Assembly (NCBI RefSeq): GCF_007989825.1
Contig: NZ_BJUA01000005.1
Coordinates: 124,001-188,000 of the forward strand
Reading direction: 5' to 3'
Source: Cellulomonas persica
GTDB taxonomy: Bacteria > Actinomycetota > Actinomycetes > Actinomycetales > Cellulomonadaceae
Length of the DNA stretch: 64,000 nt
In this document: piece after piece, positions 1 through 64,000 of the stretch
Layout: each line of letters begins with the position of its first letter
How positions within the stretch are numbered: position 1 is the first letter of the stretch
Notes under the pieces: model-generated
The model's database searches: none
What the model was told of the DNA's origin: nothing
What the model saw: the letters and a program-made list of their open reading frames with translations, nothing else
Position numbers and translations under genes: made by a program

Positions 1-1113
1 CGCTCGTGGGGCTGGACGTCCCCGCGCGCGGTCACCGCCTACGTCGTGGGCGGCGTGGGACTCGTCGCGTTCTGGCTGTGCGAACGGCGGGCCGGCAGCG
101 ACGCGATCCTCCCGCTGCGCCTGTTCCGCCTGCGGGTGTTCTCGATCGGGGCCGCGGCCAACGTGGTGATCGGCCTGGCGATGTTCGGCGGGCTCGCGGT
201 CCTGCCGCTGTACCTGCAGATCGTGCGGGGTCAGTCGCCCACCCAGGCCGGGCTGACCCTCATCCCGTTCACCGTCGGGATCATGTCCGGGTCCGTCATC
301 GCGGGCCAGACCACGTCCCGCACGGGCCGGTACAAGATCTTCCCCGTCCTGGGCACGGTCCTGATGATCGTCGGCTGCCTGACGTTCGCGACGCTCGACG
401 TGGACACCCCGTTCGCCTGGATCTTCGCGTTCTCCGTGGTGTTCGGGCTCGGCCTGGGATTCACGATGCAGCCGCTGGTGCTCGCGGTGCAGAACGCGGT
501 CCCCGTGCAGGACATGGGGGTGGCGACGTCCTCGTCGCTGTTCTTCCGGCAGATGGGCGGCACGCTCGGCACCGCGCTGTTCCTGTCGGTGCTGTTCTCC
601 ACGGTCGTCGGCAACATCTCGGAGGCGTTCACCCGCGCGGCCGCGACACCGCAGCTGCAGGGCGCGCTCGCGGACCCGGCGGTGCGCGCCGACCCCGCGA
701 ACGCGCACGTGATCGAGCTGCTCGAGACCGGCCGGACCGACGGGCTGAGCATCGACGACTCGTCGTTCATCTCGGCGCTCGACCCGCGCCTGGCCCGGCC
801 GATCCTCGAGGGCTTCGCCGCATCGATCGACCTGGTCCTGCTGCTCGCGGGCATCGTGATGATCGCCGGCGTGGTGCTGACGGTGCTGCTCCCCGAGCTG
901 CCGCTGCGCACGGTGTCCGGCATCCAGGGCCGCCTGGCCGACGAGGCTGCCGCGGACCGGGCGGCAGCCGCAGCCTCCACCCGAGACGACGGCGACGAGC
1001 CGCCGCAGGCACCCGGACCGCCCGACGACGAGCGCGCGACCGACGACGCAGAACGATTCCGCCAGGGGTCGACGCACGTCACGACGCAGACGACACACAG
1101 CCTCGACCGCTAA
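1..1113 (+). CDS. MFS drug/proton antiporter, DHA2-like (5' partial)
   Basis: The reading frame is open from the first base, so the N-terminal half lies outside the window; the visible part is about 370 residues. It shows at least six hydrophobic segments, the loop GRYKIFPVLG typical of the second half of 14-helix DHA2 (EmrB/QacA-like) exporters, and the stretch SSSLFFRQMGGTLGTA, a known signature in this family. A periplasmic loop between the last two helices (about codons 205-270) and a long, charged, Ala/Asp-rich cytoplasmic tail follow. The family expels drugs or toxic metabolites in exchange for protons; the substrate cannot be read from sequence. A Rieske protein follows after 68 bases on the same strand. 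Confidence 0.9.
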   Translation, partial: RSWGWTSPRAVTAYVVGGVGLVAFWLCERRAGSDAILPLRLFRLRVFSIGAAANVVIGLAMFGGLAVLPLYLQIVRGQSPTQAGLTLIPFTVGIMSGSVIAGQTTSRTGRYKIFPVLGTVLMIVGCLTFATLDVDTPFAWIFAFSVVFGLGLGFTMQPLVLAVQNAVPVQDMGVATSSSLFFRQMGGTLGTALFLSVLFSTVVGNISEAFTRAAATPQLQGALADPAVRADPANAHVIELLETGRTDGLSIDDSSFISALDPRLARPILEGFAASIDLVLLLAGIVMIAGVVLTVLLPELPLRTVSGIQGRLADEAAADRAAAAASTRDDGDEPPQAPGPPDDERATDDAERFRQGSTHVTTQTTHSLDR

Positions 1114-1181
1114 CGTCGCTGCACCGGCCTTCCGGCCGAGCCGTGGGACGACGAGCCATACCGACCACCCGGAGGCACGCG

Positions 1182-1724
1182 ATGACCAGCACCACGACAC
1201 GAGGCCCCGTCGGGACGACCGCTCCCGACCCGGACACCCAGCCGACGCACGACCACCGCTCCTGCGCGGGCTGTCTCGACCGCCGCCAGCTCCTCACGCG
1301 CGCCGGCGGGGTGGGCCTGGCCGTCGCCGGCGCGGCCGTCCTCGCCGCGTGCGGGAGCTCGGCGACCCCCGGCGGCGGCTCGTCCGACGCCGCGAGCAGC
1401 GCAGGCGCCGCCTCGTCCGGCGACGGCGCGACGAGCCCGCTCGCCCAGGTCGCCGACGTGCCCGTGGGCGGTGCGCTGCTCGTCGACAGCGGCGGCCAGA
1501 AGATCCTCCTGGTCCAGGAGTCGCAGGGCACGATCACCGCGGTCAGTGCGATCTGCACCCACCAGGGCTGTACCGTCGCGCCCGGCGAGGGCGACCTGCG
1601 CTGCCCGTGCCACAACTCCGTGTTCGCGCTCGACGGCGCCACGGTGTCCGGGCCCGCCGAGAAGCCCCTCCCGAGCGTGGAGGTCCACGTGAAGGACGGG
1701 GCTGTGTTCTCCGGGGCGGCATGA
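1182..1724 (+). CDS. Rieske [2Fe-2S] protein with Tat/lipoprotein signal
   Basis: 180 residues, starting at the ATG behind GGAGG at 1171-1175. The N-terminus carries a CAGC motif, then DRRQLLTRAGG (a twin-arginine signal), a hydrophobic stretch and a lipobox LAAC, so the folded protein should be exported by Tat and lipid-anchored outside the membrane. After a Gly/Ser-rich spacer comes a Rieske domain with both cluster-binding boxes, CTHQGC and CPCHNS, and a short GPAEKPL loop. It is much shorter than the QcrA Rieske subunit of the bc1 complex and stands without qcr genes, so it is a free-standing periplasmic electron carrier of unknown partner. The next gene, a membrane protein, begins one base after its stop, so the two are probably co-transcribed. 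Confidence 0.93.
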   Translation: MTSTTTRGPVGTTAPDPDTQPTHDHRSCAGCLDRRQLLTRAGGVGLAVAGAAVLAACGSSATPGGGSSDAASSAGAASSGDGATSPLAQVADVPVGGALLVDSGGQKILLVQESQGTITAVSAICTHQGCTVAPGEGDLRCPCHNSVFALDGATVSGPAEKPLPSVEVHVKDGAVFSGAA

Positions 1725-1725
1725 C

Positions 1726-2151
1726 ATGACCACCGCACCGCACGCCGCACCGGTCGGCACCACGCGCTCGGTCGCGTGGCTCTGGCGGGTCCTGACCGCC
1801 CTCGTCGTCGCGATCTCCGGGGCGGTGCACGTGTACCTCGTCGCCGTGGAGGACTACGGCGGCGGCGACGGCAACTGGCTCGCGACGGCGTTCTGGTTGC
1901 AGGGCATCGGCGGGCTCGTGCTCGCGGTGCTCGTGCTCACGTGGCGCTCGCCGCTGCCCCTGCTCGGGGCGGTGGCGTTCGGCCTGAGCACGCTCGTCGG
2001 CTTCCTGCTCGCGGTGTACCTGCCCGACGGCCTGTTCGGCGTGCGGTCGCTGTGGGGCGGGTGGCCCGAGATGGTCTCGGCGGTCACCGAGGCGCTCGCG
2101 GTGGTCGGTGGTGCGGCGGCGCTCGTGCAGGAGCGGCGGCGGCGCGTCTGA
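1726..2151 (+). CDS. Small four-helix membrane protein, unknown function
   Basis: 141 residues with four predicted transmembrane segments (about residues 20-38, 50-70, 78-97 and 115-133) and short loops; the C-terminus is basic (ERRRRV). The start lies one base after the Rieske stop, with no separate ribosome site, so translation is probably coupled. The overall shape resembles DoxX-like or other small actinobacterial membrane proteins, but I do not recognise a specific family. Its pairing with an exported Rieske protein makes a membrane partner in electron transfer conceivable; this is inference only. Confidence 0.8.
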   Translation: MTTAPHAAPVGTTRSVAWLWRVLTALVVAISGAVHVYLVAVEDYGGGDGNWLATAFWLQGIGGLVLAVLVLTWRSPLPLLGAVAFGLSTLVGFLLAVYLPDGLFGVRSLWGGWPEMVSAVTEALAVVGGAAALVQERRRRV

Positions 2152-2249
2152 CCTCGTCGGCGCGCGTCTCACGTCGCGGGCCGAGCTTGACCGGTTGCTC
2201 CCGGATTGCCAGGGTCACCCTGCCCCGCCGCCGACATCCCGGAGCACCC

Positions 2250-3089
2250 GTGCAGCGTCGCCTGGTTCACGTCGTCCCCCTCGTCGTCGCGGGCTGCGCG
2301 CTCGTGGCGGCGTGCTCACCCGGCTCGGACGGTCCGTCGCGCGTGGCGCCGTCCGTGACGACGACCGCGACCGCTGCGGCCGGAGCGCCCGACAGCGGCG
2401 AGACGCCCGCTGGTGCGCTCCCGCCGGACGCGGTGGCGCCTGTGCCCGCGCCCGCATCGTGCACCTCCATCACGCTCGTCGAGGGTGCCGCGATCACCAG
2501 CGAGGAGCTAGCCGCGTGCCTCGCCGATCACATGCGCTGGGCCCGCAGCGGGCACCAGGAGGTGCGGCTCGCAGGCACCACGACGCGCGTGGACTGGGTG
2601 CTCACGGACGAGGGTCTGCACGCGTTGACCGACCGCGAGCCGGGCGGACGCGTCGCCCTCACGCCGACTCGGGGCTGGATCGAGGACGAGTCCGGCTGGG
2701 TCGAGGGGGACCCGGCGGGCGACTCCGAGGCCGCGCTCGCGGCGCAGGGCGTGGACATCCTGCGCTCGTCGCTCGACCCGACGTTCCTCGACGCCATGAT
2801 CCGGCTCGCGCCGGGGTTCACGGTCGACGGTCGCGAGGAGGTCGAGCTCGCGGACGGCACGACGACGTCGCTGTGGGCGATCCGCGCCGACGCTCCGTTC
2901 CCGACGTTCGCGGACAGCACCACGACCGAGCTCGTCGTGTGGACCCCCACGCCCGGCCCGACCGCGCGGATCGACGTCACCTCGACCACGCCCGGCGCGG
3001 GCGAGGGCACGTCGACCACGTTCTACTCGCAGTGGGGCGAGCTCCCGGACCTCGCCGAGCTCGAGGAGCTCGCCGGCGAGATCGGCTGA
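2250..3089 (+). CDS. Putative lipoprotein, LppX/LprG-like size and layout
   Basis: 279 residues from a GTG with GGAG eight bases upstream. The signal sequence ends in a lipobox ALVAAC with Cys22, followed by a Ser/Thr/Ala/Pro-rich linker to about residue 70, then a folded domain rich in beta-strand-like alternation. The length and layout recall mycobacterial LppX/LprG/LprA lipid-binding lipoproteins, but I see no diagnostic motif, so that link is weak. It is exported and lipid-anchored with reasonable certainty. It converges with the E2 gene, the two stops being only two bases apart. Confidence 0.8.
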   Translation: MQRRLVHVVPLVVAGCALVAACSPGSDGPSRVAPSVTTTATAAAGAPDSGETPAGALPPDAVAPVPAPASCTSITLVEGAAITSEELAACLADHMRWARSGHQEVRLAGTTTRVDWVLTDEGLHALTDREPGGRVALTPTRGWIEDESGWVEGDPAGDSEAALAAQGVDILRSSLDPTFLDAMIRLAPGFTVDGREEVELADGTTTSLWAIRADAPFPTFADSTTTELVVWTPTPGPTARIDVTSTTPGAGEGTSTTFYSQWGELPDLAELEELAGEIG

Positions 3090-3091
3090 CT

Positions 3092-4675
3092 TCAGCCCCA
3101 GACGAGACCCTGGGCCGGGTCCGCGAGGACGGCCGCGACGTCGGCGAGCACGCGTGAGCCGAGCTCGCCGTCGACGAGACGGTGGTCGAAGCTCAGCGCG
3201 AGCTGCGTGACCGAGCGCACCTTGATCTTGCCCTTGTGCACCCACGGCTGCTCACGGATCGCGCCGAACGCCAGGATCGCCGCCTCGCCCGGGTTGAGGA
3301 TCGGCGTTCCCGTGTCGATGCCGAACACCCCGACGTTGGTGATGGTGATGGTGCCGTCGGCCATGTCGGTGGGCGACGTGCGGCCCGCACGCGCGGTGGA
3401 CGTGAGCTCGCCGAGCGCGGCCGCGAGCTCGTGCAGGCCGAGCCGGTGCGCGTCCTTGACATTCGGCACGACGAGCCCGCGCGGCGTGGCCGCCGCGATA
3501 CCGAGGTTCACGTAGTGCTTGTAGACGATCTCCTGCGCGGCCTCGTCCCAGCTCGCGTTGATCTCCGGGTGGCGACGGACCGCGAGCAGGAGCGCCTTCG
3601 CGGCGACGAGCAGCGGCGTGACGCGCACGTCCGCGAACTCCTTGTCGCCGCGCAGCTTCTCGACGAGCTTCATGGTCCGCGTGACGTCGACCGTGTGGAA
3701 CACCGTGACGTGCGGGGCCGTGAACGCCGAGGTGACCATGGCCTCCGCGGTGCGCTTGCGCACCGACTTCACGGGCACGCGCGTCTGCCGACCGTCGGAC
3801 GAGACGGTGCCGGACGCGAGCCACGGCTGGTCGTCGCCCGGGTAGGTCGCCAGCGTGCGGGCCTCGGCCTGCGCGGCGTGCGCGAGCACGTCCTCGCGCG
3901 TGACGATCCCGCCGGGCCCCGTGGGAGTGAGCGAGTCGAGGTCGACGCCGAGCTCGCGCGCGAGCTTGCGCACGGGCGGCTTGGCCAGCGCGTGCGTGCG
4001 GCCCGGCGGTGCCGCCGCGGGGGTGGTCGCACCGGCCTCACCGCGCGGACGCCGCGCCGAACCACCGGCAGCCAGCCCGTACCCGACGAGCACCGACTCG
4101 CGCTGCTCCGCCGCGGCGGGCTGCGCGGCGGACCGGACGGCAGGGGCGGCGGCGGTGGAGCCGTCGGCAGCCGGCACAGCGGCCGCCGCGCGCTCGGCGG
4201 CCCCGCGCGCCTCGCGTGCGGCCTCGATCTCCTCGGCGCCACCGGGCTCGACCCCGCTGTGCCGCACGGCACCGCCGACGTGCCGGACCGCGCCCGTCGT
4301 CGTCGCGGGCTCGTCGGACGCAGCCTCGCCGGACGCAGCCTCGCCGGTCGCACGCTCGTCGGCTGCGGCGTCACCGGACGCGGCGGAACCGGACGCACCC
4401 TCGTCGGACCCGACAGGGGCCTCGCCGTCCGGGTCCGTGTCGATCTCGATGATCGGCGTGCCGACGTCGACCGTGGTGCCGGGCTCGACGAGCAGCCGCG
4501 TCACGACCCCGGCCCACGGGCACGGCAGGTCGACGAGCGACTTGGCGGTCTCGATCTCCACGATCGTCTGGTTGACCTCGACCGTGTCGCCGACGGCCAC
4601 GTGCCACTCGACGATCTCGGCCTCGGTGAGGCCCTCACCCGCGTCGGGGAGGGGGAACTGCTGGTACGTGGGCAC
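3092..4675 (-). CDS. 2-oxoacid dehydrogenase E2 (dihydrolipoamide acyltransferase)
   Basis: 527 residues. Residues 1-80 form one lipoyl domain with the lipoylated lysine in EIETAKSLVDLP (Lys45). A long Ala/Glu/Ser/Thr-rich linker follows (about 80-215), then the E1/E3-binding domain (KPPVRKLARELGVDLDSL), a second linker, and the trimeric catalytic domain from about 300 with the acyltransferase motif DHRLVDG (His498, Asp502). The enzyme moves the acyl group from E1-bound ThDP to CoA in the cytoplasm. A single lipoyl domain and E1 in two chains fit either a branched-chain 2-oxoacid or a pyruvate dehydrogenase of the Gram-positive type; sequence alone does not decide. It is last in the operon, 24 bases after E1beta, and no E3 gene is nearby. 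The linker DNA contains short repeats. Confidence 0.95.
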   Translation of the reverse strand: MPTYQQFPLPDAGEGLTEAEIVEWHVAVGDTVEVNQTIVEIETAKSLVDLPCPWAGVVTRLLVEPGTTVDVGTPIIEIDTDPDGEAPVGSDEGASGSAASGDAAADERATGEAASGEAASDEPATTTGAVRHVGGAVRHSGVEPGGAEEIEAAREARGAAERAAAAVPAADGSTAAAPAVRSAAQPAAAEQRESVLVGYGLAAGGSARRPRGEAGATTPAAAPPGRTHALAKPPVRKLARELGVDLDSLTPTGPGGIVTREDVLAHAAQAEARTLATYPGDDQPWLASGTVSSDGRQTRVPVKSVRKRTAEAMVTSAFTAPHVTVFHTVDVTRTMKLVEKLRGDKEFADVRVTPLLVAAKALLLAVRRHPEINASWDEAAQEIVYKHYVNLGIAAATPRGLVVPNVKDAHRLGLHELAAALGELTSTARAGRTSPTDMADGTITITNVGVFGIDTGTPILNPGEAAILAFGAIREQPWVHKGKIKVRSVTQLALSFDHRLVDGELGSRVLADVAAVLADPAQGLVWG

Positions 4676-4699
4676 GTCGTCTCCTGTGAGCGGCCGGGG

Positions 4700-5911
4700 T
4701 CAGAACGCGAGCGCGCGGTCCACGGCGTCGAGCACGCGGTCCAGGCCCGGCAGGTAGTCGTGCTCGATCTTCGCGACCGGGTAGGGCACGTGGAAACCGC
4801 CGACGCGCAGCACGGGCGCCTCGAGGTGGAAGAAGCACTCCTCGGTGATGCGGGCCGCGACCTCGGCGCCGGTCCCGTACATGACGGGCGCCTCGTGCAC
4901 GACGACGCACCGGCCGGTGCGCTGCACGGACGCGGCGACGGTCGCGGTGTCGAGCGGCGACAGGGTGCGCAGGTCGACGACCTCGATGCTCGTGCCCTCG
5001 GCCGCGGCCGCCTCGGCGGCCTTGAGCGCGGTGGTGACGGTCGGTCCGTACGCGACGAGCGTGACGTCGGTGCCCGCGCGCACGACCCGCGCGGTGTCCA
5101 TGCCGGTCGCGGCGTCGCCGTGCGGCGCGGTCGCGGGCGCGTCGAGGTCGACCTCGCCCTTCTCCCAGTACCGGCCCTTGGGCTCGAAGAACAGCACCGG
5201 GTCGGGCGACGTGACGGCCTGCTGGATCAGCGCGTACGCCTCGGCGGGGCTCGACGGCGTGACCACCCGCAGGCCCGCGGTGTGCGCGAACAGCACCTCG
5301 GGGGACTCACTGTGGTGCTCGACCGCACCGATCCCGCCGCCGTACGGCACGCGGATCACGACGGGCAGGTTCAGGCGCCCGCGCGAGCGGTAGTGCATCT
5401 TCGCGAGCTGGGTCGTGATCTGGTCGTACGCGGGGAAGATGAACCCGTCGAACTGGATCTCGAGCACGGGGCGGTAGCCGCGCAGCGCCAGGCCGATCGC
5501 GGTGCCGACGATGCCCGACTCGGCGAGCGGGGTGTCGACCACGCGGTCGTCACCGAACTCGGCCTGCAGCCCGTCGGTCACGCGGAACACACCGCCGAGC
5601 CGGCCGATGTCCTCGCCCATGAGCAGGACCTTGTCGTCGTCCGCGAGCGCGCGCCGCAGGCCGAGCGTGATGGCCTTGGCGAACGTGAGCTTCTGGACGC
5701 CCGTGGGGAACGGCGGGATGTCCGACGAGCGTGCGGGCGCGCCGGTGGTCGCGGCCGACGACGCCGCAGGTGCGTGGGTCGTGGCGGTGGTCGTGGCGTC
5801 CGTCGGACCGCTCGTGGTGGTTGTCGGACCGGTCGACGCCGGACGCACGGCGGCGTGCGGTGCCGCGGGGAGGTGGAGGCCGGCGGGGCTGTCGTGCGTC
5901 GCGGTGCTCAT
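4700..5911 (-). CDS. 2-oxoacid dehydrogenase E1 beta subunit
   Basis: 403 residues. The ATG overlaps the E1alpha stop as ATGA, with AGGGGAG just upstream, which fixes the start. The first 70 or so residues are a low-complexity Ala/Thr/Pro/Ser extension that ordinary E1beta chains (about 325-340 residues) lack. The rest is canonical: KLTFAKAITLGLRRAL, LMGEDIG (the ThDP-contacting glutamate), DTPLAESGIVG, EIQFDGFIFPAYDQI and HHSESPEVLF. It pairs with E1alpha to decarboxylate a 2-oxoacid and reductively acylate the E2 lipoyl group. The neighbouring subunits also carry unusual low-complexity tails or linkers. Confidence 0.95.
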   Translation of the reverse strand: MSTATHDSPAGLHLPAAPHAAVRPASTGPTTTTSGPTDATTTATTHAPAASSAATTGAPARSSDIPPFPTGVQKLTFAKAITLGLRRALADDDKVLLMGEDIGRLGGVFRVTDGLQAEFGDDRVVDTPLAESGIVGTAIGLALRGYRPVLEIQFDGFIFPAYDQITTQLAKMHYRSRGRLNLPVVIRVPYGGGIGAVEHHSESPEVLFAHTAGLRVVTPSSPAEAYALIQQAVTSPDPVLFFEPKGRYWEKGEVDLDAPATAPHGDAATGMDTARVVRAGTDVTLVAYGPTVTTALKAAEAAAAEGTSIEVVDLRTLSPLDTATVAASVQRTGRCVVVHEAPVMYGTGAEVAARITEECFFHLEAPVLRVGGFHVPYPVAKIEHDYLPGLDRVLDAVDRALAF

Positions 5912-7272
5912 CGGTGGCTCCCCTCGGAGTGACCCGGCCGGTCCAGGAACGACGACTCGTAGGACTCGAACCATGCGCGCTCGGCCTCGACGCCCGCGTG
6001 CGGCGTGGCGTACACGTGCTCGAACATCGACGCGGCCGACGGGTGACCCATCGCGCGGATCGTCGTGCGGATGTGCTCGCCGAGCGCGTCGCCCTCGGCC
6101 GCGAGCGACGCGAGGAACTGCGACGGCAGCGCGTCGCGCGACTCGAGGTACGCGCGCAGGCGCTCGATCGGGTCGCGGCGGCGCCAGTACTCCTCCTGCT
6201 CGGACGAGCGGTAGCGCGACGGGTCGTCGGACGTGGTGTGCGCGCCCATGCGGTAGGTGAACGCCTCGACGAACGTCGGGCCGCCGCCCGAGCGGGCGCG
6301 CTCGAGCGCCTGCGCGGTCACCGCGTAGCTCGCGAGCACGTCGTTGCCGTCGACCCGGACCGCGGGGATGCCGAAGCCCGGCGCACGCGCGGCGATCGGG
6401 ACGGTGGCCTGACGTGTCGTCGGCTCGGAGATCGCCCACTGGTTGTTCTGGCAGAACAGCACCACGGGCGCCTGGTTGACCGCCGCGAAGACGAGCGCCT
6501 CGCTCACGTCGCCCTGCGAGGTCGCACCGTCGCCGAAGTACGTGACGACCGCGGTGTCCTTCTCGGGGTCACCGGTCCCGACGAGCCCGTCGCGCACGAC
6601 GCCCATCGCGTAACCCGTGGCGTGCAGCGTGTGCGAGCCGATGACCAGCGTGTAGAGGTGGAAGCCGTGCGCGACCGGGTCCCAGCCGCCGTGGTCCACG
6701 CCGCGGAACAGCCGCAGCACGTCGGTCAGGTCGACGCCCCGCACGTGCGCGACGCCGTGCTCGCGGTAGCTGGGGAACACGTGGTCCTGCGGGCGCAGCG
6801 CGTGCCCGGAGCCGACCTGCGCGGCTTCCTGCCCGAGCGCCTGCGCGAACAGCGCGAGCTCGCCCTGGCGCTGCAGCGCGGTCGCCTCGGTGTCGAACCG
6901 CCGCACGAGCACCATGTCGCGGTACATCGCGCGCAGGTCGTCGTCCGTGAGCGCTGCGACGTACGCGTCGTACTCGGGGTGCGCTACCCGCTCGCCCGTG
7001 GGCGTGAGGAGCTGCACGAGCCCCTCCTCGGCCAGCGGGCCGCCCTCGAACGCGGGCTGGGCCGACGAAGACTGGGCCGACGAGGGCTGGGAGGTGGAGT
7101 AGGCCGCGGCCCGGCCGTCCGTGGTGAGGACGGGGGCCGCGGCCGGCCCGCCGTGGGTGGCGGCGGGCGTCCAGGGCGCAGCGGGCGCCGTCGAGCCGGA
7201 CGGTGATCCGGTCGGACGGGCCCCGGGTGCTGCGGGGGTGAGGTCGGCGTGGGGGAGGCCGGACGAGCTCAC
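5908..7272 (-). CDS. 2-oxoacid dehydrogenase E1 alpha subunit
   Basis: 454 residues if the GTG at 7272 is used; it has GAAGGAG (7279-7285) in front. An upstream in-frame start at 7338 would run into the operator and has no ribosome site. The first 80 or so residues are an Ala/Ser/Gly/Pro-rich extension containing SSAQSSSAQP. The catalytic core has YRDMVLVRRFD, the ThDP/Mg motif GDGATSQGD...NQAPVVLFCQNNQWAIS, and the phospho-loop-like segment RMGAHTTSDDPSRYR. It forms the alpha2beta2 E1 that decarboxylates a 2-oxoacid. It heads the E1alpha-E1beta-E2 operon and lies downstream of the double palindrome at 7337-7371, which probably controls it. Confidence 0.95.
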   Translation of the reverse strand: MSSSGLPHADLTPAAPGARPTGSPSGSTAPAAPWTPAATHGGPAAAPVLTTDGRAAAYSTSQPSSAQSSSAQPAFEGGPLAEEGLVQLLTPTGERVAHPEYDAYVAALTDDDLRAMYRDMVLVRRFDTEATALQRQGELALFAQALGQEAAQVGSGHALRPQDHVFPSYREHGVAHVRGVDLTDVLRLFRGVDHGGWDPVAHGFHLYTLVIGSHTLHATGYAMGVVRDGLVGTGDPEKDTAVVTYFGDGATSQGDVSEALVFAAVNQAPVVLFCQNNQWAISEPTTRQATVPIAARAPGFGIPAVRVDGNDVLASYAVTAQALERARSGGGPTFVEAFTYRMGAHTTSDDPSRYRSSEQEEYWRRRDPIERLRAYLESRDALPSQFLASLAAEGDALGEHIRTTIRAMGHPSAASMFEHVYATPHAGVEAERAWFESYESSFLDRPGHSEGSHR

Positions 7273-7640
7273 GCGGTGCTCCTTCGCGTGCAGCGGCGGT
7301 GGCCGCTCCGGAACGTCGGGGCTTGGTCCAGCACCCAACCTACGTCACCGTAGCCTACGCATCCGTAGGTTCCAGGCAACCCCTGCGACAAGGTTCGTCC
7401 GCCCGACTTGTCGGCACCCCACAGGCCGCCCGGGCGCCCGTGCCGGCGCCCGCACCAGGGTGCTCCACGAGCCCGTCGGGCGCACGACCAGACGTCGCCG
7501 CAGATCAGGCCCGCGACGCTCGCGACCGGACGAGCCCCGCGCCCAGCGGACCGCCCAACCAGCCGAGGCAGCCCGACCTGGACGCCAGCGGGGACGGGAT
7601 GTCAGCGGGGATCAGTCGCCGGGGATCAACGGCGACGCGG
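7273..7640. other. Intergenic region between aminotransferase and E1alpha
   Basis: About 370 bases without a convincing gene. It holds the E1alpha ribosome site and the double palindrome at 7337-7371. The part from about 7390 to 7640, immediately downstream of the aminotransferase stop, shows no ORF with a ribosome site and no clear terminator hairpin. Confidence 0.6.
7337..7371. promoter_or_regulatory. Double-palindrome operator upstream of the E1alpha operon
   Basis: Two 14-bp palindromes of the form CTACG-N4-CGTAG lie side by side (7340-7353 and 7355-7368) separated by one base. The whole 35-bp element is itself a dyad centred on base 7354, with outer arms AACCTACG and CGTAGGTT. This looks like a site for two dimers of a TetR-type repressor bound cooperatively. 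It is 65 bases upstream of the E1alpha start. No regulator gene is adjacent, so the protein that binds it must be encoded elsewhere. Confidence 0.8.
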
Positions 7641-8714
7641 TCAGCGGGCGAGGTGCTGCGCGGTGACCTCGAGCAGGAGGTCGGTCGCCTCGGGCTCGCC
7701 GACGCTCACGCGCACGCCGTCACCCGCGAACGCACGCACGATCACGCCGCCCCGCGAGCACCGCTCCGCGAAGGACGTCGCGTGGTCGCCCACGCCGAAC
7801 CACACGAAGTTCGCCTCGCTGTCCGGAACGGTCCAGCCCTGCGCCCGCAGCGCGGCGAGCATGCGCGTGCGCTCCTGGACGATCGCGTCGACGCGTGCGA
7901 GCAGCTCGTCGCGCGCCCGCAGCGACGCCAGCGCGGCAAGCTGGGCGACGTGCGAGACCCCGAACGGCGTCGAGGCCGCGCGGATGCCCGCCGCGTGCCG
8001 GGCGCGCGCGACGGCGAACCCGACGCGCAGCCCGGCCAGTCCGTACGCCTTGGAGAAGGTGCGCAGCAGCACGACGTTCCGGCGCGCGGCGAACACCGCC
8101 AGGCCGTCCGCGGCCGCGGGGTCGCGCACGAACTCGACGTACGCCTCGTCGAGCACGACGAGCACGTGCTCGGGGACCGCGTCGAGGAACTGCTCGAGCT
8201 CGTCGGCACGGACGGCCGGGCCCGTCGGGTTGTTGGGGGTGCACACCAGGACGACGCGCGTGCGGTCGGTGACCGCGGCCGCCATCGCGGGCAGGTCGAG
8301 CCGCCCGTCGTCGGTCACCGGGACGCGCACGCCCTGCGCACCGGCGAGCGTGACCGCGATCGGGTACGCCTCGAACGAGCGCCACGGGAAGACGACCTCG
8401 TCGCCGGCCTCGCAGAACGCGGTCAGCACGTGCCCGAGCACGGCGACGGACCCGCAGCCCACGACGACCTGGTCCGGCGCGACGCCGAGGTCCTGGGCGA
8501 TCGCCTCGGTCAGCTCGGTCGCGTACATGTCCGGGTAGCGGTTGACGTCGACCGCGGCGTCGGCGATCGCGGCCATCACGGACGGCAGCGGCGGGTACGG
8601 GTTCTCGTTCGACGAGAGCTTGAACGCGGCGGCGCCGACGGGTGAGCGGGCACCGGGCACGTAGGGCGGCAGGTCGGCCAGGGCGCGGCGCAGGGTGGGG
8701 CGGCTCACGTGCAC
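7641..8714 (-). CDS. Aromatic / histidinol-phosphate class aminotransferase
   Basis: 357 residues from a GTG at 8714; a second GTG at 8708 is equally possible and no good ribosome site helps to choose. It is a PLP fold-type I enzyme with SSNENPYPPLPSV, CTPNNPTGPAV, the Asp-Tyr pair DEAYVEF, and the Schiff-base lysine in TFSKAYGLAGLRVGF. These match the HisC/Pat branch. It stands alone, away from other his genes, so an aromatic amino acid aminotransferase (Pat-like) is more likely than the housekeeping HisC. The gene lies upstream of the oxoacid dehydrogenase operon on the same strand but is separated by that operon's own operator. Confidence 0.88.
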   Translation of the reverse strand: MHVSRPTLRRALADLPPYVPGARSPVGAAAFKLSSNENPYPPLPSVMAAIADAAVDVNRYPDMYATELTEAIAQDLGVAPDQVVVGCGSVAVLGHVLTAFCEAGDEVVFPWRSFEAYPIAVTLAGAQGVRVPVTDDGRLDLPAMAAAVTDRTRVVLVCTPNNPTGPAVRADELEQFLDAVPEHVLVVLDEAYVEFVRDPAAADGLAVFAARRNVVLLRTFSKAYGLAGLRVGFAVARARHAAGIRAASTPFGVSHVAQLAALASLRARDELLARVDAIVQERTRMLAALRAQGWTVPDSEANFVWFGVGDHATSFAERCSRGGVIVRAFAGDGVRVSVGEPEATDLLLEVTAQHLAR

Positions 8715-8817
8715 AGGATGCCACCGATGCCCGGGGCGCCGACCGGGGCGTTCGCCCGGTGACCGCCGGCCCTGTCGCCGCCCGACGGCACGCTCGTCCG
8801 ACGCGCGTCGGCCCGGG

Positions 8818-9939
8818 TCAGCTGCGCCCCGGCCGTCCTGCCCCGATCGCCGTGACGACGGCGTCGAACGCGGGCTTGGTCTGGTAGTCCTCGTCCCACA
8901 GGAGCGCGGCGCCGTACCCCTCGAACCACCGCGGGATCCAGGAGTACCGGTCGGTGACGCCCCAGACCGTCACGCCGAGGCACCCCTCGACCGCGAGGCA
9001 CGTGGTCACGACGCTCGCGTAGTCCTTCGCCTGCTGGGCGAGGTCCTCGTCGCTCGCGGGCGTGTGGACGCGCACGTCGACCTCGGTGAAGCGCACCGTC
9101 AGGCCCAGGTCGACGAACCGCTGGATGTTCTCCTGCAGGTCGTCGCGCAGCGTGCCGGCGGTGAGGTGACCCTGGAAGCCGACGCAGTCGATCGGCACGT
9201 CGCGCTCGACGAGGTCGGACACCATCTCGTAGACCGCGTCGGACTTGATGCCGATCGCCTCGAGGTCGTAGTCGTTGTAGCAGAGCTGCGCGTCCGGGTC
9301 GGCCTCGTGCGCGACGCGGAACGCGTCCTCGATGTAGCCGTCGCCGAGCGTGGCCTGGAACGGGGACTCCGCTCGTCGCCGGCCGTTGTCGTCGATCGCC
9401 TCGTTGACCACGTCCCACGCGACGACCTGGCCCTTGAAGTGCTCGACCTGCGTGCGGACGTGCTCCTCCATCGCCGCCTGCATCGCCTCGGCGTCGAGCT
9501 CCGAGACCCACGCGGGCAGCTGCGAGTGCCAGACGAGCGTGTGGCCGTAGAGCTTCTTGCCGTGCTCCTGGGCGTAGGCCGCGAGCTCGTCGGCCGCGGT
9601 GAAGTCCCACTCGCCGGGCGCCGCCTCGGTGGTCTCCCACTTCATGACGTTCTCGGCGACGACGAGGGTGGCGTGCGTGTCGACGATGTCCCGGTACTCG
9701 GGCTCGTCGAGCAGCTCGGGGGCGATCGCGAAGCCGATGTCGAGCGCGCTCCCGCCCGCGAGCTCGGCCAGCACGGGGTCGGTGCCCGCCGGGGGCTGCG
9801 CCTGGGTCTGGTCCGGCGTCACGTCCTGGGCGTCGCCGTCGTCGCTGCAGGCCGCCAGCGGGAGCACGACGAGCAGCGGCAGGAGCGCGGCGGTGACGCG
9901 GCGGCGTGCGGGCACGCGGGCGAGGGCGGCGTGAGGCAT
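8818..9939 (-). CDS. GH10 endo-1,4-beta-xylanase, lipoprotein
   Basis: 373 residues, starting at the ATG at 9939 behind GGAG. The signal peptide ends in LPLAAC, so the enzyme is lipid-anchored at the cell surface rather than released. A short linker leads into a complete GH10 barrel: NVMKWE, GHTLVWHSQLP, the acid/base glutamate in WDVVNEA, CYNDYDLE, GFQGHL, the nucleophile glutamate in TEVDVR, and WGVTDRYSWIP. It cleaves internal xylan or xylo-oligomer bonds. There is no carbohydrate-binding module, unlike many secreted GH10 enzymes, which fits a role on soluble oligosaccharides near the membrane. The palindrome at 9956-9975 lies in its upstream region. Confidence 0.93.
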   Translation of the reverse strand: MPHAALARVPARRRVTAALLPLLVVLPLAACSDDGDAQDVTPDQTQAQPPAGTDPVLAELAGGSALDIGFAIAPELLDEPEYRDIVDTHATLVVAENVMKWETTEAAPGEWDFTAADELAAYAQEHGKKLYGHTLVWHSQLPAWVSELDAEAMQAAMEEHVRTQVEHFKGQVVAWDVVNEAIDDNGRRRAESPFQATLGDGYIEDAFRVAHEADPDAQLCYNDYDLEAIGIKSDAVYEMVSDLVERDVPIDCVGFQGHLTAGTLRDDLQENIQRFVDLGLTVRFTEVDVRVHTPASDEDLAQQAKDYASVVTTCLAVEGCLGVTVWGVTDRYSWIPRWFEGYGAALLWDEDYQTKPAFDAVVTAIGAGRPGRS

Positions 9940-9955
9940 CGAGTCTCCGTTCGAC

Positions 9956-9975
9956 TTTCGGCGTCGTCGCCGAAA
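9956..9975. promoter_or_regulatory. Inverted repeat upstream of the GH10 xylanase gene
   Basis: The arms TTTCGGCG and CGCCGAAA are perfect complements with four bases between them, ending 17 bases before the xylanase ATG. It could be a repressor site (LacI-type operators in this kind of organism often hold GAAA/TTTC half-sites) or a hairpin in the mRNA leader. No regulator gene is adjacent. Confidence 0.55.
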
Positions 9976-10059
9976 CCTGCGGGGATGGTAGCGCGCCGGG
10001 CAGCATCCGCGTGCCGTGTTCCCACCCGTCGCGGCACGTCTCCTGGCAGGATCGGGTGC

Positions 10060-10443
10060 ATGTCCTTCGTGATGCGCGTGATCATCAACGGCCTGGCGAT
10101 CTGGCTCGCGACCGTGCTGCTGTCCGACGGCCTGACGATCGTCGGCGCGGACTCGACCGGCGAGAAGATCCTCATCATCGCCTTCATCGCGCTGGTGTTC
10201 GGGATCGTCAACGCGGTCGTGAAGCCGATCGTACAAATCCTGTCGATCCCGTTGTACATCCTCACGCTGGGCCTGTTCACGCTGGTCGTGAACGCGCTCA
10301 TGCTGCTGCTCACCGCGTGGATCACGGGCTTCACCGACTGGGGCCTGGAGATCGAGGGGTTCTGGTGGGCCGTCGGAGGCGCGCTGATCATCTCGATCGC
10401 GTCGTTCCTGCTCTCGGTCCTGCTTCCCGGCAAGAACAAGTAG
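10060..10443 (+). CDS. Phage-holin-family four-helix membrane protein (DUF360-like)
   Basis: 127 residues with four transmembrane helices and short loops. The sequence FGIVNAVVKPIVQILSIPLYILTLGLFTLVVNALMLLL is typical of the widespread phage holin family 4 / YvlD-like proteins of bacteria; in non-phage genomes their role is unknown. The ATG has no clear ribosome site, but CAGGAT lies seven bases upstream, so the mRNA may be leaderless. Its stop is nine bases from the convergent operon on the other strand. Confidence 0.85.
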   Translation: MSFVMRVIINGLAIWLATVLLSDGLTIVGADSTGEKILIIAFIALVFGIVNAVVKPIVQILSIPLYILTLGLFTLVVNALMLLLTAWITGFTDWGLEIEGFWWAVGGALIISIASFLLSVLLPGKNK

Positions 10444-10452
10444 CCGCGCAGG

Positions 10453-11103
10453 TCAGCCGCGGCGGGGGAGCACCAGCGTCGCGACGCCCGCGCCGGCCAC
10501 GAGCGCGAGGATCCGCCACACGTCGCCCGCGTCGAGCTGAGCGCCCGCGAGCGCGAGCGCACCGACGGCGAGCAGCTGAGCGGGCACCTGCAGGAGCGCG
10601 ACCTCGCGCAGCCCGTCGGCGAGCACCGCGAGCTCGACGCGCGCCCGCAGACCCACGCGCGCCGTCCAGCCGCTCGCCCACACGGCGAGGTGCACGAGCA
10701 GCACCAGGGTCAGCGTGAGGAACACCGACGGCGGCCCGCCGACGAGCACCTCCAGCCCGACCGCCGCGACCGCGAGCCCGACGAGCGACGCGCGCGGCAG
10801 CAGCACCACGGCCGTGGCCATGAGCAGCGAGACGAGCGCGGAGGCGAGCGACAGCGGCAGGAGCACGGACCAGCCGAGCACGAGCATCGCGGTGACGATC
10901 AGTCCGGTGACGAGGCGCACGACCCCGCCGCTCACCGTGGGTCCGACCTCGAGCTCGGCCTCCGGCTCGGGCGCGGGCCGCAGCCCGGGCACCCACGCCC
11001 ACCGCGACGCCGCTCCCCGCGCTCCCGTCCCGACGCGCGTCGTCGTCCGCCCGTTCACCACGCCGCCGTCCATCGCGCCGCCGGCCGCCGCGCTGCCGCT
11101 CAT
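10453..11103 (-). CDS. Membrane protein, last gene of the MoxR-DUF58 operon
   Basis: 216 residues; the ATG overlaps the preceding stop as ATGA. A disordered Gly/Ala/Thr-rich N-terminus (about 50 residues) is followed by five or six hydrophobic segments and no catalytic motif. It sits last in a five-gene operon, where related actinobacteria keep a membrane protein of this kind. I do not recognise a defined family. It probably forms part of the membrane-bound assembly served by the MoxR ATPase. Confidence 0.8.
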   Translation of the reverse strand: MSGSAAAGGAMDGGVVNGRTTTRVGTGARGAASRWAWVPGLRPAPEPEAELEVGPTVSGGVVRLVTGLIVTAMLVLGWSVLLPLSLASALVSLLMATAVVLLPRASLVGLAVAAVGLEVLVGGPPSVFLTLTLVLLVHLAVWASGWTARVGLRARVELAVLADGLREVALLQVPAQLLAVGALALAGAQLDAGDVWRILALVAGAGVATLVLPRRG

Positions 11104-12479
11104 CGCACCCCCGCCCCGGCACCCGGTCGCCGCTGACCGCTGCGCGCCAGCCCGGCGAGCGCCACCTGCGGCGCGTCGCGCCAGGAGACCAGCTCGACGT
11201 CCGCGTCCTGCACCGCCGCGAGCCGGTCGGTACGCGCGAGCCGCACGAGCCGCAGCGCGAGGCGTTCGCGATCGCGCAGCGCAGCCTCGCGCAGCGTCGG
11301 CAACACGTCGACGGCGACGACCCGGTGGCCCGCGCGCCGCCACTGCACGGCGGCGTCCGCGGCCGCGTCGTCGAGGAACGTCGAGAACACGACGACGAGC
11401 GCGCCCGACGGGAGCTGCGGCGCGCGCACCCGGTGCAACGGCTCGCCCTCGGGTCGGGTCAGGGCGAGCGCATGCCGGATCCGGTCGAGCTGACGGCGGC
11501 CCCCGCCGGGCGGCAGCGGGCGTCGCACCGCGCCGAGGTCGTCGAGCCCCACGCGGTCACCGGCGGACAGGTACGCCTGCGCGAGGGAGGTCGCCGCCTG
11601 GCGCGCCAGGTCCAGGGAGGTCGGGTCGGTCGCGCGCGGGCGGGACGAGCCGCGCCAGGTCCGCGGGTCGGGGCCGACGTCGTCGCGCGAGTCGACGACG
11701 AGCAGCACCACGGCCTCCGCGAGCGCGAGCTCACGGCGCACGTACAGCTCCTGCAGGCGCGGCGAGCGCCGCGCGGTCACGCGCCAGTCGATGCGCCGCA
11801 GGCGGTCGCCGGGCGCGTACGGGTGCACGTCGCGCAGGCCGCCGCCCTCGCCGGGCCTGCGCGACGGGTGCGCGCCGGACAGCCCGCGCAGGCGGTGCGG
11901 CAGGGGGAGCTGGGCGAGCGGACCGGGCGTCGGCAGCACGAGCGCCTCGTCGGACGCGGGCTCGACCGGCTCGGACACGCTGGTGCCGCCCGGCCCGATG
12001 CCGATCGCGTCGACCTCGGCCACGGTCTGCGGACCCGTGCGCACGGTCCGCACGACGAGCGGCACGGTCCGTGTACCGCGGACCTGGACGACGACCTCGT
12101 CCTGAGAGCGGTTCGAGCGGCGCACCGCGAGCGCGACGCCCGCCGTGTCCCGCGGCGCCCGGACCCGGACGTGCGTGCGCAGCGTCCCGGGCTCGTCACC
12201 TGCCGCGACGCCCGCACGCGGCACGGTCTCGTCGGACCCGGCAGTCCCGTCGGACCCGGCAGCCTCGTCGGGCGAGCCGTCGGCCTCGTCGCGCGCACCC
12301 ACGCTCACCTCGACGTCCCGCGACGGCGTGCGCAGCCAGCCCCACAGCGCCGCACCGACCAGCGGTCCCGCGAGCACCGCGACGTCCGCGCGCCCGAAGG
12401 CGGCGCCGACGAGCAGCAGCACGGCACCGACGGCGGCACCCACCGCCGTCGTCCGTGCACGGGACCAGGGCTCGTTCAT
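11100..12479 (-). CDS. DUF58 domain protein with N-terminal membrane anchor
   Basis: 459 residues; ATG overlaps the MoxR stop as ATGA. Two hydrophobic segments near the N-terminus anchor it; an acidic Ser/Asp/Gly-rich stretch (about 55-95) and a beta-rich domain follow. The DUF58 signature appears as HPYAPGDRLRRIDWRVTARR, then a von Willebrand A-like fold with AVVLLVVDSRDDVGP, where the D-x-S element is visible. In this family the protein partners the MoxR ATPase, which is thought to insert cofactors or remodel complexes. The tight operon supports that pairing here. Confidence 0.92.
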   Translation of the reverse strand: MNEPWSRARTTAVGAAVGAVLLLVGAAFGRADVAVLAGPLVGAALWGWLRTPSRDVEVSVGARDEADGSPDEAAGSDGTAGSDETVPRAGVAAGDEPGTLRTHVRVRAPRDTAGVALAVRRSNRSQDEVVVQVRGTRTVPLVVRTVRTGPQTVAEVDAIGIGPGGTSVSEPVEPASDEALVLPTPGPLAQLPLPHRLRGLSGAHPSRRPGEGGGLRDVHPYAPGDRLRRIDWRVTARRSPRLQELYVRRELALAEAVVLLVVDSRDDVGPDPRTWRGSSRPRATDPTSLDLARQAATSLAQAYLSAGDRVGLDDLGAVRRPLPPGGGRRQLDRIRHALALTRPEGEPLHRVRAPQLPSGALVVVFSTFLDDAAADAAVQWRRAGHRVVAVDVLPTLREAALRDRERLALRLVRLARTDRLAAVQDADVELVSWRDAPQVALAGLARSGQRRPGAGAGVR

Positions 12480-13489
12480 CGCGCGGCGCCGACCCCCCGC
12501 ACCGTCGTCGGACCCGGCACATGCGCGAGGACCTCCTGCACGACGCGCTGCGGCGCGAGGCCCGACGCCCAGGCCTGCGGCGTGAGCGAGATGCGGTGCG
12601 CGAGCGTCGCGACGCCCACGGCCTTGACGTCCTCGGGCGTCACGAAGTCGCGGCCCGCGAGCACCGCGACCGACCGCGCGACGAGCACGAGCGCCTGCGA
12701 CCCGCGCGGCGACGCACCGACCTCGACCGCGGCGTGCTGACGCGTGGCCGCCGCGAGGTCCACGCAGTACCCGAGCACGTCGTCGTCGACCGTCACGGCC
12801 TCGACGCCCGCCTGCATCGCGCGCAGCGTGCCCGCGTCCACGACCGTGCGCACGGTCGCGACCTCCTGGCGACGCGCGAGGCGCCGCGCGAGCACGTCGA
12901 CCTCGGAGTCGCGCTGCGGGTAGCCGACCGCGAGGCGCACCATGAAGCGGTCGAGCTGCGCCTCGGGCAGCGGGTACGTGCCCTCGTACTCGACCGGGTT
13001 GGACGTCGCGACCACGTGGAACGGGTCCGGCAGCAGGCGCGTCACGCCGTCGACCGTGACCTGCCGCTCGGCCATCGCCTCGAGCAGCGCCGACTGCGTC
13101 TTGGGCGCGGTGCGGTTGATCTCGTCGGCGAGCAGGAGACCCGCGAACACCGGTCCCGGCCGGAAGTCGAAGGTCGCCGTCGCCGGGTCGAACACCGACG
13201 AGCCCGTGATGTCCGAGGGCAGCAGGTCGGGCGTGCACTGCACGCGCCGGAACTCCAGGCCGAGCGCGGTCGCGAGCGAACGCGCCGCGAGCGTCTTGCC
13301 CAGGCCCGGCACGTCCTCGAACAGCACGTGCCCGCCCGCGAGGATCGCCGCGAGCGCCACGGTGAGCGGCTCGCGCATCCCGACGACGACCGTGGAGACC
13401 TCGTCGAGCACCGCGCGGCCGTGCGCGGCGACCTCGTCGACGGGCAGGTGCTGGACCGGCTCGGCCGGCTCGAGGGTGCGCTCGGTCAT
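12476..13489 (-). CDS. MoxR-family AAA+ ATPase
   Basis: 337 residues, the usual length for the family. Walker A is EDVPGLGKT (residues 58-66), Walker B is LLADEINRTAPKTQSALLEAM, sensor 1 is FHVVATSNPVEYEGTYPLPEAQLDRF, and sensor 2 lies in ASPRGSQALV. MoxR proteins are ATP-driven chaperones that act on a von Willebrand A partner, here the DUF58 protein encoded next. The start overlaps the upstream stop as ATGA, with GGAGGAACC in front as ribosome site. Confidence 0.95.
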   Translation of the reverse strand: MTERTLEPAEPVQHLPVDEVAAHGRAVLDEVSTVVVGMREPLTVALAAILAGGHVLFEDVPGLGKTLAARSLATALGLEFRRVQCTPDLLPSDITGSSVFDPATATFDFRPGPVFAGLLLADEINRTAPKTQSALLEAMAERQVTVDGVTRLLPDPFHVVATSNPVEYEGTYPLPEAQLDRFMVRLAVGYPQRDSEVDVLARRLARRQEVATVRTVVDAGTLRAMQAGVEAVTVDDDVLGYCVDLAAATRQHAAVEVGASPRGSQALVLVARSVAVLAGRDFVTPEDVKAVGVATLAHRISLTPQAWASGLAPQRVVQEVLAHVPGPTTVRGVGAAR

Positions 13490-14082
13490 CGGTTCCTCCT
13501 GGGGCGCGGGGACTGCTCGTGGTCGTGGTCGTGCTGCTCGGCGTCGTGCCCGGCGACGACGTCGCCGTCGAGCACGTCGGTGTCGAGCGCGTCGAGCTCG
13601 GGTCGGGCGGGGCGCGGGCCGAGGGCCTCGAGCGCGCCGAGCGTGTGGGTCAGGTCGGCGACGGACGGCAGCGGGGCCGAGCGGCGGGCGAGCGTCGCGG
13701 CGGCGCGGCGGCCGACGAGCGCGGCGACGGCCTCGGACTGCTCCGGGTCGGCCAGGTCCACGCCGTGCCGCGCGAGCCGGACGGTCGCGGTCTCGCGCAG
13801 GCGTCGCATCGCGCGCTCGCCGGCCCGGCCGTCACGGCCGACCATCGACCACGCCAGGTCCTGCAGGTCGCCGCGCGAGCCGGCGGGACGCACGTTCCGC
13901 TCCCGGTCCCACTCGGGGTCCGGGTCCGTCTCGAGACGGGTCGCGACGACGACGAACGCGGCGACCGCGATGCCGAGCACGAGCGACGACCACACCGTGA
14001 AGCCCGCCATGAGCCCGAGCGCGAGGCCCGCGAGCAGCCCGAGGCCCTCGCGCCACACGAGGTGCCAGACGTGCCCGATCAC
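13486..14082 (-). CDS. Membrane-anchored protein of the MoxR operon
   Basis: 198 residues from a GTG overlapping the upstream stop as GTGA. Two hydrophobic segments (about residues 10-45) are followed by a cytoplasmic part with a positively charged helix (RAMRRLRETATVRLARHGVDLADPEQ) and a His/Asp-rich tail (AGHDAEQHDHDHEQ). I do not recognise the family. Its position between the DUF4129 protein and MoxR is common in actinomycetes, so a structural role in the same complex is likely. Confidence 0.82.
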   Translation of the reverse strand: MIGHVWHLVWREGLGLLAGLALGLMAGFTVWSSLVLGIAVAAFVVVATRLETDPDPEWDRERNVRPAGSRGDLQDLAWSMVGRDGRAGERAMRRLRETATVRLARHGVDLADPEQSEAVAALVGRRAAATLARRSAPLPSVADLTHTLGALEALGPRPARPELDALDTDVLDGDVVAGHDAEQHDHDHEQSPRPRRNR

Positions 14083-14948
14083 GGCGCCCCCTGCTCGCGC
14101 GGCGTCCCTGGCAGAGCACCGTCGTCGACCTGACGCCGCTCGCGCACGCCGCGGGCGATCTGCTCGAGCGCGGCGCGCGCGCTCGTCACGTGGTCGTCGG
14201 TCACGGGGTGCTCGCTGAACCGCGCCGCGAGGTACAGGTCGAGCAGCGCGCGGCTCGCGGCCGGGTCGGCACGCGTCGCGTCCAGCAGCTCGAGCGTGAA
14301 CTCGGTCGCGGTCTGCGCACGCTCGCGCACCACGCCGCTGCGCTCGGCCGACCGCTCGAGCGCGACCCACGCGGCGATCACCGCGTCGCCCGGTGGCAGG
14401 TCGCCCGCGAGCGCCTCGACCGCGTCGTCGACGCCCGCCGCGAGCGCGGGCTGCGCGAGGTCGAGCACGTCGCCGCGCAGCACCTGCCCGGGCGCGAGCC
14501 CGTCGTCGACCGCGAGCTCACGCTGCTGCTCGAGCCAGCGCCGCACGACGCGTAGCGCCTTGCGGCCCAGGAACGTGAGCACCGCCAGCAGCAGGCAGAA
14601 CCCCAGGACGACGAGCCAGGGCGGCATCCCGTTGTCCGTGACGACCTCGTTCACCGCCTCACCCGTGGGCACGGGTGTCGGCTGGTTGCGGTCCGGCAGG
14701 AGCGCGGTGGGCATCTCGAACTCGGCGCCGGGGCGCTGCCCGGGGACGAACGGTCCCGCGACGGCGGCGGCCAGCACGGTCACGACGACGAGCCCGCTCG
14801 CGACGAGCGCGGCACGCTGCGCGGACCGCAGGCGTGCGAGCGCGGACGGTCCGTCCGCCGCGCCGGGCTCGGGGTGCTCGTCATCGGCCGCACCGCGCGA
14901 GGTGCCGGACGTCGCGGCGCCTGTCGGGCTCGTCGGGCCGACCGCCAT
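14079..14948 (-). CDS. DUF4129-domain membrane protein, first gene of the MoxR operon
   Basis: 289 residues with two transmembrane helices (about 47-67 and 107-128) flanking an extracytoplasmic loop. The cytoplasmic C-terminal part has the DUF4129 pattern: DAVIAAWVALERSAERSGV, ETATEF-like TATEFTLELL, LLDLYLAARFSEHPV and a final helix. In related clusters DUF4129 is fused or linked to a transglutaminase-like protein, which is not present here. It leads the operon; the 190-base gap to divergent purB must hold its promoter. Confidence 0.88.
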   Translation of the reverse strand: MAVGPTSPTGAATSGTSRGAADDEHPEPGAADGPSALARLRSAQRAALVASGLVVVTVLAAAVAGPFVPGQRPGAEFEMPTALLPDRNQPTPVPTGEAVNEVVTDNGMPPWLVVLGFCLLLAVLTFLGRKALRVVRRWLEQQRELAVDDGLAPGQVLRGDVLDLAQPALAAGVDDAVEALAGDLPPGDAVIAAWVALERSAERSGVVRERAQTATEFTLELLDATRADPAASRALLDLYLAARFSEHPVTDDHVTSARAALEQIARGVRERRQVDDGALPGTPREQGAP

Positions 14949-15142
14949 GCGCCCTCCCCGGACCCTCGTCGTGCGCCGCTGTCCGGGCGCGTCCGCGACG
15001 TGCGTCCCACGCCCGCGCGCTCACGGTAACGACCTGCGGGCCCGCCGGACGACACGCTGGGCGATTCGCCCCGGTGCGGCACCCGGACAGCGGTCGTGGA
15101 CCGGGGCCCGCGCGTGCGGGCACGCCTGGGATGATGGGCGCC

Positions 15143-16582
15143 ATGACCTCTCCCGCGCGTGTGAGCCTCGCCGACGTCACCCCGCCGATCGCCCTGGGCC
15201 CGCTCGACGGCCGCTACCGTCCCGCGGTCGCGCCGCTCGTCGACCACCTGTCCGAGGCGGCGCTCAACCGAGCGCGCGTGCACGTCGAGGTCGAGTGGCT
15301 CATCCACCTCACGAGCCGCGGCGTGGTGCCGGGTGCGCCCGTGCTGAGCGACGCCGAGCAGGCGTACCTGCGGGACGTGGTGGCGACGTTCGGCGCCGCC
15401 GAGATCGCGGAGCTCGCGCAGATCGAGCGCGTCACGGTGCACGACGTCAAGGCGGTCGAGTACTTCCTCAAGCGCCGGCTCGAGGCCGCGCCGGGCGTGC
15501 TCGGTGAGGGCACGGTGCTGCCGTCCGTCGGCGAGCTCGTGCACTTCGCGTGCACGAGCGAGGACATCAACAACCTGTCCTACGCGCTCATGGTCCGCGG
15601 CGCCGTGCAGGACGTGTGGCTTCCGGCCGCCACCGCGCTGGCCGACGAGGTCGCGGCGCTCGCGCACGAGCACGCCGACCAGCCCCTGCTCGCGCTGACG
15701 CACGGTCAGCCCGCGACGCCGACGACGCTCGGCAAGGAGCTCGCCGTGCTGGCCCACCGCCTGCGCCGCCAGCTGCGTCGCATCGCGGGCGACGAGTACC
15801 TCGGCAAGATCAACGGCGCGACGGGGACCTACGGCGCGCACGTCGTCGCCGTCCCGGGCGCGGACTGGCAGGAGGTCTCGCGCACGTTCGTCGAGCACCT
15901 GGGCCTGACCTGGAACCCGCTGACCACGCAGATCGAGTCGCACGACTGGCAGGCCGAGCTCTACGCCGACGTGTCCCGCTACAACCGCGTGCTGCACAAC
16001 CTGGCCACCGACGTGTGGACGTACATCTCGCGCGGGGTGTTCATCCAGATCCCCGTGGCGGGTGCGACGGGCTCGTCGACCATGCCGCACAAGGTCAACC
16101 CGATCCGGTTCGAGAACGCCGAGGCCAACCTCGAGCTCTCGTCGGCCCTGCTCGACACGCTCGCCTCGACGCTCGTGACGTCGCGTCTGCAGCGCGACCT
16201 GACGGACTCGACGACGCAGCGCAACATCGGCCCCGCGTTCGGGCACAGCCTGCTCGCGATCGACAACGTCCGACGAGGGCTGCGTGCGCTGTCCGTGGAC
16301 GCGGACCTGCTGGCACGTGAGCTCGACGAGAACTGGGAGGTGCTCGGCGAGCCCGTGCAGTCGGCCATGCGCGCCGCGTCCGTGGCGGGCGTGACCGGCA
16401 TGGAGAACCCGTACGAGCGGCTCAAGGAGCTCACGCGCGGGCGCCGGCTGACGGCCGACGACATGCGCGAGTTCATCGCGGGCCTGGGGCTGCCCGCGGA
16501 CGTCGCGGCGCGGCTCCAGGAGCTCACGCCCGCGGGGTACACGGGGCTCGCGGCCTCGCTCGTCGCGCACCTCGACGCCTGA
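15143..16582 (+). CDS. purB: Adenylosuccinate lyase
   Basis: 479 residues. It splits adenylosuccinate to AMP and SAICAR to AICAR in purine synthesis. Visible hallmarks are the N-terminal GPLDGRYRPAV, FACTSEDINNLSYALM, the TH pair in LTHGQPATPTTLGKELAVL, and the fumarase/aspartase superfamily signature GSSTMPHKVNPIRFENAEAN with the flexible catalytic serine. Length and motifs match the longer E. coli-like PurB branch. In-frame ATGs at 15131 and 15134 are alternative starts; GATGAT seven bases before 15143 is compatible with a leaderless message. It is divergent from the MoxR operon and followed by its own 267-base gap. Confidence 0.96.
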   Translation: MTSPARVSLADVTPPIALGPLDGRYRPAVAPLVDHLSEAALNRARVHVEVEWLIHLTSRGVVPGAPVLSDAEQAYLRDVVATFGAAEIAELAQIERVTVHDVKAVEYFLKRRLEAAPGVLGEGTVLPSVGELVHFACTSEDINNLSYALMVRGAVQDVWLPAATALADEVAALAHEHADQPLLALTHGQPATPTTLGKELAVLAHRLRRQLRRIAGDEYLGKINGATGTYGAHVVAVPGADWQEVSRTFVEHLGLTWNPLTTQIESHDWQAELYADVSRYNRVLHNLATDVWTYISRGVFIQIPVAGATGSSTMPHKVNPIRFENAEANLELSSALLDTLASTLVTSRLQRDLTDSTTQRNIGPAFGHSLLAIDNVRRGLRALSVDADLLARELDENWEVLGEPVQSAMRAASVAGVTGMENPYERLKELTRGRRLTADDMREFIAGLGLPADVAARLQELTPAGYTGLAASLVAHLDA

Positions 16583-16743
16583 CGCGCGGAACCGGCGCGG
16601 GCTGACGGCTTCACCCCGACGGCCGGGCCGCGTCGGCGGGCTACGGCGCATGACCATGTGACGGTCGTCACGCCCGGTATGTCCGGGGCCGCGTGCGGCG
16701 TGGGCGCGCTACCACTTCCGGATGACCCGATCTGGACATCCGA

Positions 16744-16765
16744 CCCGATTCCTTGCAGAATCGGG
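16744..16765. promoter_or_regulatory. Hairpin and CCCGAT repeats between purB and the next gene
   Basis: CCCGATTC and GAATCGGG form a perfect 8-bp stem with a six-base loop. Around it the heptamer ACCCGAT recurs at 16725 and 16743, with further CCCGAT at 16766 and CCGATT just after. The segment is poorer in GC than the genes around it. It may be a terminator for purB or an operator for the following gene; sequence does not decide. Confidence 0.5.
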
Positions 16766-16849
16766 CCCGATCCGTCCGATTTACCCGTTCCCGAACCCTG
16801 AAAGTTTCGGCGACGGGGTCGGTTCCGTCCAGTCGTAGGCGAGGCCGCC

Positions 16850-17722
16850 ATGACCCTGATGCAGAAGGCGATCACCCCCGCGCTCGCACGAGCGCACGTC
16901 GAGGGTGGCTACGACCGGATGGCCGGGTACGTGGTGCGCGCCGAGGACGTCGCGTTCGCGACGACGCCCGCTCAGCTCTTCGAGGTGCACGGCCTCGGCT
17001 ACCCCGGCTCGCCGTTCCGTCCCGACGCGCAGTTCATCGACCTGCTGCGGTTCGAGTCCGGGCCGCAGCTGCAGTACCGCGACGTGCCGGGCTACATCGT
17101 CCCGCTGTGGTGGCTGCGCCACTCGCGCATCACGCCGGGCGCCGAGCTCGTGCGCGTCTTCGCCGACGGCTCGGTCACGCTCCTGGCGCGCTACGGCGAC
17201 GTCGGCACCGGCTGGTCCGTGACCAACCTGGGCTACCGGCCCGCGCTCGCCTCGCTGTCGCGGTGCGTCGGCCCGGTCGCCAAGTGGCACAGCGCCTACC
17301 TCGAGGCCGACCTCGTCGACGGCGGCAACACCGTCGTGCTCGCCCTCGCCAACCCGCCGCTCGCCGAGACCGGCTTCCAGCAGGCGCAGTCCGGCCGCTG
17401 GTTCCGCCGCGTCCCGCGTGAGGACGTCTCCGAGCTGTTCGAGCTGGACCTCACGGCCCGGTGGAACGGGCTCGCGGTGCGCGTCGTCGACCAGTGGCAG
17501 GACGCGCAGCGGTACGTCGTGGCGCGCATCTCGCACCTGGGCGACGACCTGGACCACGCCGAGCACCTGCGCCTCGACCGCGTCGAGGCGGGCGTGTACG
17601 AGGCAGTCGTGTACGCGGCGGAGCTCACGGACATCCAGACCAACCAGGTCGTCCCGCACACCTGGTCGCCCGGCCCGGCGCGCGCGCTCCGTCGCCCGGT
17701 GTCCTCGCAGTCGTCGTACTGA
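16850..17722 (+). CDS. Conserved-looking hypothetical protein
   Basis: 290 residues, no signal peptide and no transmembrane segment. It is rich in aromatic and charged residues, with repeated beta-strand-like stretches such as IVPLWWLRHSRITPGAELVRVF and WNGLAVRVVDQWQDAQRYVV. I do not recognise a family and see no catalytic motif. Codon use is normal for the region, with G/C in nearly every third position, so it is a real gene. It lies alone between purB and convergent hemA. Confidence 0.8.
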   Translation: MTLMQKAITPALARAHVEGGYDRMAGYVVRAEDVAFATTPAQLFEVHGLGYPGSPFRPDAQFIDLLRFESGPQLQYRDVPGYIVPLWWLRHSRITPGAELVRVFADGSVTLLARYGDVGTGWSVTNLGYRPALASLSRCVGPVAKWHSAYLEADLVDGGNTVVLALANPPLAETGFQQAQSGRWFRRVPREDVSELFELDLTARWNGLAVRVVDQWQDAQRYVVARISHLGDDLDHAEHLRLDRVEAGVYEAVVYAAELTDIQTNQVVPHTWSPGPARALRRPVSSQSSY

Positions 17723-17839
17723 GCCGCTCGCCGTCTGACCGCTTGTCGCCTGACCAGCCCGACGTCGTGACCCGCTCGACGTGCTGAGCGGCGCGACGTC
17801 CTGAGCGGCGTCGAGCCGTGCGTCGGCCCGTGCGTGGGG

Positions 17840-19105
17840 TCAGCGGACGCCGAGCGCGGTCGGGAGTGCCGGGACCTCGATCGCGGCCAGGTCCGCGAGC
17901 GCGGCGGCGTACGCCGCGGTGTCCCCCGCGCGGGCGGCCTCGCGCGCCCGGACCGTCGGGCCGTGCAGCGCGGCCCGGGTGCGCCGGCGCAGCTGCCGCG
18001 CCGCACGCTCGTCGCGCTCGTCGTCGGACAGCGCGGACAACGCGGACTCGAGCCCGCCCAGCACGCGCGACCGCTCCGCGAGCACGGCGGGGTTCCACTC
18101 GCGCACGCGACGCTCGGCCTCGTACGCGTCCGCGGCCCGCGTGACGAGCTCGCGCGCGGTCACCACCGCGCCGTGCTCGGCGGGCGCGTGCTCGGCCACG
18201 GTCGTCAGGGAGACGAGCCGCACGCCGGGCAGGGTCCGGACGCCGGGGTCCACGTCGTGCCGCAGCGCGAGGTCGACGACGGTCAGCGGCTGCGCACCGT
18301 CGGAGCGGGCCTGCGCGAGCGCGTCGACCGTGAGCACCGCGCCGGCCGCGCCCGAGCACGCGACGACCAGGTCGACCCCCGTGAGCTGGTCGGCGAGGTC
18401 CGCTCCCGGGGGCACCGCAGCCACGCCGCGCGCGGCGGCGAACGGCGCGGCGCGACCGCTCGGGGAGTAGACGCGCACGTCCCGGCAGCCGCGGGCCTTG
18501 AGCGCCGCGAGCGACGCACCCGCGTACGAGCCGGTGCCGATGAGCACGCAGCGCACGCGGTCCCACGCGACGAGGTCGCGCTCGGCGATGTCGAGCGCGA
18601 CGCCCACGACGGACCGACCGGTCGAGCCGAGGCCCGTGCGCTTCTCGACGATCCGGGACACGCGCGACGCGGCCTGGAACAGACCCTCGAGCGCGCTCGT
18701 CGTCGTGCCGTCCGCGCGCGCGGTCGTCAGGGCGCGGCGCACCTGCCCCGCGATCTCCCGCTCGCCGACGACCATCGACTCGAGCCCGCTCGCGACAGCG
18801 AACAGGTGGCGTGCGCTGTCGGTGCCGATCTCGACGGTGAGGTGCGCGGCGACGCTCGTCGGGTCGTAGCCCGATCGCGCCGCGACGGTGGCGGCCACGG
18901 CGTCGCGCGCATGGGGGGCGTGGGCGGCGTCGTCGACGTCCAGGTACAGCTCGAAGCGGTTGCACGTCGCGAGCACGACGGCACCGCAGATCGAGGGGGA
19001 CGCACCGACGAGCTCCCGGCCCACGGCGTGCACGTCAGACGAGAGACGCTCGAGCACTCCGAGGTCGAGATCACGGTGCGACGCGACGAGGGACAGCAGC
19101 ACCAC
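17840..19105 (-). CDS. hemA: Glutamyl-tRNA reductase
   Basis: 421 residues from a GTG. It reduces glutamyl-tRNA to glutamate-1-semialdehyde, the first committed step of the C5 heme pathway. The active-site cysteine is in ATCNRFELY (Cys48), and the signature [21 protein letters not shown] follows. The NADPH-binding motif is present but altered ([14 protein letters not shown]), and the C-terminal dimerisation helices include the usual basic stretch. It runs divergently from hemE over a 57-base gap that must contain both promoters. No ribosome site is visible; TTGAAT lies seven bases before the start. Confidence 0.96.
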
Positions 19106-19150
19106 GTGCTCGATTCAACCATCCGGGCAACCCGGACAAGAAATGTCAGG

Positions 19151-19156
19151 CACAAT
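19151..19156 (+). promoter_or_regulatory. Candidate -10 box of leaderless hemE
   Basis: CACAAT ends six bases before the hemE ATG, and no ribosome site lies between. This spacing places transcription start at or next to the start codon. Confidence 0.5.
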
Positions 19157-19162
19157 CGTCAG

Positions 19163-20221
19163 ATGCTTTCTGCAGGTCATCCGCTCGTCGACGGGCGTAC
19201 GTCACATTCTGCGCTGGTGCGGGCCTATTCCGGCGAGCGCCCCGACCGCCTTCCGGTGTGGTTCATGCGGCAGGCCGGACGCTCCCTGCCGGAGTACCGG
19301 GCGCTGCGCGTGGGCACCGCGATGCTCGAGGCGTGCCTCGACCCGGCGCTCGCGTCCGAGATCACGCTGCAACCCGTGCGCCGCCACGGCGTGGACGCGG
19401 CGATCTTCTTCTCGGACATCGTCGTGCCGCTGCGGCTGGCCGGGGTCGACGTCGAGATCAAGCCGGGGGTCGGGCCCGTCATGGGCACGCCCGTGCGGAC
19501 CGCCGCCGACGTCGCGCGCCTGGCCGAGCTGACCCTGACGGACGAGGCGCTCGCGCCCGTGACCGAGGGCGTCGCCCGGACGGTCGCCGAGCTCGGCCGT
19601 ACGCCGCTGATCGGCTTCGCGGGTGCGCCGTTCACGCTCGCCGCGTACCTGGTCGAGGGCGGCCCGTCGCGCGACCACCTCGCGGCCCGCACGCTCATGC
19701 ACGCCGACCCGGACACGTGGCGCGCGCTGACGCAGTGGACCGCCGAGGTCACGGGCGCGTTCCTGCGGGCCCAGGTGCTGGCGGGCGCGTCCGCCGCGCA
19801 GCTCTTCGACTCGTGGGCGGGGGCGCTGTCGCTCGCCGACTACACCGCGCACGTCGCTCCTGCGTCGGCCCGTGCGCTGGCGGCGGTGCACGACCTGAAC
19901 GTGCGGACCGTGCACTTCGGCACGGGCACCGGCGAGCTGCTCGCCGCGATGCGTGACGTGGGCGCGGACGTCGTCGGCGTGGACTACCGGATCCCGCTCG
20001 ACGAGGCCGCGCGACGCGTCGGTGCGCGCACGCCGCTGCAGGGCAACATCGACCCCGCGCTGCTCGCGGCGCCGTGGCCGGTGCTCGAGGCGCACGTGCG
20101 CGACGTCGTGGCGCGTGGCGAGGCGGCGCGCGCGCACGTGGTCAACCTGGGCCACGGCGTGCCGCCGAGCACGGACCCCGACGTGCTGACGCGCGTCGTC
20201 GAGCTCGTCCACTCGTTGTGA
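19163..20221 (+). CDS. hemE: Uroporphyrinogen decarboxylase
   Basis: 352 residues, the usual length. It removes four carboxyl groups from uroporphyrinogen III to give coproporphyrinogen III. Signatures are [16 protein letters not shown] near the N-terminus and [18 protein letters not shown] in the middle; the Asp-containing FFSDIVVPL and the C-terminal [13 protein letters not shown] are also present. It leads the heme cluster, eight bases ahead of hemY. It has no ribosome site and is probably translated from a leaderless message. Confidence 0.96.
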
Positions 20222-20228
20222 CCGCGCG

Positions 20229-21704
20229 ATGACGACCGCCGACGACGCCCGCGACAGCACCCCGGACGAGACCGCCGACGTGCCGTGGGGTGCGGTCGTC
20301 GTCGGTGGTGGCGTGGCCGGGCTGGTGGCGGCGCGTGAGCTCGTGGACGCGGGCGTGCGCACGCTCGTCGTCGAGGGACGCGACGCGGTCGGCGGCGCGG
20401 TGCGCGGGCACACGGTCGCCGGGCTGACGCTCGACGCGGGCGCGGAGTCGTTCGCGACGCGCGGCGGCACCGTGGCCGCGTACCTCGAGGAGCTGGGGAT
20501 CGCCGGGCTGGTCGTCGCGCCGAGCGGTCTGGGGTCCTGGGTGCACCTGCCGTCGGGCGACGGTCCGCTGCCGCGCACGGGTCTGCTCGGCATCCCGTCC
20601 CGGCCGTGGGCGGCCGACGTGCGCCGCACGCTCGGGCTGCTCGGCGCGGCGCGCGCGAGCCTCGACCTGATCCTGCCGACGCGCGTGGGCGCGGGTGAGA
20701 CCACGCTCGGCGGCCTGGTCCGGGCGCGCATGGGCGCGCGCGTCGTCGACCGGCTCGTGCGGCCCGTCGTCGGCGGCGTGCACGCGGCGGACCCCGACGA
20801 GCTCGCGGTCGACGCGGTCTCGCCGGGCCTGCCCGCGGCGCTGCGCTCGTCACGCTCGCTCGCGCGCGCAGTGCGGTCGCTGCGGGCCGCGGCGCCCGCG
20901 GGCTCTGCTGTGCAGGGCCTCGACGGCGGTGTGCGCGTGCTCGTCGACACCCTCGCCGCGCAGGTCGGCGAGCGGGGCGGGCAGATCCGCACCCGGACCC
21001 GGGCGACGAGCGTCACGGCCGGCACGGACGGCCCCGGGGGCCCGGTCGTCGTCGGGCTCTCCGACGGGACGAGCGTGCGCACCGAGCGTCTCGTCGTCGC
21101 GGCGCCCCAGGGTCTCCCGCTGCTCGCGGCGCTGCTGCCCGGCCTCGACGACGTGACGCTCGACGACGGCGCCGACGTCCGCCTCGTCACGCTCGTGCTC
21201 GACGCCCCGGCGCTCGACGCCGCTCCGCGCGGGACGGGCGTGCTCGTCGGGCGGGACGCCACGGACGTGCAGGCCAAGGCGCTGACGCACGCGACCGCGA
21301 AGTGGCCGTGGCTCGCGCGGCAGGCCGGTCCCGGCCGGCACGTGGTGCGGCTGTCCTACGGCCGGGGCGACGCGGCCGACGAGGCGGCCGGCGGCTCGGC
21401 CGGGCCGGGCGGGCTCGGCGGGCCGGAGCTCGTCGCGCAGGCGCTCGCCGACGCCTCGGTGCTGCTGGGTGTGCCCCTCACCGCCGACCAGGTCACCGCG
21501 AGCGCGGTCGTCCGGTGGACGCAGGCGCTGCCGCGGCCCAGCGCCCGGCACCGCGACGCGGTCGCCTCGGTGCGTGCCGCGCTCGGCTCGGCGGCGGCGC
21601 GCGACGTGCGGGTGGCGGCGTGCGGGGCGTGGCTCGCGGGCAACGGGCTCGCATCGGTGATTCCCGATGCGGTCACCGCCGCGCGTTCGGTGCTCGAGCC
21701 GTAG
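20229..21704 (+). CDS. hemY: Coproporphyrinogen/protoporphyrinogen oxidase, HemY type
   Basis: 491 residues. An FAD-binding GAVVVGGGVAGLVAARELVDAG dinucleotide motif near residue 22 and the family pattern DAGAESFATRGG place it with HemY. The C-terminal FAD segment WLAGNGLASVIPDAVTAA is present. In Gram-positive bacteria this enzyme oxidises coproporphyrinogen III to coproporphyrin III; the name CgoX is used for it. The expected partners, ferrochelatase (CpfC) and decarboxylase (ChdC/HemQ), are not in this cluster. Eight bases separate it from hemE. Confidence 0.92.
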   Translation: MTTADDARDSTPDETADVPWGAVVVGGGVAGLVAARELVDAGVRTLVVEGRDAVGGAVRGHTVAGLTLDAGAESFATRGGTVAAYLEELGIAGLVVAPSGLGSWVHLPSGDGPLPRTGLLGIPSRPWAADVRRTLGLLGAARASLDLILPTRVGAGETTLGGLVRARMGARVVDRLVRPVVGGVHAADPDELAVDAVSPGLPAALRSSRSLARAVRSLRAAAPAGSAVQGLDGGVRVLVDTLAAQVGERGGQIRTRTRATSVTAGTDGPGGPVVVGLSDGTSVRTERLVVAAPQGLPLLAALLPGLDDVTLDDGADVRLVTLVLDAPALDAAPRGTGVLVGRDATDVQAKALTHATAKWPWLARQAGPGRHVVRLSYGRGDAADEAAGGSAGPGGLGGPELVAQALADASVLLGVPLTADQVTASAVVRWTQALPRPSARHRDAVASVRAALGSAAARDVRVAACGAWLAGNGLASVIPDAVTAARSVLEP

Positions 21705-21873
21705 CGGATTCTCTTTTCTGACAGTCCGTCCCGACCCGGTCACAGAATGGCACGAGCTCAGGATGTCCTGGCCATTTGGACGAGCGTCGAGAATGCGCCG
21801 ACGAACATTCTGACAAGGCGTCACGACCGCGTCACGGACGGCGCATTGTTTCGCACATCGACGACGGAAGGGT

Positions 21874-21879
21874 CAGACT
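21874..21879 (+). promoter_or_regulatory. Candidate -10 box of leaderless hemC
   Basis: CAGACT ends seven bases before the hemC ATG. The 182-base gap after hemY is less GC-rich than its surroundings, which supports a promoter here separate from hemE-hemY. Confidence 0.45.
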
Positions 21880-21886
21880 GACTCAC

Positions 21887-22891
21887 ATGCCTGCGGTCCG
21901 GATCGGTACGCGCGCCTCGGCCCTGGCGCTCACGCAGACGGGTCACGTGGCCGACGACCTCGCCCGGCTCGGCGGCTTCGACGTCGAGATCGTGCACGTG
22001 CGCACGGAGGGCGACCGGCTCACCGGGAGCCTGGCGACGCTGGGCGGCACGGGCGTCTTCGTGACCGCGCTGCGGGACGCGCTGCTGGAGGGTCGCTGCG
22101 ACGTCGCGGTGCACTCGCTCAAGGACCTGCCCACCGCGCCCGCGCCGGGCCTGACGGTCGCGGCGGTCCCGCTGCGCGAGGACCCGAGCGACGCGCTGTG
22201 CGCGCGCGACGGCCTGACGCTGCGCGAGCTGCCCGCCGGCGCACGTGTCGGCACGGGCTCGCCGCGCCGCGCCGCGCAGCTCCTCGCCGCCCGGCCCGAC
22301 CTCGAGGTCGTGGACATCCGCGGCAACGTCGACACGCGCCTGGGCCGCGTCCGCGGCTCGGGCCACGGTCCCGGTGACCTCGACGCGGTGGTCCTCGCGC
22401 GCGCCGGCCTCGCCCGCCTCGGACGGCTCGACGCCGTGACCGAGGTGCTCGGGCCGGACGTCATGCTCCCCGCACCCGGTCAGGGCGCGCTCGCCGTCGA
22501 GGTCCGCACCGCCGACCTCGCGGACCCCGCGTCGCCGCTCGCCGCGGCGCTCGCCGCGCTGGACCACAAGCCGACGCGGCTCGCGGTCGTCGCCGAGCGC
22601 GCGCTGCTCGCGCGGCTCGAGGCGGGCTGCGCCGCGCCGGTCGGTGCGCTCGGGCGGATCGACGACGCCACGGTGCACCTCGAGGCGGTTGTCGCCCGCA
22701 CGGACGGGACGCGGCTCCTGCGCGAGGGCGTGTCCGTCGGCGTGTCCTTCGGGTGGGAGGGCGACCCGCCTGCCCCCCTGCCGCACCCGGTCGCCGACGA
22801 GCAGACCGCGCGCTCCGCCGGGGAGGACCTGGCCGACCTGCTGCTCGAGCAGGGTGCGGCCGAGCTCGCCCCGCTCGGGCCGGGCGCGTGA
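21887..22891 (+). CDS. hemC: Porphobilinogen deaminase (hydroxymethylbilane synthase)
   Basis: 334 residues. It joins four porphobilinogens into hydroxymethylbilane on a dipyrromethane cofactor bound to the cysteine in [13 protein letters not shown]. Further hallmarks are [13 protein letters not shown] at the start, [26 protein letters not shown] and [12 protein letters not shown]. The ATG at 21887 gives the normal N-terminus; longer in-frame extensions would add unrelated sequence. Its stop overlaps the hemD start as GTGA. Confidence 0.96.
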
Positions 22892-23787
22892 GCCGCCAGC
22901 CCGGGCCGCTCGCCGGCTGGCGCGTCCTGGTCCCCCGCCCGACCGCGGGTCAGTCGGCGGCCGCCGTCGCCCTCGCCGCCGCGGGAGCGACCGCCGAGCT
23001 CGTCCCGCTCATCGCGATCGAGCCGCCGCCCGAGACCGGCCCGCTCGACGACGCGCTGCTCGCGCTCGGCGCCGGCTGGTACCGCTGGCTCGTCGTGACC
23101 AGCGGCGCCGCCGTCCCGGTGCTCGACGACCGCGCCGAGGCGGGCGGGCGAACGCTCGCCTCGCTCGTCGCCGACGGCCGCGTGCAGGTCGCCGCGGTCG
23201 GCCCCGGCACGGCGCGTGCGCTGTCCGACGCGCAGGTCACCGCCGCGCTGACGCCCCGCGGCGCGTCCACGGGCGCGAACCTCGCCGCGCAGTGGCCCAC
23301 GCCCGCGAGCGCCGACGCAGGCGAGGACCGCCCGCCCCGTGTGCTGTTCGCACGCGGGGACCTGGCGGCCTCGACCGTCGCGGACGGGCTGCGCGCCCGC
23401 GGCTGGCAGGTCGACGAGGTCGTCGCGTACCGCACGGTCACGGCACCGCCCCCGCCCGACGACGTGCGCGATGCCTGGCGCACCGGCGAGATCCGCGCGG
23501 CGCTCCTGACGTCGGCGAGCACGGTCCGCTCGCTCGTCGAGCACCTCGGCGCACCCCCCACCGGGACGCTGCTCGTCGCGATCGGCCCGACGACCGCCGA
23601 CGAGGCCCGACGCCTCGGCCTGACGCTCACGGCGACGGCCGACGAGCAGACGATGGGCGGCCTGGTCGCGGCGCTCGCGCGGGCCGCCGCGCGTGCCGAC
23701 GAGGAACGCGCGTCGTCGCACGACACCCCCGTCCGCACCCCGTTCGTCGGGGAAGATGGACGGAACGGACACCTGGAGGTGCTGTGA
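22888..23787 (+). CDS. hemD: Uroporphyrinogen-III synthase
   Basis: 299 residues, longer than the typical 250. It closes and inverts ring D of hydroxymethylbilane. The family is poorly conserved; the visible guides are [57 protein letters not shown], and [16 protein letters not shown] with [15 protein letters not shown]. The position between hemC and hemB with four-base overlaps on both sides settles the assignment. The last 30 or so residues form a variable tail. Confidence 0.93.
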
Positions 23788-24794
23788 GCCCCGAACCGAC
23801 CGACGCGCCGACCCCCGGACGCGTCCGTCCGCGACGTCTGCGCTCGACCGAGGCGATGCGTCGCCTCGTGCGCGAGGTCGACGTGCACCCGCGCCAGCTC
23901 GTGCTGCCCGTCTTCGTCCGCGAGGGCCTGACGGAGCCGCGCCCGATCGACTCGATGCCGGGCGTCGTCCAGCACACGCTCGACTCGCTGCGCGGCGCGG
24001 TCGCCCAGGCGGCGGCCGCTCGTCTGGGTGGTGTCATGGTGTTCGCCGTGCCCGAGGTGCGCGACGCGACCGGCACCCAGGCCACCGAGCCCGACGGCAT
24101 CCTCAACCGTGCGCTCGCCGTCGCGGCGGCCGAGGCCGGTGACGCGCTCGTCGTGCAGGCGGACCTGTGCCTCGACGAGTTCACCGACCACGGCCACTGC
24201 GGTGTGCTGACGCCCGACGGCCGCGTCGACAACGACGCGACGCTCGTCCGGTACGCCGACATGGCGCTCGCGCAGGCCGCCGCCGGAGCACACCTCGTGG
24301 GCCTGTCCGGGATGATGGACGGCCAGGTCGCGGCCGTGCGGGACGCGCTCGACGCCGCCGGGTACGACGAGGTCGCGGTGCTCGCGTACGCCGCGAAGTA
24401 CGCCTCGGCGTTCTACGGACCGTTCCGCGACGCCGTCGAGTCGCAGCTCGAGGGCGACCGCCGGACCTACCAGATGGACCCCGCGAACCGCCGCGAGGCC
24501 GCGCGCGAGGTCGCGATCGACATCGCCGAGGGCGCCGACGTCGTCATGGTGAAGCCCGCGATGGCGTACCTCGACGTGCTCGCCGACGTCGCCGCCAGCA
24601 GCTCCGTTCCCGTTGCGGCCTATGCGGTGTCCGGCGAGTACGCCATGATCGAGTCCGCCGCAGCGGCGGGATGGATCGAGCGCGAACGGGCGATACGCGA
24701 GTCCGTGCTCAGCATCCGTCGCGCCGGTGCCGATCACGTACTGACGTACCACGCGACGGAGCTGGCCGGATGGCTGGCGGAGGAGTACCGATGA
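23784..24794 (+). CDS. hemB: Delta-aminolevulinic acid dehydratase (porphobilinogen synthase)
   Basis: 336 residues from a GTG overlapping hemD, with GGAGG upstream. It condenses two aminolevulinates to porphobilinogen. The Schiff-base lysines lie in [17 protein letters not shown] and [11 protein letters not shown]. The metal site reads [14 protein letters not shown]: two of the three zinc cysteines remain but the middle one is aspartate, a mixed type also found in mycobacteria as far as I recall, so metal preference cannot be assumed. The next gene, hemL, starts inside its stop codon. Confidence 0.96.
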
Positions 24795-26110
24795 GCCCGA
24801 CGAACGCCGAGGTGTTCGCCCACGCGCAGGCCGTCATCCCGGGCGGGGTCAACTCGCCCGTGCGCGCCTACGGCTCGGTCGGCGGCACGCCTGCGTTCAT
24901 CGCGTCGGCCAGCGGCCCGTACGTCACGGACGTCGAGGGCCGGCAGTACGTCGACCTCGTCGGCTCGTGGGGACCCGCGCTGCTGGGGCACGCACACCCC
25001 GAGGTCGTCGCCGCCGTGCAGGAGGCCGCCGCGCGCGGCCTGGGCTTCGGCGCCCCGACGACGACCGAGGTCGAGCTCGTCGACGCCGTCCGCCACCGCG
25101 TCCCCGCGGCCGAGTCCGTGCGCCTCGTCTCGACCGGCACCGAGGCGACCATGACCGCGCTGCGCCTGGCGCGCGCCGCGACGGGCCGCGACCTCGTCGT
25201 GAAGTTCGCCGGCTGCTACCACGGCCACGTCGACGCGCTCCTGGCCCAGGCGGGCTCGGGCCTGGCGACGCTCGCGCTGCCGGGCTCGGCAGGCGTCTCG
25301 GCGGCCGTCGCGGCCGAGACCATCGTGCTGCCGTACAACGACGTCGACGCGGTCCGCGAGGCGTTCGCGACCCACGGCGACCGCATCGCCGCGATCATCA
25401 CGGAGGCCGCGCCCGCCAACATGGGCGTCGTGCCGCCCGCGCCGGGCTACAACGCCGCGCTGCGCGAGCTCACGCTCGAGCACGGCGCGCTGCTCATCCA
25501 GGACGAGGTGCTCACCGGGTTCCGCGTCGGGTACTCCGGCTGGTGGGGGCTCGAGGGCCTGCGCGAGGGCTGGGCGCCCGACCTGTTCACCTTCGGCAAG
25601 GTCATCGGCGGCGGCCTGCCCGTCGCGGCGGTCGGCGGTCGGCGCGACCTCATGGGGATGCTCGCCCCCGTCGGGCCCGTCTACCAGGCCGGGACGCTGT
25701 CCGGGAACCCCGTCGCGACCGCTGCGGGCCTGGCCACGCTGCGCCTCGCCGACCTGGCGGTGTACGCGAAGGTCGACGAGGCCGCGGCGCGGCTGCGGGA
25801 CTCGGTGACCAAGGCGCTCGCCAACGCGGGCGTGCCGCACGCGCTGCAGTGGGCCGGCTCGCTGTTCTCCGTCTCGTTCGGTGCGGACGCCGCGCAGGCC
25901 GGCGTGCGTGACTACGCCGCGGTGCAGGCGTCCGAGCACTGGCGGTACACGCCGTTCTTCCACGCGCTGCTCGACGCGGGTGTCTCGGCTCCGCCGTCGC
26001 CGTTCGAGGCGTGGTTCGTCTCCGCGGCGCACGACGACGAGGCCCTCGGCCGCATCGAGGACGCCCTCCCCGCCGCCGCCCAGGCCGCCGCCACCGCCAC
26101 GCACCCCTGA
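24791..26110 (+). CDS. hemL: Glutamate-1-semialdehyde 2,1-aminomutase
   Basis: 439 residues. A PLP enzyme that isomerises glutamate-1-semialdehyde to aminolevulinate. Hallmarks are [76 protein letters not shown] and the PLP lysine in [15 protein letters not shown] overlaps the hemB stop as ATGA, so hemC-hemD-hemB-hemL are translationally coupled throughout. Together with hemA it completes the C5 route. Confidence 0.97.
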
Positions 26111-26588
26111 GCGGCGCGCGACCCACCGAACGCTCCGGCTCCCCCTCCCTGAGCCGGCGGGCTGGGCGGGGTCGTTGTTCCGGATGCGGAGTCGCGCGGT
26201 CGTTCATATGCTCCCGGCAACCGCCGTGACGCGGTGGCGTCCGGGGAGCGAGAGCCACCGGTCATGGTCCGAAGGCACGCCTTGTGCGGGCGAGCCGACG
26301 GCGCGCGACCGCGTCCCGCGGCGGTGGCCTGCTCTCCTCGCCCGGGCTGCGCCGGCCTGCCCGTCGCCACGCTGGGCACGCCTGTCTAGGCGCGCTGGCG
26401 CGCCATCTCGGCGACCCCTCGGCTCGTGGTGCGGGGCATCGCTGAGGGCGGGCTCGGACCCTCTCACCGGACTAGCACTCTGGCAGCGAGAGTGCTAAAA
26501 CGGAGATGTAGCCGTCCCGGGCGGACCGTCTCCCCCGGGCAGCCCCGAGCCCGGAGGGTCCGGGCTCACCAGGAGGAGGTGAGGGTTC
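26111..26588. other. Intergenic region hemL-hsp20 with hairpins and CIRCE
   Basis: About 480 bases without a convincing gene. At 26210-26249 a long imperfect hairpin forms between GCTCCCGGCAACCGCC and GGTGGCGTCCGGGGAGC. CGGGCGAG and CTCGCCCG form a second pair further on (about 26287-26348), and a 16-base palindrome GGCGCGCTGGCGCGCC lies at 26389-26404. The CIRCE element and the hsp20 ribosome site are at the right-hand end. The first hairpin could end hemL transcription, or the area could hold a structured RNA; I cannot assign a known class. Confidence 0.55.
26473..26497. promoter_or_regulatory. CIRCE element (HrcA operator) of hsp20
   Basis: TAGCACTC and GAGTGCTA are perfect inverted arms with exactly nine bases between, matching the CIRCE consensus. 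HrcA binds CIRCE and represses heat-shock genes, classically groESL and dnaK. Here it lies 92 bases before hsp20. Confidence 0.95.
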
Positions 26589-27038
26589 ATGGCTACGCGA
26601 TTCGACCCCTTCCACGAGCTCGACCGCCTGTTCGGCCAGGTGCTCGCCGCGGACCGCGCGTCCGCCACGATGCCGATGGATCTGTACCGCGCCGGGGACC
26701 ACTACGTCCTGCACCTCGACCTCCCGGGCGCCGACCCCGGCACGATCGACGTCTCGGTCGAGGACCGCACCCTGACGATCCGCGCGCAGCGCACCGCGCG
26801 CACCGAGGACGACGTGCAGTGGCTCGCCAAGGAGCGCCCGGTCGGCACGTACGCGCGTCAGCTCGCGGTCGGTGCGGGTCTCGCGCTCGACCGGATCGAG
26901 GCCACGTACACCGACGGCGTCCTCACGCTCACGATCCCGGTGGCCGAGGACGCCAAGCCGCGCAAGGTCGAGGTGCAGCACGGCGCCCGCCCGCAGCAGG
27001 CCACGATCGAGGCCTCTGCCGAGGCACCGGCCTCGTGA
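26589..27038 (+). CDS. Small heat-shock protein, Hsp20/alpha-crystallin family
   Basis: 149 residues from an ATG behind AGGAGGTGAGGG. The alpha-crystallin domain spans about residues 36-130, with YVLHLDLPGADPGTIDVSVEDRTLTIRAQR and the closing GVLTLTIPVAEDAKPRKVEV, which contains the conserved beta9-type GVL and an I/V-x-I/V-like tail. It is an ATP-independent holdase that keeps unfolded proteins soluble. The CIRCE element in front predicts HrcA-controlled heat induction, which is unusual for this gene in actinobacteria, where HspR or other regulators are more often described. Confidence 0.95.
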   Translation: MATRFDPFHELDRLFGQVLAADRASATMPMDLYRAGDHYVLHLDLPGADPGTIDVSVEDRTLTIRAQRTARTEDDVQWLAKERPVGTYARQLAVGAGLALDRIEATYTDGVLTLTIPVAEDAKPRKVEVQHGARPQQATIEASAEAPAS

Positions 27039-27065
27039 GCGCGACCCCCGCGTCCCGCTGATCCC

Positions 27066-27100
27066 CGGACGGCGCCCGCCACACGGTGCGGCGCCGTCCG
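27066..27100. terminator. Hairpin after hsp20
   Basis: An 11-bp perfect stem (CGGACGGCGCC with its complement) encloses a 13-base loop, 28 bases after the hsp20 stop. No run of T follows, as is common in high-GC terminators. Confidence 0.75.
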
Positions 27101-27171
27101 CATGTCCGCCGCCGGAGGACGACCACCGCGGCTGTCGGGCACGCGTCGAGCGGCAGGGCCCGGGCGTGCGG

Positions 27172-27213
27172 TCGTCGGGAGTCGTTCGTCGGGAGTCGGT
27201 CGTCGGGAGTCGG
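27172..27213. repeat. Three tandem 14-base repeats
   Basis: TCGTCGGGAGTCGT is followed by two copies of TCGTCGGGAGTCGG without spacing. It lies between convergent hsp20 and the next gene, outside coding sequence. Confidence 0.85.
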
Positions 27214-27229
27214 GCGACGGGCCGGGCGG

Positions 27230-28231
27230 TCAGGCCGTGGCGGTGCGATCGGTGGGCTCGAGCAGGTCGCGGCCCACCGGGATGCGGCGGGCGTACCAGC
27301 GACGGTCGTGCAGGTCGTACCCCAGTCGCCCGGTCGCGGCGTCGGGGGCGGCCGCGAGGTGGTCGACGACCGCCTCGCGCTCGCCGCCGGCGGGGTCGAG
27401 CCCCATCCCGACGCCGAGGCGCGCGTGCGGCAGGTCGAGCTCCCACCACGACGCACCGGTCGCGGCGTCCGCCCACACGCGCAGCGCGTTCGCGTGGCGG
27501 AGCAGCGGTTCGAGCTCACGCAGGGCCGCGGGCGCGGCGACGAGGACGGCATCCGGACGCGCGGCGTCCGCCTCGGTGTCGGCGACGAGCCGCAGCGTGT
27601 CGCGCGTCGGCCGGGCCTGACGGGCCGACGGGTCGGCGGGCAGCGACCGCACGAACGACCTCGCGTGCCGTGTGCCGAGCTCGGCGCGCACGGTCATCGC
27701 GGCGGTGAGCGCCGGCAGCTCGGCGAGGGTGCGCACCCAGTGCGCGGGCAGCATGACGCGCCGCTCGTGCAGGCGAGCGCCCGGCGGGATGAGGGTCTGG
27801 CCCGCGGCTCCGACCTCGAGCCGCACGGGGTCGCGCGGCAGCACACCGCCGAGCAGCTCCCGCACGCGCGGTCCGAGCTCGACGTTCGTCGTCCCCGCGG
27901 GGTGGTCGGCGAGCTCCAGCCCGCCGGGCAGCAGGTCGAGCCGTGCGGCGACCCGGCCGCAGCCGGACAGGCTCTCGAAGCGGACGGCCCCGTCGCCGGT
28001 CGTCACGAACGGGTCGGCGAGCCGGACGCCGGCTCCCTCGGGGGTGTCGTAGCGGGCCGCGGCCACGTGCGCGACGACCAGCAGCGCGGCTCCGACGAGG
28101 TCGGCGCGTTCGGCGCGACCGTCGACGAAGGTGCGCCGCTCGGTCGTCGCGAGGCCGAGGTGCACGCCACCGCGCTCGACCCTCAGCCCCGAACGACCGG
28201 CGTACCGGAACGCGACCTCCGCCTGACTCAC
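27230..28231 (-). CDS. Hypothetical protein resembling the N-terminal part of SWIM zinc-finger proteins
   Basis: 333 residues from a GTG; soluble, with no signal peptide. From memory, the order of segments (AALLVVAHVAAARYDTPEG, AVRFESLSGCGRVAARLDLLP, AGTTNVELGPRVRELL, LPAHWVRTLAELPAL, LEPLLRHANALRVW, GRLGYDLHDRRWYARRIPV) follows that of actinobacterial SWIM-domain proteins, whose function is unknown. Those end in a CxCxnCxH finger; here there is none and the protein stops after the last of these segments. The match is recalled rather than searched. It lies 53 bases before the TSUP gene's end on the same strand. Confidence 0.6.
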   Translation of the reverse strand: MSQAEVAFRYAGRSGLRVERGGVHLGLATTERRTFVDGRAERADLVGAALLVVAHVAAARYDTPEGAGVRLADPFVTTGDGAVRFESLSGCGRVAARLDLLPGGLELADHPAGTTNVELGPRVRELLGGVLPRDPVRLEVGAAGQTLIPPGARLHERRVMLPAHWVRTLAELPALTAAMTVRAELGTRHARSFVRSLPADPSARQARPTRDTLRLVADTEADAARPDAVLVAAPAALRELEPLLRHANALRVWADAATGASWWELDLPHARLGVGMGLDPAGGEREAVVDHLAAAPDAATGRLGYDLHDRRWYARRIPVGRDLLEPTDRTATA

Positions 28232-28284
28232 AGACTGTCCATCGGCAGCCCGAAGGTCACGGTTGAGTCACGACGGCCCGGCGG

Positions 28285-29244
28285 TCAGCCGACGACGGCC
28301 ACCTGGGGCTCGCGCTCGGACGTCGCCGACGCCTCGTCGTGCGACGGCGCGACCTCGACGATCGTCGTCGCGACGACCTTCTCGCGCCGGTAGGCGCGCA
28401 CCGACCAGACCACGGCCGCGGCCCACACGACCGCGAGGAGCGTGAGGATCCATGCCTGCGCGGGCGTGCCCGCCAGTCCCACCCAGTCGGACCGGATGAT
28501 CGTGCGCGTGTTCGTCAGGACGATCACGCCGCCGACCGCGGAGCCGAGGATGCGCGGCGGGATGAGCCGCACGAGCCACGCGGCGATCGGCGCGGCCACG
28601 AGCCCGCCGGCGAGCAGGGCGAGCACCCACACGGCGTCGATGCCCTGCGAGCCCAGCGAGAACAGGAAGCCGAGCGACGCGGCGATCGCGACGAGGAACT
28701 CGGAGGTGTCGATCGAGCCGATCACCTTGCGCGGCTCCATGCGTCCCGACGCGAGCAGCGCGGGTGTGCCGACCGGCCCCCAGCCCCCGCCGCCGGTCGC
28801 GTCGACGAAGCCCGCGACCAGGCCCAGCGGGGCGAGGAACCGCCTGCGCACGGGCTGGCCGAGCCGGTCCTTGCGCAGACCCCGGAACGTGAACCGGATG
28901 AGGATGTAGAGGCCGAGCGCGAGCAGGATGCCGGACATCACCGGTGCCGCCGCGTCCGTCGCGAGCCGGGACAGCACGGTGGCGCCGAGGAACGCGCCGA
29001 TCGCGCCGGGCACGCCGACGCGCCGCACGACCTTCCAGTCGACGTTGCCGAACCGCCAGTGCGAGATGCCCGACGCGAGCGTCGTGCCGATCTCCGCGAG
29101 GTGCACGGTCGCCGAGGCCGCGGCCGGGTTCGTGCCGATCGCCAGCAGCAGCGTCGTGGACGTCACGCCGTAGGCCATGCCGAGCGAGCCGTCGACGAGC
29201 TGCGCGGCAAGGCCGACGACGGCCAGGAGCACGAGCTGCGGCAT
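28285..29244 (-). CDS. TSUP-family transporter (TauE/SafE-like sulfite exporter)
   Basis: 319 residues with eight to nine transmembrane segments. The paired family motifs are visible: GMAYGVTSTTLLLAIGTNPA in the first half and GFVDATGGGGWGPVGTPALL in the second. TSUP proteins move sulfite, sulfonates, sulfide or related anions. Its place beside two Rrf2 regulators and a sulfate ABC importer, and the shared motif at 29283-29297 in its upstream region, suggest a role in sulfur balance such as sulfite export or import. It has its own promoter region, separated from the upstream regulator by 232 bases that include a hairpin. Confidence 0.9.
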   Translation of the reverse strand: MPQLVLLAVVGLAAQLVDGSLGMAYGVTSTTLLLAIGTNPAAASATVHLAEIGTTLASGISHWRFGNVDWKVVRRVGVPGAIGAFLGATVLSRLATDAAAPVMSGILLALGLYILIRFTFRGLRKDRLGQPVRRRFLAPLGLVAGFVDATGGGGWGPVGTPALLASGRMEPRKVIGSIDTSEFLVAIAASLGFLFSLGSQGIDAVWVLALLAGGLVAAPIAAWLVRLIPPRILGSAVGGVIVLTNTRTIIRSDWVGLAGTPAQAWILTLLAVVWAAAVVWSVRAYRREKVVATTIVEVAPSHDEASATSEREPQVAVVG

Positions 29245-29282
29245 GGCGGGTTCCTTCGGGTATGGGCCGGTTCGGAGCGAGA

Positions 29283-29297
29283 ACCCGATAATCCCGA
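29283..29297. promoter_or_regulatory. Candidate sulfur-regulon site A (upstream of TSUP gene)
   Basis: ACCCGATAATCCCGA: two NCCCGA half-sites with a nine-base period, 39 bases before the TSUP start. The same arrangement occurs upstream of the first Rrf2 gene and of sbp. Confidence 0.55.
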
Positions 29298-29420
29298 CCG
29301 CCCAACTCGATATTCAACCCCGGTCCCAGGATGCAAGACGAGGAGCGCGCGCACGGCCCTGGCCCGGGCGGGTGCCGCACCCGCGCGCGAGGTCCCGCCG
29401 TGGGCACGGCGCTACGACGC

Positions 29421-29436
29421 GGGCGGACGTCCGCCC
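29421..29436. terminator. Hairpin after the first Rrf2 gene
   Basis: GGGCGGACGTCCGCCC is a perfect palindrome that extends into further complementary bases (CGACG on one side, GTCG on the other). It is 41 bases past the end of the first Rrf2 gene (minus strand), so it may stop read-through into TSUP. A second small palindrome lies at 29368-29384. Confidence 0.55.
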
Positions 29437-29476
29437 GTCGTCGTCGAGGTCCAGCCCGCCCGCGAAGGGGGCTGGC

Positions 29477-29935
29477 TCAGGGGTTCTCCCATGCGTCCGC
29501 GCGCTGGAGCATCGCCTGGATCGGGGCCGGCAGGTCGCCCGCGACGAGCGCGGCGATCGACACCTCGTCGAGCACGTCGCGCACGCTGACGCGCAGCGCG
29601 ACCCACACGTCGAGCAGCGCGGCGGCCGAGCCGTCGTACGTGAGCGACGGCGGACGCTCGTCGCGCACCGTGACCAGCGGGCCCTCGGCGGCACGCATGA
29701 CGTCCGCGAGCGTGATCTCGGTGGCGGGCCGCGCGAGCTTGTAGCCGCCCGACCGCCCGCGCACGCTCACGACGACGCCGCCGCGTCGCAGGTCGCCGAG
29801 GATGCGCTCGAGGAAGCTCGTCGGCAGGCCCTGGCCCGCGGCGAGCGTCTCGACCGCGACGGGCTGGCCCTGCGGGCTCGCCGCGAGCTCGGCGCACGCA
29901 CGCACCGCATAGTCCGCCTTCGCCGAGACCCGCAT
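29477..29935 (-). CDS. Rrf2-family transcriptional regulator (first copy)
   Basis: 152 residues. The N-terminal winged helix begins MRVSAKADYAVRACAELA and continues with LPTSFLERILGDLRRGGVVVSVRGRSGGYKLARPATEITLADVMRAAEG, all typical of Rrf2. The IscR/NsrR iron-sulfur cysteines expected near residues 90-110 are absent, so it is a CymR-type or ligand-sensing member rather than an Fe-S sensor. It is a clear paralog of the Rrf2 gene next to it, and lies downstream of it on the same strand. The candidate site at 29994-30008 is 59 bases before its start, suggesting autoregulation. Confidence 0.93.
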   Translation of the reverse strand: MRVSAKADYAVRACAELAASPQGQPVAVETLAAGQGLPTSFLERILGDLRRGGVVVSVRGRSGGYKLARPATEITLADVMRAAEGPLVTVRDERPPSLTYDGSAAALLDVWVALRVSVRDVLDEVSIAALVAGDLPAPIQAMLQRADAWENP

Positions 29936-29993
29936 GCGCACATTCTGCCTGCCGGGCGCCACGGACCCGGCACCGGACGTCCCATCCGGCGAT

Positions 29994-30008
29994 TCCCGAC
30001 AGCCCCGA
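29994..30008. promoter_or_regulatory. Candidate sulfur-regulon site B (upstream of first Rrf2 gene)
   Basis: TCCCGACAGCCCCGA followed by TCGAGAAC; the sbp site reads TCCCGAGTTACCCGA followed by TCAGAAC. The two share both half-sites, their nine-base period and the downstream AGAAC. Confidence 0.55.
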
Positions 30009-30065
30009 TCGAGAACCGGCACCCGCGCACCTCGTCGGGCGCACGTCACCGGCCCCGGCCGGCGG

Positions 30066-30548
30066 TCAGCACCCCCCGACGAGACTCGGTCGCTCAGGGG
30101 TGCCGGCCCCCGGACCCGGAGCGACCGCGGGATCGCGCGGAGACGGCACCGCACCCGTGAGCAGGTCCGCCAGGGTCACGTGGTCGAGGACGTCGTGCAG
30201 CGTCTCGTCGAGCGCACCCCACAGCGTCGGCAGGTGCTGCGCCACGCCGCGGTACGTCAACGTGTCGGGCAGCGCCGCACGCACCGTGACGAACGGACCC
30301 TCGAGCGACGACAGCACCGGCCCGATCAGCACCTCGTCGGCCGGGTGCGCGAGGTGGAACCCGCCACGCGCACCCCGCTTGGAGACCACGTACCCGAGCT
30401 TGCGCAGCTCGGTCAGGATCTGCTCGGCGTACTCGCGCGGCAGGTCCTGCTCGGCGCTCAGCGCCTCCGCGGTGACGAGCTCGGGCGCGCGCTGGGCGAG
30501 CAGCAGGAGCGCGCGGACCGCGTAGTCGACCTTGGCGGAGATGTGCAC
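30066..30548 (-). CDS. Rrf2-family transcriptional regulator (second copy)
   Basis: 160 residues from a GTG. It has the same Rrf2 layout as its neighbour (MHISAKVDYAVRALLLLAQ, LPREYAEQILTELRKLGYVVSKRGARGGFHLAHPADE). It too lacks the internal iron-sulfur cysteines; its only cysteine is the very last residue (GGC end). It starts nine bases after the cysA stop, so it is the fifth gene of the sulfate transport operon and probably controls that operon in response to sulfur or cysteine status. Confidence 0.93.
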   Translation of the reverse strand: MHISAKVDYAVRALLLLAQRAPELVTAEALSAEQDLPREYAEQILTELRKLGYVVSKRGARGGFHLAHPADEVLIGPVLSSLEGPFVTVRAALPDTLTYRGVAQHLPTLWGALDETLHDVLDHVTLADLLTGAVPSPRDPAVAPGPGAGTPERPSLVGGC

Positions 30549-30557
30549 GCGGGCGCC

Positions 30558-31589
30558 TCAGGCGGGGACGGGCTCGGGTGCGCGCGGCGAGCCCGCGGGG
30601 AACGGCGTGGCGACGAGCGGGCGCAGCCAGACCGTCGCGCCCTCGGCCAGGTCGAGCTCGGCCACTTGCGCACGCGTGAGCTGCACCCACGGCGTCGACC
30701 CGTCCTGCGCGCGCGTCTCGGCGCGCACCTCGTAGCCCACGCGCAGCAGCTTGGTCACCTCGACCTGCACCGCGCCCGCGCGCTCGTCGGTCAGCACCTC
30801 GATGTCGTGCGGCCGGACCAGCACGCCGCCGAGCCGCGTCACCGGGCCCAGGAACGACATGACGAACTCGTTGGCCGGGTGGTCGTACAGCTGCGCGGGC
30901 GAGCCCACCTGCTCGATGCGGCCCTGCGAGATGACGACGATCTCGTCGGCCACCTCGAGCGCCTCCTCCTGGTCGTGCGTGACGAACAACGTCGTCACGT
31001 GCACCTCGTCGTGCAGGCGGCGCAGCCAGTCGCGCAGCTCCTTGCGGACCTTGGCGTCGAGCGCACCGAACGGCTCGTCGAGCAGCAGCACCTCCGGCTG
31101 GACGGCGAGCGCGCGGGCCAGGGCCATGCGCTGGCGCTGGCCGCCCGAGAGCTGTGACGGGAGCCGGTCGGCGAACTGCTCGAGGTGCACGAGCTCGAGC
31201 AGCTCGGCGACCCGGTCGTGGACCTCGGCCCGGGGGCGCTTGCGGATCTCGAGCCCGAACGCGACGTTGCGCGCCGTGGTCAGGTGCTTGAACGCGGCGT
31301 AGTGCTGGAAGACGAAGCCCACCGAGCGGCGCTGCGGCGGCAGGAACGTCGCGTCGCGGCCGCCGATCTCGACCGCGCCGCGGTCCGGGTAGTCGAGGCC
31401 CGCGATGATCCGCAGGAGCGTCGACTTGCCGCCCCCGGACGGGCCGAGCAGGGCGGTCAGGCCACCCGGCTTGACCTCGAGGTCGATGTCCTCGAGCGCG
31501 ACGAAGTCACCGAACGACCGGTGCACGCCGCGCACGACGATCCCGGACTGCGCCTCGGCGCTGCCGCTGTGGCCGGCTGACTGGTTCAC
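30558..31589 (-). CDS. cysA: Sulfate/thiosulfate ABC transporter ATP-binding protein
   Basis: 343 residues from a GTG that overlaps the cysW stop and has AGGAGG in front. Walker A is [11 protein letters not shown], the Q-loop [13 protein letters not shown] is characteristic of CysA, the signature is [15 protein letters not shown], and Walker B is [15 protein letters not shown] with the H-loop [15 protein letters not shown]-terminal TOBE-like domain (about 240-343) follows. It powers import of sulfate through CysT/CysW. Confidence 0.95.
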
Positions 31590-32458
31590 GAGCGCTCCTC
31601 CTGGGGCCGCAGTGCGGCGATGACGACGATCAGCGCGACGGCGATCGCCATGAGCACGAACGCGGCGGCGAACGCCTGCCGCTGCGCGTCGGGTCCGAAC
31701 TCCTGGTACGAGTCGTTGACGTACAACGTGAGGGTCTGGGACTCGCCGGCCACCGAGCCGGACACGACGCGCACCGCGCCGAACTCGCCCAACGAGCGCG
31801 CCAGGCTCAGCGCGACGCCGTAAGCCAGCGCCCACCTGATCGTCGGGAGGGTGACGCGCCAGAACCGCTGCCACGCGCTCGCCCCGAGCGACTGCGCCGC
31901 CTGCTCCTGCTCGATCCCGGCCTCCTCGAGGGTCGGGACCACCTCGCGCAGCACGAGCGGCAGCGAGACGAGCACGGTCGCGAGCACCATGCCCGGCACG
32001 GAGAAGATCACGCGGAACCCGGCGTCCTCGAGCGCCCCGCCGAACCAGCCGTAGGTCCCGTAGACGAGGATCAGCGCGACGCCGACGACGATCGGTGAGA
32101 TCGACACCGGCAGGTCGATGACGGCGGACACGAACCGACGCCCCCAGAACCGGTACCGCACGAGCAGCACGCCCATCCCGACGCCGAACACGGTGTTGAG
32201 GAGCGTCGCGATGCCCGCGACCACGGCCGTCAGGCGCAGTGCCGCGAGGAAGTCGTCGGACGTCAGCACCTCCCAGACCGGGCCCAGGCCGTCGGCGAAC
32301 GTGTGCTGCACGACGGACGCGACGGGCAGCGCGACGAGCGCGAGCACATACCCGATCGCCACCAGGCGCAGCACCCACGCCGTGCGCGTGGTGCGGCGGC
32401 GCGCTCGTCGGACGCGGGCGTCCACGGGCGCCGGGGCGACGGTCCGGACGTCAACCAC
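31586..32458 (-). CDS. cysW: Sulfate ABC transporter permease CysW
   Basis: 290 residues from a GTG, overlapping the cysT end by eight bases. Six transmembrane segments; the inner-membrane permease EAA loop appears as [48 protein letters not shown] and [15 protein letters not shown] are typical of CysW. It forms the channel with CysT. The first 25 residues are Arg-rich and cytoplasmic. Confidence 0.95.
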
Positions 32459-33299
32459 GGCGGGCCGTCCGGCGCTGGACCACGTCGAGCACGACGAGCA
32501 CGACGACCGCGACGGCGAGCAGCAGCGTCGCGACGGCCGCGGCGGAGACCGTCTCCTGCGACTCGATCATCTTGAGGATGTAGGAGGAGGACACCTGCGT
32601 CTTGCCGATCAGGTTGGCGGAGATGAGGATGACCGACCCGAACTCCCCGAGCGCCCGCGCGAAGCTCAGCGCGGCGCCCGAGACGACGGCCGGGGTGACG
32701 GTCGGCAGGATCACGCGGCGGAAGATCGTGAAGCCCGACGCGCCCAGCGACGCGGCGGCCTGCTCGACCTCACGGTCCGCGTCGATCAGGACGGGCTGCA
32801 CGGAGCGCACGACGAACGGCAGCGTGACGAACAGCAGCGCGAGCACCACGCCCGCGCGCGTCCCGACGAGGTTGATCCCGAACGGCCCGCTCGGCCCGTA
32901 GAGCGTGATCAGGACGAGGCCCGCGACGATCGTCGGGAGCGCGAACGGGATGTCGATGACGACCTCGAGGATCCGCTTGCCCGGGAAGTCGTCCCGGACC
33001 AGCACCCATGCGATGAGCGTCCCGACGACCGCGTTGATCACGGTGACCAGCAGCGCGGCCCCGACCGTGAACCGGATCGCCGAGAGCGCCTCGGGGTCGG
33101 TGACCGCGTCCCAGAAGCCCGCGAGCCCGTCCTCGAACGCCGTCGAGACGATCGCCGCGATCGGCAGCAGGACCAGCAGGCTCAGCCACAGCACGCCCAC
33201 GCCGAGGCCGAGGCTCGCGACACCCGTGAGCTCGCCGGGGCGACGCCCCCGCCCGAAGGCGGAGGGCGTCGCCCGGTCGACCTGTGCGACGAGGGACAT
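32451..33299 (-). CDS. cysT: Sulfate ABC transporter permease CysT
   Basis: 282 residues; the ATG shares one base with the sbp stop (TGATG). Six transmembrane segments, the EAA loop EVEQAAASLGASGFTIFRRVILPTVTPAV, and the CysT-type stretches DIPFALPTIVAGLVLITLYG and ARALGEFGSVILISAN. It is the second half of the sulfate channel. Confidence 0.95.
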   Translation of the reverse strand: MSLVAQVDRATPSAFGRGRRPGELTGVASLGLGVGVLWLSLLVLLPIAAIVSTAFEDGLAGFWDAVTDPEALSAIRFTVGAALLVTVINAVVGTLIAWVLVRDDFPGKRILEVVIDIPFALPTIVAGLVLITLYGPSGPFGINLVGTRAGVVLALLFVTLPFVVRSVQPVLIDADREVEQAAASLGASGFTIFRRVILPTVTPAVVSGAALSFARALGEFGSVILISANLIGKTQVSSSYILKMIESQETVSAAAVATLLLAVAVVVLVVLDVVQRRTARRG

Positions 33300-34354
33300 C
33301 AGCCCCGCAGCTCCGCGACGAGGCCGTTCTCCTTGTCGAACAGCTCGTCGTTGACGACGCTCCACCCGCCGAGGTCCTCGACGGTCCAGATCTTCGCGTC
33401 GGGGAACGGGTTCGACGGGTCGTTCGCGCCCTCGACGTCCGCGGTGGGCTGCACGCCCGACGGCGAGCGGAAGCCGTGCTCGATGAAGATCGCCTGGCCC
33501 TCGTCGGACTTGATGAACTCGAGGAAGTCCTTGGCCGCCTGCGAGCCGCTCTCGGTGACGGCCGCCGGGTTCTCGATGAGGAACGTCGACTCGGGGACGA
33601 GGTAGTCGAGCTCGACGCCCGCCGCGCGCGCCGCGATCGCCTCGTTCTCGTACGAGATGAGCACGTCGCCCGTTCCCTTGACGAACGCGTCCGTCGCGGT
33701 GCGGCCCGAGTCGTTCCAGCTCACGACGTTGCCGATGAACTTGCCGAGGAAGTCCTGCGCCGCGGCCTTGTCCTGGTTCTCGCCCAGGCCGTGCGTGTAC
33801 GCGCCGAGCAGGTTCCACTTCGCGGCGCCCGACGTGCCCGGGTCCGCGGTGACGATGCCGACGCCGGGCTGCACGATGTCGTCCCAGCCCGTGATGTTCT
33901 TCGGGTTGCCCTTGCGGACCGCGAGGACGACGACCGAGTCGGACACGATGCCCTTGTTCTCGTCGGCGTTCCAGTCCTGCGCGATCAGGCCCTCCTTGAC
34001 GATGTTGTCCACGTCGGGCGTGAGCGACAGCGCGACGAGGTCCGCGTCCTGGCCGGCGATCACCGCGCGGCTCTGGGCGCCCGAGGCGCCGAACGAGCCC
34101 TTGACCGTGACGCCCTTGCCGGCGTCGGTCTTGGCGAACTCCTCCGCGAGGTGGTCGTAGGCGGACTGGATGACCGCGAAGCCGACGAGGTCGATGGACG
34201 TGTCGCCGCCGCCGGCGCCTGCGGTGCCGTCGGCGGACGTCGCCGTGTCGTCGGACGAGCCACACCCCGCCACCGCCAGGAGCGACGCGGCGACGAGCAC
34301 CGCGGCGAGGCGAGAGTGCGTGCGGGCGCGCTGCCCGCGGATGGGGGACTTCAT
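33299..34354 (-). CDS. sbp: Sulfate-binding lipoprotein of the ABC transporter
   Basis: 351 residues. A signal peptide ends in a lipobox LLAVAGC, so the binding protein is lipid-anchored, as usual in Gram-positives. The mature part follows the sulfate-binding pattern: VIQSAYDHLAEEFAKT, GSFGASGAQSRAVIAGQDADLVALSL, NITGWDDIVQPGVGIVTADPGTSGAAKWNLLGAY, and DVLISYENEAIAA. It delivers sulfate (or thiosulfate) to CysT/CysW. It is the first gene of the operon, preceded by the candidate site at 34395-34409. Confidence 0.95.
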   Translation of the reverse strand: MKSPIRGQRARTHSRLAAVLVAASLLAVAGCGSSDDTATSADGTAGAGGGDTSIDLVGFAVIQSAYDHLAEEFAKTDAGKGVTVKGSFGASGAQSRAVIAGQDADLVALSLTPDVDNIVKEGLIAQDWNADENKGIVSDSVVVLAVRKGNPKNITGWDDIVQPGVGIVTADPGTSGAAKWNLLGAYTHGLGENQDKAAAQDFLGKFIGNVVSWNDSGRTATDAFVKGTGDVLISYENEAIAARAAGVELDYLVPESTFLIENPAAVTESGSQAAKDFLEFIKSDEGQAIFIEHGFRSPSGVQPTADVEGANDPSNPFPDAKIWTVEDLGGWSVVNDELFDKENGLVAELRG

Positions 34355-34394
34355 GGTCGGTGTGCTCCCTGGTCGACGCTCGGGGCTCGGCTTA

Positions 34395-34409
34395 TCCCGA
34401 GTTACCCGA
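34395..34409. promoter_or_regulatory. Candidate sulfur-regulon site C (upstream of sbp)
   Basis: TCCCGAGTTACCCGA, two half-sites with a nine-base period, 41 bases before the sbp start. It matches sites A and B near the TSUP and Rrf2 genes. Confidence 0.55.
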
Positions 34410-34555
34410 TCAGAACGCTCGGAATAGTGGTCCCGCGCCGTCGGCCCCGTCTACACCCCGTCCACATTTCGGTCACCGCGTCTCATTCCTCCCGCTGGCA
34501 GCCCGGGTACCTCACGTCGAGGGGCTCCGGTCAGGACGTCCGCGCGTTCGCGGGA

Positions 34556-34572
34556 ATACCCCGCGGGGGTAT
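34556..34572. promoter_or_regulatory. CsoR operator upstream of csoR
   Basis: ATACCCCGCGGGGGTAT is a near-perfect palindrome with paired G-tracts and TAC/GTA flanks, the pattern recognised by CsoR-family copper repressors. It ends 31 bases before the csoR ATG, so csoR is probably autoregulated and copZ-copA derepressed by copper. Confidence 0.85.
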
Positions 34573-34602
34573 GTTGGTTGTGAGGCACGACGAGGAGGAC
34601 GC

Positions 34603-34884
34603 ATGCACGGGTACGACAGCTCCAAGGACGACTACCTCAAGCGGCTGAGGCGCATCGAGGGCCAGGTGCGCGGGATCGCGCGCATGGTCGACGAGGACGT
34701 CTACTGCATCGACGTGCTCACGCAGATCGCCGCCGTGACCAAGGCGCTGCAGGCGGTGAGCATCGGCCTCGTCGAGGACCACCTCGGGCACTGCGTCGTC
34801 GACGCGGCTCGTCGGGACCCCGAGGAGGGCGCCGCGAAGGTCCGCGAGGCGTCCGACGCGATCGCGCGCCTCGTCCGCAGCTGA
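34603..34884 (+). CDS. csoR: Copper-sensing transcriptional repressor
   Basis: 93 residues from an ATG behind GAGGAGGAC. The Cu(I) ligands Cys35, His60 and Cys64 (YCIDVLTQ and DHLGHCV) have the spacing of CsoR, and the N-terminal RLRRIEGQVRGIARMV is the family signature. When Cu(I) binds, the tetramer leaves its G-tract operator (34556-34572). The two metal proteins downstream are its obvious targets. Confidence 0.96.
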   Translation: MHGYDSSKDDYLKRLRRIEGQVRGIARMVDEDVYCIDVLTQIAAVTKALQAVSIGLVEDHLGHCVVDAARRDPEEGAAKVREASDAIARLVRS

Positions 34885-34939
34885 GCACCCCCACCAACCC
34901 ACGACCGGCTGCGAGGGCAGCCGCCAGAAGGAGATCGCG

Positions 34940-35173
34940 ATGAGCCAGACCACCACGTTCGGCGTCGACGGCATGACGTGCGGGCACTGCGTCCAGCACG
35001 TGACCACCGAGCTCGAGGCCATCCCCGGCGTCACGGGCGTCGAGATCGACCTCGCCGTCGGCGGGTCGTCCCGCGTCACCGTGACGTCCGACGCGCCGCT
35101 GTCCGACGAAGCCGTCGCCGCCGCGGTCGACGAGGCCGGGTACGCCGTCACCCCGCGCCGCTCGCTGCTCTGA
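34940..35173 (+). CDS. copZ: Copper chaperone, HMA domain
   Basis: 77 residues, one heavy-metal-associated domain with the Cu-binding GMTCGHC (Cys14, Cys17) and a betaalphabeta-betaalphabeta-like size. AGAAGGAG precedes the start. It carries Cu(I) in the cytoplasm to the efflux ATPase encoded 66 bases downstream. Confidence 0.95.
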   Translation: MSQTTTFGVDGMTCGHCVQHVTTELEAIPGVTGVEIDLAVGGSSRVTVTSDAPLSDEAVAAAVDEAGYAVTPRRSLL

Positions 35174-35239
35174 GCGCGAGCCCGCACCCCACCTGAGCCC
35201 GCCCGTGCGGGCACGCCGAACAGATCGAGGAGAACGTCC

Positions 35240-37879
35240 ATGAGCACCGACGAACGACTGGTCGTCGACCTCGCGGTCGAGGGCATGACGTGCGCGTCGT
35301 GCGTCGCACGCGTCGAGAAGCGCCTGCAGCGCCTGCCCGGCGTCACCGCGACCGTGAACCTCCCCCTCGAGTCGGCGCACGTGGTGGGGACGGACCCGTC
35401 CGTCACGCACGACGACCTGGTGGCCGCCGTCCGCGCCGCGGGTTACGACGCGCGTGTCACGTCGCCGCTGTCGGCGGCCACGCACCGGCACGACGAGCAC
35501 GCGCACGACTCGCAGGCGGACAGCTCGCACGCGGAGCACGCGGAGCACGCGCACGGCACCGCGGGTCACGACGGGTCCGGTGCCGTCGCCGTCGCGCAGG
35601 CCGAGCACACCGGTCAGCACACCGGTGCGCACGCCGGTGAGCACACCGGTGAGCACTCGATGGTCGAGCACGCGCTGTCGGGGCACTCGATGGCGCCCGG
35701 GCACGACATGGACCCGGACGAGGACACCTCCGCCCCGACCGACCAGCGCGGCGCGGACCTCCGTCGCCGGCTCACGGTCGCGGCGGTCCTCACCGTCCCC
35801 GTCCTGCTGATCTCGATGATCCCCGCGCTGCAGTTCCGGGCGTGGCAGTGGGTGGTCGCGGCGCTCGCGCTGCCCGTCGCGACGTGGGCCGCGTGGCCGT
35901 TCCACCGTGCGGCCGCGCGCGCCGCCCGGCACGGCGCCTCGACCATGGACACGCTCGTCAGCATCGGGATCATCGCGGCGACCGGCTGGTCGCTGTGGGC
36001 CCTGGTCCTCGGCGGGGCTGGTGAGCTGGGCATGACGATGACGCCCACGCTCTGGCCGCGCGCCACCGACGTACAGATGGCCGTCCCGGAGTTGTACTTC
36101 GAGGTCGCGGCGGTCGTGACGACGTTCCTCCTGGCCGGCCGGTACGCCGAGCACCGCTCGCGCCGACGTGCGGGCGACGCGCTGCGCGCGCTCCTCGACC
36201 TCGGCGCCAAGGACGTCGCGCTCGTCGTGACCGGCCCGGACGGGCGGCGCACCGAGCAGCGCGTGCCGATCGACCGGCTGCGCGTGGGCGACGAGTTCGC
36301 GGTGCGGCCGGGCGAGAAGGTCGCGACCGACGGCGTCGTCGTCTCCGGGTCGTCGGCGCTCGACACCTCGTTGCTCACGGGTGAGCCCGTGCCGGTGGAG
36401 GTGGGTCCGGGCGACGAGGTCACGGGTGCGACCGTGAACACGTCCGGCGCGCTCGTCGTGCGGGCGACGCGCGTGGGTGCGGACACGCGCCTCGCGCAGA
36501 TCGGCCGGCTCGTCGCGCAGGCGCAGACGGGCAAGGCGCCCGTGCAACGGCTCGCGGACCGCATCTCGGCGGTGTTCGTGCCGGTGGTGCTCGTGCTCGC
36601 ACTCGGCACGCTCGCGGTGTGGCTCCTGACCGGCGGCGGTGCGCAGGCCGCGTTCACGGCGGCGGTCGCGGTGCTGATCATCGCGTGCCCCTGCGCCCTG
36701 GGCCTCGCGACCCCGACCGCGCTGCTGGTGGGCACGGGACGCGGTGCTCAGCTCGGCATCCTCATCAAGGGTCCGGAGATCCTCGAGCGCACGCGTCGCG
36801 TGGACACGGTCGTGCTCGACAAGACCGGCACGATCACGCAGGGCCGCATGGCGCTGACCGACGTTCTCCTCCCGGGCGCGCCGCCCGCCGATGCCCAGAC
36901 CGAGCCCCGGACCGACGCACCGGCCGCCGGGGCGCAGGTCGCCGGGGCGCGGGTCGACGACGCACGACGCGAGGCGCTGCGGCTCGCCGCTGCCGTCGAG
37001 CGTCAGGCCGAGCACCCGATCGGCGCGGCCGTCGTGGCCGCGTGGGACGAGCTCGCCGCGGCGGCTCCGCAGGTCACGGGCGTCGGGCAGGACGGCGTAC
37101 AGATCGGATCGGATGAGGTGTACGACTTCTCGGCGGTCGCCGGTCGCGGCGTCGTCGGCGTGGTCCGCACCGCCCACTCCGGGCTCCAGATGGGCCGACG
37201 CGTGCTCGTCGGACGCCCCACCTGGCTCGCGGAGCAGGGTGTCGACACGGCGGCGCTGACCGACGGCTTCGCGGCCGCCGAGGCGGACGGCGCCACGGCG
37301 GTCATGGTCGCCTGGGACGGACGTGCCCGCGCGACGCTCGTCGTCCGGGACCCGCTCAAGGACACGTCCCGCGACGCGGTCGACGACCTGCGCGCCCTCG
37401 GCCTGCGTCCCGTGCTCCTCACGGGCGACAACGAGGGCGCGGCCCAGGCCGTGGCACGCGAGGTCGGCATCACCGAGGTCGTGGCCCAGGTGCTGCCCGA
37501 GGACAAGGTCGACGCGGTCCGGCGCCTGCAGGAGCAGGGCCGGCAGGTCGCGATGGTCGGCGACGGCGTCAACGACGCCGCGGCCCTCGCGACAGCCGAC
37601 CTGGGCCTCGCGATGGGCACCGGCACGGACGTCGCGATCGAGGCCGCCGACGTGACGCTCGTGCGCGGTGACCTGCGCTCCGCGGCGCAGGCGATCCGCC
37701 TGTCACGCCGCACGCTGCGCATCATCCAGCAGAACCTGTTCTGGGCGTTCGCCTACAACGTCGCCGCGATCCCGCTGGCCGCGCTCGGCCTGCTCAACCC
37801 GATGATCGCCGGCGCCGCGATGGCGTTCTCGTCGGTGCTCGTCGTGACGAACTCCCTGCGCCTGCGCACGTTCCGCTGA
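35240..37879 (+). CDS. copA: Copper-exporting P1B-type ATPase
   Basis: 879 residues. An N-terminal HMA domain (GMTCASC, Cys18 and Cys21) is followed by an unusual His-rich linker of about 90 residues (roughly 75-165) with many H-x-H and EHTGEH-like repeats, more than 20 histidines. Eight transmembrane helices follow, with the intramembrane CPC motif (Cys483-Pro-Cys485), the phosphorylated Asp527 in DKTGT, the HP pair in AEHPIG and [10 protein letters not shown] in the hinge. The ATPase pumps Cu(I) out. The histidines may buffer metal or sense it; this is inference. An Ala/Asp-rich insertion (about residues 550-575) interrupts the nucleotide domain. Confidence 0.95.
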
Positions 37880-37896
37880 CCTCACCGGGTGCCGCG

Positions 37897-38709
37897 TCAG
37901 CGGAACCGGCGGCCCTCGTCGGAGCGGTAGGCCAGCACGGCGAGCGTGGCGAACAGCGCGGTCCAGCCCAGGAGCACGGGCAGCGCGAGCGGGTAGGCGT
38001 CGACGCCCGCGGTGACCTGGACGACGAGATCGCGCACGGCCCGCGACGGCAGCGCCTTCGAGAACACGTCCAGCCACTGCGGGAACGCCTCGGGCGGCAG
38101 GAACAGCCCGCCGGCGAACGCGAGCGGGAACAGCACGGCCTGCACCACGGCGATCGCGGCCTTGGACGACATCCGGTACCCGATCGCGAGCCCGAGCAGC
38201 AGGAACGGCACGGCGACGCCGACGACGAGGAGCACCGACTGCCCGACCTGCAGCCAGTCGAGCGCGGCGGCGGTGAGGAGCCAGCCGACGAGCACCACGG
38301 GCGCCAGGGCGAAGTAGGACCACAGCAGACCGTTGAGCACGCGGCCCGTCAGCCGCGGGCCGGGCCCGGCGGGCAGGGTCCGCAGGTACGGGTCGAACGG
38401 CTGCGCGCGGTCCTCGGCGACGCCCGCGCCGAACGAGAACAGGCACGTGGACATGACCGCGAACGTGCCGAGCTGGGCGACCGCGACGGTGGCCGATCCG
38501 GGGTCGTCGGCGACCGCGCGCTGCGGGACGACGAAGAACAGCAGCGCGAGCGCCGGGAACAGCAGGTTGCCGATCACCGCGATGGGGATGCGGACCGTCT
38601 CGAGGAAGCCGAGCCGCGCGTGCAGCAGGGCGAGCCGCCAGAACGGCTGCGTCCGCGCTGGCCGGCCGGTGCGCGCGGACGCGCGTGCGGCGGTCGTCGT
38701 CGTGGTCAT
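37897..38709 (-). CDS. ABC-2 type transporter permease
   Basis: 270 residues; ATG overlaps the ATPase stop as ATGA. Six predicted helices and the ABC-2 pattern AVVQAVLFPLAFAGGLFLPPEAFPQWLDVFSKALPSRAVRDL, which holds the conserved FLPxxxxP-type loop. Together with the ATP-binding protein it makes a one-way exporter (drug, lantibiotic or lipid-like substrates in known cases); the substrate is not evident. It converges with copA, 17 bases apart. Confidence 0.92.
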   Translation of the reverse strand: MTTTTTAARASARTGRPARTQPFWRLALLHARLGFLETVRIPIAVIGNLLFPALALLFFVVPQRAVADDPGSATVAVAQLGTFAVMSTCLFSFGAGVAEDRAQPFDPYLRTLPAGPGPRLTGRVLNGLLWSYFALAPVVLVGWLLTAAALDWLQVGQSVLLVVGVAVPFLLLGLAIGYRMSSKAAIAVVQAVLFPLAFAGGLFLPPEAFPQWLDVFSKALPSRAVRDLVVQVTAGVDAYPLALPVLLGWTALFATLAVLAYRSDEGRRFR

Positions 38710-39749
38710 CGTTCCCCCTCGGTCGCGTGCGCGAGCGGACGCGCGTCGTGCAGGTCGTCGGCGCTCCGACCGGCCGCTGCCCGGCCCTCGTCGGGCTGGT
38801 CGGCCGTGAGCGTGAGGAACGCCTCCTCGAGCGAGGCGCCGCGCACCTCGAGGTCGCGGAACGGCACGCGCGCGCCGACGAGCGCGCGCACGAGCTCGTC
38901 GGCGTCCTCCGCGAGCAGCGTGAGCCGCTGCTCGTCGTCCTGGGTGGGGTAGCGCTCGCTCAGCGAGCGGTTCTCCACCCGCTGCTCGTCGACCACTTCC
39001 GCGCCCGCCAATGAGCGCACCGTCGGGAGCGCGCGGTCCGGGACCGTGAGCAGGACGCGGCGGCGCGCGACGAGCGAGAGCACGTCCGCGAGCGCACCGT
39101 CGGCGAGCACGCGGCCCTGCCCGACGACGACCACGCGGTGGGCCAACGCCTCGATCTCCTCGAGGTAGTGGCTGGTCAGCACGACCGTCGCGCCGTCCGC
39201 GTGGTAGTCGCGCAGCGCCTGCCACAGCACGTGCCGCGCCTCGACGTCGAGCCCGGTCGTCGGCTCGTCGAGCAGCACCAGGCGCGGCCGGCCGACGAGC
39301 GCGAGCGCGACCGCCAGCCGCCGCTTCTGACCGCCGGACAGCCCGCCGGTCTGCCGCCGCGCGAGGTCGGCGAGCCCGAACCGGTCGAGCGCCTCGTGGG
39401 TCGACATGGGTGCGGGGTAGTGGCCGGCGACGAGCGCGACGACCTCGCCCACGCGCAGCGTCGGCGGCAGCCCGGTCTCCTGCGGCGTGGTGCCGAGCGT
39501 GAGTCGCGCGCTCGCGACGCGCGGGTCGCCGCCGAACAGCCGGACCGTCCCGGCGTCGGCCTTGCGCAGGCCGCTGACGAGGCTCAGGAGCGTCGTCTTG
39601 CCCGCGCCGTTCGGCCCGAGCAGCCCGACGAGCTCGCCCTCGCCGACCGTCAAGGACACGTCGTCGAGCGCGACGACCGGACCGAACCGACGCGTGACGT
39701 GATCGACCTCGACCACGGGTGGCCCGGCGCCCTCGGTCCGGGCGCTCAT
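38706..39749 (-). CDS. ABC exporter ATP-binding protein
   Basis: 347 residues. Walker A LLGPNGAGKTT, signature LSGGQKRRLAVALALV, Walker B LVLLDEPTTGLD and the H-loop TSHYLEEIEALAH are all intact. The C-terminal part (about 225-347) is an accessory domain of the DrrA/CcmA type. Its start overlaps the regulator stop as ATGA. Confidence 0.94.
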   Translation of the reverse strand: MSARTEGAGPPVVEVDHVTRRFGPVVALDDVSLTVGEGELVGLLGPNGAGKTTLLSLVSGLRKADAGTVRLFGGDPRVASARLTLGTTPQETGLPPTLRVGEVVALVAGHYPAPMSTHEALDRFGLADLARRQTGGLSGGQKRRLAVALALVGRPRLVLLDEPTTGLDVEARHVLWQALRDYHADGATVVLTSHYLEEIEALAHRVVVVGQGRVLADGALADVLSLVARRRVLLTVPDRALPTVRSLAGAEVVDEQRVENRSLSERYPTQDDEQRLTLLAEDADELVRALVGARVPFRDLEVRGASLEEAFLTLTADQPDEGRAAAGRSADDLHDARPLAHATEGER

Positions 39750-40060
39750 CGCGCGCTCCCCAGCAGGTCGAGCAGGCGGCGGGAGTAGCGGTCGAACGCG
39801 AGGCGTCCGGTGGGGGTCAGGGCCACGTAGGTCGCGGGCGACCGGCCCTCGTACGTCTTGGTGATCATCACGTAGTCCGCCTCCTCGAGGCGTCGCAGAT
39901 GGGTGGAGAGGTTGCCTGCCGTCATGTCGAGCAGGCGGCGCAGGCGGGGGAAGGCGATCCGGTCGCCCTCGCCCAGCGCGGCCAGGGTCGCGACCACACG
40001 GAGGCGGGCCTGCGCGTGGATCACGGGGTCGAGCTCGTCGTCAGGCACGGCGCGGACCAC
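39746..40060 (-). CDS. Winged-helix transcriptional regulator (HTH_34-like)
   Basis: 104 residues from a GTG with GAAGG upstream. One winged-helix domain: LRVVATLAALGEGDRIAFPRLRRLLDMTAGNLSTHLRRLEEADYVMITKTYEGRSPATYVALTPTGRLAFDRY in order, a pattern of the MarR/ArsR-like HTH_34 group. It has no metal ligands. It sits inside the exporter operon and overlaps the upstream gene by 20 bases, so it probably represses the operon from the palindrome at 40709-40729. Confidence 0.85.
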   Translation of the reverse strand: MVRAVPDDELDPVIHAQARLRVVATLAALGEGDRIAFPRLRRLLDMTAGNLSTHLRRLEEADYVMITKTYEGRSPATYVALTPTGRLAFDRYSRRLLDLLGSAR

Positions 40061-40664
40061 ACACCTTCACGACGACCGCGGCGGCGAGCATCCCGCCGCC
40101 GCCCGCGAACGCGAGCACGGCGTAGGACCCGGGGATCCCGGCGAACGAGCCGAACGCCCCGGTGAGCAGCACCCACGCGCCGAGCCCGTACATCGGGTAC
40201 GACTCCCACAGCACGCCGCCCGCGAGGTAGAGCAGGCCGACGACCATGGTCGCCATCGCGTTGGCGGCGAGGCTGATGACGACGGGGGTCGCGCCCGCGT
40301 TCGCGAGCGCCGAGACGATCACGCCCTGCGCGAGGAAGCCGACGAACCACGCCCAGCCGTACATCGCGCCCTGCAGCGCGCTGCGCCCGCGGATGCCGTG
40401 GGTGCGCACGACCATGTGCCACGCGGTGGTGACCATCGCGACGATGGTCGCGACGGCCGCGACGACCGCCGCCCAGACCGCGGGCGTGTCGTCGTCGAGC
40501 GACGTGAGCCACAACAGGCCGTAGCCGAGGAGCCACACCGTGCCCCACAGGCCGAACAGCAGCGTGGCTGACGGGTAGGTGCGCGCGGCGACCGCGCGCT
40601 GGCCCGCGATGATCGCGAGCGCGTCGTGCGGCGCGAGCGCCGTCCCTGGTTCGTCGTCGTCCAT
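40041..40664 (-). CDS. Membrane protein, first gene of the ABC exporter operon
   Basis: 207 residues with six hydrophobic segments; the ATG at 40664 is preceded by GAGGGGGACGAG. The stretch ARTYPSATLLFGLWGTVWLLGYGLLW is typical of small actinobacterial integral membrane proteins found beside HTH_34 regulators. I see no catalytic motif. It starts the operon membrane protein - regulator - ATPase - permease. Confidence 0.8.
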   Translation of the reverse strand: MDDDEPGTALAPHDALAIIAGQRAVAARTYPSATLLFGLWGTVWLLGYGLLWLTSLDDDTPAVWAAVVAAVATIVAMVTTAWHMVVRTHGIRGRSALQGAMYGWAWFVGFLAQGVIVSALANAGATPVVISLAANAMATMVVGLLYLAGGVLWESYPMYGLGAWVLLTGAFGSFAGIPGSYAVLAFAGGGGMLAAAVVVKVCGPRRA

Positions 40665-40708
40665 CTCGTCCCCCTCGCCGAGCGGTGCGACGCCGGGTCC
40701 CCCGGCGT

Positions 40709-40733
40709 CTGGTTTGTGCGGCAAACCAGTTTG
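40709..40733. promoter_or_regulatory. Palindromic operator in the divergent region
   Basis: CTGGTTTG and CAAACCAG are perfect 8-bp inverted arms with five bases between (40709-40729). A third half-site GTTTG follows at 40729-40733, so CAAAC-CA-GTTTG makes a second, overlapping palindrome. It lies between the exporter operon and the CPBP gene and is poorer in GC than its surroundings. Confidence 0.7.
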
Positions 40734-40805
40734 CGCACCTTTCGCCCGGTTCCACAAGCCCCTGTGCGCGACCCGTTCGACGAACACCCGCACGGGCACG
40801 GCGGC

Positions 40806-40811
40806 TACGGT
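40806..40811 (+). promoter_or_regulatory. Candidate -10 box of the leaderless CPBP gene
   Basis: TACGGT ends six bases before the ATG, with no ribosome site between. Confidence 0.5.
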
Positions 40812-40817
40812 GCCGAC

Positions 40818-41633
40818 ATGAGCGACGTGCACGACGCCCCCGCGCAGGCCACGGGAACGCCGCCCGTCTCGGAACGCGCGCTGCGGCGCCGCCTCACGGT
40901 CGAGATCTGGATCGTGCTCGGCCTGTCGCTGGGCCGGTCCGGCGTCTACGCGCTCGTCAACATCCTCGACCGCATGACCGCCGGCCCTCCGCTCGCCGAC
41001 CAGAGCACCACGATCAACCCGCCCCTGAACGCCCGGCCCTGGCTCGACGTCATCTACCAGGTCCTGTCCATCGGGTTCGCGCTGATCCCCGTGGCGCTCG
41101 CGCTCTACCTGCTGTCCGCGAACGGCCGCTCGGCCACGCGCCGGATCGGCCTGACGTTCGCCCGGCCGTGGCGCGACCTCGGGGTCGGCGTCGGGCTCGC
41201 CGCGCTCATCGGCGTCCCGGGGCTCGGGCTCTACGCGATCGGCCGGGCCGTCGGCATCACCGTCCAGGTCCAGCCGACGACGATCGACGACCACTGGTGG
41301 ACCATCCCGCTGCTCGTCGCGCTCGCGCTCAAGAACGCGCTGCTCGAGGAGGTCGTCGCGGTCGGGTACCTCATGGAGCGGCTGCGCGACCTGCGCTGGA
41401 GCCCGCCGGTGATCGTCGTGACGAGCGCGCTGCTGCGCGGCTCGTACCACCTGTACCAGGGGTGGGGGCCGTTCTTCGGCAACGTCGTGATGGGCCTGGT
41501 CTTCGCCGAGTACTACCGCCGGAGGCGACGCGTCATGCCGCTCGTCGTCGCGCACACCGTGATGGACCTCGTGGTGTTCGTCGGCTACGCGCTCATCCCC
41601 GACGACTGGATCTCGACGCTCGGCCTCGACTGA
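40818..41633 (+). CDS. CPBP-family intramembrane protein (putative prenyl-type protease)
   Basis: 271 residues with seven to eight hydrophobic segments. The CPBP elements are recognisable: the glutamate pair in KNALLEEVVAVGYLMERL, the first histidine in RGSYHLYQGW, and the second in VAHTVMDLVVFVG. The canonical EExxxR arginine is replaced by valine (EEVVAV), so catalytic activity is not certain. Related proteins act as prenyl-protein proteases or bacteriocin immunity proteins. It is divergent from the ABC exporter operon across the palindrome at 40709-40733, so the two may be co-regulated. Confidence 0.85.
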   Translation: MSDVHDAPAQATGTPPVSERALRRRLTVEIWIVLGLSLGRSGVYALVNILDRMTAGPPLADQSTTINPPLNARPWLDVIYQVLSIGFALIPVALALYLLSANGRSATRRIGLTFARPWRDLGVGVGLAALIGVPGLGLYAIGRAVGITVQVQPTTIDDHWWTIPLLVALALKNALLEEVVAVGYLMERLRDLRWSPPVIVVTSALLRGSYHLYQGWGPFFGNVVMGLVFAEYYRRRRRVMPLVVAHTVMDLVVFVGYALIPDDWISTLGLD

Positions 41634-41661
41634 CGTCGAGCACCGAGCCCGCGCGGACCGG

Positions 41662-42432
41662 CTAGCGCGGCAGGGTCAGGATCTGCGCGCCGTCGTCGGT
41701 GATCGCGATGGTGTGCTCGCTGTGCGCGGTGCGGCAGCCGGTCGCGCTGCGCAGCGTCCAGCCGTCCGCGTCGGTCACGAGCTCGTCGGTGTCGACCATG
41801 ACCCAGGGCTCGAGCGCGAGCAGGAGCCCCGGCCGCAGCGCGAACCCGCGGCCCGGCCGGCCGGTGTTCGACACGTGCGGGTCCTGGTGCATGGTCGAGC
41901 CGATGCCGTGCCCGCCGAACTCGGTGTTGATCGGGTACCCCGCCGCGCTCAGCACCCGCCCGATCGCGTGCGACAGGTCGCCGATCCGCGCCGTCGGGCC
42001 GGCCGCGGCGATCCCCGCGGCGAGCGCGCGCTGCGTCGCGTCGATCAGCGCGACGGACTCCGCGGGCCGCGAGCGGCCCACGACGAAGCTCACCGCCGAG
42101 TCCGCGGCGATGCCGCGCAGCAGCACCGCGATGTCGAGCGTGAGCAGGTCGCCGTCGGCGAGCACGTAGTCGTGCGGCAGGCCGTGCAGCACCGCGTCGT
42201 TGACGGACGTGCAGATGTAGTGGCCGAACGGGCCGCGCCCGAACGACGGCGCGTAGTCGACGTAGCAGGACCGCGCGCCCGCCTTCTCGATCATCGCCTT
42301 GGCCCAGCGGTCGATCTCGAGCAGGTTCGTGCCCGGGACGGCGCGGTCGCGCAGCGTGTGCAGGATCTCGGCGACCAGCGCGCCGGTGTCCCGGGCGCGC
42401 AGCAGCTCGGCGGGGCTCAGGATCTCGATCAT
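41662..42432 (-). CDS. map: Methionine aminopeptidase type I
   Basis: 256 residues. It removes the initiator methionine from new proteins. All five metal ligands are visible in order: Asp in LLTLDIAVL, Asp in AADSAVSF, His in EFGGHGIGSTMHQDPHV, Glu in LALEPWVMV, and Glu in HSEHTIAI; FGHYICTSVNDAVLHGLP carries the substrate-side histidine. It has no N-terminal zinc finger or SH3 extension. It stands alone here, convergent with the CPBP gene, so it may be a second Map copy outside the secY operon. Confidence 0.95.
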   Translation of the reverse strand: MIEILSPAELLRARDTGALVAEILHTLRDRAVPGTNLLEIDRWAKAMIEKAGARSCYVDYAPSFGRGPFGHYICTSVNDAVLHGLPHDYVLADGDLLTLDIAVLLRGIAADSAVSFVVGRSRPAESVALIDATQRALAAGIAAAGPTARIGDLSHAIGRVLSAAGYPINTEFGGHGIGSTMHQDPHVSNTGRPGRGFALRPGLLLALEPWVMVDTDELVTDADGWTLRSATGCRTAHSEHTIAITDDGAQILTLPR

Positions 42433-42512
42433 GCGGGTGCCGTTCCAGGTGCGTCGGTGCCGTGCCAGGTGCGGGCGTGCCCGCTCGTCGGCCCCAGAAC
42501 AGTACCGGCCGG

Positions 42513-43085
42513 CTACGCGCTGAGCTCGCGCCCGAGGGACCGTGCGGCGAACCCGCTGATCAGCAGCAGCACACCGCCGACCAGCGCGAACACGCCGAAC
42601 AGCACCATGACCACCGAGAGCGAGGTCTGCGGGTTGAACGCCAGCAGCAGCCCGATCACGAGGTTGACCAGGCCGATCGCGAGCGCGCCGTACCAGGAGT
42701 AGTCGCCGCGCTTGTGCAGGAGCACCGCGGCGACGATCCCCACGACCGCGACCGCGAGCACCCACGCCGTCACGGCGTAGAACAGCACCAGCACCGTGGG
42801 CTTGGGCCACGTCACGACGACGACGCCGAGACCGATCACGACCAGGCCGCCGAGCAGCTGCCACCACATCGCGCCCTTGCGGTGCTCGATCAGCGCCTGC
42901 AGGACGATCAGCGCGCCGTCGACGAGCGCGAAGATGCCGATCACCCACGTGATCGCCGTGAGGGTCTCCAGCGGGTGCAGCAGCATGAGCAGGCCGAGGC
43001 CCAGGAACACGAGCCCGCGCAGCACGGGCAACCACCAGACGGCTCGCAGCTCCCGGCCGACCTGCTTCTCGAGGGTGTCGCTCAC
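42513..43085 (-). CDS. HdeD-like membrane protein (DUF308 repeats)
   Basis: 190 residues from a GTG behind GGGAGGCG. Six short helices arranged as three pairs with the DUF308 repeat pattern (LRGLVFLGLGLLMLLHP, LLGGLVVIGLGVVVVTWP, AIGLVNLVIGLLLAFNP) and the typical closing pair. HdeD in E. coli is an acid-stress membrane protein; the role in actinomycetes is unknown. It is divergent from the large fusion gene next to it. Confidence 0.92.
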   Translation of the reverse strand: MSDTLEKQVGRELRAVWWLPVLRGLVFLGLGLLMLLHPLETLTAITWVIGIFALVDGALIVLQALIEHRKGAMWWQLLGGLVVIGLGVVVVTWPKPTVLVLFYAVTAWVLAVAVVGIVAAVLLHKRGDYSWYGALAIGLVNLVIGLLLAFNPQTSLSVVMVLFGVFALVGGVLLLISGFAARSLGRELSA

Positions 43086-43279
43086 GATCGCCTCCCGTCC
43101 GCGCCGCACGGCCGCGGCCGCCTGGTGGCCACGCTAGCCCTGCTGAGCGTGACGAACCCGGCGAAACGGTCCGACACGCGCCGCGCGCGTCGCGGACCGG
43201 TCCGGCGCAGCCCGGTGACCGCGTCCGAGCAGGTCGGCGGACCGCGCGCGGACGACCGTCGCGCGACGGGCCCGCCGCC

Positions 43280-43285
43280 TAGACT
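43280..43285 (+). promoter_or_regulatory. Candidate -10 box of the leaderless flippase-fusion gene
   Basis: TAGACT ends seven bases before the ATG at 43293. There is no ribosome site, so transcription probably starts at the ATG. Confidence 0.6.
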
Positions 43286-43292
43286 CGCCCGT

Positions 43293-46019
43293 ATGTCTGC
43301 ACGGAGGTCGGCGGGGTCGGCGTCGCCGCGGCCTCCCGGTCCGGCGGACGACCTGGTCACCCCACGCCCGATCGAACCCGCACGCACGACGCGCACGCGC
43401 GGTCCGGCGACGGTCGGCACCGACGTCGAGCCGGGTGAGGACGGGCAGGCGGCCGACGGCGAGGCCCGGCTCGACCTGCCGGACCCCGACGAGGAGCGCG
43501 CCGAGCGCGCCCGTGCGGAGGCCGAGGCCGCGGTCATCGTCGTCGACGACCAGCCCACCGTCCGGGTGCACCACCCGAGCGACCTCATCGCCACGATCCT
43601 GTCGGCGCTCGGCGTCGCGGTCGTCATGATCCTCGCGACGTACGCGCAGCACACCACCACGGGCGTCGCCGAGGACGTGCAGGGCTTCGCGACGCTGCTG
43701 CGCAAGATCCTGTTCGTGCCCGTGCAGGTGCTCGAGGGCGTCGTCACGCTCGCCGTGCCGCTCGCGGTCGGCATCGAGCTCACGCTGCGGCGGCTCGGCC
43801 GCCAGCTGATCGAGGCGATCGTCGCGGCGGTCCTGGCGATCATGGTCGGCGCGGCCGTGATCCTCGTCGTCGAGCAGTTCGGCTCCGACGAGCTCGTGCG
43901 CGGCCTGTCCGTGCTGCTCGGCGGCACGTGGCAGCTGACCATCCCCGTGTACGTCTCGATGCTCGCGAGCCTGCTCACCGTGAGCGGGCCGCGGCAGCGC
44001 CGCCGCACGGTCGCGTGGTCGTGGAGCGCGCTGTGGTTCGCGATCGCGGTGCTGCTCGTGACGGCGCAGGTCTCGCTCGCGGGGCTCGCGGTCGCCCTGC
44101 TGATCGGCCGCGTGTGCGGGCTCGCGGTGCGCTACGTGTCAGGCGTGCGCTCCGAGCGCGCGTACGGGGCGAGCCTCGTCGCGGGCGTGCGCCGGGCCGG
44201 GTTCGAGCCCGTGCGGCTGCGCCGGATCGCGGCCGACGAGCCGGACGGCGACGTTGGCGACGACGACGACCCGACCGCCGACGCGCCGCACGACGTGCTC
44301 CGCTCGACCGCGCACCGGCCCGCGCCCGACGACGCCGCGGCCCGGGCGCTCGTCCGCTCGACCGGCTACCGCACGTACGAGCTCACCACCGAGGACGACG
44401 AGCGCCGCGACCTCGTCGTCATCGACGGCGACCGCCAGGTCGCGAGCATGGTCTCGCGCGTGTGGCGCTCGGTGCGGCTGCGCGGCATCGAGGGCCGCTC
44501 GGTCCAGTCGCTGCGCCAGACCGCCGAGCGCACCGCGCTGCTGAGCTACGCCGCGCGCGCCGCGGGTGTGCGCACGCCCGAGCTGCTGCGCGTCGCCGAG
44601 GCGCAGGACTCGATGCTCCTGGTGCAGGCGCACCCCGGCAACGCGCGCCCCCTGACCGAGCTGCACGACGACGAGATCACCGACGAGATGCTGCGCGCGA
44701 TCTGGGAGCAGCTGCGCACCGCGCACGAGGCCGGGATCGCGCACCGGGCGCTCACGTCCGACACCGTGCTCGTCGACCAGCTCGTCGGGACGCCGATGAT
44801 CTGGATCGTCGGTTGGGAGAACGGGTACGTCGCGTCGTCCGAGCTCGCGCGACGCATGGACCTCACGCAGATGCTCGCGCTGCTCGCGCTGCGCGTGGGC
44901 GTCGAGCGCGCGCTGCAGTCCGCTGCGGACTCGCTCGACGACGACGACGTCGCCGCGATCGGCCCGCTCCTGCAGGGCATCACGCTGCCCGAGCGCACCC
45001 GGACCGAGGTGCGCCGGCACAAGGCCGTGCTCAGCGACCTGCGCGCCGCGATCGTCGCGCGCATCCCCGAGGCCGACGTCGAGCCGCAGCAGCTCGTGCG
45101 GTTCGGGGCGCGGTCGGTCGTCACGATCGTGCTGCCGATCGTCGTGGTCCTGCTGCTCGTCACGCGCATCAACCTCGACGAGATCACCACCGCGCTCACC
45201 GACAGTGACTGGCGCTGGACGATCGTGGCGTTCCTGCTCGGCCTGCTCACGATCGTCGGTGCGGCCCTCGCGCTCATCGCGTTCTCCCCGGTGCGGCTGC
45301 CCCTGTGGCGCACGCTCGAGGTGCAGGCCGCGTCGAACTTCGTCGCGATGGCCGCGCCTGCGGGCATCGGCCCGGCGGCCCTCAACCTGCGCATGCTGAC
45401 CAAGCGCGGCGTGCCCACGTCGCTCGCCGCCGCGACCGTCGCCATGGTCCAGGTGAGCCAGCTCGTCGTGACGATCGCGCTGCTCGCGGTCCTGTCCGTC
45501 GGGTCCGGGGGCCAGGAGTCCGCACTGCCCGTCTCGCCCGAGGTGCTGCTGATCATCGCGCTCGTCGCGACGCTCGTCGGCGCGTCCCTGCTGGTGCCGA
45601 AGGTGCGTCAGTGGGTCCTGGCCAAGATCCGGCCGACCCTGCGGCAGATCTGGCCGCGGCTGGTGGACATCCTCGGCCGGCCGTGGCGGCTGGCCGTCGC
45701 GGTCGCCGGCAACCTCGTCATGACCCTCGGCTTCGTGCTCGCGTTCGACGCGTGCCTGCAGGCCTTCGGGCAGGAGGCGAGCCTCATCCAGGTCGCGATC
45801 GTCTACCTCGCGGGGAACACCGCGGGCGCGCTCGTCCCGACGCCGGGCGGCATGGGTGCGATCGAGATCGCGCTCGGCGCGGCGCTCACCGCCGTGACGG
45901 GCATCAACCCCGGTGTCGCGACGTCGATCGCGGTGCTGTTCCGCGTGGTCACCTACTGGGTGCGCATCCCCATCGGCTGGGTCGCGATGCGGCACCTGCA
46001 GAAGGTCGGCGAGCTCTAG
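43293..46019 (+). CDS. Pseudokinase fused to a lysyl-PG synthase-type flippase domain
   Basis: 908 residues. Residues 1-100 are a charged cytoplasmic tail. A first membrane block of about six helices spans roughly 100-290. A cytoplasmic domain (about 350-600) looks kinase-like: HEAGIAHRALTSDTVLVDQ sits where a kinase would have HRD...N, with Asp replaced by Ala, and MIWIVGWENG stands in place of the DFG region. It is probably a pseudokinase. From about 610 to the end is a TIGR00374/UPF0104-type flippase domain, with PTPGGMGAIEIALGAALTAVTGINPGVATSIAVLFRVVTYWVRIPIGW as the signature. Such domains move lipids such as lysyl-PG across the membrane. The kinase-like part may regulate it. Confidence 0.88.
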   Translation: MSARRSAGSASPRPPGPADDLVTPRPIEPARTTRTRGPATVGTDVEPGEDGQAADGEARLDLPDPDEERAERARAEAEAAVIVVDDQPTVRVHHPSDLIATILSALGVAVVMILATYAQHTTTGVAEDVQGFATLLRKILFVPVQVLEGVVTLAVPLAVGIELTLRRLGRQLIEAIVAAVLAIMVGAAVILVVEQFGSDELVRGLSVLLGGTWQLTIPVYVSMLASLLTVSGPRQRRRTVAWSWSALWFAIAVLLVTAQVSLAGLAVALLIGRVCGLAVRYVSGVRSERAYGASLVAGVRRAGFEPVRLRRIAADEPDGDVGDDDDPTADAPHDVLRSTAHRPAPDDAAARALVRSTGYRTYELTTEDDERRDLVVIDGDRQVASMVSRVWRSVRLRGIEGRSVQSLRQTAERTALLSYAARAAGVRTPELLRVAEAQDSMLLVQAHPGNARPLTELHDDEITDEMLRAIWEQLRTAHEAGIAHRALTSDTVLVDQLVGTPMIWIVGWENGYVASSELARRMDLTQMLALLALRVGVERALQSAADSLDDDDVAAIGPLLQGITLPERTRTEVRRHKAVLSDLRAAIVARIPEADVEPQQLVRFGARSVVTIVLPIVVVLLLVTRINLDEITTALTDSDWRWTIVAFLLGLLTIVGAALALIAFSPVRLPLWRTLEVQAASNFVAMAAPAGIGPAALNLRMLTKRGVPTSLAAATVAMVQVSQLVVTIALLAVLSVGSGGQESALPVSPEVLLIIALVATLVGASLLVPKVRQWVLAKIRPTLRQIWPRLVDILGRPWRLAVAVAGNLVMTLGFVLAFDACLQAFGQEASLIQVAIVYLAGNTAGALVPTPGGMGAIEIALGAALTAVTGINPGVATSIAVLFRVVTYWVRIPIGWVAMRHLQKVGEL

Positions 46020-46065
46020 CCCCGCGGTCTTGGGGGCGAGCCCTGCGTCCCGGGCCGCGCGCGAC

Positions 46066-46102
46066 GAGGCCCGCCACGCGGTTGAGCGGCGTGGCGGGCC
46101 TC
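46066..46102. terminator. Bidirectional terminator hairpin
   Basis: GAGGCCCGCCACGC and its exact complement form a 14-bp perfect stem around a nine-base loop. It lies between the end of the flippase fusion (plus) and the end of the PLDc_N-like gene (minus) and can serve both. Confidence 0.88.
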
Positions 46103-46149
46103 GGGTGTCGTGCGGGACGCTCGTGCGGACGCGTCCGGCTCGGCGTGGG

Positions 46150-46530
46150 TCAGGCTGCGAGCGCCTTGGCCTTCAGCAGCGCGAACTCGTCCTCGTTGAT
46201 CGCGCCGGAGTCGAGCAGGGCCTTCGCATCGGCGATGTGCTCGGCCGCGGACTTCGTCCCCGCGACCTCGCGGATGTAGCTGTCCGTCTCGGACCGGGCC
46301 CGACGGACGGCCGCCTCCTGACGCTCGGCCATCGACTTGCCGCGCGAGACGACGTACACGAGCGCGGTCAGGAACGGGAAGACGATGAGGAAGACGATCC
46401 AGACGGCCTTCCACCACCCGCTCAGCGTGGAGTCACGGAAGAGGTCGCTCAGGATCTGGAACAGGATGACGAGATAGGCGAAGAAGAGGAACCACCACAA
46501 CAGGATCCAGACCCACTGCCAGAAGTTCAT
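46150..46530 (-). CDS. PLDc_N/SHOCT-type small membrane protein
   Basis: 126 residues. Two hydrophobic N-terminal helices (WVWILLWWFLFFAYLVILFQIL and WWKAVWIVFLIVFPFLTALVYV) have the phospholipase-D nuclease N-terminal (PLDc_N) layout. A charged helix follows, and the tail IADAKALLDSGAINEDEFALLKAKAL is a SHOCT domain. Function unknown; such proteins are common single-copy actinobacterial membrane proteins. The start at 46530 is supported by AAGGGC eight bases upstream. It lies downstream of the riboswitch-controlled ORF but is cut off from it by a strong hairpin at 46719-46749. Confidence 0.88.
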   Translation of the reverse strand: MNFWQWVWILLWWFLFFAYLVILFQILSDLFRDSTLSGWWKAVWIVFLIVFPFLTALVYVVSRGKSMAERQEAAVRRARSETDSYIREVAGTKSAAEHIADAKALLDSGAINEDEFALLKAKALAA

Positions 46531-46718
46531 GTCGTGCCCTTCGACGTCGAAAGCGGCGGGATCGGCCGTGCTGCCGACATTAGCGACGAACGGGACACCT
46601 CGACACCCTTCCAGGGCGTCCGGCCGCCCGGCACGACGCGCGGGCGCTCGGGCACGACGCGCGGGCGCGCTCCGGCGGGGCGACGACGAGCGACGCACGC
46701 GCGTCGGCCGGGACGGCG

Positions 46719-46749
46719 ACGGCCGGCCCGGGAAGCCCGGACCGGCCGT
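46719..46749 (-). terminator. Terminator hairpin after the riboswitch-controlled ORF
   Basis: ACGGCCGG and CCGGCCGT close a stem that continues inside as CCGGG/CCCGG around an AAG loop. It begins 30 bases after the 49-residue ORF (minus strand), so the riboswitch transcript probably ends here. Confidence 0.75.
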
Positions 46750-46778
46750 TCGTGGTGCGTCGTCGCTCGTCGCGGCTG

Positions 46779-46928
46779 TCAGGCCGCGGCGCGCTCCCGC
46801 TGCGTCGGCAGTGCCGTGAGGGCACCCGCTGCGGCCGCCATCGCGCTCCACGCCTGGGCGCGGGTGCGGAAGGAGGCGGGGGTGGTGGGCGACTGCGACG
46901 GTTCGGCGGGGAGGCCGGTCTGGTCCAT
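46779..46928 (-). CDS. 49-residue ORF under c-di-GMP riboswitch control
   Basis: 49 residues from an ATG with AGGAAG seven bases upstream. The N-terminal half is polar and Pro/Thr/Ser-rich; residues 26-40 form an Ala-rich, weakly hydrophobic stretch (AWSAMAAAAGALTAL), and the end is basic and Ala-rich. No family is recognised and no signal peptide or cysteine is present. That it is a real gene follows from its position directly behind a complete riboswitch, the good ribosome site, and a terminator after it. It could be a small protein that binds a c-di-GMP-controlled partner, or a leader peptide; both are inference. Confidence 0.7.
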   Translation of the reverse strand: MDQTGLPAEPSQSPTTPASFRTRAQAWSAMAAAAGALTALPTQRERAAA

Positions 46929-46936
46929 GATCGCTT

Positions 46937-47025
46937 CCTGTCTGTTCGGTAGCCCGGCTGACCGTCGAGGGTCCCGTGGCTTTGCGTCCCCTCCTCGCGG
47001 AGGGTTTGCCGTTATCGCTGACAGG
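46937..47025 (-). ncRNA. Cyclic-di-GMP-I (GEMM) riboswitch
   Basis: Read on the minus strand, the core is CGGCAAACC, then a hairpin CCCUCC-GCGA-GGAGGG with a GNRA tetraloop, then GGACGCAAAGCC, a second hairpin closed by GACC/GGUC, and finally CAGCCGGGCUACCG, the tetraloop receptor. This is the complete c-di-GMP-I aptamer consensus in the right order. Flanking CCUGUC (47020-47025) and GACAGG (46937-46942) can form the closing helix. The 3' arm of that helix contains the first three bases of the AGGAAG ribosome site of the 49-residue ORF, so ligand binding would be expected to hide it. The region upstream to 47177 shows nothing else. Confidence 0.9.
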
Positions 47026-47177
47026 TAGGAAGGTAGTTCAGATCACTTACCCGGCCAAGGGCACGAAGCGGCCAAATACGGACAGCGAGCAAAATCACCC
47101 GTTCGGACCAGTGAAAACCTGGGCGTTCTGTCCCTTTGGTCCCGGGTCCTGGTGGTCCCACGAAGCGGTGAACCGGA

Positions 47178-48149
47178 TCAGCGGGCGTCCAACCAGGTGC
47201 TCTCCGGAGGGACGAGAGCCTCGAGCTCGGCCCACAACCCGTCCGGCACGGCGCGCGCAGCCGCCTCGACGGTGGCCGTGACCCGGCCCGGACGGCTCAT
47301 CCCGACGACCGTCGAGGCGATCCGCTCGTCGCGCAGCGAGAACTGCAGCGCCGCGGTCGCGATGTCGGTGCCGTGCGCGGCGCAGGCCTCGCGCATCCGG
47401 GCCGCCGCCTCCAGCACCTCGGGCGGCGCGGGGCGGTAGCCGTAGGTGGTCGGGCCGCCCGACTGCGCCGCGAGGATCCCGCCGCCGTACACGGCCGCGT
47501 TGAGCACGCCCATGCCGCGGCGGTGCGCCTCGGCGATCAGCGGGCCTGCGCTGCGGTCGAGCAGCGTCCACCGGTTGTGCACCAGCAGCACGTCGAACAC
47601 CCCGAGCTCGAGGTACCGCGCGATCTCGTGCACGCGCCCGCCGGCCAGCCCGATCCGGCCGACGACGCCGCGCTCGCGCAGCTCGACGAGCGCGTCGACG
47701 GCGCCACCGGGTGCGGTCATCGTCGCGAAGTCGTGGAACTCCGGGTCGTGCAGGTGCACGAGCGGGAGCTCGTCGAGCCCGAGCCGCTGCCGGCTCTCCG
47801 CGACCGACTCACGCACCCGCTGCCCCGAGTAGTCGTCACCGCGCGGGTCCACCTTGGTCGCCACGACCACACCCGCCGGCAGCCCTTCGGCCAACCCGAT
47901 CGCCGCGCCGATGCGCCGCTCGCTCTCGCCGTCGGAGTAGCCGTTGGAGGTGTCGATGAACCGGATCGGTGAGTCGAACGCCGCGAGGACCGTCGCGACG
48001 CCCTCCTCGGCGGTCACGTCACGCCCGAACAGGTCCGGCATGCTGCCGAGCGGACCGCCGCCGAGCGCGACGGCGGAGACCGTCAGGTCCGTGCCGGGCA
48101 GCGGGCGCAGCCACTGCGGTCCGCCGGGTGCGTAGCGGGGCTGGGTCAT
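47178..48149 (-). CDS. Aldo/keto reductase family protein
   Basis: 323 residues. The ATG at 48149 is behind AGGAGGACCCC; an upstream ATG at 48170 lacks a ribosome site. A TIM-barrel AKR: LGGGPLGSM, FIDTSNGYSDGESERRIGAAI with the catalytic tyrosine (Tyr in NGYSDG), VVVATKVDPRG with the lysine, LVHLHDPE in place of the usual QLH-type histidine segment, and the NADPH end STVVGMSRPGRV. The sequence is closest in type to L-fucose/D-threo-aldose dehydrogenases of actinomycetes. Substrate not determined. Confidence 0.9.
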   Translation of the reverse strand: MTQPRYAPGGPQWLRPLPGTDLTVSAVALGGGPLGSMPDLFGRDVTAEEGVATVLAAFDSPIRFIDTSNGYSDGESERRIGAAIGLAEGLPAGVVVATKVDPRGDDYSGQRVRESVAESRQRLGLDELPLVHLHDPEFHDFATMTAPGGAVDALVELRERGVVGRIGLAGGRVHEIARYLELGVFDVLLVHNRWTLLDRSAGPLIAEAHRRGMGVLNAAVYGGGILAAQSGGPTTYGYRPAPPEVLEAAARMREACAAHGTDIATAALQFSLRDERIASTVVGMSRPGRVTATVEAAARAVPDGLWAELEALVPPESTWLDAR

Positions 48150-48190
48150 GCGGGGGTCCTCCTGAGGCATGGACGACGACGCCCGGACGG

Positions 48191-50239
48191 TCAGTCCGTC
48201 AGCGCCGCGACGACCGGCGACTCGAGGAACCGCGTCAGGAGCGGCCCCGCGGTCGTCGACCCGTACTCACCCTCGTCGACGAAGACCGCGACCGCCAGGT
48301 CACCCTGGATCGCGATCATCCACACGTGGTTGCGCAGGTCGTCGGTCTCGCCGAACTGCGCGGTGCCCGTCTTGGCCATGACCTCGCCCGGCAGGTCCCG
48401 CAGGAACCCCGCGCCGCCGTCGGTCACCACCGCGCGCATGAGCGACCGCAGCGCGGCCCCCTCGTCGGACGTGAGGTCGACGTGCGGGCGCGGCTCGTCC
48501 GTCGTCTCGGCGTCCTTGCTGCTCTCGTCGGACTCGTCGTCGGACGCCTGCGCCGACGACGTGCTGTCGTCCGTCGCGTCGTCGGCCGACGACGAGCCCG
48601 GCTCGACGAGGTGCGGCGTGACCGTGCGACCCGCGGCGACCGACGCGGCCACCGTCGCCATGCCGAGCGGCGAGGCCAGCACGCGACCCTGCCCGATCAT
48701 CGTCGCCGCGTGATCCGTGCCGTCCGAGTCCGACGGCACCGCGCCGACGAACGACGCGAAGCCCAGCGACTGTGTCGGCAGGAGCCCCAGCGAGCCCGCG
48801 GCGTCGACGACCGCGTCCTGCGGCGTCTCGTCGCGCAGGCCGATGAACGCGGTGTTGCACGAGTTCGCGAACGCGGTGCGCAGCGGGATGTCACCGAGCG
48901 CCGCCGCCGGGTAGTCGGGGAAGTTGTCGAAGCGCCGGCCGTCGACCGTGATGCCGTCGGTGCAGGTCACCGAGCTGTCCGGGGTCAGGCCGGCGCGCAG
49001 CAGCGCGAGTGCGCTGACGACCTTGAACGTCGAGCCCGGCGCGTACTGCCCGAGCGTCGCGGTCGACAGCCCCTGGCTGCCCGGTCCGCTCGCAGCCGCG
49101 AGCACCTCACCCGTCGAGGGACGGATCGCGACGATCGCGGAGGCCGGGCCGACGCTCGCCAGGACGTTCTCGGCGGACTGCTGCACGAGCGAGTCGAGCG
49201 TGAGCTGCAGCGGCTCGCCGTCGACCGCCGGCACCGTGAACAGGGTGCGCGCCTGGCCCTCGGAGCCGCTGCCCTCGATCCCGCGGGCGTCGATGCGCAG
49301 GCCCGGCCGGCCGCGCAGCTGCTCGTCGAACTGCCGTTGCAGACCGGACAGGCCGGTGAGGTCGCCCGCCTGGATCGCGCCGCCGGACTTCTCGATGATC
49401 TCGGCGGTGGCGGTGCCCACCGTGCCGAGGATCGGGCGCGCGAACGTGCGCGTCGGGGCGAGCGGGAGGGAGTCGTCGATCGCGTTGACGCCGGGCAGCT
49501 TCCGCAGCGCCGGGACGTCGTAGTAGGAGTCCTCCCGCCGGATGACGATCGCCTCGACGAACGCCTTGTCGCCCGCGGACTCGACGCGCTTGGCGTACTC
49601 GTCGGGGTCGATCTCGAGCGCCGCGGCGAGCCCACGCGCGGCGGCGCCCGCCTCCGCGGCGGGCAGGAACGTCTTGTCGATGCCGACGCGGAACACGTCA
49701 CGCGCCTCGACCAGGACCTCGCCACCCGCGCCCAGCACGTTCGCCCGCTGCGGCGTCTCGCGCGACACGACGAGGTCCTCCGCGACCGTGAGGTCGGGCG
49801 CGAGGATCGTCGAGGCCCAGTGCGTGCGCCACACGTCCTCGTCGTCGCGCTCGAGCCGGGCCGTCGTCTCGTACGTCCACTGCCGCTCGGAGTCCGCCGC
49901 CGCCGAGCCGGCCGTCGACCACGTGAACCGCAGCACGGCGTCCGCGAGCGCGTCGTCGTCCTCGAGCGTCTCGGCGCTCACCAGGCTCACGCGCAGCGCG
50001 TCCTCGCCGAGCGCCTCGACCACGGCGTCGTACGCGTCCGTGCGCTGCTTCTCGGCCTGGTCCGCCGAGACGTCGGGCGTGAACGCGACACCGTCCAGGT
50101 CACCCGACTCGAGGGCCGCCGCGAGCGCGGTCGCCGCGTCCTGGGGTCCCGGGGGCGAGGATGTGCACGCCGCCGCGCCGAGCGCCGTGACCAGGGCGAT
50201 CACCGCTGTCGTCGCGATCGTCCGTCTCCGCGCACCCAT
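48191..50239 (-). CDS. Class B penicillin-binding protein (transpeptidase), lipoprotein
   Basis: 682 residues. The signal sequence ends in a lipobox LGAAAC, unusual since most class B PBPs have an uncleaved helix. A MecA-N/NTF2-like domain (about 30-150) and a PBP dimerisation domain (155-300) precede the transpeptidase: SxxK at Ser403/Lys406 (GSTFK), SxN at Ser460/Asn462 (SCN) and KTG at 623-625. A 45-residue Asp/Ser-rich insertion (about 555-600) interrupts the transpeptidase domain shortly before KTG. It cross-links peptidoglycan outside the membrane. It resembles actinobacterial PbpA2/Pbp lipoproteins linked to low beta-lactam affinity; this last point is inference. Confidence 0.93.
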   Translation of the reverse strand: MGARRRTIATTAVIALVTALGAAACTSSPPGPQDAATALAAALESGDLDGVAFTPDVSADQAEKQRTDAYDAVVEALGEDALRVSLVSAETLEDDDALADAVLRFTWSTAGSAAADSERQWTYETTARLERDDEDVWRTHWASTILAPDLTVAEDLVVSRETPQRANVLGAGGEVLVEARDVFRVGIDKTFLPAAEAGAAARGLAAALEIDPDEYAKRVESAGDKAFVEAIVIRREDSYYDVPALRKLPGVNAIDDSLPLAPTRTFARPILGTVGTATAEIIEKSGGAIQAGDLTGLSGLQRQFDEQLRGRPGLRIDARGIEGSGSEGQARTLFTVPAVDGEPLQLTLDSLVQQSAENVLASVGPASAIVAIRPSTGEVLAAASGPGSQGLSTATLGQYAPGSTFKVVSALALLRAGLTPDSSVTCTDGITVDGRRFDNFPDYPAAALGDIPLRTAFANSCNTAFIGLRDETPQDAVVDAAGSLGLLPTQSLGFASFVGAVPSDSDGTDHAATMIGQGRVLASPLGMATVAASVAAGRTVTPHLVEPGSSSADDATDDSTSSAQASDDESDESSKDAETTDEPRPHVDLTSDEGAALRSLMRAVVTDGGAGFLRDLPGEVMAKTGTAQFGETDDLRNHVWMIAIQGDLAVAVFVDEGEYGSTTAGPLLTRFLESPVVAALTD

Positions 50240-50635
50240 TCGTCGGCCCCTTCGTCGCGTGCTGATCCGTCCTGATCCGTGCTGGTCGGCGCCTGCCCGT
50301 GGCGCGCTCGTGCCCGAGCGCGCGCGTCATCCGCACCTCGCACCACCGCCACCTCAGCGCGGCTCGCGAGGCGCCGGACGGCGACGTCCAGCGCCACGGG
50401 CGGCTGCGCCGAGCAGTGAGACGGGTGTCCACCAGCGGGACCTCGGCACTCTATCGGCCACCCCTGTCACGCGCGCAGGGCTTTGCGCTCCGATCGGACG
50501 CGGGGGTCCCTGTCCGACGCCTCGCGGCCCGGCCCCGAACCGCGACGCCAGGGCCCGCTCGCGGCCCGCTGTCGATCCTCGTGCCTCCCGCGCGTCATGC
50601 TGGCGACAGCACCCCACCGCACGAGGAGACGTCCC
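50240..50635. other. Divergent intergenic region PBP - YCII
   Basis: About 400 bases with no convincing gene. It holds a 9-bp hairpin (GCGCGCTCG-TGCC-CGAGCGCGC, 50302-50323) and a long-range inverted repeat GCCCGTGGCGC (50295-50305) with GCGCCACGGGC (50391-50401). The two pairings share bases and exclude each other. The promoters of the two divergent genes must also lie here. Confidence 0.5.
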
Positions 50636-51067
50636 ATGCCGCGTTACCTGCTCATCGTCGACTTCCAGCCCGGCGACGACCCGACGCCCCTCGAGGAGTG
50701 GACCCCCGCCGAGGTCGACGCCCACATGGCCTACTACCGCCGCCTCAACGACGAGCTCGCGGCCAGCGGCGAGCTCGTCGGCGGCGAGATCCTGTCCGCA
50801 CCCGACGCGTCGTTCGTGGTCCGGTCCGCCGGGCCGGCCGCGACGAAGGTGACCGAGGGACCGTTCCCCGAGTTCAGCGAGTGGGTCGCGGGGTTCCAGG
50901 TCGTCGAGACCGCGACCGTCGAGCGCGCGCTCGAGATCGCGGCGCTCGTGTCCGCGGTGCCCGGGCGCGGTGGCCGGCCGCTCGCGCAGCCGATCCAGGT
51001 CCGCGAGGTCGTCGGCGACCCGCCGCGCAACCAGGTCGAGATCACCGCGTGGCTGCACGAGGCCTGA
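50636..51067 (+). CDS. YCII-related domain protein
   Basis: 143 residues from an ATG behind GAGGAGACG. The YCII/DGPF fold is visible in MPRYLLIVDFQPGDD at the start, LNDELAASGELVGGEIL, and TEGPFPEFSEWVAGFQVVE, where the usual DGPF reads EGPF. Proteins of this group often accompany ECF sigma factors, but none is here. Function unknown. Confidence 0.9.
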   Translation: MPRYLLIVDFQPGDDPTPLEEWTPAEVDAHMAYYRRLNDELAASGELVGGEILSAPDASFVVRSAGPAATKVTEGPFPEFSEWVAGFQVVETATVERALEIAALVSAVPGRGGRPLAQPIQVREVVGDPPRNQVEITAWLHEA

Positions 51068-51078
51068 GCGCGCGTCCC

Positions 51079-51116
51079 GCGGCGGCGCACCCCGCGCGCG
51101 GCGGCGCACCCCGCGC
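51079..51116. repeat. 19-base tandem duplication
   Basis: Two perfect copies of GCGGCGGCGCACCCCGCGC stand back to back between the YCII and DUF5701 genes, outside coding sequence. Confidence 0.85.
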
Positions 51117-51206
51117 GGAGCGGTTCACCCGGCGCACGGGCACGATCCCGGCACGTGGCGCGTTGAGAACCTCGCATCGTCGACGAACCTGCGGAGGTCC
51201 ACCGCC

Positions 51207-51887
51207 ATGACCCTGCCCACCACGTCGCCCACCACCTCACCCGCCGCGCCGCCCCCGCTCACCGAGCAGGCCGAACGGCTCGTCGCGCTCGGGGTCGCCG
51301 AGCTCGCGGGCCTCGCGCCCGACGACCTGCACGCGCTCGTCCGCGCCGCCGACCCGGCGCCCGGCGCGCTGCTCGTCGTGCCCCCTGAGCTCGCGCCGGT
51401 GGCGGCGCTCGCGCCGCTGCTGCGGCGCGGCGAGCGCGAGGGGTTCGTCGTCGAGGACATGACGGACGTCGCCGAGTTCGTGCCCATCGCGGGGCTCGAC
51501 GTCCCGGCCCCGCCCGCGGCCCGCGCCTACGTGGTGTCCGGGCTGGACCGCGGCGACGACCTGGCGAGCTGGTCACCCGACGAGGCCCTGCCCGAGCTCA
51601 CGTCCCGCGGCCGCACACCGCTCACGCTCGCCGAGGGCGTGCACTGGGCGCTGCAGGTCCCGGACGTGCTGGAGCGCAACCACTGCTTCATGACGATCGG
51701 GTCGCGCCGGGTCCGGCCGCGCGGCGGGCTCGACGCGCGCACGCCCGCGCTGTGGATCTCCAACGGCACGGGCCGTGACGGCCGGGAACGCCGCGACGCC
51801 CCGAAGGTCGGCTGGTGCTGGGCCGGCAACCGGCACACCTGGCTCGGCTTCGCCTCGGCGCTCAGCCGCACGCCGCTCGTCGGCTGA
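51207..51887 (+). CDS. DUF5701 family protein
   Basis: 226 residues from an ATG behind GGAGG. Soluble, with a Pro/Thr/Ser tail, then EQAERLVALGVAELAGLAPDDLHALV, LLVVPPELAP, LTLAEGVHWALQVPDVLERNHCFMTIGSRRVR, PALWISNGTGRDGRERRDAPKVGWCWAGNRHTWLGFAS. This order matches the DUF5701 family as I recall it; no function is known. It stands alone. Confidence 0.82.
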   Translation: MTLPTTSPTTSPAAPPPLTEQAERLVALGVAELAGLAPDDLHALVRAADPAPGALLVVPPELAPVAALAPLLRRGEREGFVVEDMTDVAEFVPIAGLDVPAPPAARAYVVSGLDRGDDLASWSPDEALPELTSRGRTPLTLAEGVHWALQVPDVLERNHCFMTIGSRRVRPRGGLDARTPALWISNGTGRDGRERRDAPKVGWCWAGNRHTWLGFASALSRTPLVG

Positions 51888-51981
51888 GGCAGCCAGAGCC
51901 GGACGGCCGACCGCGACGGCCTCGTGCTCCTGGGCGCGCGGCGGATCAGGGACCCCGGCCGCGCCGTCGGGCGCAGCCCGG

Positions 51982-52779
51982 TCAGGGAGCGGCGGTCGGC
52001 AGGCGCCCGGTCGTCGGGTCGCGGTCGGTCAGGCAATACGGGTGGCCGGACGGGTCCGCGAGCGTCGTCCACCGGGGCCCGTGGGCGAGCACGCGGGCTC
52101 CGGCGGCGACGTGCGCGCGCTCGACCGCCGGACGGTTCGTCGTCGCGAGGTCGAGGTGCGCGCTCACCTCGCGGCGGGGGTCCGTCGCGCCCAGGCGCTG
52201 CAGCATGAGGCGCAGCGGGATGCCGTCGGGACGGTCCAGCACGACGAACTCCTCGCGGCTCCCGGTGTGCGCGGGCCAGCGCGTCAGCTCGGACCAGAAC
52301 GCGGCCTCCTGCGCGAAGCCCGCGGCCGGCACGTCGAGGCACAGCTGGTCGACCAGCGCGGTCACCGGCTCGTCGGACTCGGCCGCGGGGCCGACGTCCG
52401 GGGCCGGGACGGCTGCCGGACGACGCGCGTGCCCCTGGTCCGTGACCAGGCAGAAGACGTAGCCGCCGGGCGAGGACAGCACCACGTGCGTGCCCGGGTC
52501 GTGCTCGATCGCGGCACCCAGCGCGAGCGCGCGCACGAGCTCGGCGCGCAGCTCCTCGTCGTCGCCCACGTGCAGGTCCAGGTGCACGCGCGGGCCGTCG
52601 TCGAAGCGCTGCACCCGCAGGAAGTCGTCACCGTCCGGCGCGACGAGCGTCGCGAACTCGTCGCTCAGGCCGCGCCAGGGCGACAACGACGTGCCCGTCA
52701 CGCGCAACCAGAACCCGAGCGTCTCGTCGAGCACGTCGGACGGCAGGTCGAGCATCGCCGTGGTCCACCGGATCGCCAT
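51982..52779 (-). CDS. Double VOC (glyoxalase-like) domain protein
   Basis: 265 residues with two copies of the vicinal-oxygen-chelate fold (about 1-120 and 130-260). Each ends in a typical strand-turn (SSPGGYVFCLVTDQ and ADPSGHPYCLTDRD). The metal ligands are not all evident, so activity is uncertain; in actinomycetes such double-VOC proteins are often annotated as glyoxalase-like and some confer resistance to antibiotics. It is convergent with DUF5701. Confidence 0.85.
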   Translation of the reverse strand: MAIRWTTAMLDLPSDVLDETLGFWLRVTGTSLSPWRGLSDEFATLVAPDGDDFLRVQRFDDGPRVHLDLHVGDDEELRAELVRALALGAAIEHDPGTHVVLSSPGGYVFCLVTDQGHARRPAAVPAPDVGPAAESDEPVTALVDQLCLDVPAAGFAQEAAFWSELTRWPAHTGSREEFVVLDRPDGIPLRLMLQRLGATDPRREVSAHLDLATTNRPAVERAHVAAGARVLAHGPRWTTLADPSGHPYCLTDRDPTTGRLPTAAP

Positions 52780-52802
52780 GACCGCGCACGCTATCGGGTG
52801 GG

Positions 52803-53726
52803 TCAGACCCGGACGACGACCTTGCCGCGCACGTGCTGCGACTGGCTCGCCTCGTGGGCCGCGGCGGCGTCGGCGAGGTCGAACACCTGCGCCACGTCCA
52901 CGCGCACCTGCCCCGCCTCGATCAGCGCGGTGAGCGCGTCCAGGTCCGCGGTGCTCGGGCGCACCCACACGTAGTGCCCGCCGAGCTCGTCGCGCGCCTT
53001 CGCGTCGACGATCGAGGCGACCGTGCCACCCGGCTTCAGCAGAGCCTTCGTCGTGCCGACGAGGTCGTCGGTCCCGTAGTCGAGGACGACGTCGACGCCC
53101 TCGGGCGCGAGCGCGCGGACCGCGTCGACCAGGCCGTCCCCGTAGGCGACAGGCTCGGCACCCAGCGCGACGAGGTGCTCGTGGTTGCGGGGCGAGGCCG
53201 TGCCGATCACGCGCGCGCCGCGGGCCGCCGCGATCTGCACCGCGAACTGCCCGACGCCGCCGGCCGCCGCGTGCACCAGGACGGTCTGACCGGCGGTCAC
53301 GCCCGCGCGCTCGATCGTCTGGAACGCCGTGAGCCCCGCGAGCGGCACCGCCGCGGCCTCCTCGAACGACAGCGACGCGGGCTTGCGGGCCAGCGTGCGC
53401 ACGGGTGCGGCGACGTACTGCGCGAACGTGCCGCCGTGCATCCAGTCCTTGCGCACGTACCCGTACACCTCGTCGCCCACCTGCAGCTCCGGGGTGTCGA
53501 GCCCGACGCGCTCCACGACACCCGCGACGTCCCACCCGGGGACCACGGGGAAGGTCGTGTCGACGATCCCGTCGAGGTAGCCCTCGCGGACCTTCCAGTC
53601 GACGGGGTTGACCGACGCGGCCCGCACCGCGACGAGCACCGAGTCCGGGCCGACCTTCGGGACGGGCAGGTCGACGAGCTCGAGGACGTCGCTGTGGCCG
53701 TACTTGCTGTAGGCGATCGCACGCAT
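52803..53726 (-). CDS. Zinc-type alcohol dehydrogenase-like NADP oxidoreductase
   Basis: 307 residues. A GroES-like N-terminal domain (VPKVGPDSVLVAVRAASVNPVDWKVREG, VPGWDVAGVVERVG) and a Rossmann domain with VLVHAAAGGVGQFAVQIAAARGARVIGTAS, the AAGGVG fingerprint of the quinone oxidoreductase group. It lacks the structural zinc cysteines of true alcohol dehydrogenases, so a quinone/enoyl reductase reaction is likely. Substrate not known. Confidence 0.92.
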   Translation of the reverse strand: MRAIAYSKYGHSDVLELVDLPVPKVGPDSVLVAVRAASVNPVDWKVREGYLDGIVDTTFPVVPGWDVAGVVERVGLDTPELQVGDEVYGYVRKDWMHGGTFAQYVAAPVRTLARKPASLSFEEAAAVPLAGLTAFQTIERAGVTAGQTVLVHAAAGGVGQFAVQIAAARGARVIGTASPRNHEHLVALGAEPVAYGDGLVDAVRALAPEGVDVVLDYGTDDLVGTTKALLKPGGTVASIVDAKARDELGGHYVWVRPSTADLDALTALIEAGQVRVDVAQVFDLADAAAAHEASQSQHVRGKVVVRV

Positions 53727-53798
53727 GTCGTGGGCAACGGGACGGCGTCCGCCGATGTTCCCCGGTCCTCACCCGCCTGTTCCCCGGCGCGGTGCCCG

Positions 53799-53804
53799 TA
53801 CGCT
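53799..53804 (+). promoter_or_regulatory. Candidate -10 box of the leaderless M50-like gene
   Basis: TACGCT ends seven bases before the GTG at 53812, and no ribosome site is present. Confidence 0.5.
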
Positions 53805-53811
53805 CACGCCC

Positions 53812-54537
53812 GTGGACTGGCTGAGCGACACCTGGGCGGACGTGACGACGGCGAGCCCCGTGCCCGAGACGTGGGTCGTGGTCACCACCGCGGTCGTCGT
53901 GCTCGCCGCGCTGACCGTGCCCGTCGCGTGGCGGCTCGCGCGGCACGCGCTGACGATCGTGCACGAGGCCGGGCACGCGGGCGTCGCGCTGCTCGTCGGC
54001 CGGCAGGTCTCCGGGATCCGCGTCCACTCCGACACGTCCGGCCTGACGCTGTCGCGCGGCAAGCCGCGCGGCCCGGGGATGATCGCGACCGCGTTCGCCG
54101 GGTACCCGGCGCCGACGGTCGTCGGCGTCGGCGCCGCGTGGCTCCTGTCCCGCGGGTACGACCTCGCGGTGCTGTGGGCGCTGCTCGTGCTCGTCGTCCT
54201 CGTGCTCGTCGCGATCCGCAACTGGTACGGGCTGTGGGCGGTGCTCGTGAGCCTCGCCGCGCTCGTCGTCGTGACCGGGTGGGGCTCGCCCGACGTGCAG
54301 GCCGTGTTCGCGTACGCCGTCACGTGGTTCTTCCTGCTGGGGGCGCCGCGCGCGGTCCTCGAGATGCAGTCGGGACGACGAGACGCGCGCCGACGCGGGC
54401 GTCGGGACACGTCCGACGCGGGACTGCTCGGCGGCCTGACGCACCTGCCCGGGGCGTTCTGGGTGCTGGTGCTCGCGCTGGTCACGCTCGCGGGCCTCGC
54501 GCTCGGCGCGGTGTGGCTCGTCGGGCTCCAGGTCTGA
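53812..54537 (+). CDS. M50B-like intramembrane metalloprotease
   Basis: 241 residues from a GTG. About six hydrophobic segments; the zinc motif HEAGH (in LTIVHEAGHAGVALLVGRQV) lies on the second helix, as in M50 site-2-type proteases, and a downstream Tyr/Pro-rich AGYPAPTVVGVGAAW follows the family pattern. The third ligand Asp is not clear, so function is unproven. Substrate unknown. It stands ahead of yqgE by 56 bases. Confidence 0.85.
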   Translation: MDWLSDTWADVTTASPVPETWVVVTTAVVVLAALTVPVAWRLARHALTIVHEAGHAGVALLVGRQVSGIRVHSDTSGLTLSRGKPRGPGMIATAFAGYPAPTVVGVGAAWLLSRGYDLAVLWALLVLVVLVLVAIRNWYGLWAVLVSLAALVVVTGWGSPDVQAVFAYAVTWFFLLGAPRAVLEMQSGRRDARRRGRRDTSDAGLLGGLTHLPGAFWVLVLALVTLAGLALGAVWLVGLQV

Positions 54538-54593
54538 CGGCCCTGCCGGGCTCGTCGGGTGGCACCGCGCCGCTCGTCGCTGATGATGGAGCC

Positions 54594-55265
54594 ATGACGC
54601 TCAGCGGACGGTTGCTCGTGGCCTCGCCGCAGCTGCTCGACCCGAACTTCCACCGCACCGTCGTCCTCGTGCTCGACCACAACGACGACGGCGCGTTCGG
54701 CGTCGTGCTCAACCGCCTGCTGCCGGTCGAGGTGGACGCGGTGCTTCCCGGGTGGCAGGACGTCGTCAGCCGTCCCGACGGGCTCTTCCAGGGCGGCCCG
54801 GTGGGGCTCGACGGCGCGATCGGCGTCGCGATCGCCTCGGCGCCGCCGCTCGGCGCGGCGGGCCGCTCGACCGATCCGGACCTCGCGCTCGGCAGCGAGC
54901 CCGACGACGAGCGCGACCACGGGTCGCTCGTCGACCCCGCCCGGCTGCGGGGCGCGTCGTCGGACGTGCCGGACGACCACCTCGTCGACCGGTTCACCGG
55001 GGCGTTCGGGCTCGTCGACCTCGACGCCGACCCGACGACCGTCGTCGGACGGTTCAGCGGGCTGCGGATCTTCGCGGGGCACGCGGGCTGGGGCGGCGGG
55101 CAGCTCGAGGAGGAGATCGACGAGGGTGCGTGGTACGTCGTGCCGTCGGAGCCCGACGACGTGTTCACCGCCGACCCGGAGACGCTGTGGACCCGCGTGC
55201 TGCACCGCCAGGGCGGCGACCTGGCGATGCTCGCCCACTACCCGCCCGACCTCCGCCTCAACTGA
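54594..55265 (+). CDS. YqgE/AlgH family protein
   Basis: 223 residues. Family markers are GRLLVASPQLLDPNFHRTVVLVLDHNDDGAFGVVLNRL, LFQGGPVGLDGAIGV, GRFSGLRIFAGHAGWGGGQLEEEIDEGAWYVVPSEPDDVF, and WTRVLHRQGGDLAMLAHYPPDLRLN at the end. The fold is known but the function is not. A 40-residue Asp-rich insertion lies between the two blocks. GATGAT six bases before the ATG also fits a leaderless start, though GGAG could serve as a close ribosome site. Confidence 0.94.
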   Translation: MTLSGRLLVASPQLLDPNFHRTVVLVLDHNDDGAFGVVLNRLLPVEVDAVLPGWQDVVSRPDGLFQGGPVGLDGAIGVAIASAPPLGAAGRSTDPDLALGSEPDDERDHGSLVDPARLRGASSDVPDDHLVDRFTGAFGLVDLDADPTTVVGRFSGLRIFAGHAGWGGGQLEEEIDEGAWYVVPSEPDDVFTADPETLWTRVLHRQGGDLAMLAHYPPDLRLN

Positions 55266-55365
55266 CCCGCACCCACCGCCGACCCAGCGCTCGTCACCCG
55301 CACGCGCTCCGGTAGTGGATGCCCCGGGCGGGGCGGGGGCGTAATCGGTTCGTGGGCTGTGGCGG

Positions 55366-55379
55366 TCGAAGCGCTTCGA
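55366..55379. promoter_or_regulatory. LacI-type operator upstream of the xyloglucanase
   Basis: TCGAAGCGCTTCGA is a perfect 14-bp palindrome with the central CG and GAA/TTC arms of LacI-family sites; related organisms use a similar GAGCGCTC core for cellulase control. It lies 90 bases before the GH74 ATG. GTAATCG (55341-55347) and CGATTAC (55377-55383) add a wider inverted repeat. Confidence 0.75.
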
Positions 55380-55469
55380 TTACCGTCGCGGCTGCCGCGC
55401 TGCCGCCTGGGCGCCGGCGTCCCGCCAGCGGCACCGCGGCGGGGCACCACGCCACGAAGGAGTGAGCGG

Positions 55470-58298
55470 ATGCGTGTTCCGTCCATCTCGCCGACCCCGG
55501 TCGCGCGGCGCGCGGCCGCGTGCGTCCTCGCTGCCGCGCTCGCCGCGGCGGGGGCCGCGGTCGTCACGGCCGCCGGCCCGGCCGAGGCCGCCGACCCACC
55601 CAACGCCGCGGGCTACACCTGGGGCAACGTCGAGGTCGTCGGCGGCGGGTTCGTCCCCGGGATCGTCTACAACCGGGGCGAGCAGGGCCTCGTCTACGCC
55701 CGCACGGACATCGGCGGCGCGTACCGCCTGGACACGTCCACGCAGCGCTGGGTCCCGCTGCTCGACCACGTCGGCTGGGACGACTGGGGGCACACCGGCG
55801 TGCTGTCCCTGGCCACCGACGCGCGCGACCCCGACCGCGTCTACGCGGCCGTCGGCACGTACACCAACGACTGGGACCCGAAGAACGGCGCCATCCTGCG
55901 CTCGTCGGACCGGGGCGAGACGTGGCAGCAGACCGACCTGCCGTTCAAGGTCGGCGGCAACATGCCCGGCCGTGGCATGGGCGAGCGCCTGCAGATCGAC
56001 CCGAACGACAGCCGCGTCCTGTACCTCGGCACCGAGGGGGGCAACGGCCTGTGGCGCTCCACCGACTCGGGCGTGACGTGGGCGAAGGTGACGAGCTTCC
56101 CCAACGCCGGCACCTACGCGCAGGACCCGACGTCGAGCAACTCCTACCTCACGTCGAACCAGGGCGTCGTGTGGGTGACGTTCGACCCGACGAGCGGGAC
56201 GCCCGGCAGCCGCAGCCAGACGATCTACGTGGGCGTCGCGGACAAGGCGAACGGCGTCTACCGCTCGACCGACGGCGGCACCACGTGGTCCCGCGTGCCC
56301 GGTCAGCCGACGGGCTTCCTGCCGCACAAGGGCGTGTTCGACGAGGTCGGCAAGCAGCTCTACATCGCGACGAGCGACACCGGCGGCCCGTACGACGGCG
56401 CCAAGGGTGACGTGTGGCGGCTCGACGCGACGAGCGGCACGTGGACCCGCATCTCGCCCGTGCCCTCGACGAGCGCCGACGACTACTTCGGCTACTCCGG
56501 GCTCACGGTCGACCGGCAGGACCCGGACACGATCATGGTCGCCACGCAGGTCTCGTGGTGGCCGGACATCATCATCTTCCGCTCGACGGACCGCGGCGCC
56601 ACGTGGTCGCGCATCTGGGACTGGAACGGCTACCCGGACCGCACGCTGCGCTACACGCAGGACATCTCCGCGGCGCCGTGGCTCGCGTTCGGCGCGACGA
56701 ACCCGCAGCCGCCCGAGCCGCCGGTCAAGCTCGGCTGGATGACCGAGTCGCTCGAGATCGACCCGTTCGACTCCGACCGGATGATGTACGGCACGGGCGC
56801 GACGATCTACGGCACCGACAACCTCACCGCCTGGGACCGCGGCGGGAAGATCGACCTCACGGTCAAGGCGCAGGGCATCGAGGAGACCGCGGTGCTCGAC
56901 CTGGCCGCACCTCCCGGGGCCGTCGAGCTCGTGTCCGCGCTCGGCGACCTCGGCGGGTTCGTGCACACGGACATCACGAAGGTCCCCGCCCGGCAGTTCA
57001 CGCAGCCGTTCCACAGCTCGGGGACGTCGGTGGACGTCGCCGGGACGAAGCCGGCGACGATGGTCCGCGTCGGGAACACGGCCGACGGGAGCACCGAGTC
57101 GCACATCGGCGTGTCCACCTCGTCGGGCTCGACGTGGTGGGCCGGGCAGGAGCCCGGGGGCGTCACGGGTGGGGGCACGGTCGCGGTCTCGGCGGACGGC
57201 ACGACGATCGTGTGGTCGCCCGACGGCGCCGGCGTGCACCGGTCGACGACGCTCGGGTCGACGTGGACCGCGTCGAGCGGGGTGCCCGCGCAGGCGCGGG
57301 TGGAGTCCGACCGCGCGGACGCCGCGGCGTTCTACGCGGTGGCCGCAGGCAGGTTCTACGTCTCGCGTGACTCCGGCGCGACGTTCACGCAGTCCGCTGC
57401 CACCGGGTTCGCCACCACGGGCAACATCCGGTTCGCCGCCGTCCCGGGCAAGGCGGGCCACGTGTGGGTCGCAGCCGAGAACGGCCTGTGGCGCTCGTCG
57501 GACTACGGCACGACGTTCACGAAGCTCGCGGGCTTCACCGACGGCGGCGCGGTCGGGTTCGGCAAGGCGGCCGCCGGGGCGACGTACCCGGCGATCTACA
57601 CGACGTCGCAGTACGACGGCGTGCGCGGGTTCTTCCGCTCACTCGACGGTGGTGCCACGTGGACGCGGATCAACGACGACGAGCACCAGTACGCCTGGAC
57701 CGGCGCCGCGATCACGGGAGACCCGGACGTGTTCGGGCGCGTGTACGTCGCGACGAACGGGCGCGGGATCATCGTCGGGAACACGGGCACCTCGCCCACG
57801 GGCACCCCGACGCCCACGCCGACCGTCACGCCGACGCCGACGCCCACGCCGACCGTCACGCCGACGCCGACCGTCACGCCGACGCCGACCGTCACTCCGA
57901 CGCCGACCGTCACCTCGACACCCACGGTCACGCCCACCCCGACGCCCACCGCGTCGCCGACGACGACGCCACCGCCCGCCGGCGGGTGCGCGGTGGCGTA
58001 CTCGACCAACGACTGGCCGAACGGGTTCTCGGCGTCCGTGCGGATCACCAACTCCGGGACGACCGCGCTGAGCTCCTGGTCCCTGAGGTTCTCCTTCCCG
58101 GGCAACCAGCAGGTCGTCAACGGCTGGTCGGGCCAGTACACGCAGAACGGTCAGGCCGTGACCGTCACGAACGCGCCGTGGAACGGCACGATCGCGGCGG
58201 GTGGTTCGGTCGACATCGGGTTCAACGGCAGCTTCACCGGCTCGAACCCGAAGCCCACCAGCTTCACGCTCAACGGCACTTCCTGCACGGTCTCGTGA
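55470..58298 (+). CDS. Secreted GH74 xyloglucanase with CBM2
   Basis: 942 residues from an ATG behind GAAGGAGTGAG. A signal peptide with a long Ala-rich core is cleaved near AEA-ADPP (about residue 41). The GH74 double seven-bladed propeller spans about 45-775, with repeated bladed motifs such as [15 protein letters not shown] and [15 protein letters not shown]. Candidate catalytic aspartates are Asp80 (RTDIGGAYR) and Asp493 ([10 protein letters not shown]), at the spacing known for the family. A Pro/Thr linker of about 60 residues made of (V)TPTPT repeats leads to a C-terminal CBM2 (about 840-942, two terminal cysteines, conserved NDWPNGF). It degrades xyloglucan on plant cell walls. The operator at 55366-55379 probably controls it. 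Confidence 0.96.
57800..57960. repeat. Tandem repeat in the GH74 linker
   Basis: A GC-rich direct repeat of about 18 bases (core GACGCCGACCGTCAC) recurs many times and encodes the Pro/Thr linker. It is coding, but the repeat is likely to vary in copy number between strains. Confidence 0.85.
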
Positions 58299-58325
58299 CG
58301 GCCGCGGCCGTCGCGCGCTGACGCG

Positions 58326-58363
58326 GAGGCGTCGGGCGGGTCCCCGTGCCCGCCCGACGCCTC
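58326..58363 (+). terminator. Terminator of the xyloglucanase gene
   Basis: A perfect 15-bp stem (GAGGCGTCGGGCGGG with its complement) and an eight-base loop, 28 bases after the GH74 stop. Confidence 0.9.
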
Positions 58364-58422
58364 GTCCGCTCCCCGGTGCCTGCACCTGTGGATGACGGCG
58401 AGAGCGTGTCCGGACACATCGG

Positions 58423-58428
58423 TACGGT
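58423..58428 (+). promoter_or_regulatory. Candidate -10 box of the leaderless HNH gene
   Basis: TACGGT ends six bases before the ATG, with no ribosome site in between. Confidence 0.5.
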
Positions 58429-58434
58429 TCGAAC

Positions 58435-60003
58435 ATGCATTCGAGCCTCGTGGAGCTCCGCCCCGCCGTGGACGGTGGTGTCGCGGACGACGCCGCACGC
58501 GTGGGCCGTGCGGCGCGCGAGCTCGCCGTGCGGGCACGGGATGCCGCGACCTGGCAGCAGTCGCACCGGCACGCGGTCCTGGCCCGGATCGACGAGGCGG
58601 TCGCCGCGCTCACGGCAGCGAAGGCGCACGTGCTGCAGGCCGAGGAGGCTGCAGGGACCTGGCAGGGGCACGGCGACCGGGACCTCGCGGCGTGGCGTGG
58701 TCGCGGGAGCAGAGCCGGAGCGGGCGCGGCCGGTGCCGAGCTGCGCGACGCGCGCATCCTGACCTCGATGCCCGAGCTCGAGGACGCACTGCTGGCCAGC
58801 GAGCTCTCACCGACGCACGTCGGGGTGCTCGCACGGGTCGCGGCGCGGGCCACCCCAGCGGTCACGGCGGCCCTCGCCTCGCCCGCGGTCCAGGGTGAGC
58901 TCGTCGCGCTGGGCAGGCGTCTGGACGGACGCGAGTACGCCCGGGCGGTCGACAGGTTCGTCGCCCAGGCGGACCCGGTCTCCGTCGAGCGTGAGCACGC
59001 GGTGCAGCGCGAGCGGCGGCACCTGTTCGTCACCGACCTGCCGTCGGGGACGCGCGTGCAGGGCATGCTCGACGCGCGTGCGGGTCACCGGCTGCGTCTC
59101 GCGCTCGAGGCGGCAGCGGGCCGTCCGGCGCAGGACGACGTCCGCACGGCGGAGCAACGCCGTGCGGACGCGCTCGTGGCGCTCGCCGAGCACGCACTGG
59201 CGGCGCCCGAGACCGCCTCGGGTGCGGCGTCTCGGCCGCACGTGTCGGTCGTCCTCGGCGAGCAGACGTTCCGCACGCTCACGCGCGCGCTGCACGACGG
59301 GCCACGCTCGAGCGGGCAGGGAGCGACGACGGGTCCGGGCGCGACCCACAGCCCGGCACACGAGCTCGCGGCGGCGCTGACGGACGTCCCTGCCGCGACC
59401 GACGAGGACGGCGCACCGGTCCCGGCGAGCGAGGTCGCGCGCCTGCTGTGCGACTGCGCGCTGACGCGCGTCGTCATGGACGCCGAGAGTCGCCCGCTCG
59501 ACGTCGGACGGACGCAGCGGCTCTACTCCGGGCACCTGCGACGTGCCGTGATCGCACGCGACGGCGGCTGCGCGTGGGACGGCTGCGGGAGCCCCGCGCG
59601 GTGGTGCGAGGTCCACCACATCCGGTGGTGGGACAGGGATCGCGGCCCGACGTCGGTCGAGAACGGTGTGCTGCTGTGCTCGTACCACCACCACGTGGTG
59701 CACGAGCGGGATCTGACCATCGTGCGGCACGCGCCACCGCCGCTGCGCGGGCTGCCGGCGACGGGGCGGGCGCCGGACGACCCGTCGGCGGGTGCTTCGG
59801 CAGTCTCGTCGGCCGACTCGGTGGCCGACTCGGTGGCCGGCTCGGTAGCAGACTCGGTGACCGGCGCCCCGCCGGGTGGCGCTCGGTCGTCGCCCTTCGC
59901 GCGGCCCGTCGGGGCGGTCGTGTACACGTTCCGCACCCGTCGTGGTGACGTCGTGCGGTCGGGGCTCGGCCGTGCCGACGGTCCGCCTGACACGCCGGGC
60001 TGA
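58435..60003 (+). CDS. DUF222/13E12-type HNH endonuclease domain protein
   Basis: 522 residues. The N-terminal DUF222 region (to about 300) is helical and rich in Ala/Arg, typical of the REP13E12 group. The HNH part near 385-430 has a zinc-binding CAWDGC, the catalytic CEVHHIRWWDR and CSYHHHVVHE. Such genes are numerous in actinomycetes, often linked to repetitive or mobile DNA; function is not settled. A short repeat SVADSV/SVAGSV near 455-470 and a Pro/Gly-rich tail close the protein. No terminal repeats or partner genes are visible here. Confidence 0.92.
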   Translation: MHSSLVELRPAVDGGVADDAARVGRAARELAVRARDAATWQQSHRHAVLARIDEAVAALTAAKAHVLQAEEAAGTWQGHGDRDLAAWRGRGSRAGAGAAGAELRDARILTSMPELEDALLASELSPTHVGVLARVAARATPAVTAALASPAVQGELVALGRRLDGREYARAVDRFVAQADPVSVEREHAVQRERRHLFVTDLPSGTRVQGMLDARAGHRLRLALEAAAGRPAQDDVRTAEQRRADALVALAEHALAAPETASGAASRPHVSVVLGEQTFRTLTRALHDGPRSSGQGATTGPGATHSPAHELAAALTDVPAATDEDGAPVPASEVARLLCDCALTRVVMDAESRPLDVGRTQRLYSGHLRRAVIARDGGCAWDGCGSPARWCEVHHIRWWDRDRGPTSVENGVLLCSYHHHVVHERDLTIVRHAPPPLRGLPATGRAPDDPSAGASAVSSADSVADSVAGSVADSVTGAPPGGARSSPFARPVGAVVYTFRTRRGDVVRSGLGRADGPPDTPG

Positions 60004-60037
60004 CCGCCGACGCCGGTCGGCGGCCCGGGGTGGCCGA

Positions 60038-61603
60038 TCAGCCGGTGGCGGCGGCGATGCCGATGACCGTCACCACGAGGACGAGGTTGATCACCAGCAG
60101 CGGCCAGACGAACTTGAGGTACTTGTCGTAGCCGACCTTGGCGATCGCGAGACCACCGACGACGACCGCGTTCGTCGGTGCGAACAGCAGCATGAGCCCG
60201 TGGCCCATCTGGAAGGCGGTGATGACGAGCGCGCGGGAGACGCCGGCGAAGTCGCCCAACGGGGCGAGCAGCGGCATCGCGAGCGTCGCGTGACCCGACG
60301 AGGAGGGGATGAGGAACGCCAGCGGGATGTTCACGAGCGTCACGAGCACCGCGAACCCGGCGGCGGAGGCGCCCTCGACGGCCCTTTCCATGGCGTGCAG
60401 CACGGTGTCGAGCGTCTCGGTGTTCGTCATGATCACCGAGACGCCGCGCGCCAGGAGGATGACGATCGCGGGACCGATCATGTCGGCCGCGCCGCGCCCG
60501 ATGAGCGAGACGATCGTCGACTCTCCCATGCGAGCGACCACGCCGACGAGCAGCGCGGCGAGCACGAACAGCATCGTGAGCTGCGGGAACCACCAGCCGA
60601 GCTCGAACCAGTACGGCTCGGTCGCGGTGGCGTGCACGAGCTCGTCCTCGGCCGGTCCGGCGGTCGCGCCGAAGATGCTCGACCAGGGGATGACGGAGAA
60701 GATCATCAGCGCGAACGTGAGCCCCGTGATGACGAGCACCCACGTCTGCGTGCGGCTGAGCTTGGTCCCGGGCTCGACGGGTGAAGCCTCCTCCTCGTCG
60801 TCGGCCACCTCGACGTGCCCGACGATCGACGCCGAGGGGTCCCGGCGCACCTTCGCCGCATAGCGCAGGACGAACGCGACCGCGATCGCCGTCAGCAGCA
60901 CCCACAGCACGACGCGCAGCACGATCCCGTCGCCGATCGACACCCCCGCCTCGCCAGAGGCGACGCCGATCGAGAACGGGTTGACCGTGGAGGCCATCGA
61001 CCCGGTGAGCGCGCCGAGGATGATCGCGGCGGCCGCGACCATGCGGTCGTACCCGAGCGCGAGGAACAGCGGGATGAGCAGCGGGTAGAAGCCGAACGTC
61101 TCGACCGAGAAGCCCATCGTCGAGCCGAGCAGCGAGAACAGCACCATGATCGCGGCGATCAGCAGCCAGCCACGCGAGCCCAGACGCTGCGCCATCGACG
61201 AGACCGCGACCTCGAGGCTGCGCGTCGAGAAGCTGACGGAGATGAACGCGCCGAGCGCCATGATGAACATGACGACGCCGATCGAGCCGAACATCCGGCC
61301 CACGTTCTCCGTGTTGACGAAGCCGCTCGTGGCGTCCTGGATGCCGTAGAGCCCGTTGACCGGCGACAGGATCAGCTCGCGGATCCGGTCCCATCCCTCG
61401 AGCGGGGAGGGGACCTCCTCGAACGAGCCGGGGATCGGGCCGCCGGTGTCGTCGGTCTGGTACCGGCCGGACGGGATGAAGATCGCGGCGACCCACACCA
61501 GGACGGTGACGATCGCGAGCGTGGTGATCGCGGTGGGGAACTTCAGGCTGCGCTTCTTGCGCGGTGCGACGTCGGGCGGCTTCTCGGCGGTCGTCGCGCT
61601 CAT
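60038..61603 (-). CDS. YfcC-family transporter (DcuC/ArcD-type superfamily)
   Basis: 521 residues with about twelve hydrophobic segments. Markers include SFSTRSLEVAVSSMAQRLGSRG, FSVETFGFYPLLIPLFLALGYDRM, GALTGSMASTVNPFSIGVASGEAG, and MGHGLMLLFAPTNAVVVGGLAIAKVGYDKYLKFVWPLL. The group carries amino acids, dicarboxylates or peptides. An acidic loop (VADDEEEASPVEP) lies between the halves. It starts two bases after the M20 peptidase stop, with AAGGAG inside that gene, so the two form an operon. By analogy with AbgB-AbgT the transporter may supply the substrate of the peptidase; inference. Confidence 0.88.
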   Translation of the reverse strand: MSATTAEKPPDVAPRKKRSLKFPTAITTLAIVTVLVWVAAIFIPSGRYQTDDTGGPIPGSFEEVPSPLEGWDRIRELILSPVNGLYGIQDATSGFVNTENVGRMFGSIGVVMFIMALGAFISVSFSTRSLEVAVSSMAQRLGSRGWLLIAAIMVLFSLLGSTMGFSVETFGFYPLLIPLFLALGYDRMVAAAAIILGALTGSMASTVNPFSIGVASGEAGVSIGDGIVLRVVLWVLLTAIAVAFVLRYAAKVRRDPSASIVGHVEVADDEEEASPVEPGTKLSRTQTWVLVITGLTFALMIFSVIPWSSIFGATAGPAEDELVHATATEPYWFELGWWFPQLTMLFVLAALLVGVVARMGESTIVSLIGRGAADMIGPAIVILLARGVSVIMTNTETLDTVLHAMERAVEGASAAGFAVLVTLVNIPLAFLIPSSSGHATLAMPLLAPLGDFAGVSRALVITAFQMGHGLMLLFAPTNAVVVGGLAIAKVGYDKYLKFVWPLLVINLVLVVTVIGIAAATG

Positions 61604-61605
61604 GC

Positions 61606-62970
61606 TCAGCTCTCCTTCGTCGCCGCGAGCTCGCGCCAGAACGTCGCCATCGCGACGACCGTCCGTTCGAGCTCGTCGATCAGCAGCCGTTCGTCCGGGC
61701 CGTGCATGTTGCAGTAGCCGTCGCTCGCGCCGAACAGGATCTTCTCGGCGGCGGGCTGGGCCTCGTGGAAGGACATGACGATCGGGATCGAGCCGCCGAG
61801 CGCCATGGTCCCGGGCTCGGCGCCCCAGGCGACGCGCAGCGCCCGCTCGGCGGCGCGGAACGCGGGGCCGCCCGTCGCGGCGAGGATCCCGTTGCCGGCC
61901 TCGCCGACCTGCACGTCGAGCTCGATCCCGAACGGCTTGAGGCCGCGCAGGAACGTGGTGAGCGCCTCGCCCGCCTCCTGGGCGGGCTGGGCGGGGTGCA
62001 CGCGCAGGTTGAGCACGGCCTTGGCCGACGAGGCGACGGCGTTCAGCGGCGCGGTGGTCGGCGGGGCGTCGAAGCCGATGATCGTGACGGCGGGGCCGGA
62101 CCAGATGCGTGAGCCGAGGTCGCCGTCGCCGACGAGCGGGACGCCGTCGAGAACCTCGCCGAGCTCGCGGAACTCGTCGTCGCTGTACGTCGAACCGGTC
62201 CACGGGTCGCGTCGCAGGCCCGGGACGACGAGCGCGCCCTGGTCGTCATGCAGCGCCGCGAGCGCCCGCACGAGCGCGGTCCGCGCGTCCGGTGCCGCGC
62301 CGCCGAACTGGCCCGAGTGCTTGTCCGAGCCCAGGGTCCGCGCCTCGACCGTGACGGTCACGGACCCGCGAAGGCCGATCGTGAGCGTGGGCTGACCGGG
62401 ACGGACGTTGCCGACGTCGGCGATGACGATCGCGTCCGCGGCGTACGTCTCGGGCGACGCGGGCGGGTGCTCCTCGAAGACGCTGCCGAACTCCTCGTGC
62501 CCTTCGAGCACGAACCGCAGCGTGACCGGCGGCTTCGTGCCGTACAGCTCGAGCGCGCCGATCATCGCGGCGATGTTCGCCTTGGAGTCCGCGACGCCGC
62601 GGCCGACGACGCGGTCGTCGGTGACGACCGGCTCGTACGGCGGGCTGCTCCACAGCGCCTCGTCGCCCGCGGGCACCACGTCGTAGTGCGTGTACATGAG
62701 GACCGTCGGAGCGCCGGGCGGTCCGGGCACGTCGGCGACGATCGTCGGCGCCGTCATGCCGTCGAGCAGGATCTGGTCGATCTGCTCGACGCCCGCGCGG
62801 CGCAGCAGCGCGACGACCTCGTCGTGCGCCTCGAGCAGCGGGCCGGGCGGCGAGCCCGGCGCGGCGACCGAAGCGATGCGGGACAGCCGCACCACGTCGT
62901 CGACGAGCGTGGGGAGCAGGCGCGCGGCCCCGGCCGCGATGGCGTCGTCACCCAGTGGGTCACTGCTCAT
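61606..62970 (-). CDS. M20-family metallopeptidase (dipeptidase-like)
   Basis: 454 residues. The M20 motifs are present: MYTHYDVVPAG (first metal histidine), ADSKANIAAMIGALEL with the bridging aspartate, LEGHEEFGS with the catalytic glutamate, IADVGNVRPGQPTL, and the final ASDGYCNMHGPDERLLIDEL with the terminal histidine. A lid domain (about 185-320) fits the family. It hydrolyses dipeptides or similar amides in the cytoplasm. The start at 62970 has no ribosome site; TACGTT six bases upstream suggests a leaderless mRNA. Confidence 0.94.
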   Translation of the reverse strand: MSSDPLGDDAIAAGAARLLPTLVDDVVRLSRIASVAAPGSPPGPLLEAHDEVVALLRRAGVEQIDQILLDGMTAPTIVADVPGPPGAPTVLMYTHYDVVPAGDEALWSSPPYEPVVTDDRVVGRGVADSKANIAAMIGALELYGTKPPVTLRFVLEGHEEFGSVFEEHPPASPETYAADAIVIADVGNVRPGQPTLTIGLRGSVTVTVEARTLGSDKHSGQFGGAAPDARTALVRALAALHDDQGALVVPGLRRDPWTGSTYSDDEFRELGEVLDGVPLVGDGDLGSRIWSGPAVTIIGFDAPPTTAPLNAVASSAKAVLNLRVHPAQPAQEAGEALTTFLRGLKPFGIELDVQVGEAGNGILAATGGPAFRAAERALRVAWGAEPGTMALGGSIPIVMSFHEAQPAAEKILFGASDGYCNMHGPDERLLIDELERTVVAMATFWRELAATKES

Positions 62971-62976
62971 AGACGG

Positions 62977-62982
62977 AACGTA
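62977..62982 (-). promoter_or_regulatory. Candidate -10 box of the leaderless M20 peptidase operon
   Basis: On the minus strand TACGTT ends six bases before the ATG at 62970. Confidence 0.5.
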
Positions 62983-63125
62983 GTTGTAGGGGCCACGTGA
63001 GCGCACCCCCTGGCGCGCGAAGAGATTCGTGGTGCATTGTCCGGCCTGGGCACGCGCGGCGCGGCAGACTGCGTCGTGGGGCCGTCTGCGGCGGTCCGGC
63101 GCCACCGGGCCACGGAGGGGACGAC

Positions 63126-64000
63126 GTGAGCGATGCGACGCTGAGCCTGATCGTGCTGGGCGCCACGGTCGCGCTGTTCGTCTGGAACCGGCTGCCGGTG
63201 GGTGCGGTCGCGGTCCTGTGCTCGCTGGCCCTGCTGGTGACCGGTCTGGTCGACGCGCGCACGGTCGTGGCGGGGTTCGGCGACCCGATCATCATCTTCA
63301 TCGCGTGCCTGTTCATCCTGGCCGGCGGGCTCGAGTCCGCCGGCGTCACCGCGTGGGCGGGACGCGAGATCGTCGCGCGCGCGGGCACCGGACGCGGTCG
63401 CCTGCTGATCGCGGTGATGGCGCTCGCCGCGGTGCTGACCGCGTTCGTGACCCCGAACGGCTCGGCCGCCGCGCTGCTGCCGGTCGCGGTGCTCGCCGCG
63501 CGCCGCTCGGGACGGTCGCCGTCGTCGCTGCTCATGCCGCTCGCGTTCGCCGCGAGCGCCGGTGGTCTGCTCATGCTCTCGGGCAGCCCCGTGAACGTGA
63601 TCGTCTCGGACGCGCTCGCCGACGCGACCGGTGAGGGCTTCGGGTTCTTCGAGTTCGGGGTCGTGGGTGTGCCGCTCGTGCTCGTGACGATCGGCGTGGT
63701 GCTGCTCCTGGGCCCGCGCCTGCTGCCGCACCGCGACGCCGAGGGCCTGCCTGCGGACCTGTCGGACCACCTCACCGCGATGCTCGAGCACTACCGGCTC
63801 GACGAGGGCTTCACGCGCGTGCGGGTCGGCGCCGGCTCGCCGCTCGTCGGCGCGCCGCCCGACGCGGTCCCGGCACCCGAGGGCGTCGTCGTCGTGGGCG
63901 TGCAGCACGCCGACGGCGCGCCGGGCCACGTGGGTGAGGCCGTGCGGGCCGACGACGTCGTGGTCGTCACGGGCACGTCGTCGCAGGTCGCACGGCTCGT
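63126..64000 (+). CDS. SLC13/DASS-type permease with RCK_C-like domain (3' partial)
   Basis: The frame opens at a GTG behind GGAGGGGACGAC and stays open to the end of the window (291 codons). Six or so hydrophobic segments, with TAFVTPNGSAAALLPVAVLA and LLMLSGSPVNVIVSDAL, the paired asparagine/serine substrate motifs of the divalent anion/sodium symporter family. After about residue 215 a soluble part begins (LDEGFTRVRVGAGSPLVG), the usual TrkA-C/RCK_C insertion of bacterial SLC13 permeases. It probably imports di- or tricarboxylates or sulfate. The rest lies beyond the window. Confidence 0.88.
   Translation, partial: MSDATLSLIVLGATVALFVWNRLPVGAVAVLCSLALLVTGLVDARTVVAGFGDPIIIFIACLFILAGGLESAGVTAWAGREIVARAGTGRGRLLIAVMALAAVLTAFVTPNGSAAALLPVAVLAARRSGRSPSSLLMPLAFAASAGGLLMLSGSPVNVIVSDALADATGEGFGFFEFGVVGVPLVLVTIGVVLLLGPRLLPHRDAEGLPADLSDHLTAMLEHYRLDEGFTRVRVGAGSPLVGAPPDAVPAPEGVVVVGVQHADGAPGHVGEAVRADDVVVVTGTSSQVARL

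Follow-up and report, generated by a model that had tools for sequence, protein, structure and literature searches.

The unit described here may be compared with four known systems: the c-di-GMP-I (GEMM-I) riboswitches (RF03167/RF01051), the truncated transcription-factor microproteins, most of which come from plants, the BldC family (NF033787; PDB entries 6AMA and 6AMK), and the control of Streptomyces development by BldD–c-di-GMP and BldC. BldC forms head-to-tail oligomers in which F21, V23 and W31 pack on L11', I40', T42', L43' and G44' of the neighbouring protomer, as described in PMC5859096, and in Streptomyces it directly activates a diguanylate cyclase gene (PMC6428758, PMC5859096). In Streptomyces c-di-GMP and BldC belong to a single network, as is proposed here; unlike in Streptomyces, c-di-GMP would here act on bldC through a riboswitch. 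The name c-di-GMP-I-GGC appears as a model name in PMC9943018 and PMC12452182 and is also given in PMC11124144. In the open-licence literature no paper was found on BldC, c-di-GMP and a riboswitch together, an earlier description elsewhere being possible, and no title on Cellulomonas c-di-GMP riboswitches concerns this unit.

In the window, which is the whole 64-kb stretch of DNA that was analysed, the c-di-GMP-I-GGC aptamer on the minus strand is the sole Rfam match at gathering level (an overlapping hit from its clan was omitted by the tool), and its score exceeds the RF03167 gathering score of 59 over the full length of the model (Table 1). The complete c-di-GMP-I aptamer of the original prediction is borne out by the covariance search that had been proposed as its check. 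The GGC ahead of the AAACC strand would fit, by eye and in the assumed numbering, the ligand-pairing guanine G20. As in other c-di-GMP-I riboswitches, the covariance match is full-length and a ribosome site lies beside P1; the difference lies in the target, a lone microprotein without a family, which is paired with bldC. The overlap of the closing helix CCUGUC/GACAGG with the AGGAAG ribosome site, also predicted, is seen in the sequence and again when the leader is folded, since its minimum-energy structure (-40.3 kcal/mol, z -2.3, with three of 200 shuffles equally stable) contains the P1 extension. A sigma-70 consensus scan at the locus found no promoter; the -10-like box lies just before P1, so that transcription is expected to begin at the 5' strand of P1 or close to it.

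Table 1. Features of the riboswitch–microprotein unit and the basis of each assignment.
Feature	Coordinates	Strand	Basis
c-di-GMP-I-GGC riboswitch aptamer (RF03167)	46944..47019	-	cmscan 69.6 bits, E 2.1e-14, model 1-80 of 80
P1 extension, 5' strand CCUGUC	47020..47025	-	sequence; pairs with GACAGG in the minimum-energy fold
P1 extension, 3' strand GACAGG	46937..46942	-	overlaps the ribosome site; sequence and fold
Ribosome site AGGAAG	46939-46934	-	sequence
49-residue microprotein gene	46779..46928	-	ATG ORF; conserved family; dN/dS <1 in 14 close pairs; AlphaFold2 helix 18-39
GC-rich hairpin behind the stop codon (no T-run), where the transcript probably ends	46719..46749	-	fold; hairpins after the stop codon in relatives
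Probable -10 box TACCTT	47030..47035	-	by eye; relatives have a TA...T-type box close upstream of the aptamer
TGTCCGTATT, like the repeat in the optimised BldC site of Streptomyces whiI (TGTCCGAATT)	47075..47084	-	sequence; site from PMC5859096; such sites are enriched in the promoters
Shared upstream promoter element CCGAACGGGTGATTT	47092..47106	-	CGGGTGA in 57 of 70 microprotein promoters, 5.2 expected

Behind the stop codon lies a very GC-rich hairpin of 13–14 base pairs. The original prediction called it a strong terminator; a strong hairpin it is, but its role in termination is only probable, since the T-run that an intrinsic terminator has besides its GC stem is absent, and a canonical-terminator scan gave no match. 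In the 110 nt 3' of the stop codon at 44 genus loci, the best hairpin has an average score of 29.9, compared with 16.7 in Markov-sampled controls, and it beats its own control mean at 35 of the 44. The upstream neighbour of the unit is an aldo/keto reductase gene and the downstream neighbour is an ORF that is membrane-protein-like by eye (Pfam gave no match), and neither seems to be part of the unit. The locus may be pictured as giving a dedicated short transcript, with the probable -10 box before P1, the aptamer, a single ORF whose ribosome site would sit in the closing helix of the aptamer, and the hairpin after the stop codon.

The predicted ORF, with its ribosome site, begins with an ATG 15 nt past the end of the aptamer. 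Its lack of a recognised family was upheld: the window protein has no match in Pfam, NCBIfam (0 families at E up to 1) or PHROGs and none in a phage collection, the same three libraries gave nothing at E up to 0.01 for the 36 members of the four-genus alignment A2, and A2 has no match among PDB sequences. AlphaFold2 predicts a helix at residues 18–39, a break before a proline and a short low-confidence helix at residues 41–48 (mean pLDDT 73, pTM 0.38; mean pLDDT 92 for residues 21–30 and 74 for residues 31–40). Of the 33 distinct genus proteins 30 were aligned, and among them one residue each of Arg, Trp, Ala and Pro never varies; across four genera, the 36-row alignment retains the positions of Trp, Ala, Pro and Gln (the last two in part through selection), while the N-terminus drifts. 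The protein consists of a variable N-terminus, one helix and a VPxQ tail, with the Trp kept in four of the five genera.

In 14 disjoint pairs of at least 69% identity, dN/dS lies between 0 and 0.70 with a median of 0.27; in six more distant, poorly aligning pairs it lies between 0.54 and 1.78, and pooled over the 20 disjoint pairs it is 0.62, compared with 0.21 for bldC. Frameshifts among close relatives, named in the original prediction as counter-evidence, were not borne out: 40 of the 42 genus genomes carry the gene with its frame open. The microprotein ORF is a real conserved gene. It might still be a leader peptide or translational ornament, in which the transcript or an arrest matters and not the peptide: the ORF is short, stands alone and is followed by a hairpin, and the pooled dN/dS is of a height that would fit. 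However, the hairpin follows the ORF with no gene in between, the close pairs have a low median dN/dS, and the Trp, Ala, Pro and Gln positions (the last two partly by selection) are kept across four genera beside a drifting N-terminus, which makes this reading very improbable. As the main reading, a leader peptide for a downstream gene was rejected because the GC hairpin follows the stop codon.

The RF03167 search covered the genome of the window, 58 genomes of relatives and 150 genomes of the family, and gave two matches in the first, matches in 39 of the 58 and in 51 of the 150, and at least one match in each of the 36 genus genomes of the relatives set (the window genome included). Among 80 riboswitch places that were read, 37 precede an ORF of 38–58 residues (34 of the 36 genus genomes) and 36 precede a BldC of 70–75 residues (36 of 36), both classes having been assigned at this stage without any tail motif; the two genus genomes of this first set in which the microprotein was not found are both drafts of 89% completeness. 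Outside the genus, the microprotein class was assigned by a calling rule that includes the [VLIA]P.[QP] tail. In all, 186 distinct riboswitch places were read, three of them outside the family; after a 30-residue chance match (L208) had been removed from the microprotein set (71 to 70), they comprise 70 microprotein, 70 bldC and 46 other loci. A further 19 places and one profile-match locus were then read to fill gaps. A quick script applied to 27 riboswitch loci outside the family gave a candidate ORF at six, four loci that were not located and none at the rest, and these loci were left out.

In the 76 riboswitch-bearing genomes of the family, the microprotein is found in at least 70 and bldC in at least 72, the per-genome counts being lower bounds because not all riboswitch places of these genomes were fetched; of the six genomes in which the microprotein was not found, two are drafts of 89% completeness. 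By genus group, the microprotein and bldC are present in 40 and 41 of 42 genomes of g1 (the remaining one has a broken bldC frame), 16 and 15 of 16 in g160, six and seven of seven in g223, five and four of five in g155, and all three for both in g221; in g213 the microprotein is found in neither of two genomes and bldC in both, and the single g225 genome has neither. The search of related genomes for pairs of a riboswitch and a small ORF, which had been suggested at the outset, is thus answered by the 70 of 76 genomes. The microprotein, which had been taken for a stand-alone case, still has no family, but it is not an isolated oddity: with bldC it forms a recurrent pair of riboswitch targets in five genera, and the finding is therefore a regulon. 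This recurrent partnership is new relative to the original prediction, and turns a lone curiosity into a two-riboswitch set of microprotein and bldC in most of the riboswitch-bearing genomes examined. In draft genome G796, counted as without bldC, the bldC frame behind the riboswitch (L203) is broken, by an assembly error or a real loss.

Since an alignment from the genus alone (A1) gave no strong match in other genera, A2 was built as a 36-row profile of four genera, with the g155 proteins left out. In the 150 family genomes all 41 of its matches at E<1e-9 directly follow a c-di-GMP-I aptamer, 40 by RF03167 coordinates and the 41st at a locus that scores best with RF01051; at this threshold no microprotein gene without a riboswitch was found. 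The 15 weaker matches (E 4e-4 to 0.009) include the riboswitch-linked microproteins L050 and L054, and the profile misses the g155 proteins and those of genomes G795 and G612. A conserved, riboswitch-controlled microprotein family, absent from Pfam, NCBIfam and PHROGs, is thereby described.

The only other RF03167 riboswitch of the window genome precedes a BldC paralogue (contig C6, L295/L002), which reaches 100.4 bits with the NCBIfam HTH_BldC profile (cut-off 77). This genome contains three BldC-family genes over the cut-off and one weaker match; the member on contig C4 (L294) has a Streptomyces-like tail and no RF03167 match, and the third lies on contig C17 (L296). The arrangement would place the expression of BldC directly under c-di-GMP in a group that, unlike Streptomyces, we take to be non-sporulating.

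The start codon of the microprotein lies 11–16 nt past the aptamer in 66 of 70 loci and that of bldC 14–18 nt past it in 59 of 70, and a purine run like a ribosome site precedes the start in 60 and 62 of the 70, respectively. Because the start codon stands at a near-constant distance from the aptamer and the ribosome site lies in P1, c-di-GMP is likely to shut translation off, judging from the layout of the leader. On binding of c-di-GMP, P1 would be stabilised, the ribosome site would be held in the closing helix and translation of the microprotein would fall; at low c-di-GMP the microprotein would be made together with the BldC paralogue behind the second riboswitch copy. Pairing in the P1 extension was compared with re-paired controls, which reach the observed score in 14 of 1000 cases for the microprotein class, two of 1000 for bldC and 206 of 1000 for the other class; the base pair of the extension that was tested separately gave a Fisher p of 0.02, on related sequences. 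This covariation was not adopted as proof of the expression platform, the signal being too weak. Its weakness leaves some room for a switch of the opposite sense, in which c-di-GMP raises translation via an alternative structure, but the ribosome site is in or next to the 3' strand of P1 at near-constant spacing in both classes and most of it is paired in the minimum-energy fold, and we regard an ON switch as quite unlikely. Overall, the observation made in the original prediction was confirmed and its interpretation supported with two amendments, namely that a regulon is concerned and that the OFF logic is what we infer.

The riboswitch units also share a promoter element. Within the 250 nt before the aptamer, CGGGTGA is found at 57 of 70 microprotein, 53 of 70 bldC and 30 of 46 other loci, compared with 5.2, 4.1 and 3.6 expected from Markov-sampled controls, these counts not being independent because the loci are related. 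It lies mostly at about -82 in the microprotein class, and at about -76 and in the opposite orientation in the bldC class of the genus. In the window genome CGGGTGAWWT occurs at 12 sites (L270–L281) and the reversed pattern at none, and two of the sites belong to the riboswitch units. Among the ten others, five precede genes for a pilin (N_methyl), a bacterial sugar transferase, a polysaccharide pyruvyl transferase, a GH18-CBM2 protein and a PKD protein; at the PKD site, the other flank holds a GT4/DUF1972 glycosyltransferase at a distance of about 0.46 kb. Two more (L271 and L280) precede proteins without an assigned name, and no convincing gene start was found near L270, L275 and L281. Because CGGGTGA is common to both riboswitch promoters and to pilin and exopolysaccharide genes, the microprotein and bldC probably belong to a surface-lifestyle regulon, which suggests that the microprotein is part of a switch between free and surface-attached life. 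The sites marked by CGGGTGAWWT tie the riboswitch units to type IV pilin and exopolysaccharide genes, and a compact candidate c-di-GMP regulon in Cellulomonas is outlined, with two riboswitch genes, one promoter element and pilin and exopolysaccharide genes.

BldC-like half-sites AATTCGGAC with at most one free position are found in nine of 70 microprotein and ten of 70 bldC promoters, compared with 0.8 expected. It was tempting, from sites like AATTCGGAC, to take CGGGTGA as a BldC element; this was not adopted, since BldC sites are not bioinformatically predictable according to PMC6428758.

A relation of the microprotein to BldC is suggested at the level of profiles, which score above controls, and is not significant for single sequences. 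Five microprotein sets (g160, all groups, g1, g221 with g223, and g155) were compared with BldC by hhalign, the five tests not being independent because the set of all groups overlaps the others. The g160 set gave E 0.0007 with a probability of 27% and the set of all groups E 0.003 with 10%, the range across sets being 3–27%. In these two profiles the alignment covers α2 and the VPxQ tail of BldC and skips the wing, α2 being paired as VDPKTVTRWA of BldC with VPPQVLARWA of g160; for the g1, g221 with g223, and g155 sets it is confined to the tail region. The real score was reached by 0, 1, 7, 5 and 6 of 600 column shuffles for g160, all groups, g1, g221 with g223, and g155, respectively, and by 0, 0, 0, 0 and 3 of 93 unrelated segments of neighbouring families. 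The conserved Trp of the microprotein would correspond to W31 of BldC; in the g155 microproteins the Trp motif is absent and only the tail is kept. The [VLIA]PxQ tail is found in 65 of 70 riboswitch-linked BldCs and in 68 of 70 microproteins, the latter partly by the selection rule. With single sequences, the window protein scores 1.5 bits (E 1) with the BldC HMM and the best single microprotein has E 0.006 among 72 sequences. The g160 and all-groups profiles align to the recognition helix and the VPxQ tail of the BldC family, and the two genes stand under the same riboswitch class, but the microprotein cannot be classified as a member: it has no wing, neither the window protein nor the 36 A2 members (E up to 0.01) pass the cut-off of the HTH_BldC profile, and of a complete winged HTH (α1, α2, wing and α3) its 49 residues hold only the AlphaFold2 helices 18–39 and 41–48. 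A diverged full-length BldC stands behind a riboswitch in genome G758 (L190; 60 bits with the BldC HMM), with a tail VPTQVR like that of some g160 microproteins. A second locus, L307, was considered with it as a degenerate BldC that might bridge the two families; its 7.3 bits lie below shuffles that reach 13.4, and neither the intermediate nor the bridge was used.

The microprotein may then be viewed as the recognition helix of BldC with its C-terminal tail, the wing being deleted. Such a piece could, most simply, occupy the contact surface of V23 and W31, or the binding partner of the tail, and could dock on a BldC protomer without offering a wing to the next one, so that head-to-tail oligomers would be capped. 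The proposed likeness to truncated transcription-factor microproteins is that a shortened piece of a multimerising regulator would block its assembly; the differences are that the piece is bacterial and riboswitch-controlled here and that its interaction is a predicted one. That the microprotein modulates BldC in some way is possible but somewhat doubtful. It is rather unlikely that c-di-GMP sets both BldC and a wing-less, filament-capping mimic via two riboswitch copies, which would probably have arisen by duplication of a riboswitch–bldC unit. If true, this would offer a testable way for a small protein to limit a head-to-tail transcription-factor polymer. The whole explanation, in which a riboswitch-gated microprotein has bldC as its partner, belongs to a surface regulon and modulates BldC, we regard as evenly balanced.

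The same conservation and riboswitch linkage would also be expected of a real c-di-GMP lifestyle effector with another partner, such as the pilus or exopolysaccharide machinery, a sigma or anti-sigma factor or a protease adaptor, and they need no BldC; the likeness to BldC would then have arisen convergently, through a short helix rich in alanine and a short tail. In line with this, single-sequence similarity to BldC is not significant, the g155 group retains only the tail, and other riboswitch targets resemble, by eye, secreted glycosidases and DUF4214, EAL and GGDEF proteins. On the other hand, four of the five overlapping sets score BldC, which is the co-regulated protein, above all 93 unrelated segments, and the tail is common to most BldCs and microproteins, in the latter partly by selection. 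A partner other than BldC is thus a real possibility that falls a little short of an even chance.

Further riboswitch targets were noted beside the microprotein and bldC. In other genera these resemble EAL, GGDEF and secreted proteins, as judged by eye. In four genus genomes an extra RF03167 riboswitch (L043, L047, L069 and L040) precedes what is by eye a large secreted glycosyl-hydrolase-like protein. In g160, riboswitches at L127, L142, L184, L193, L197, L200, L202, L208 and L213 precede unrelated ORFs of 23–43 residues, which are followed by a similar gene start by eye and perhaps represent a second riboswitch-plus-short-ORF design.
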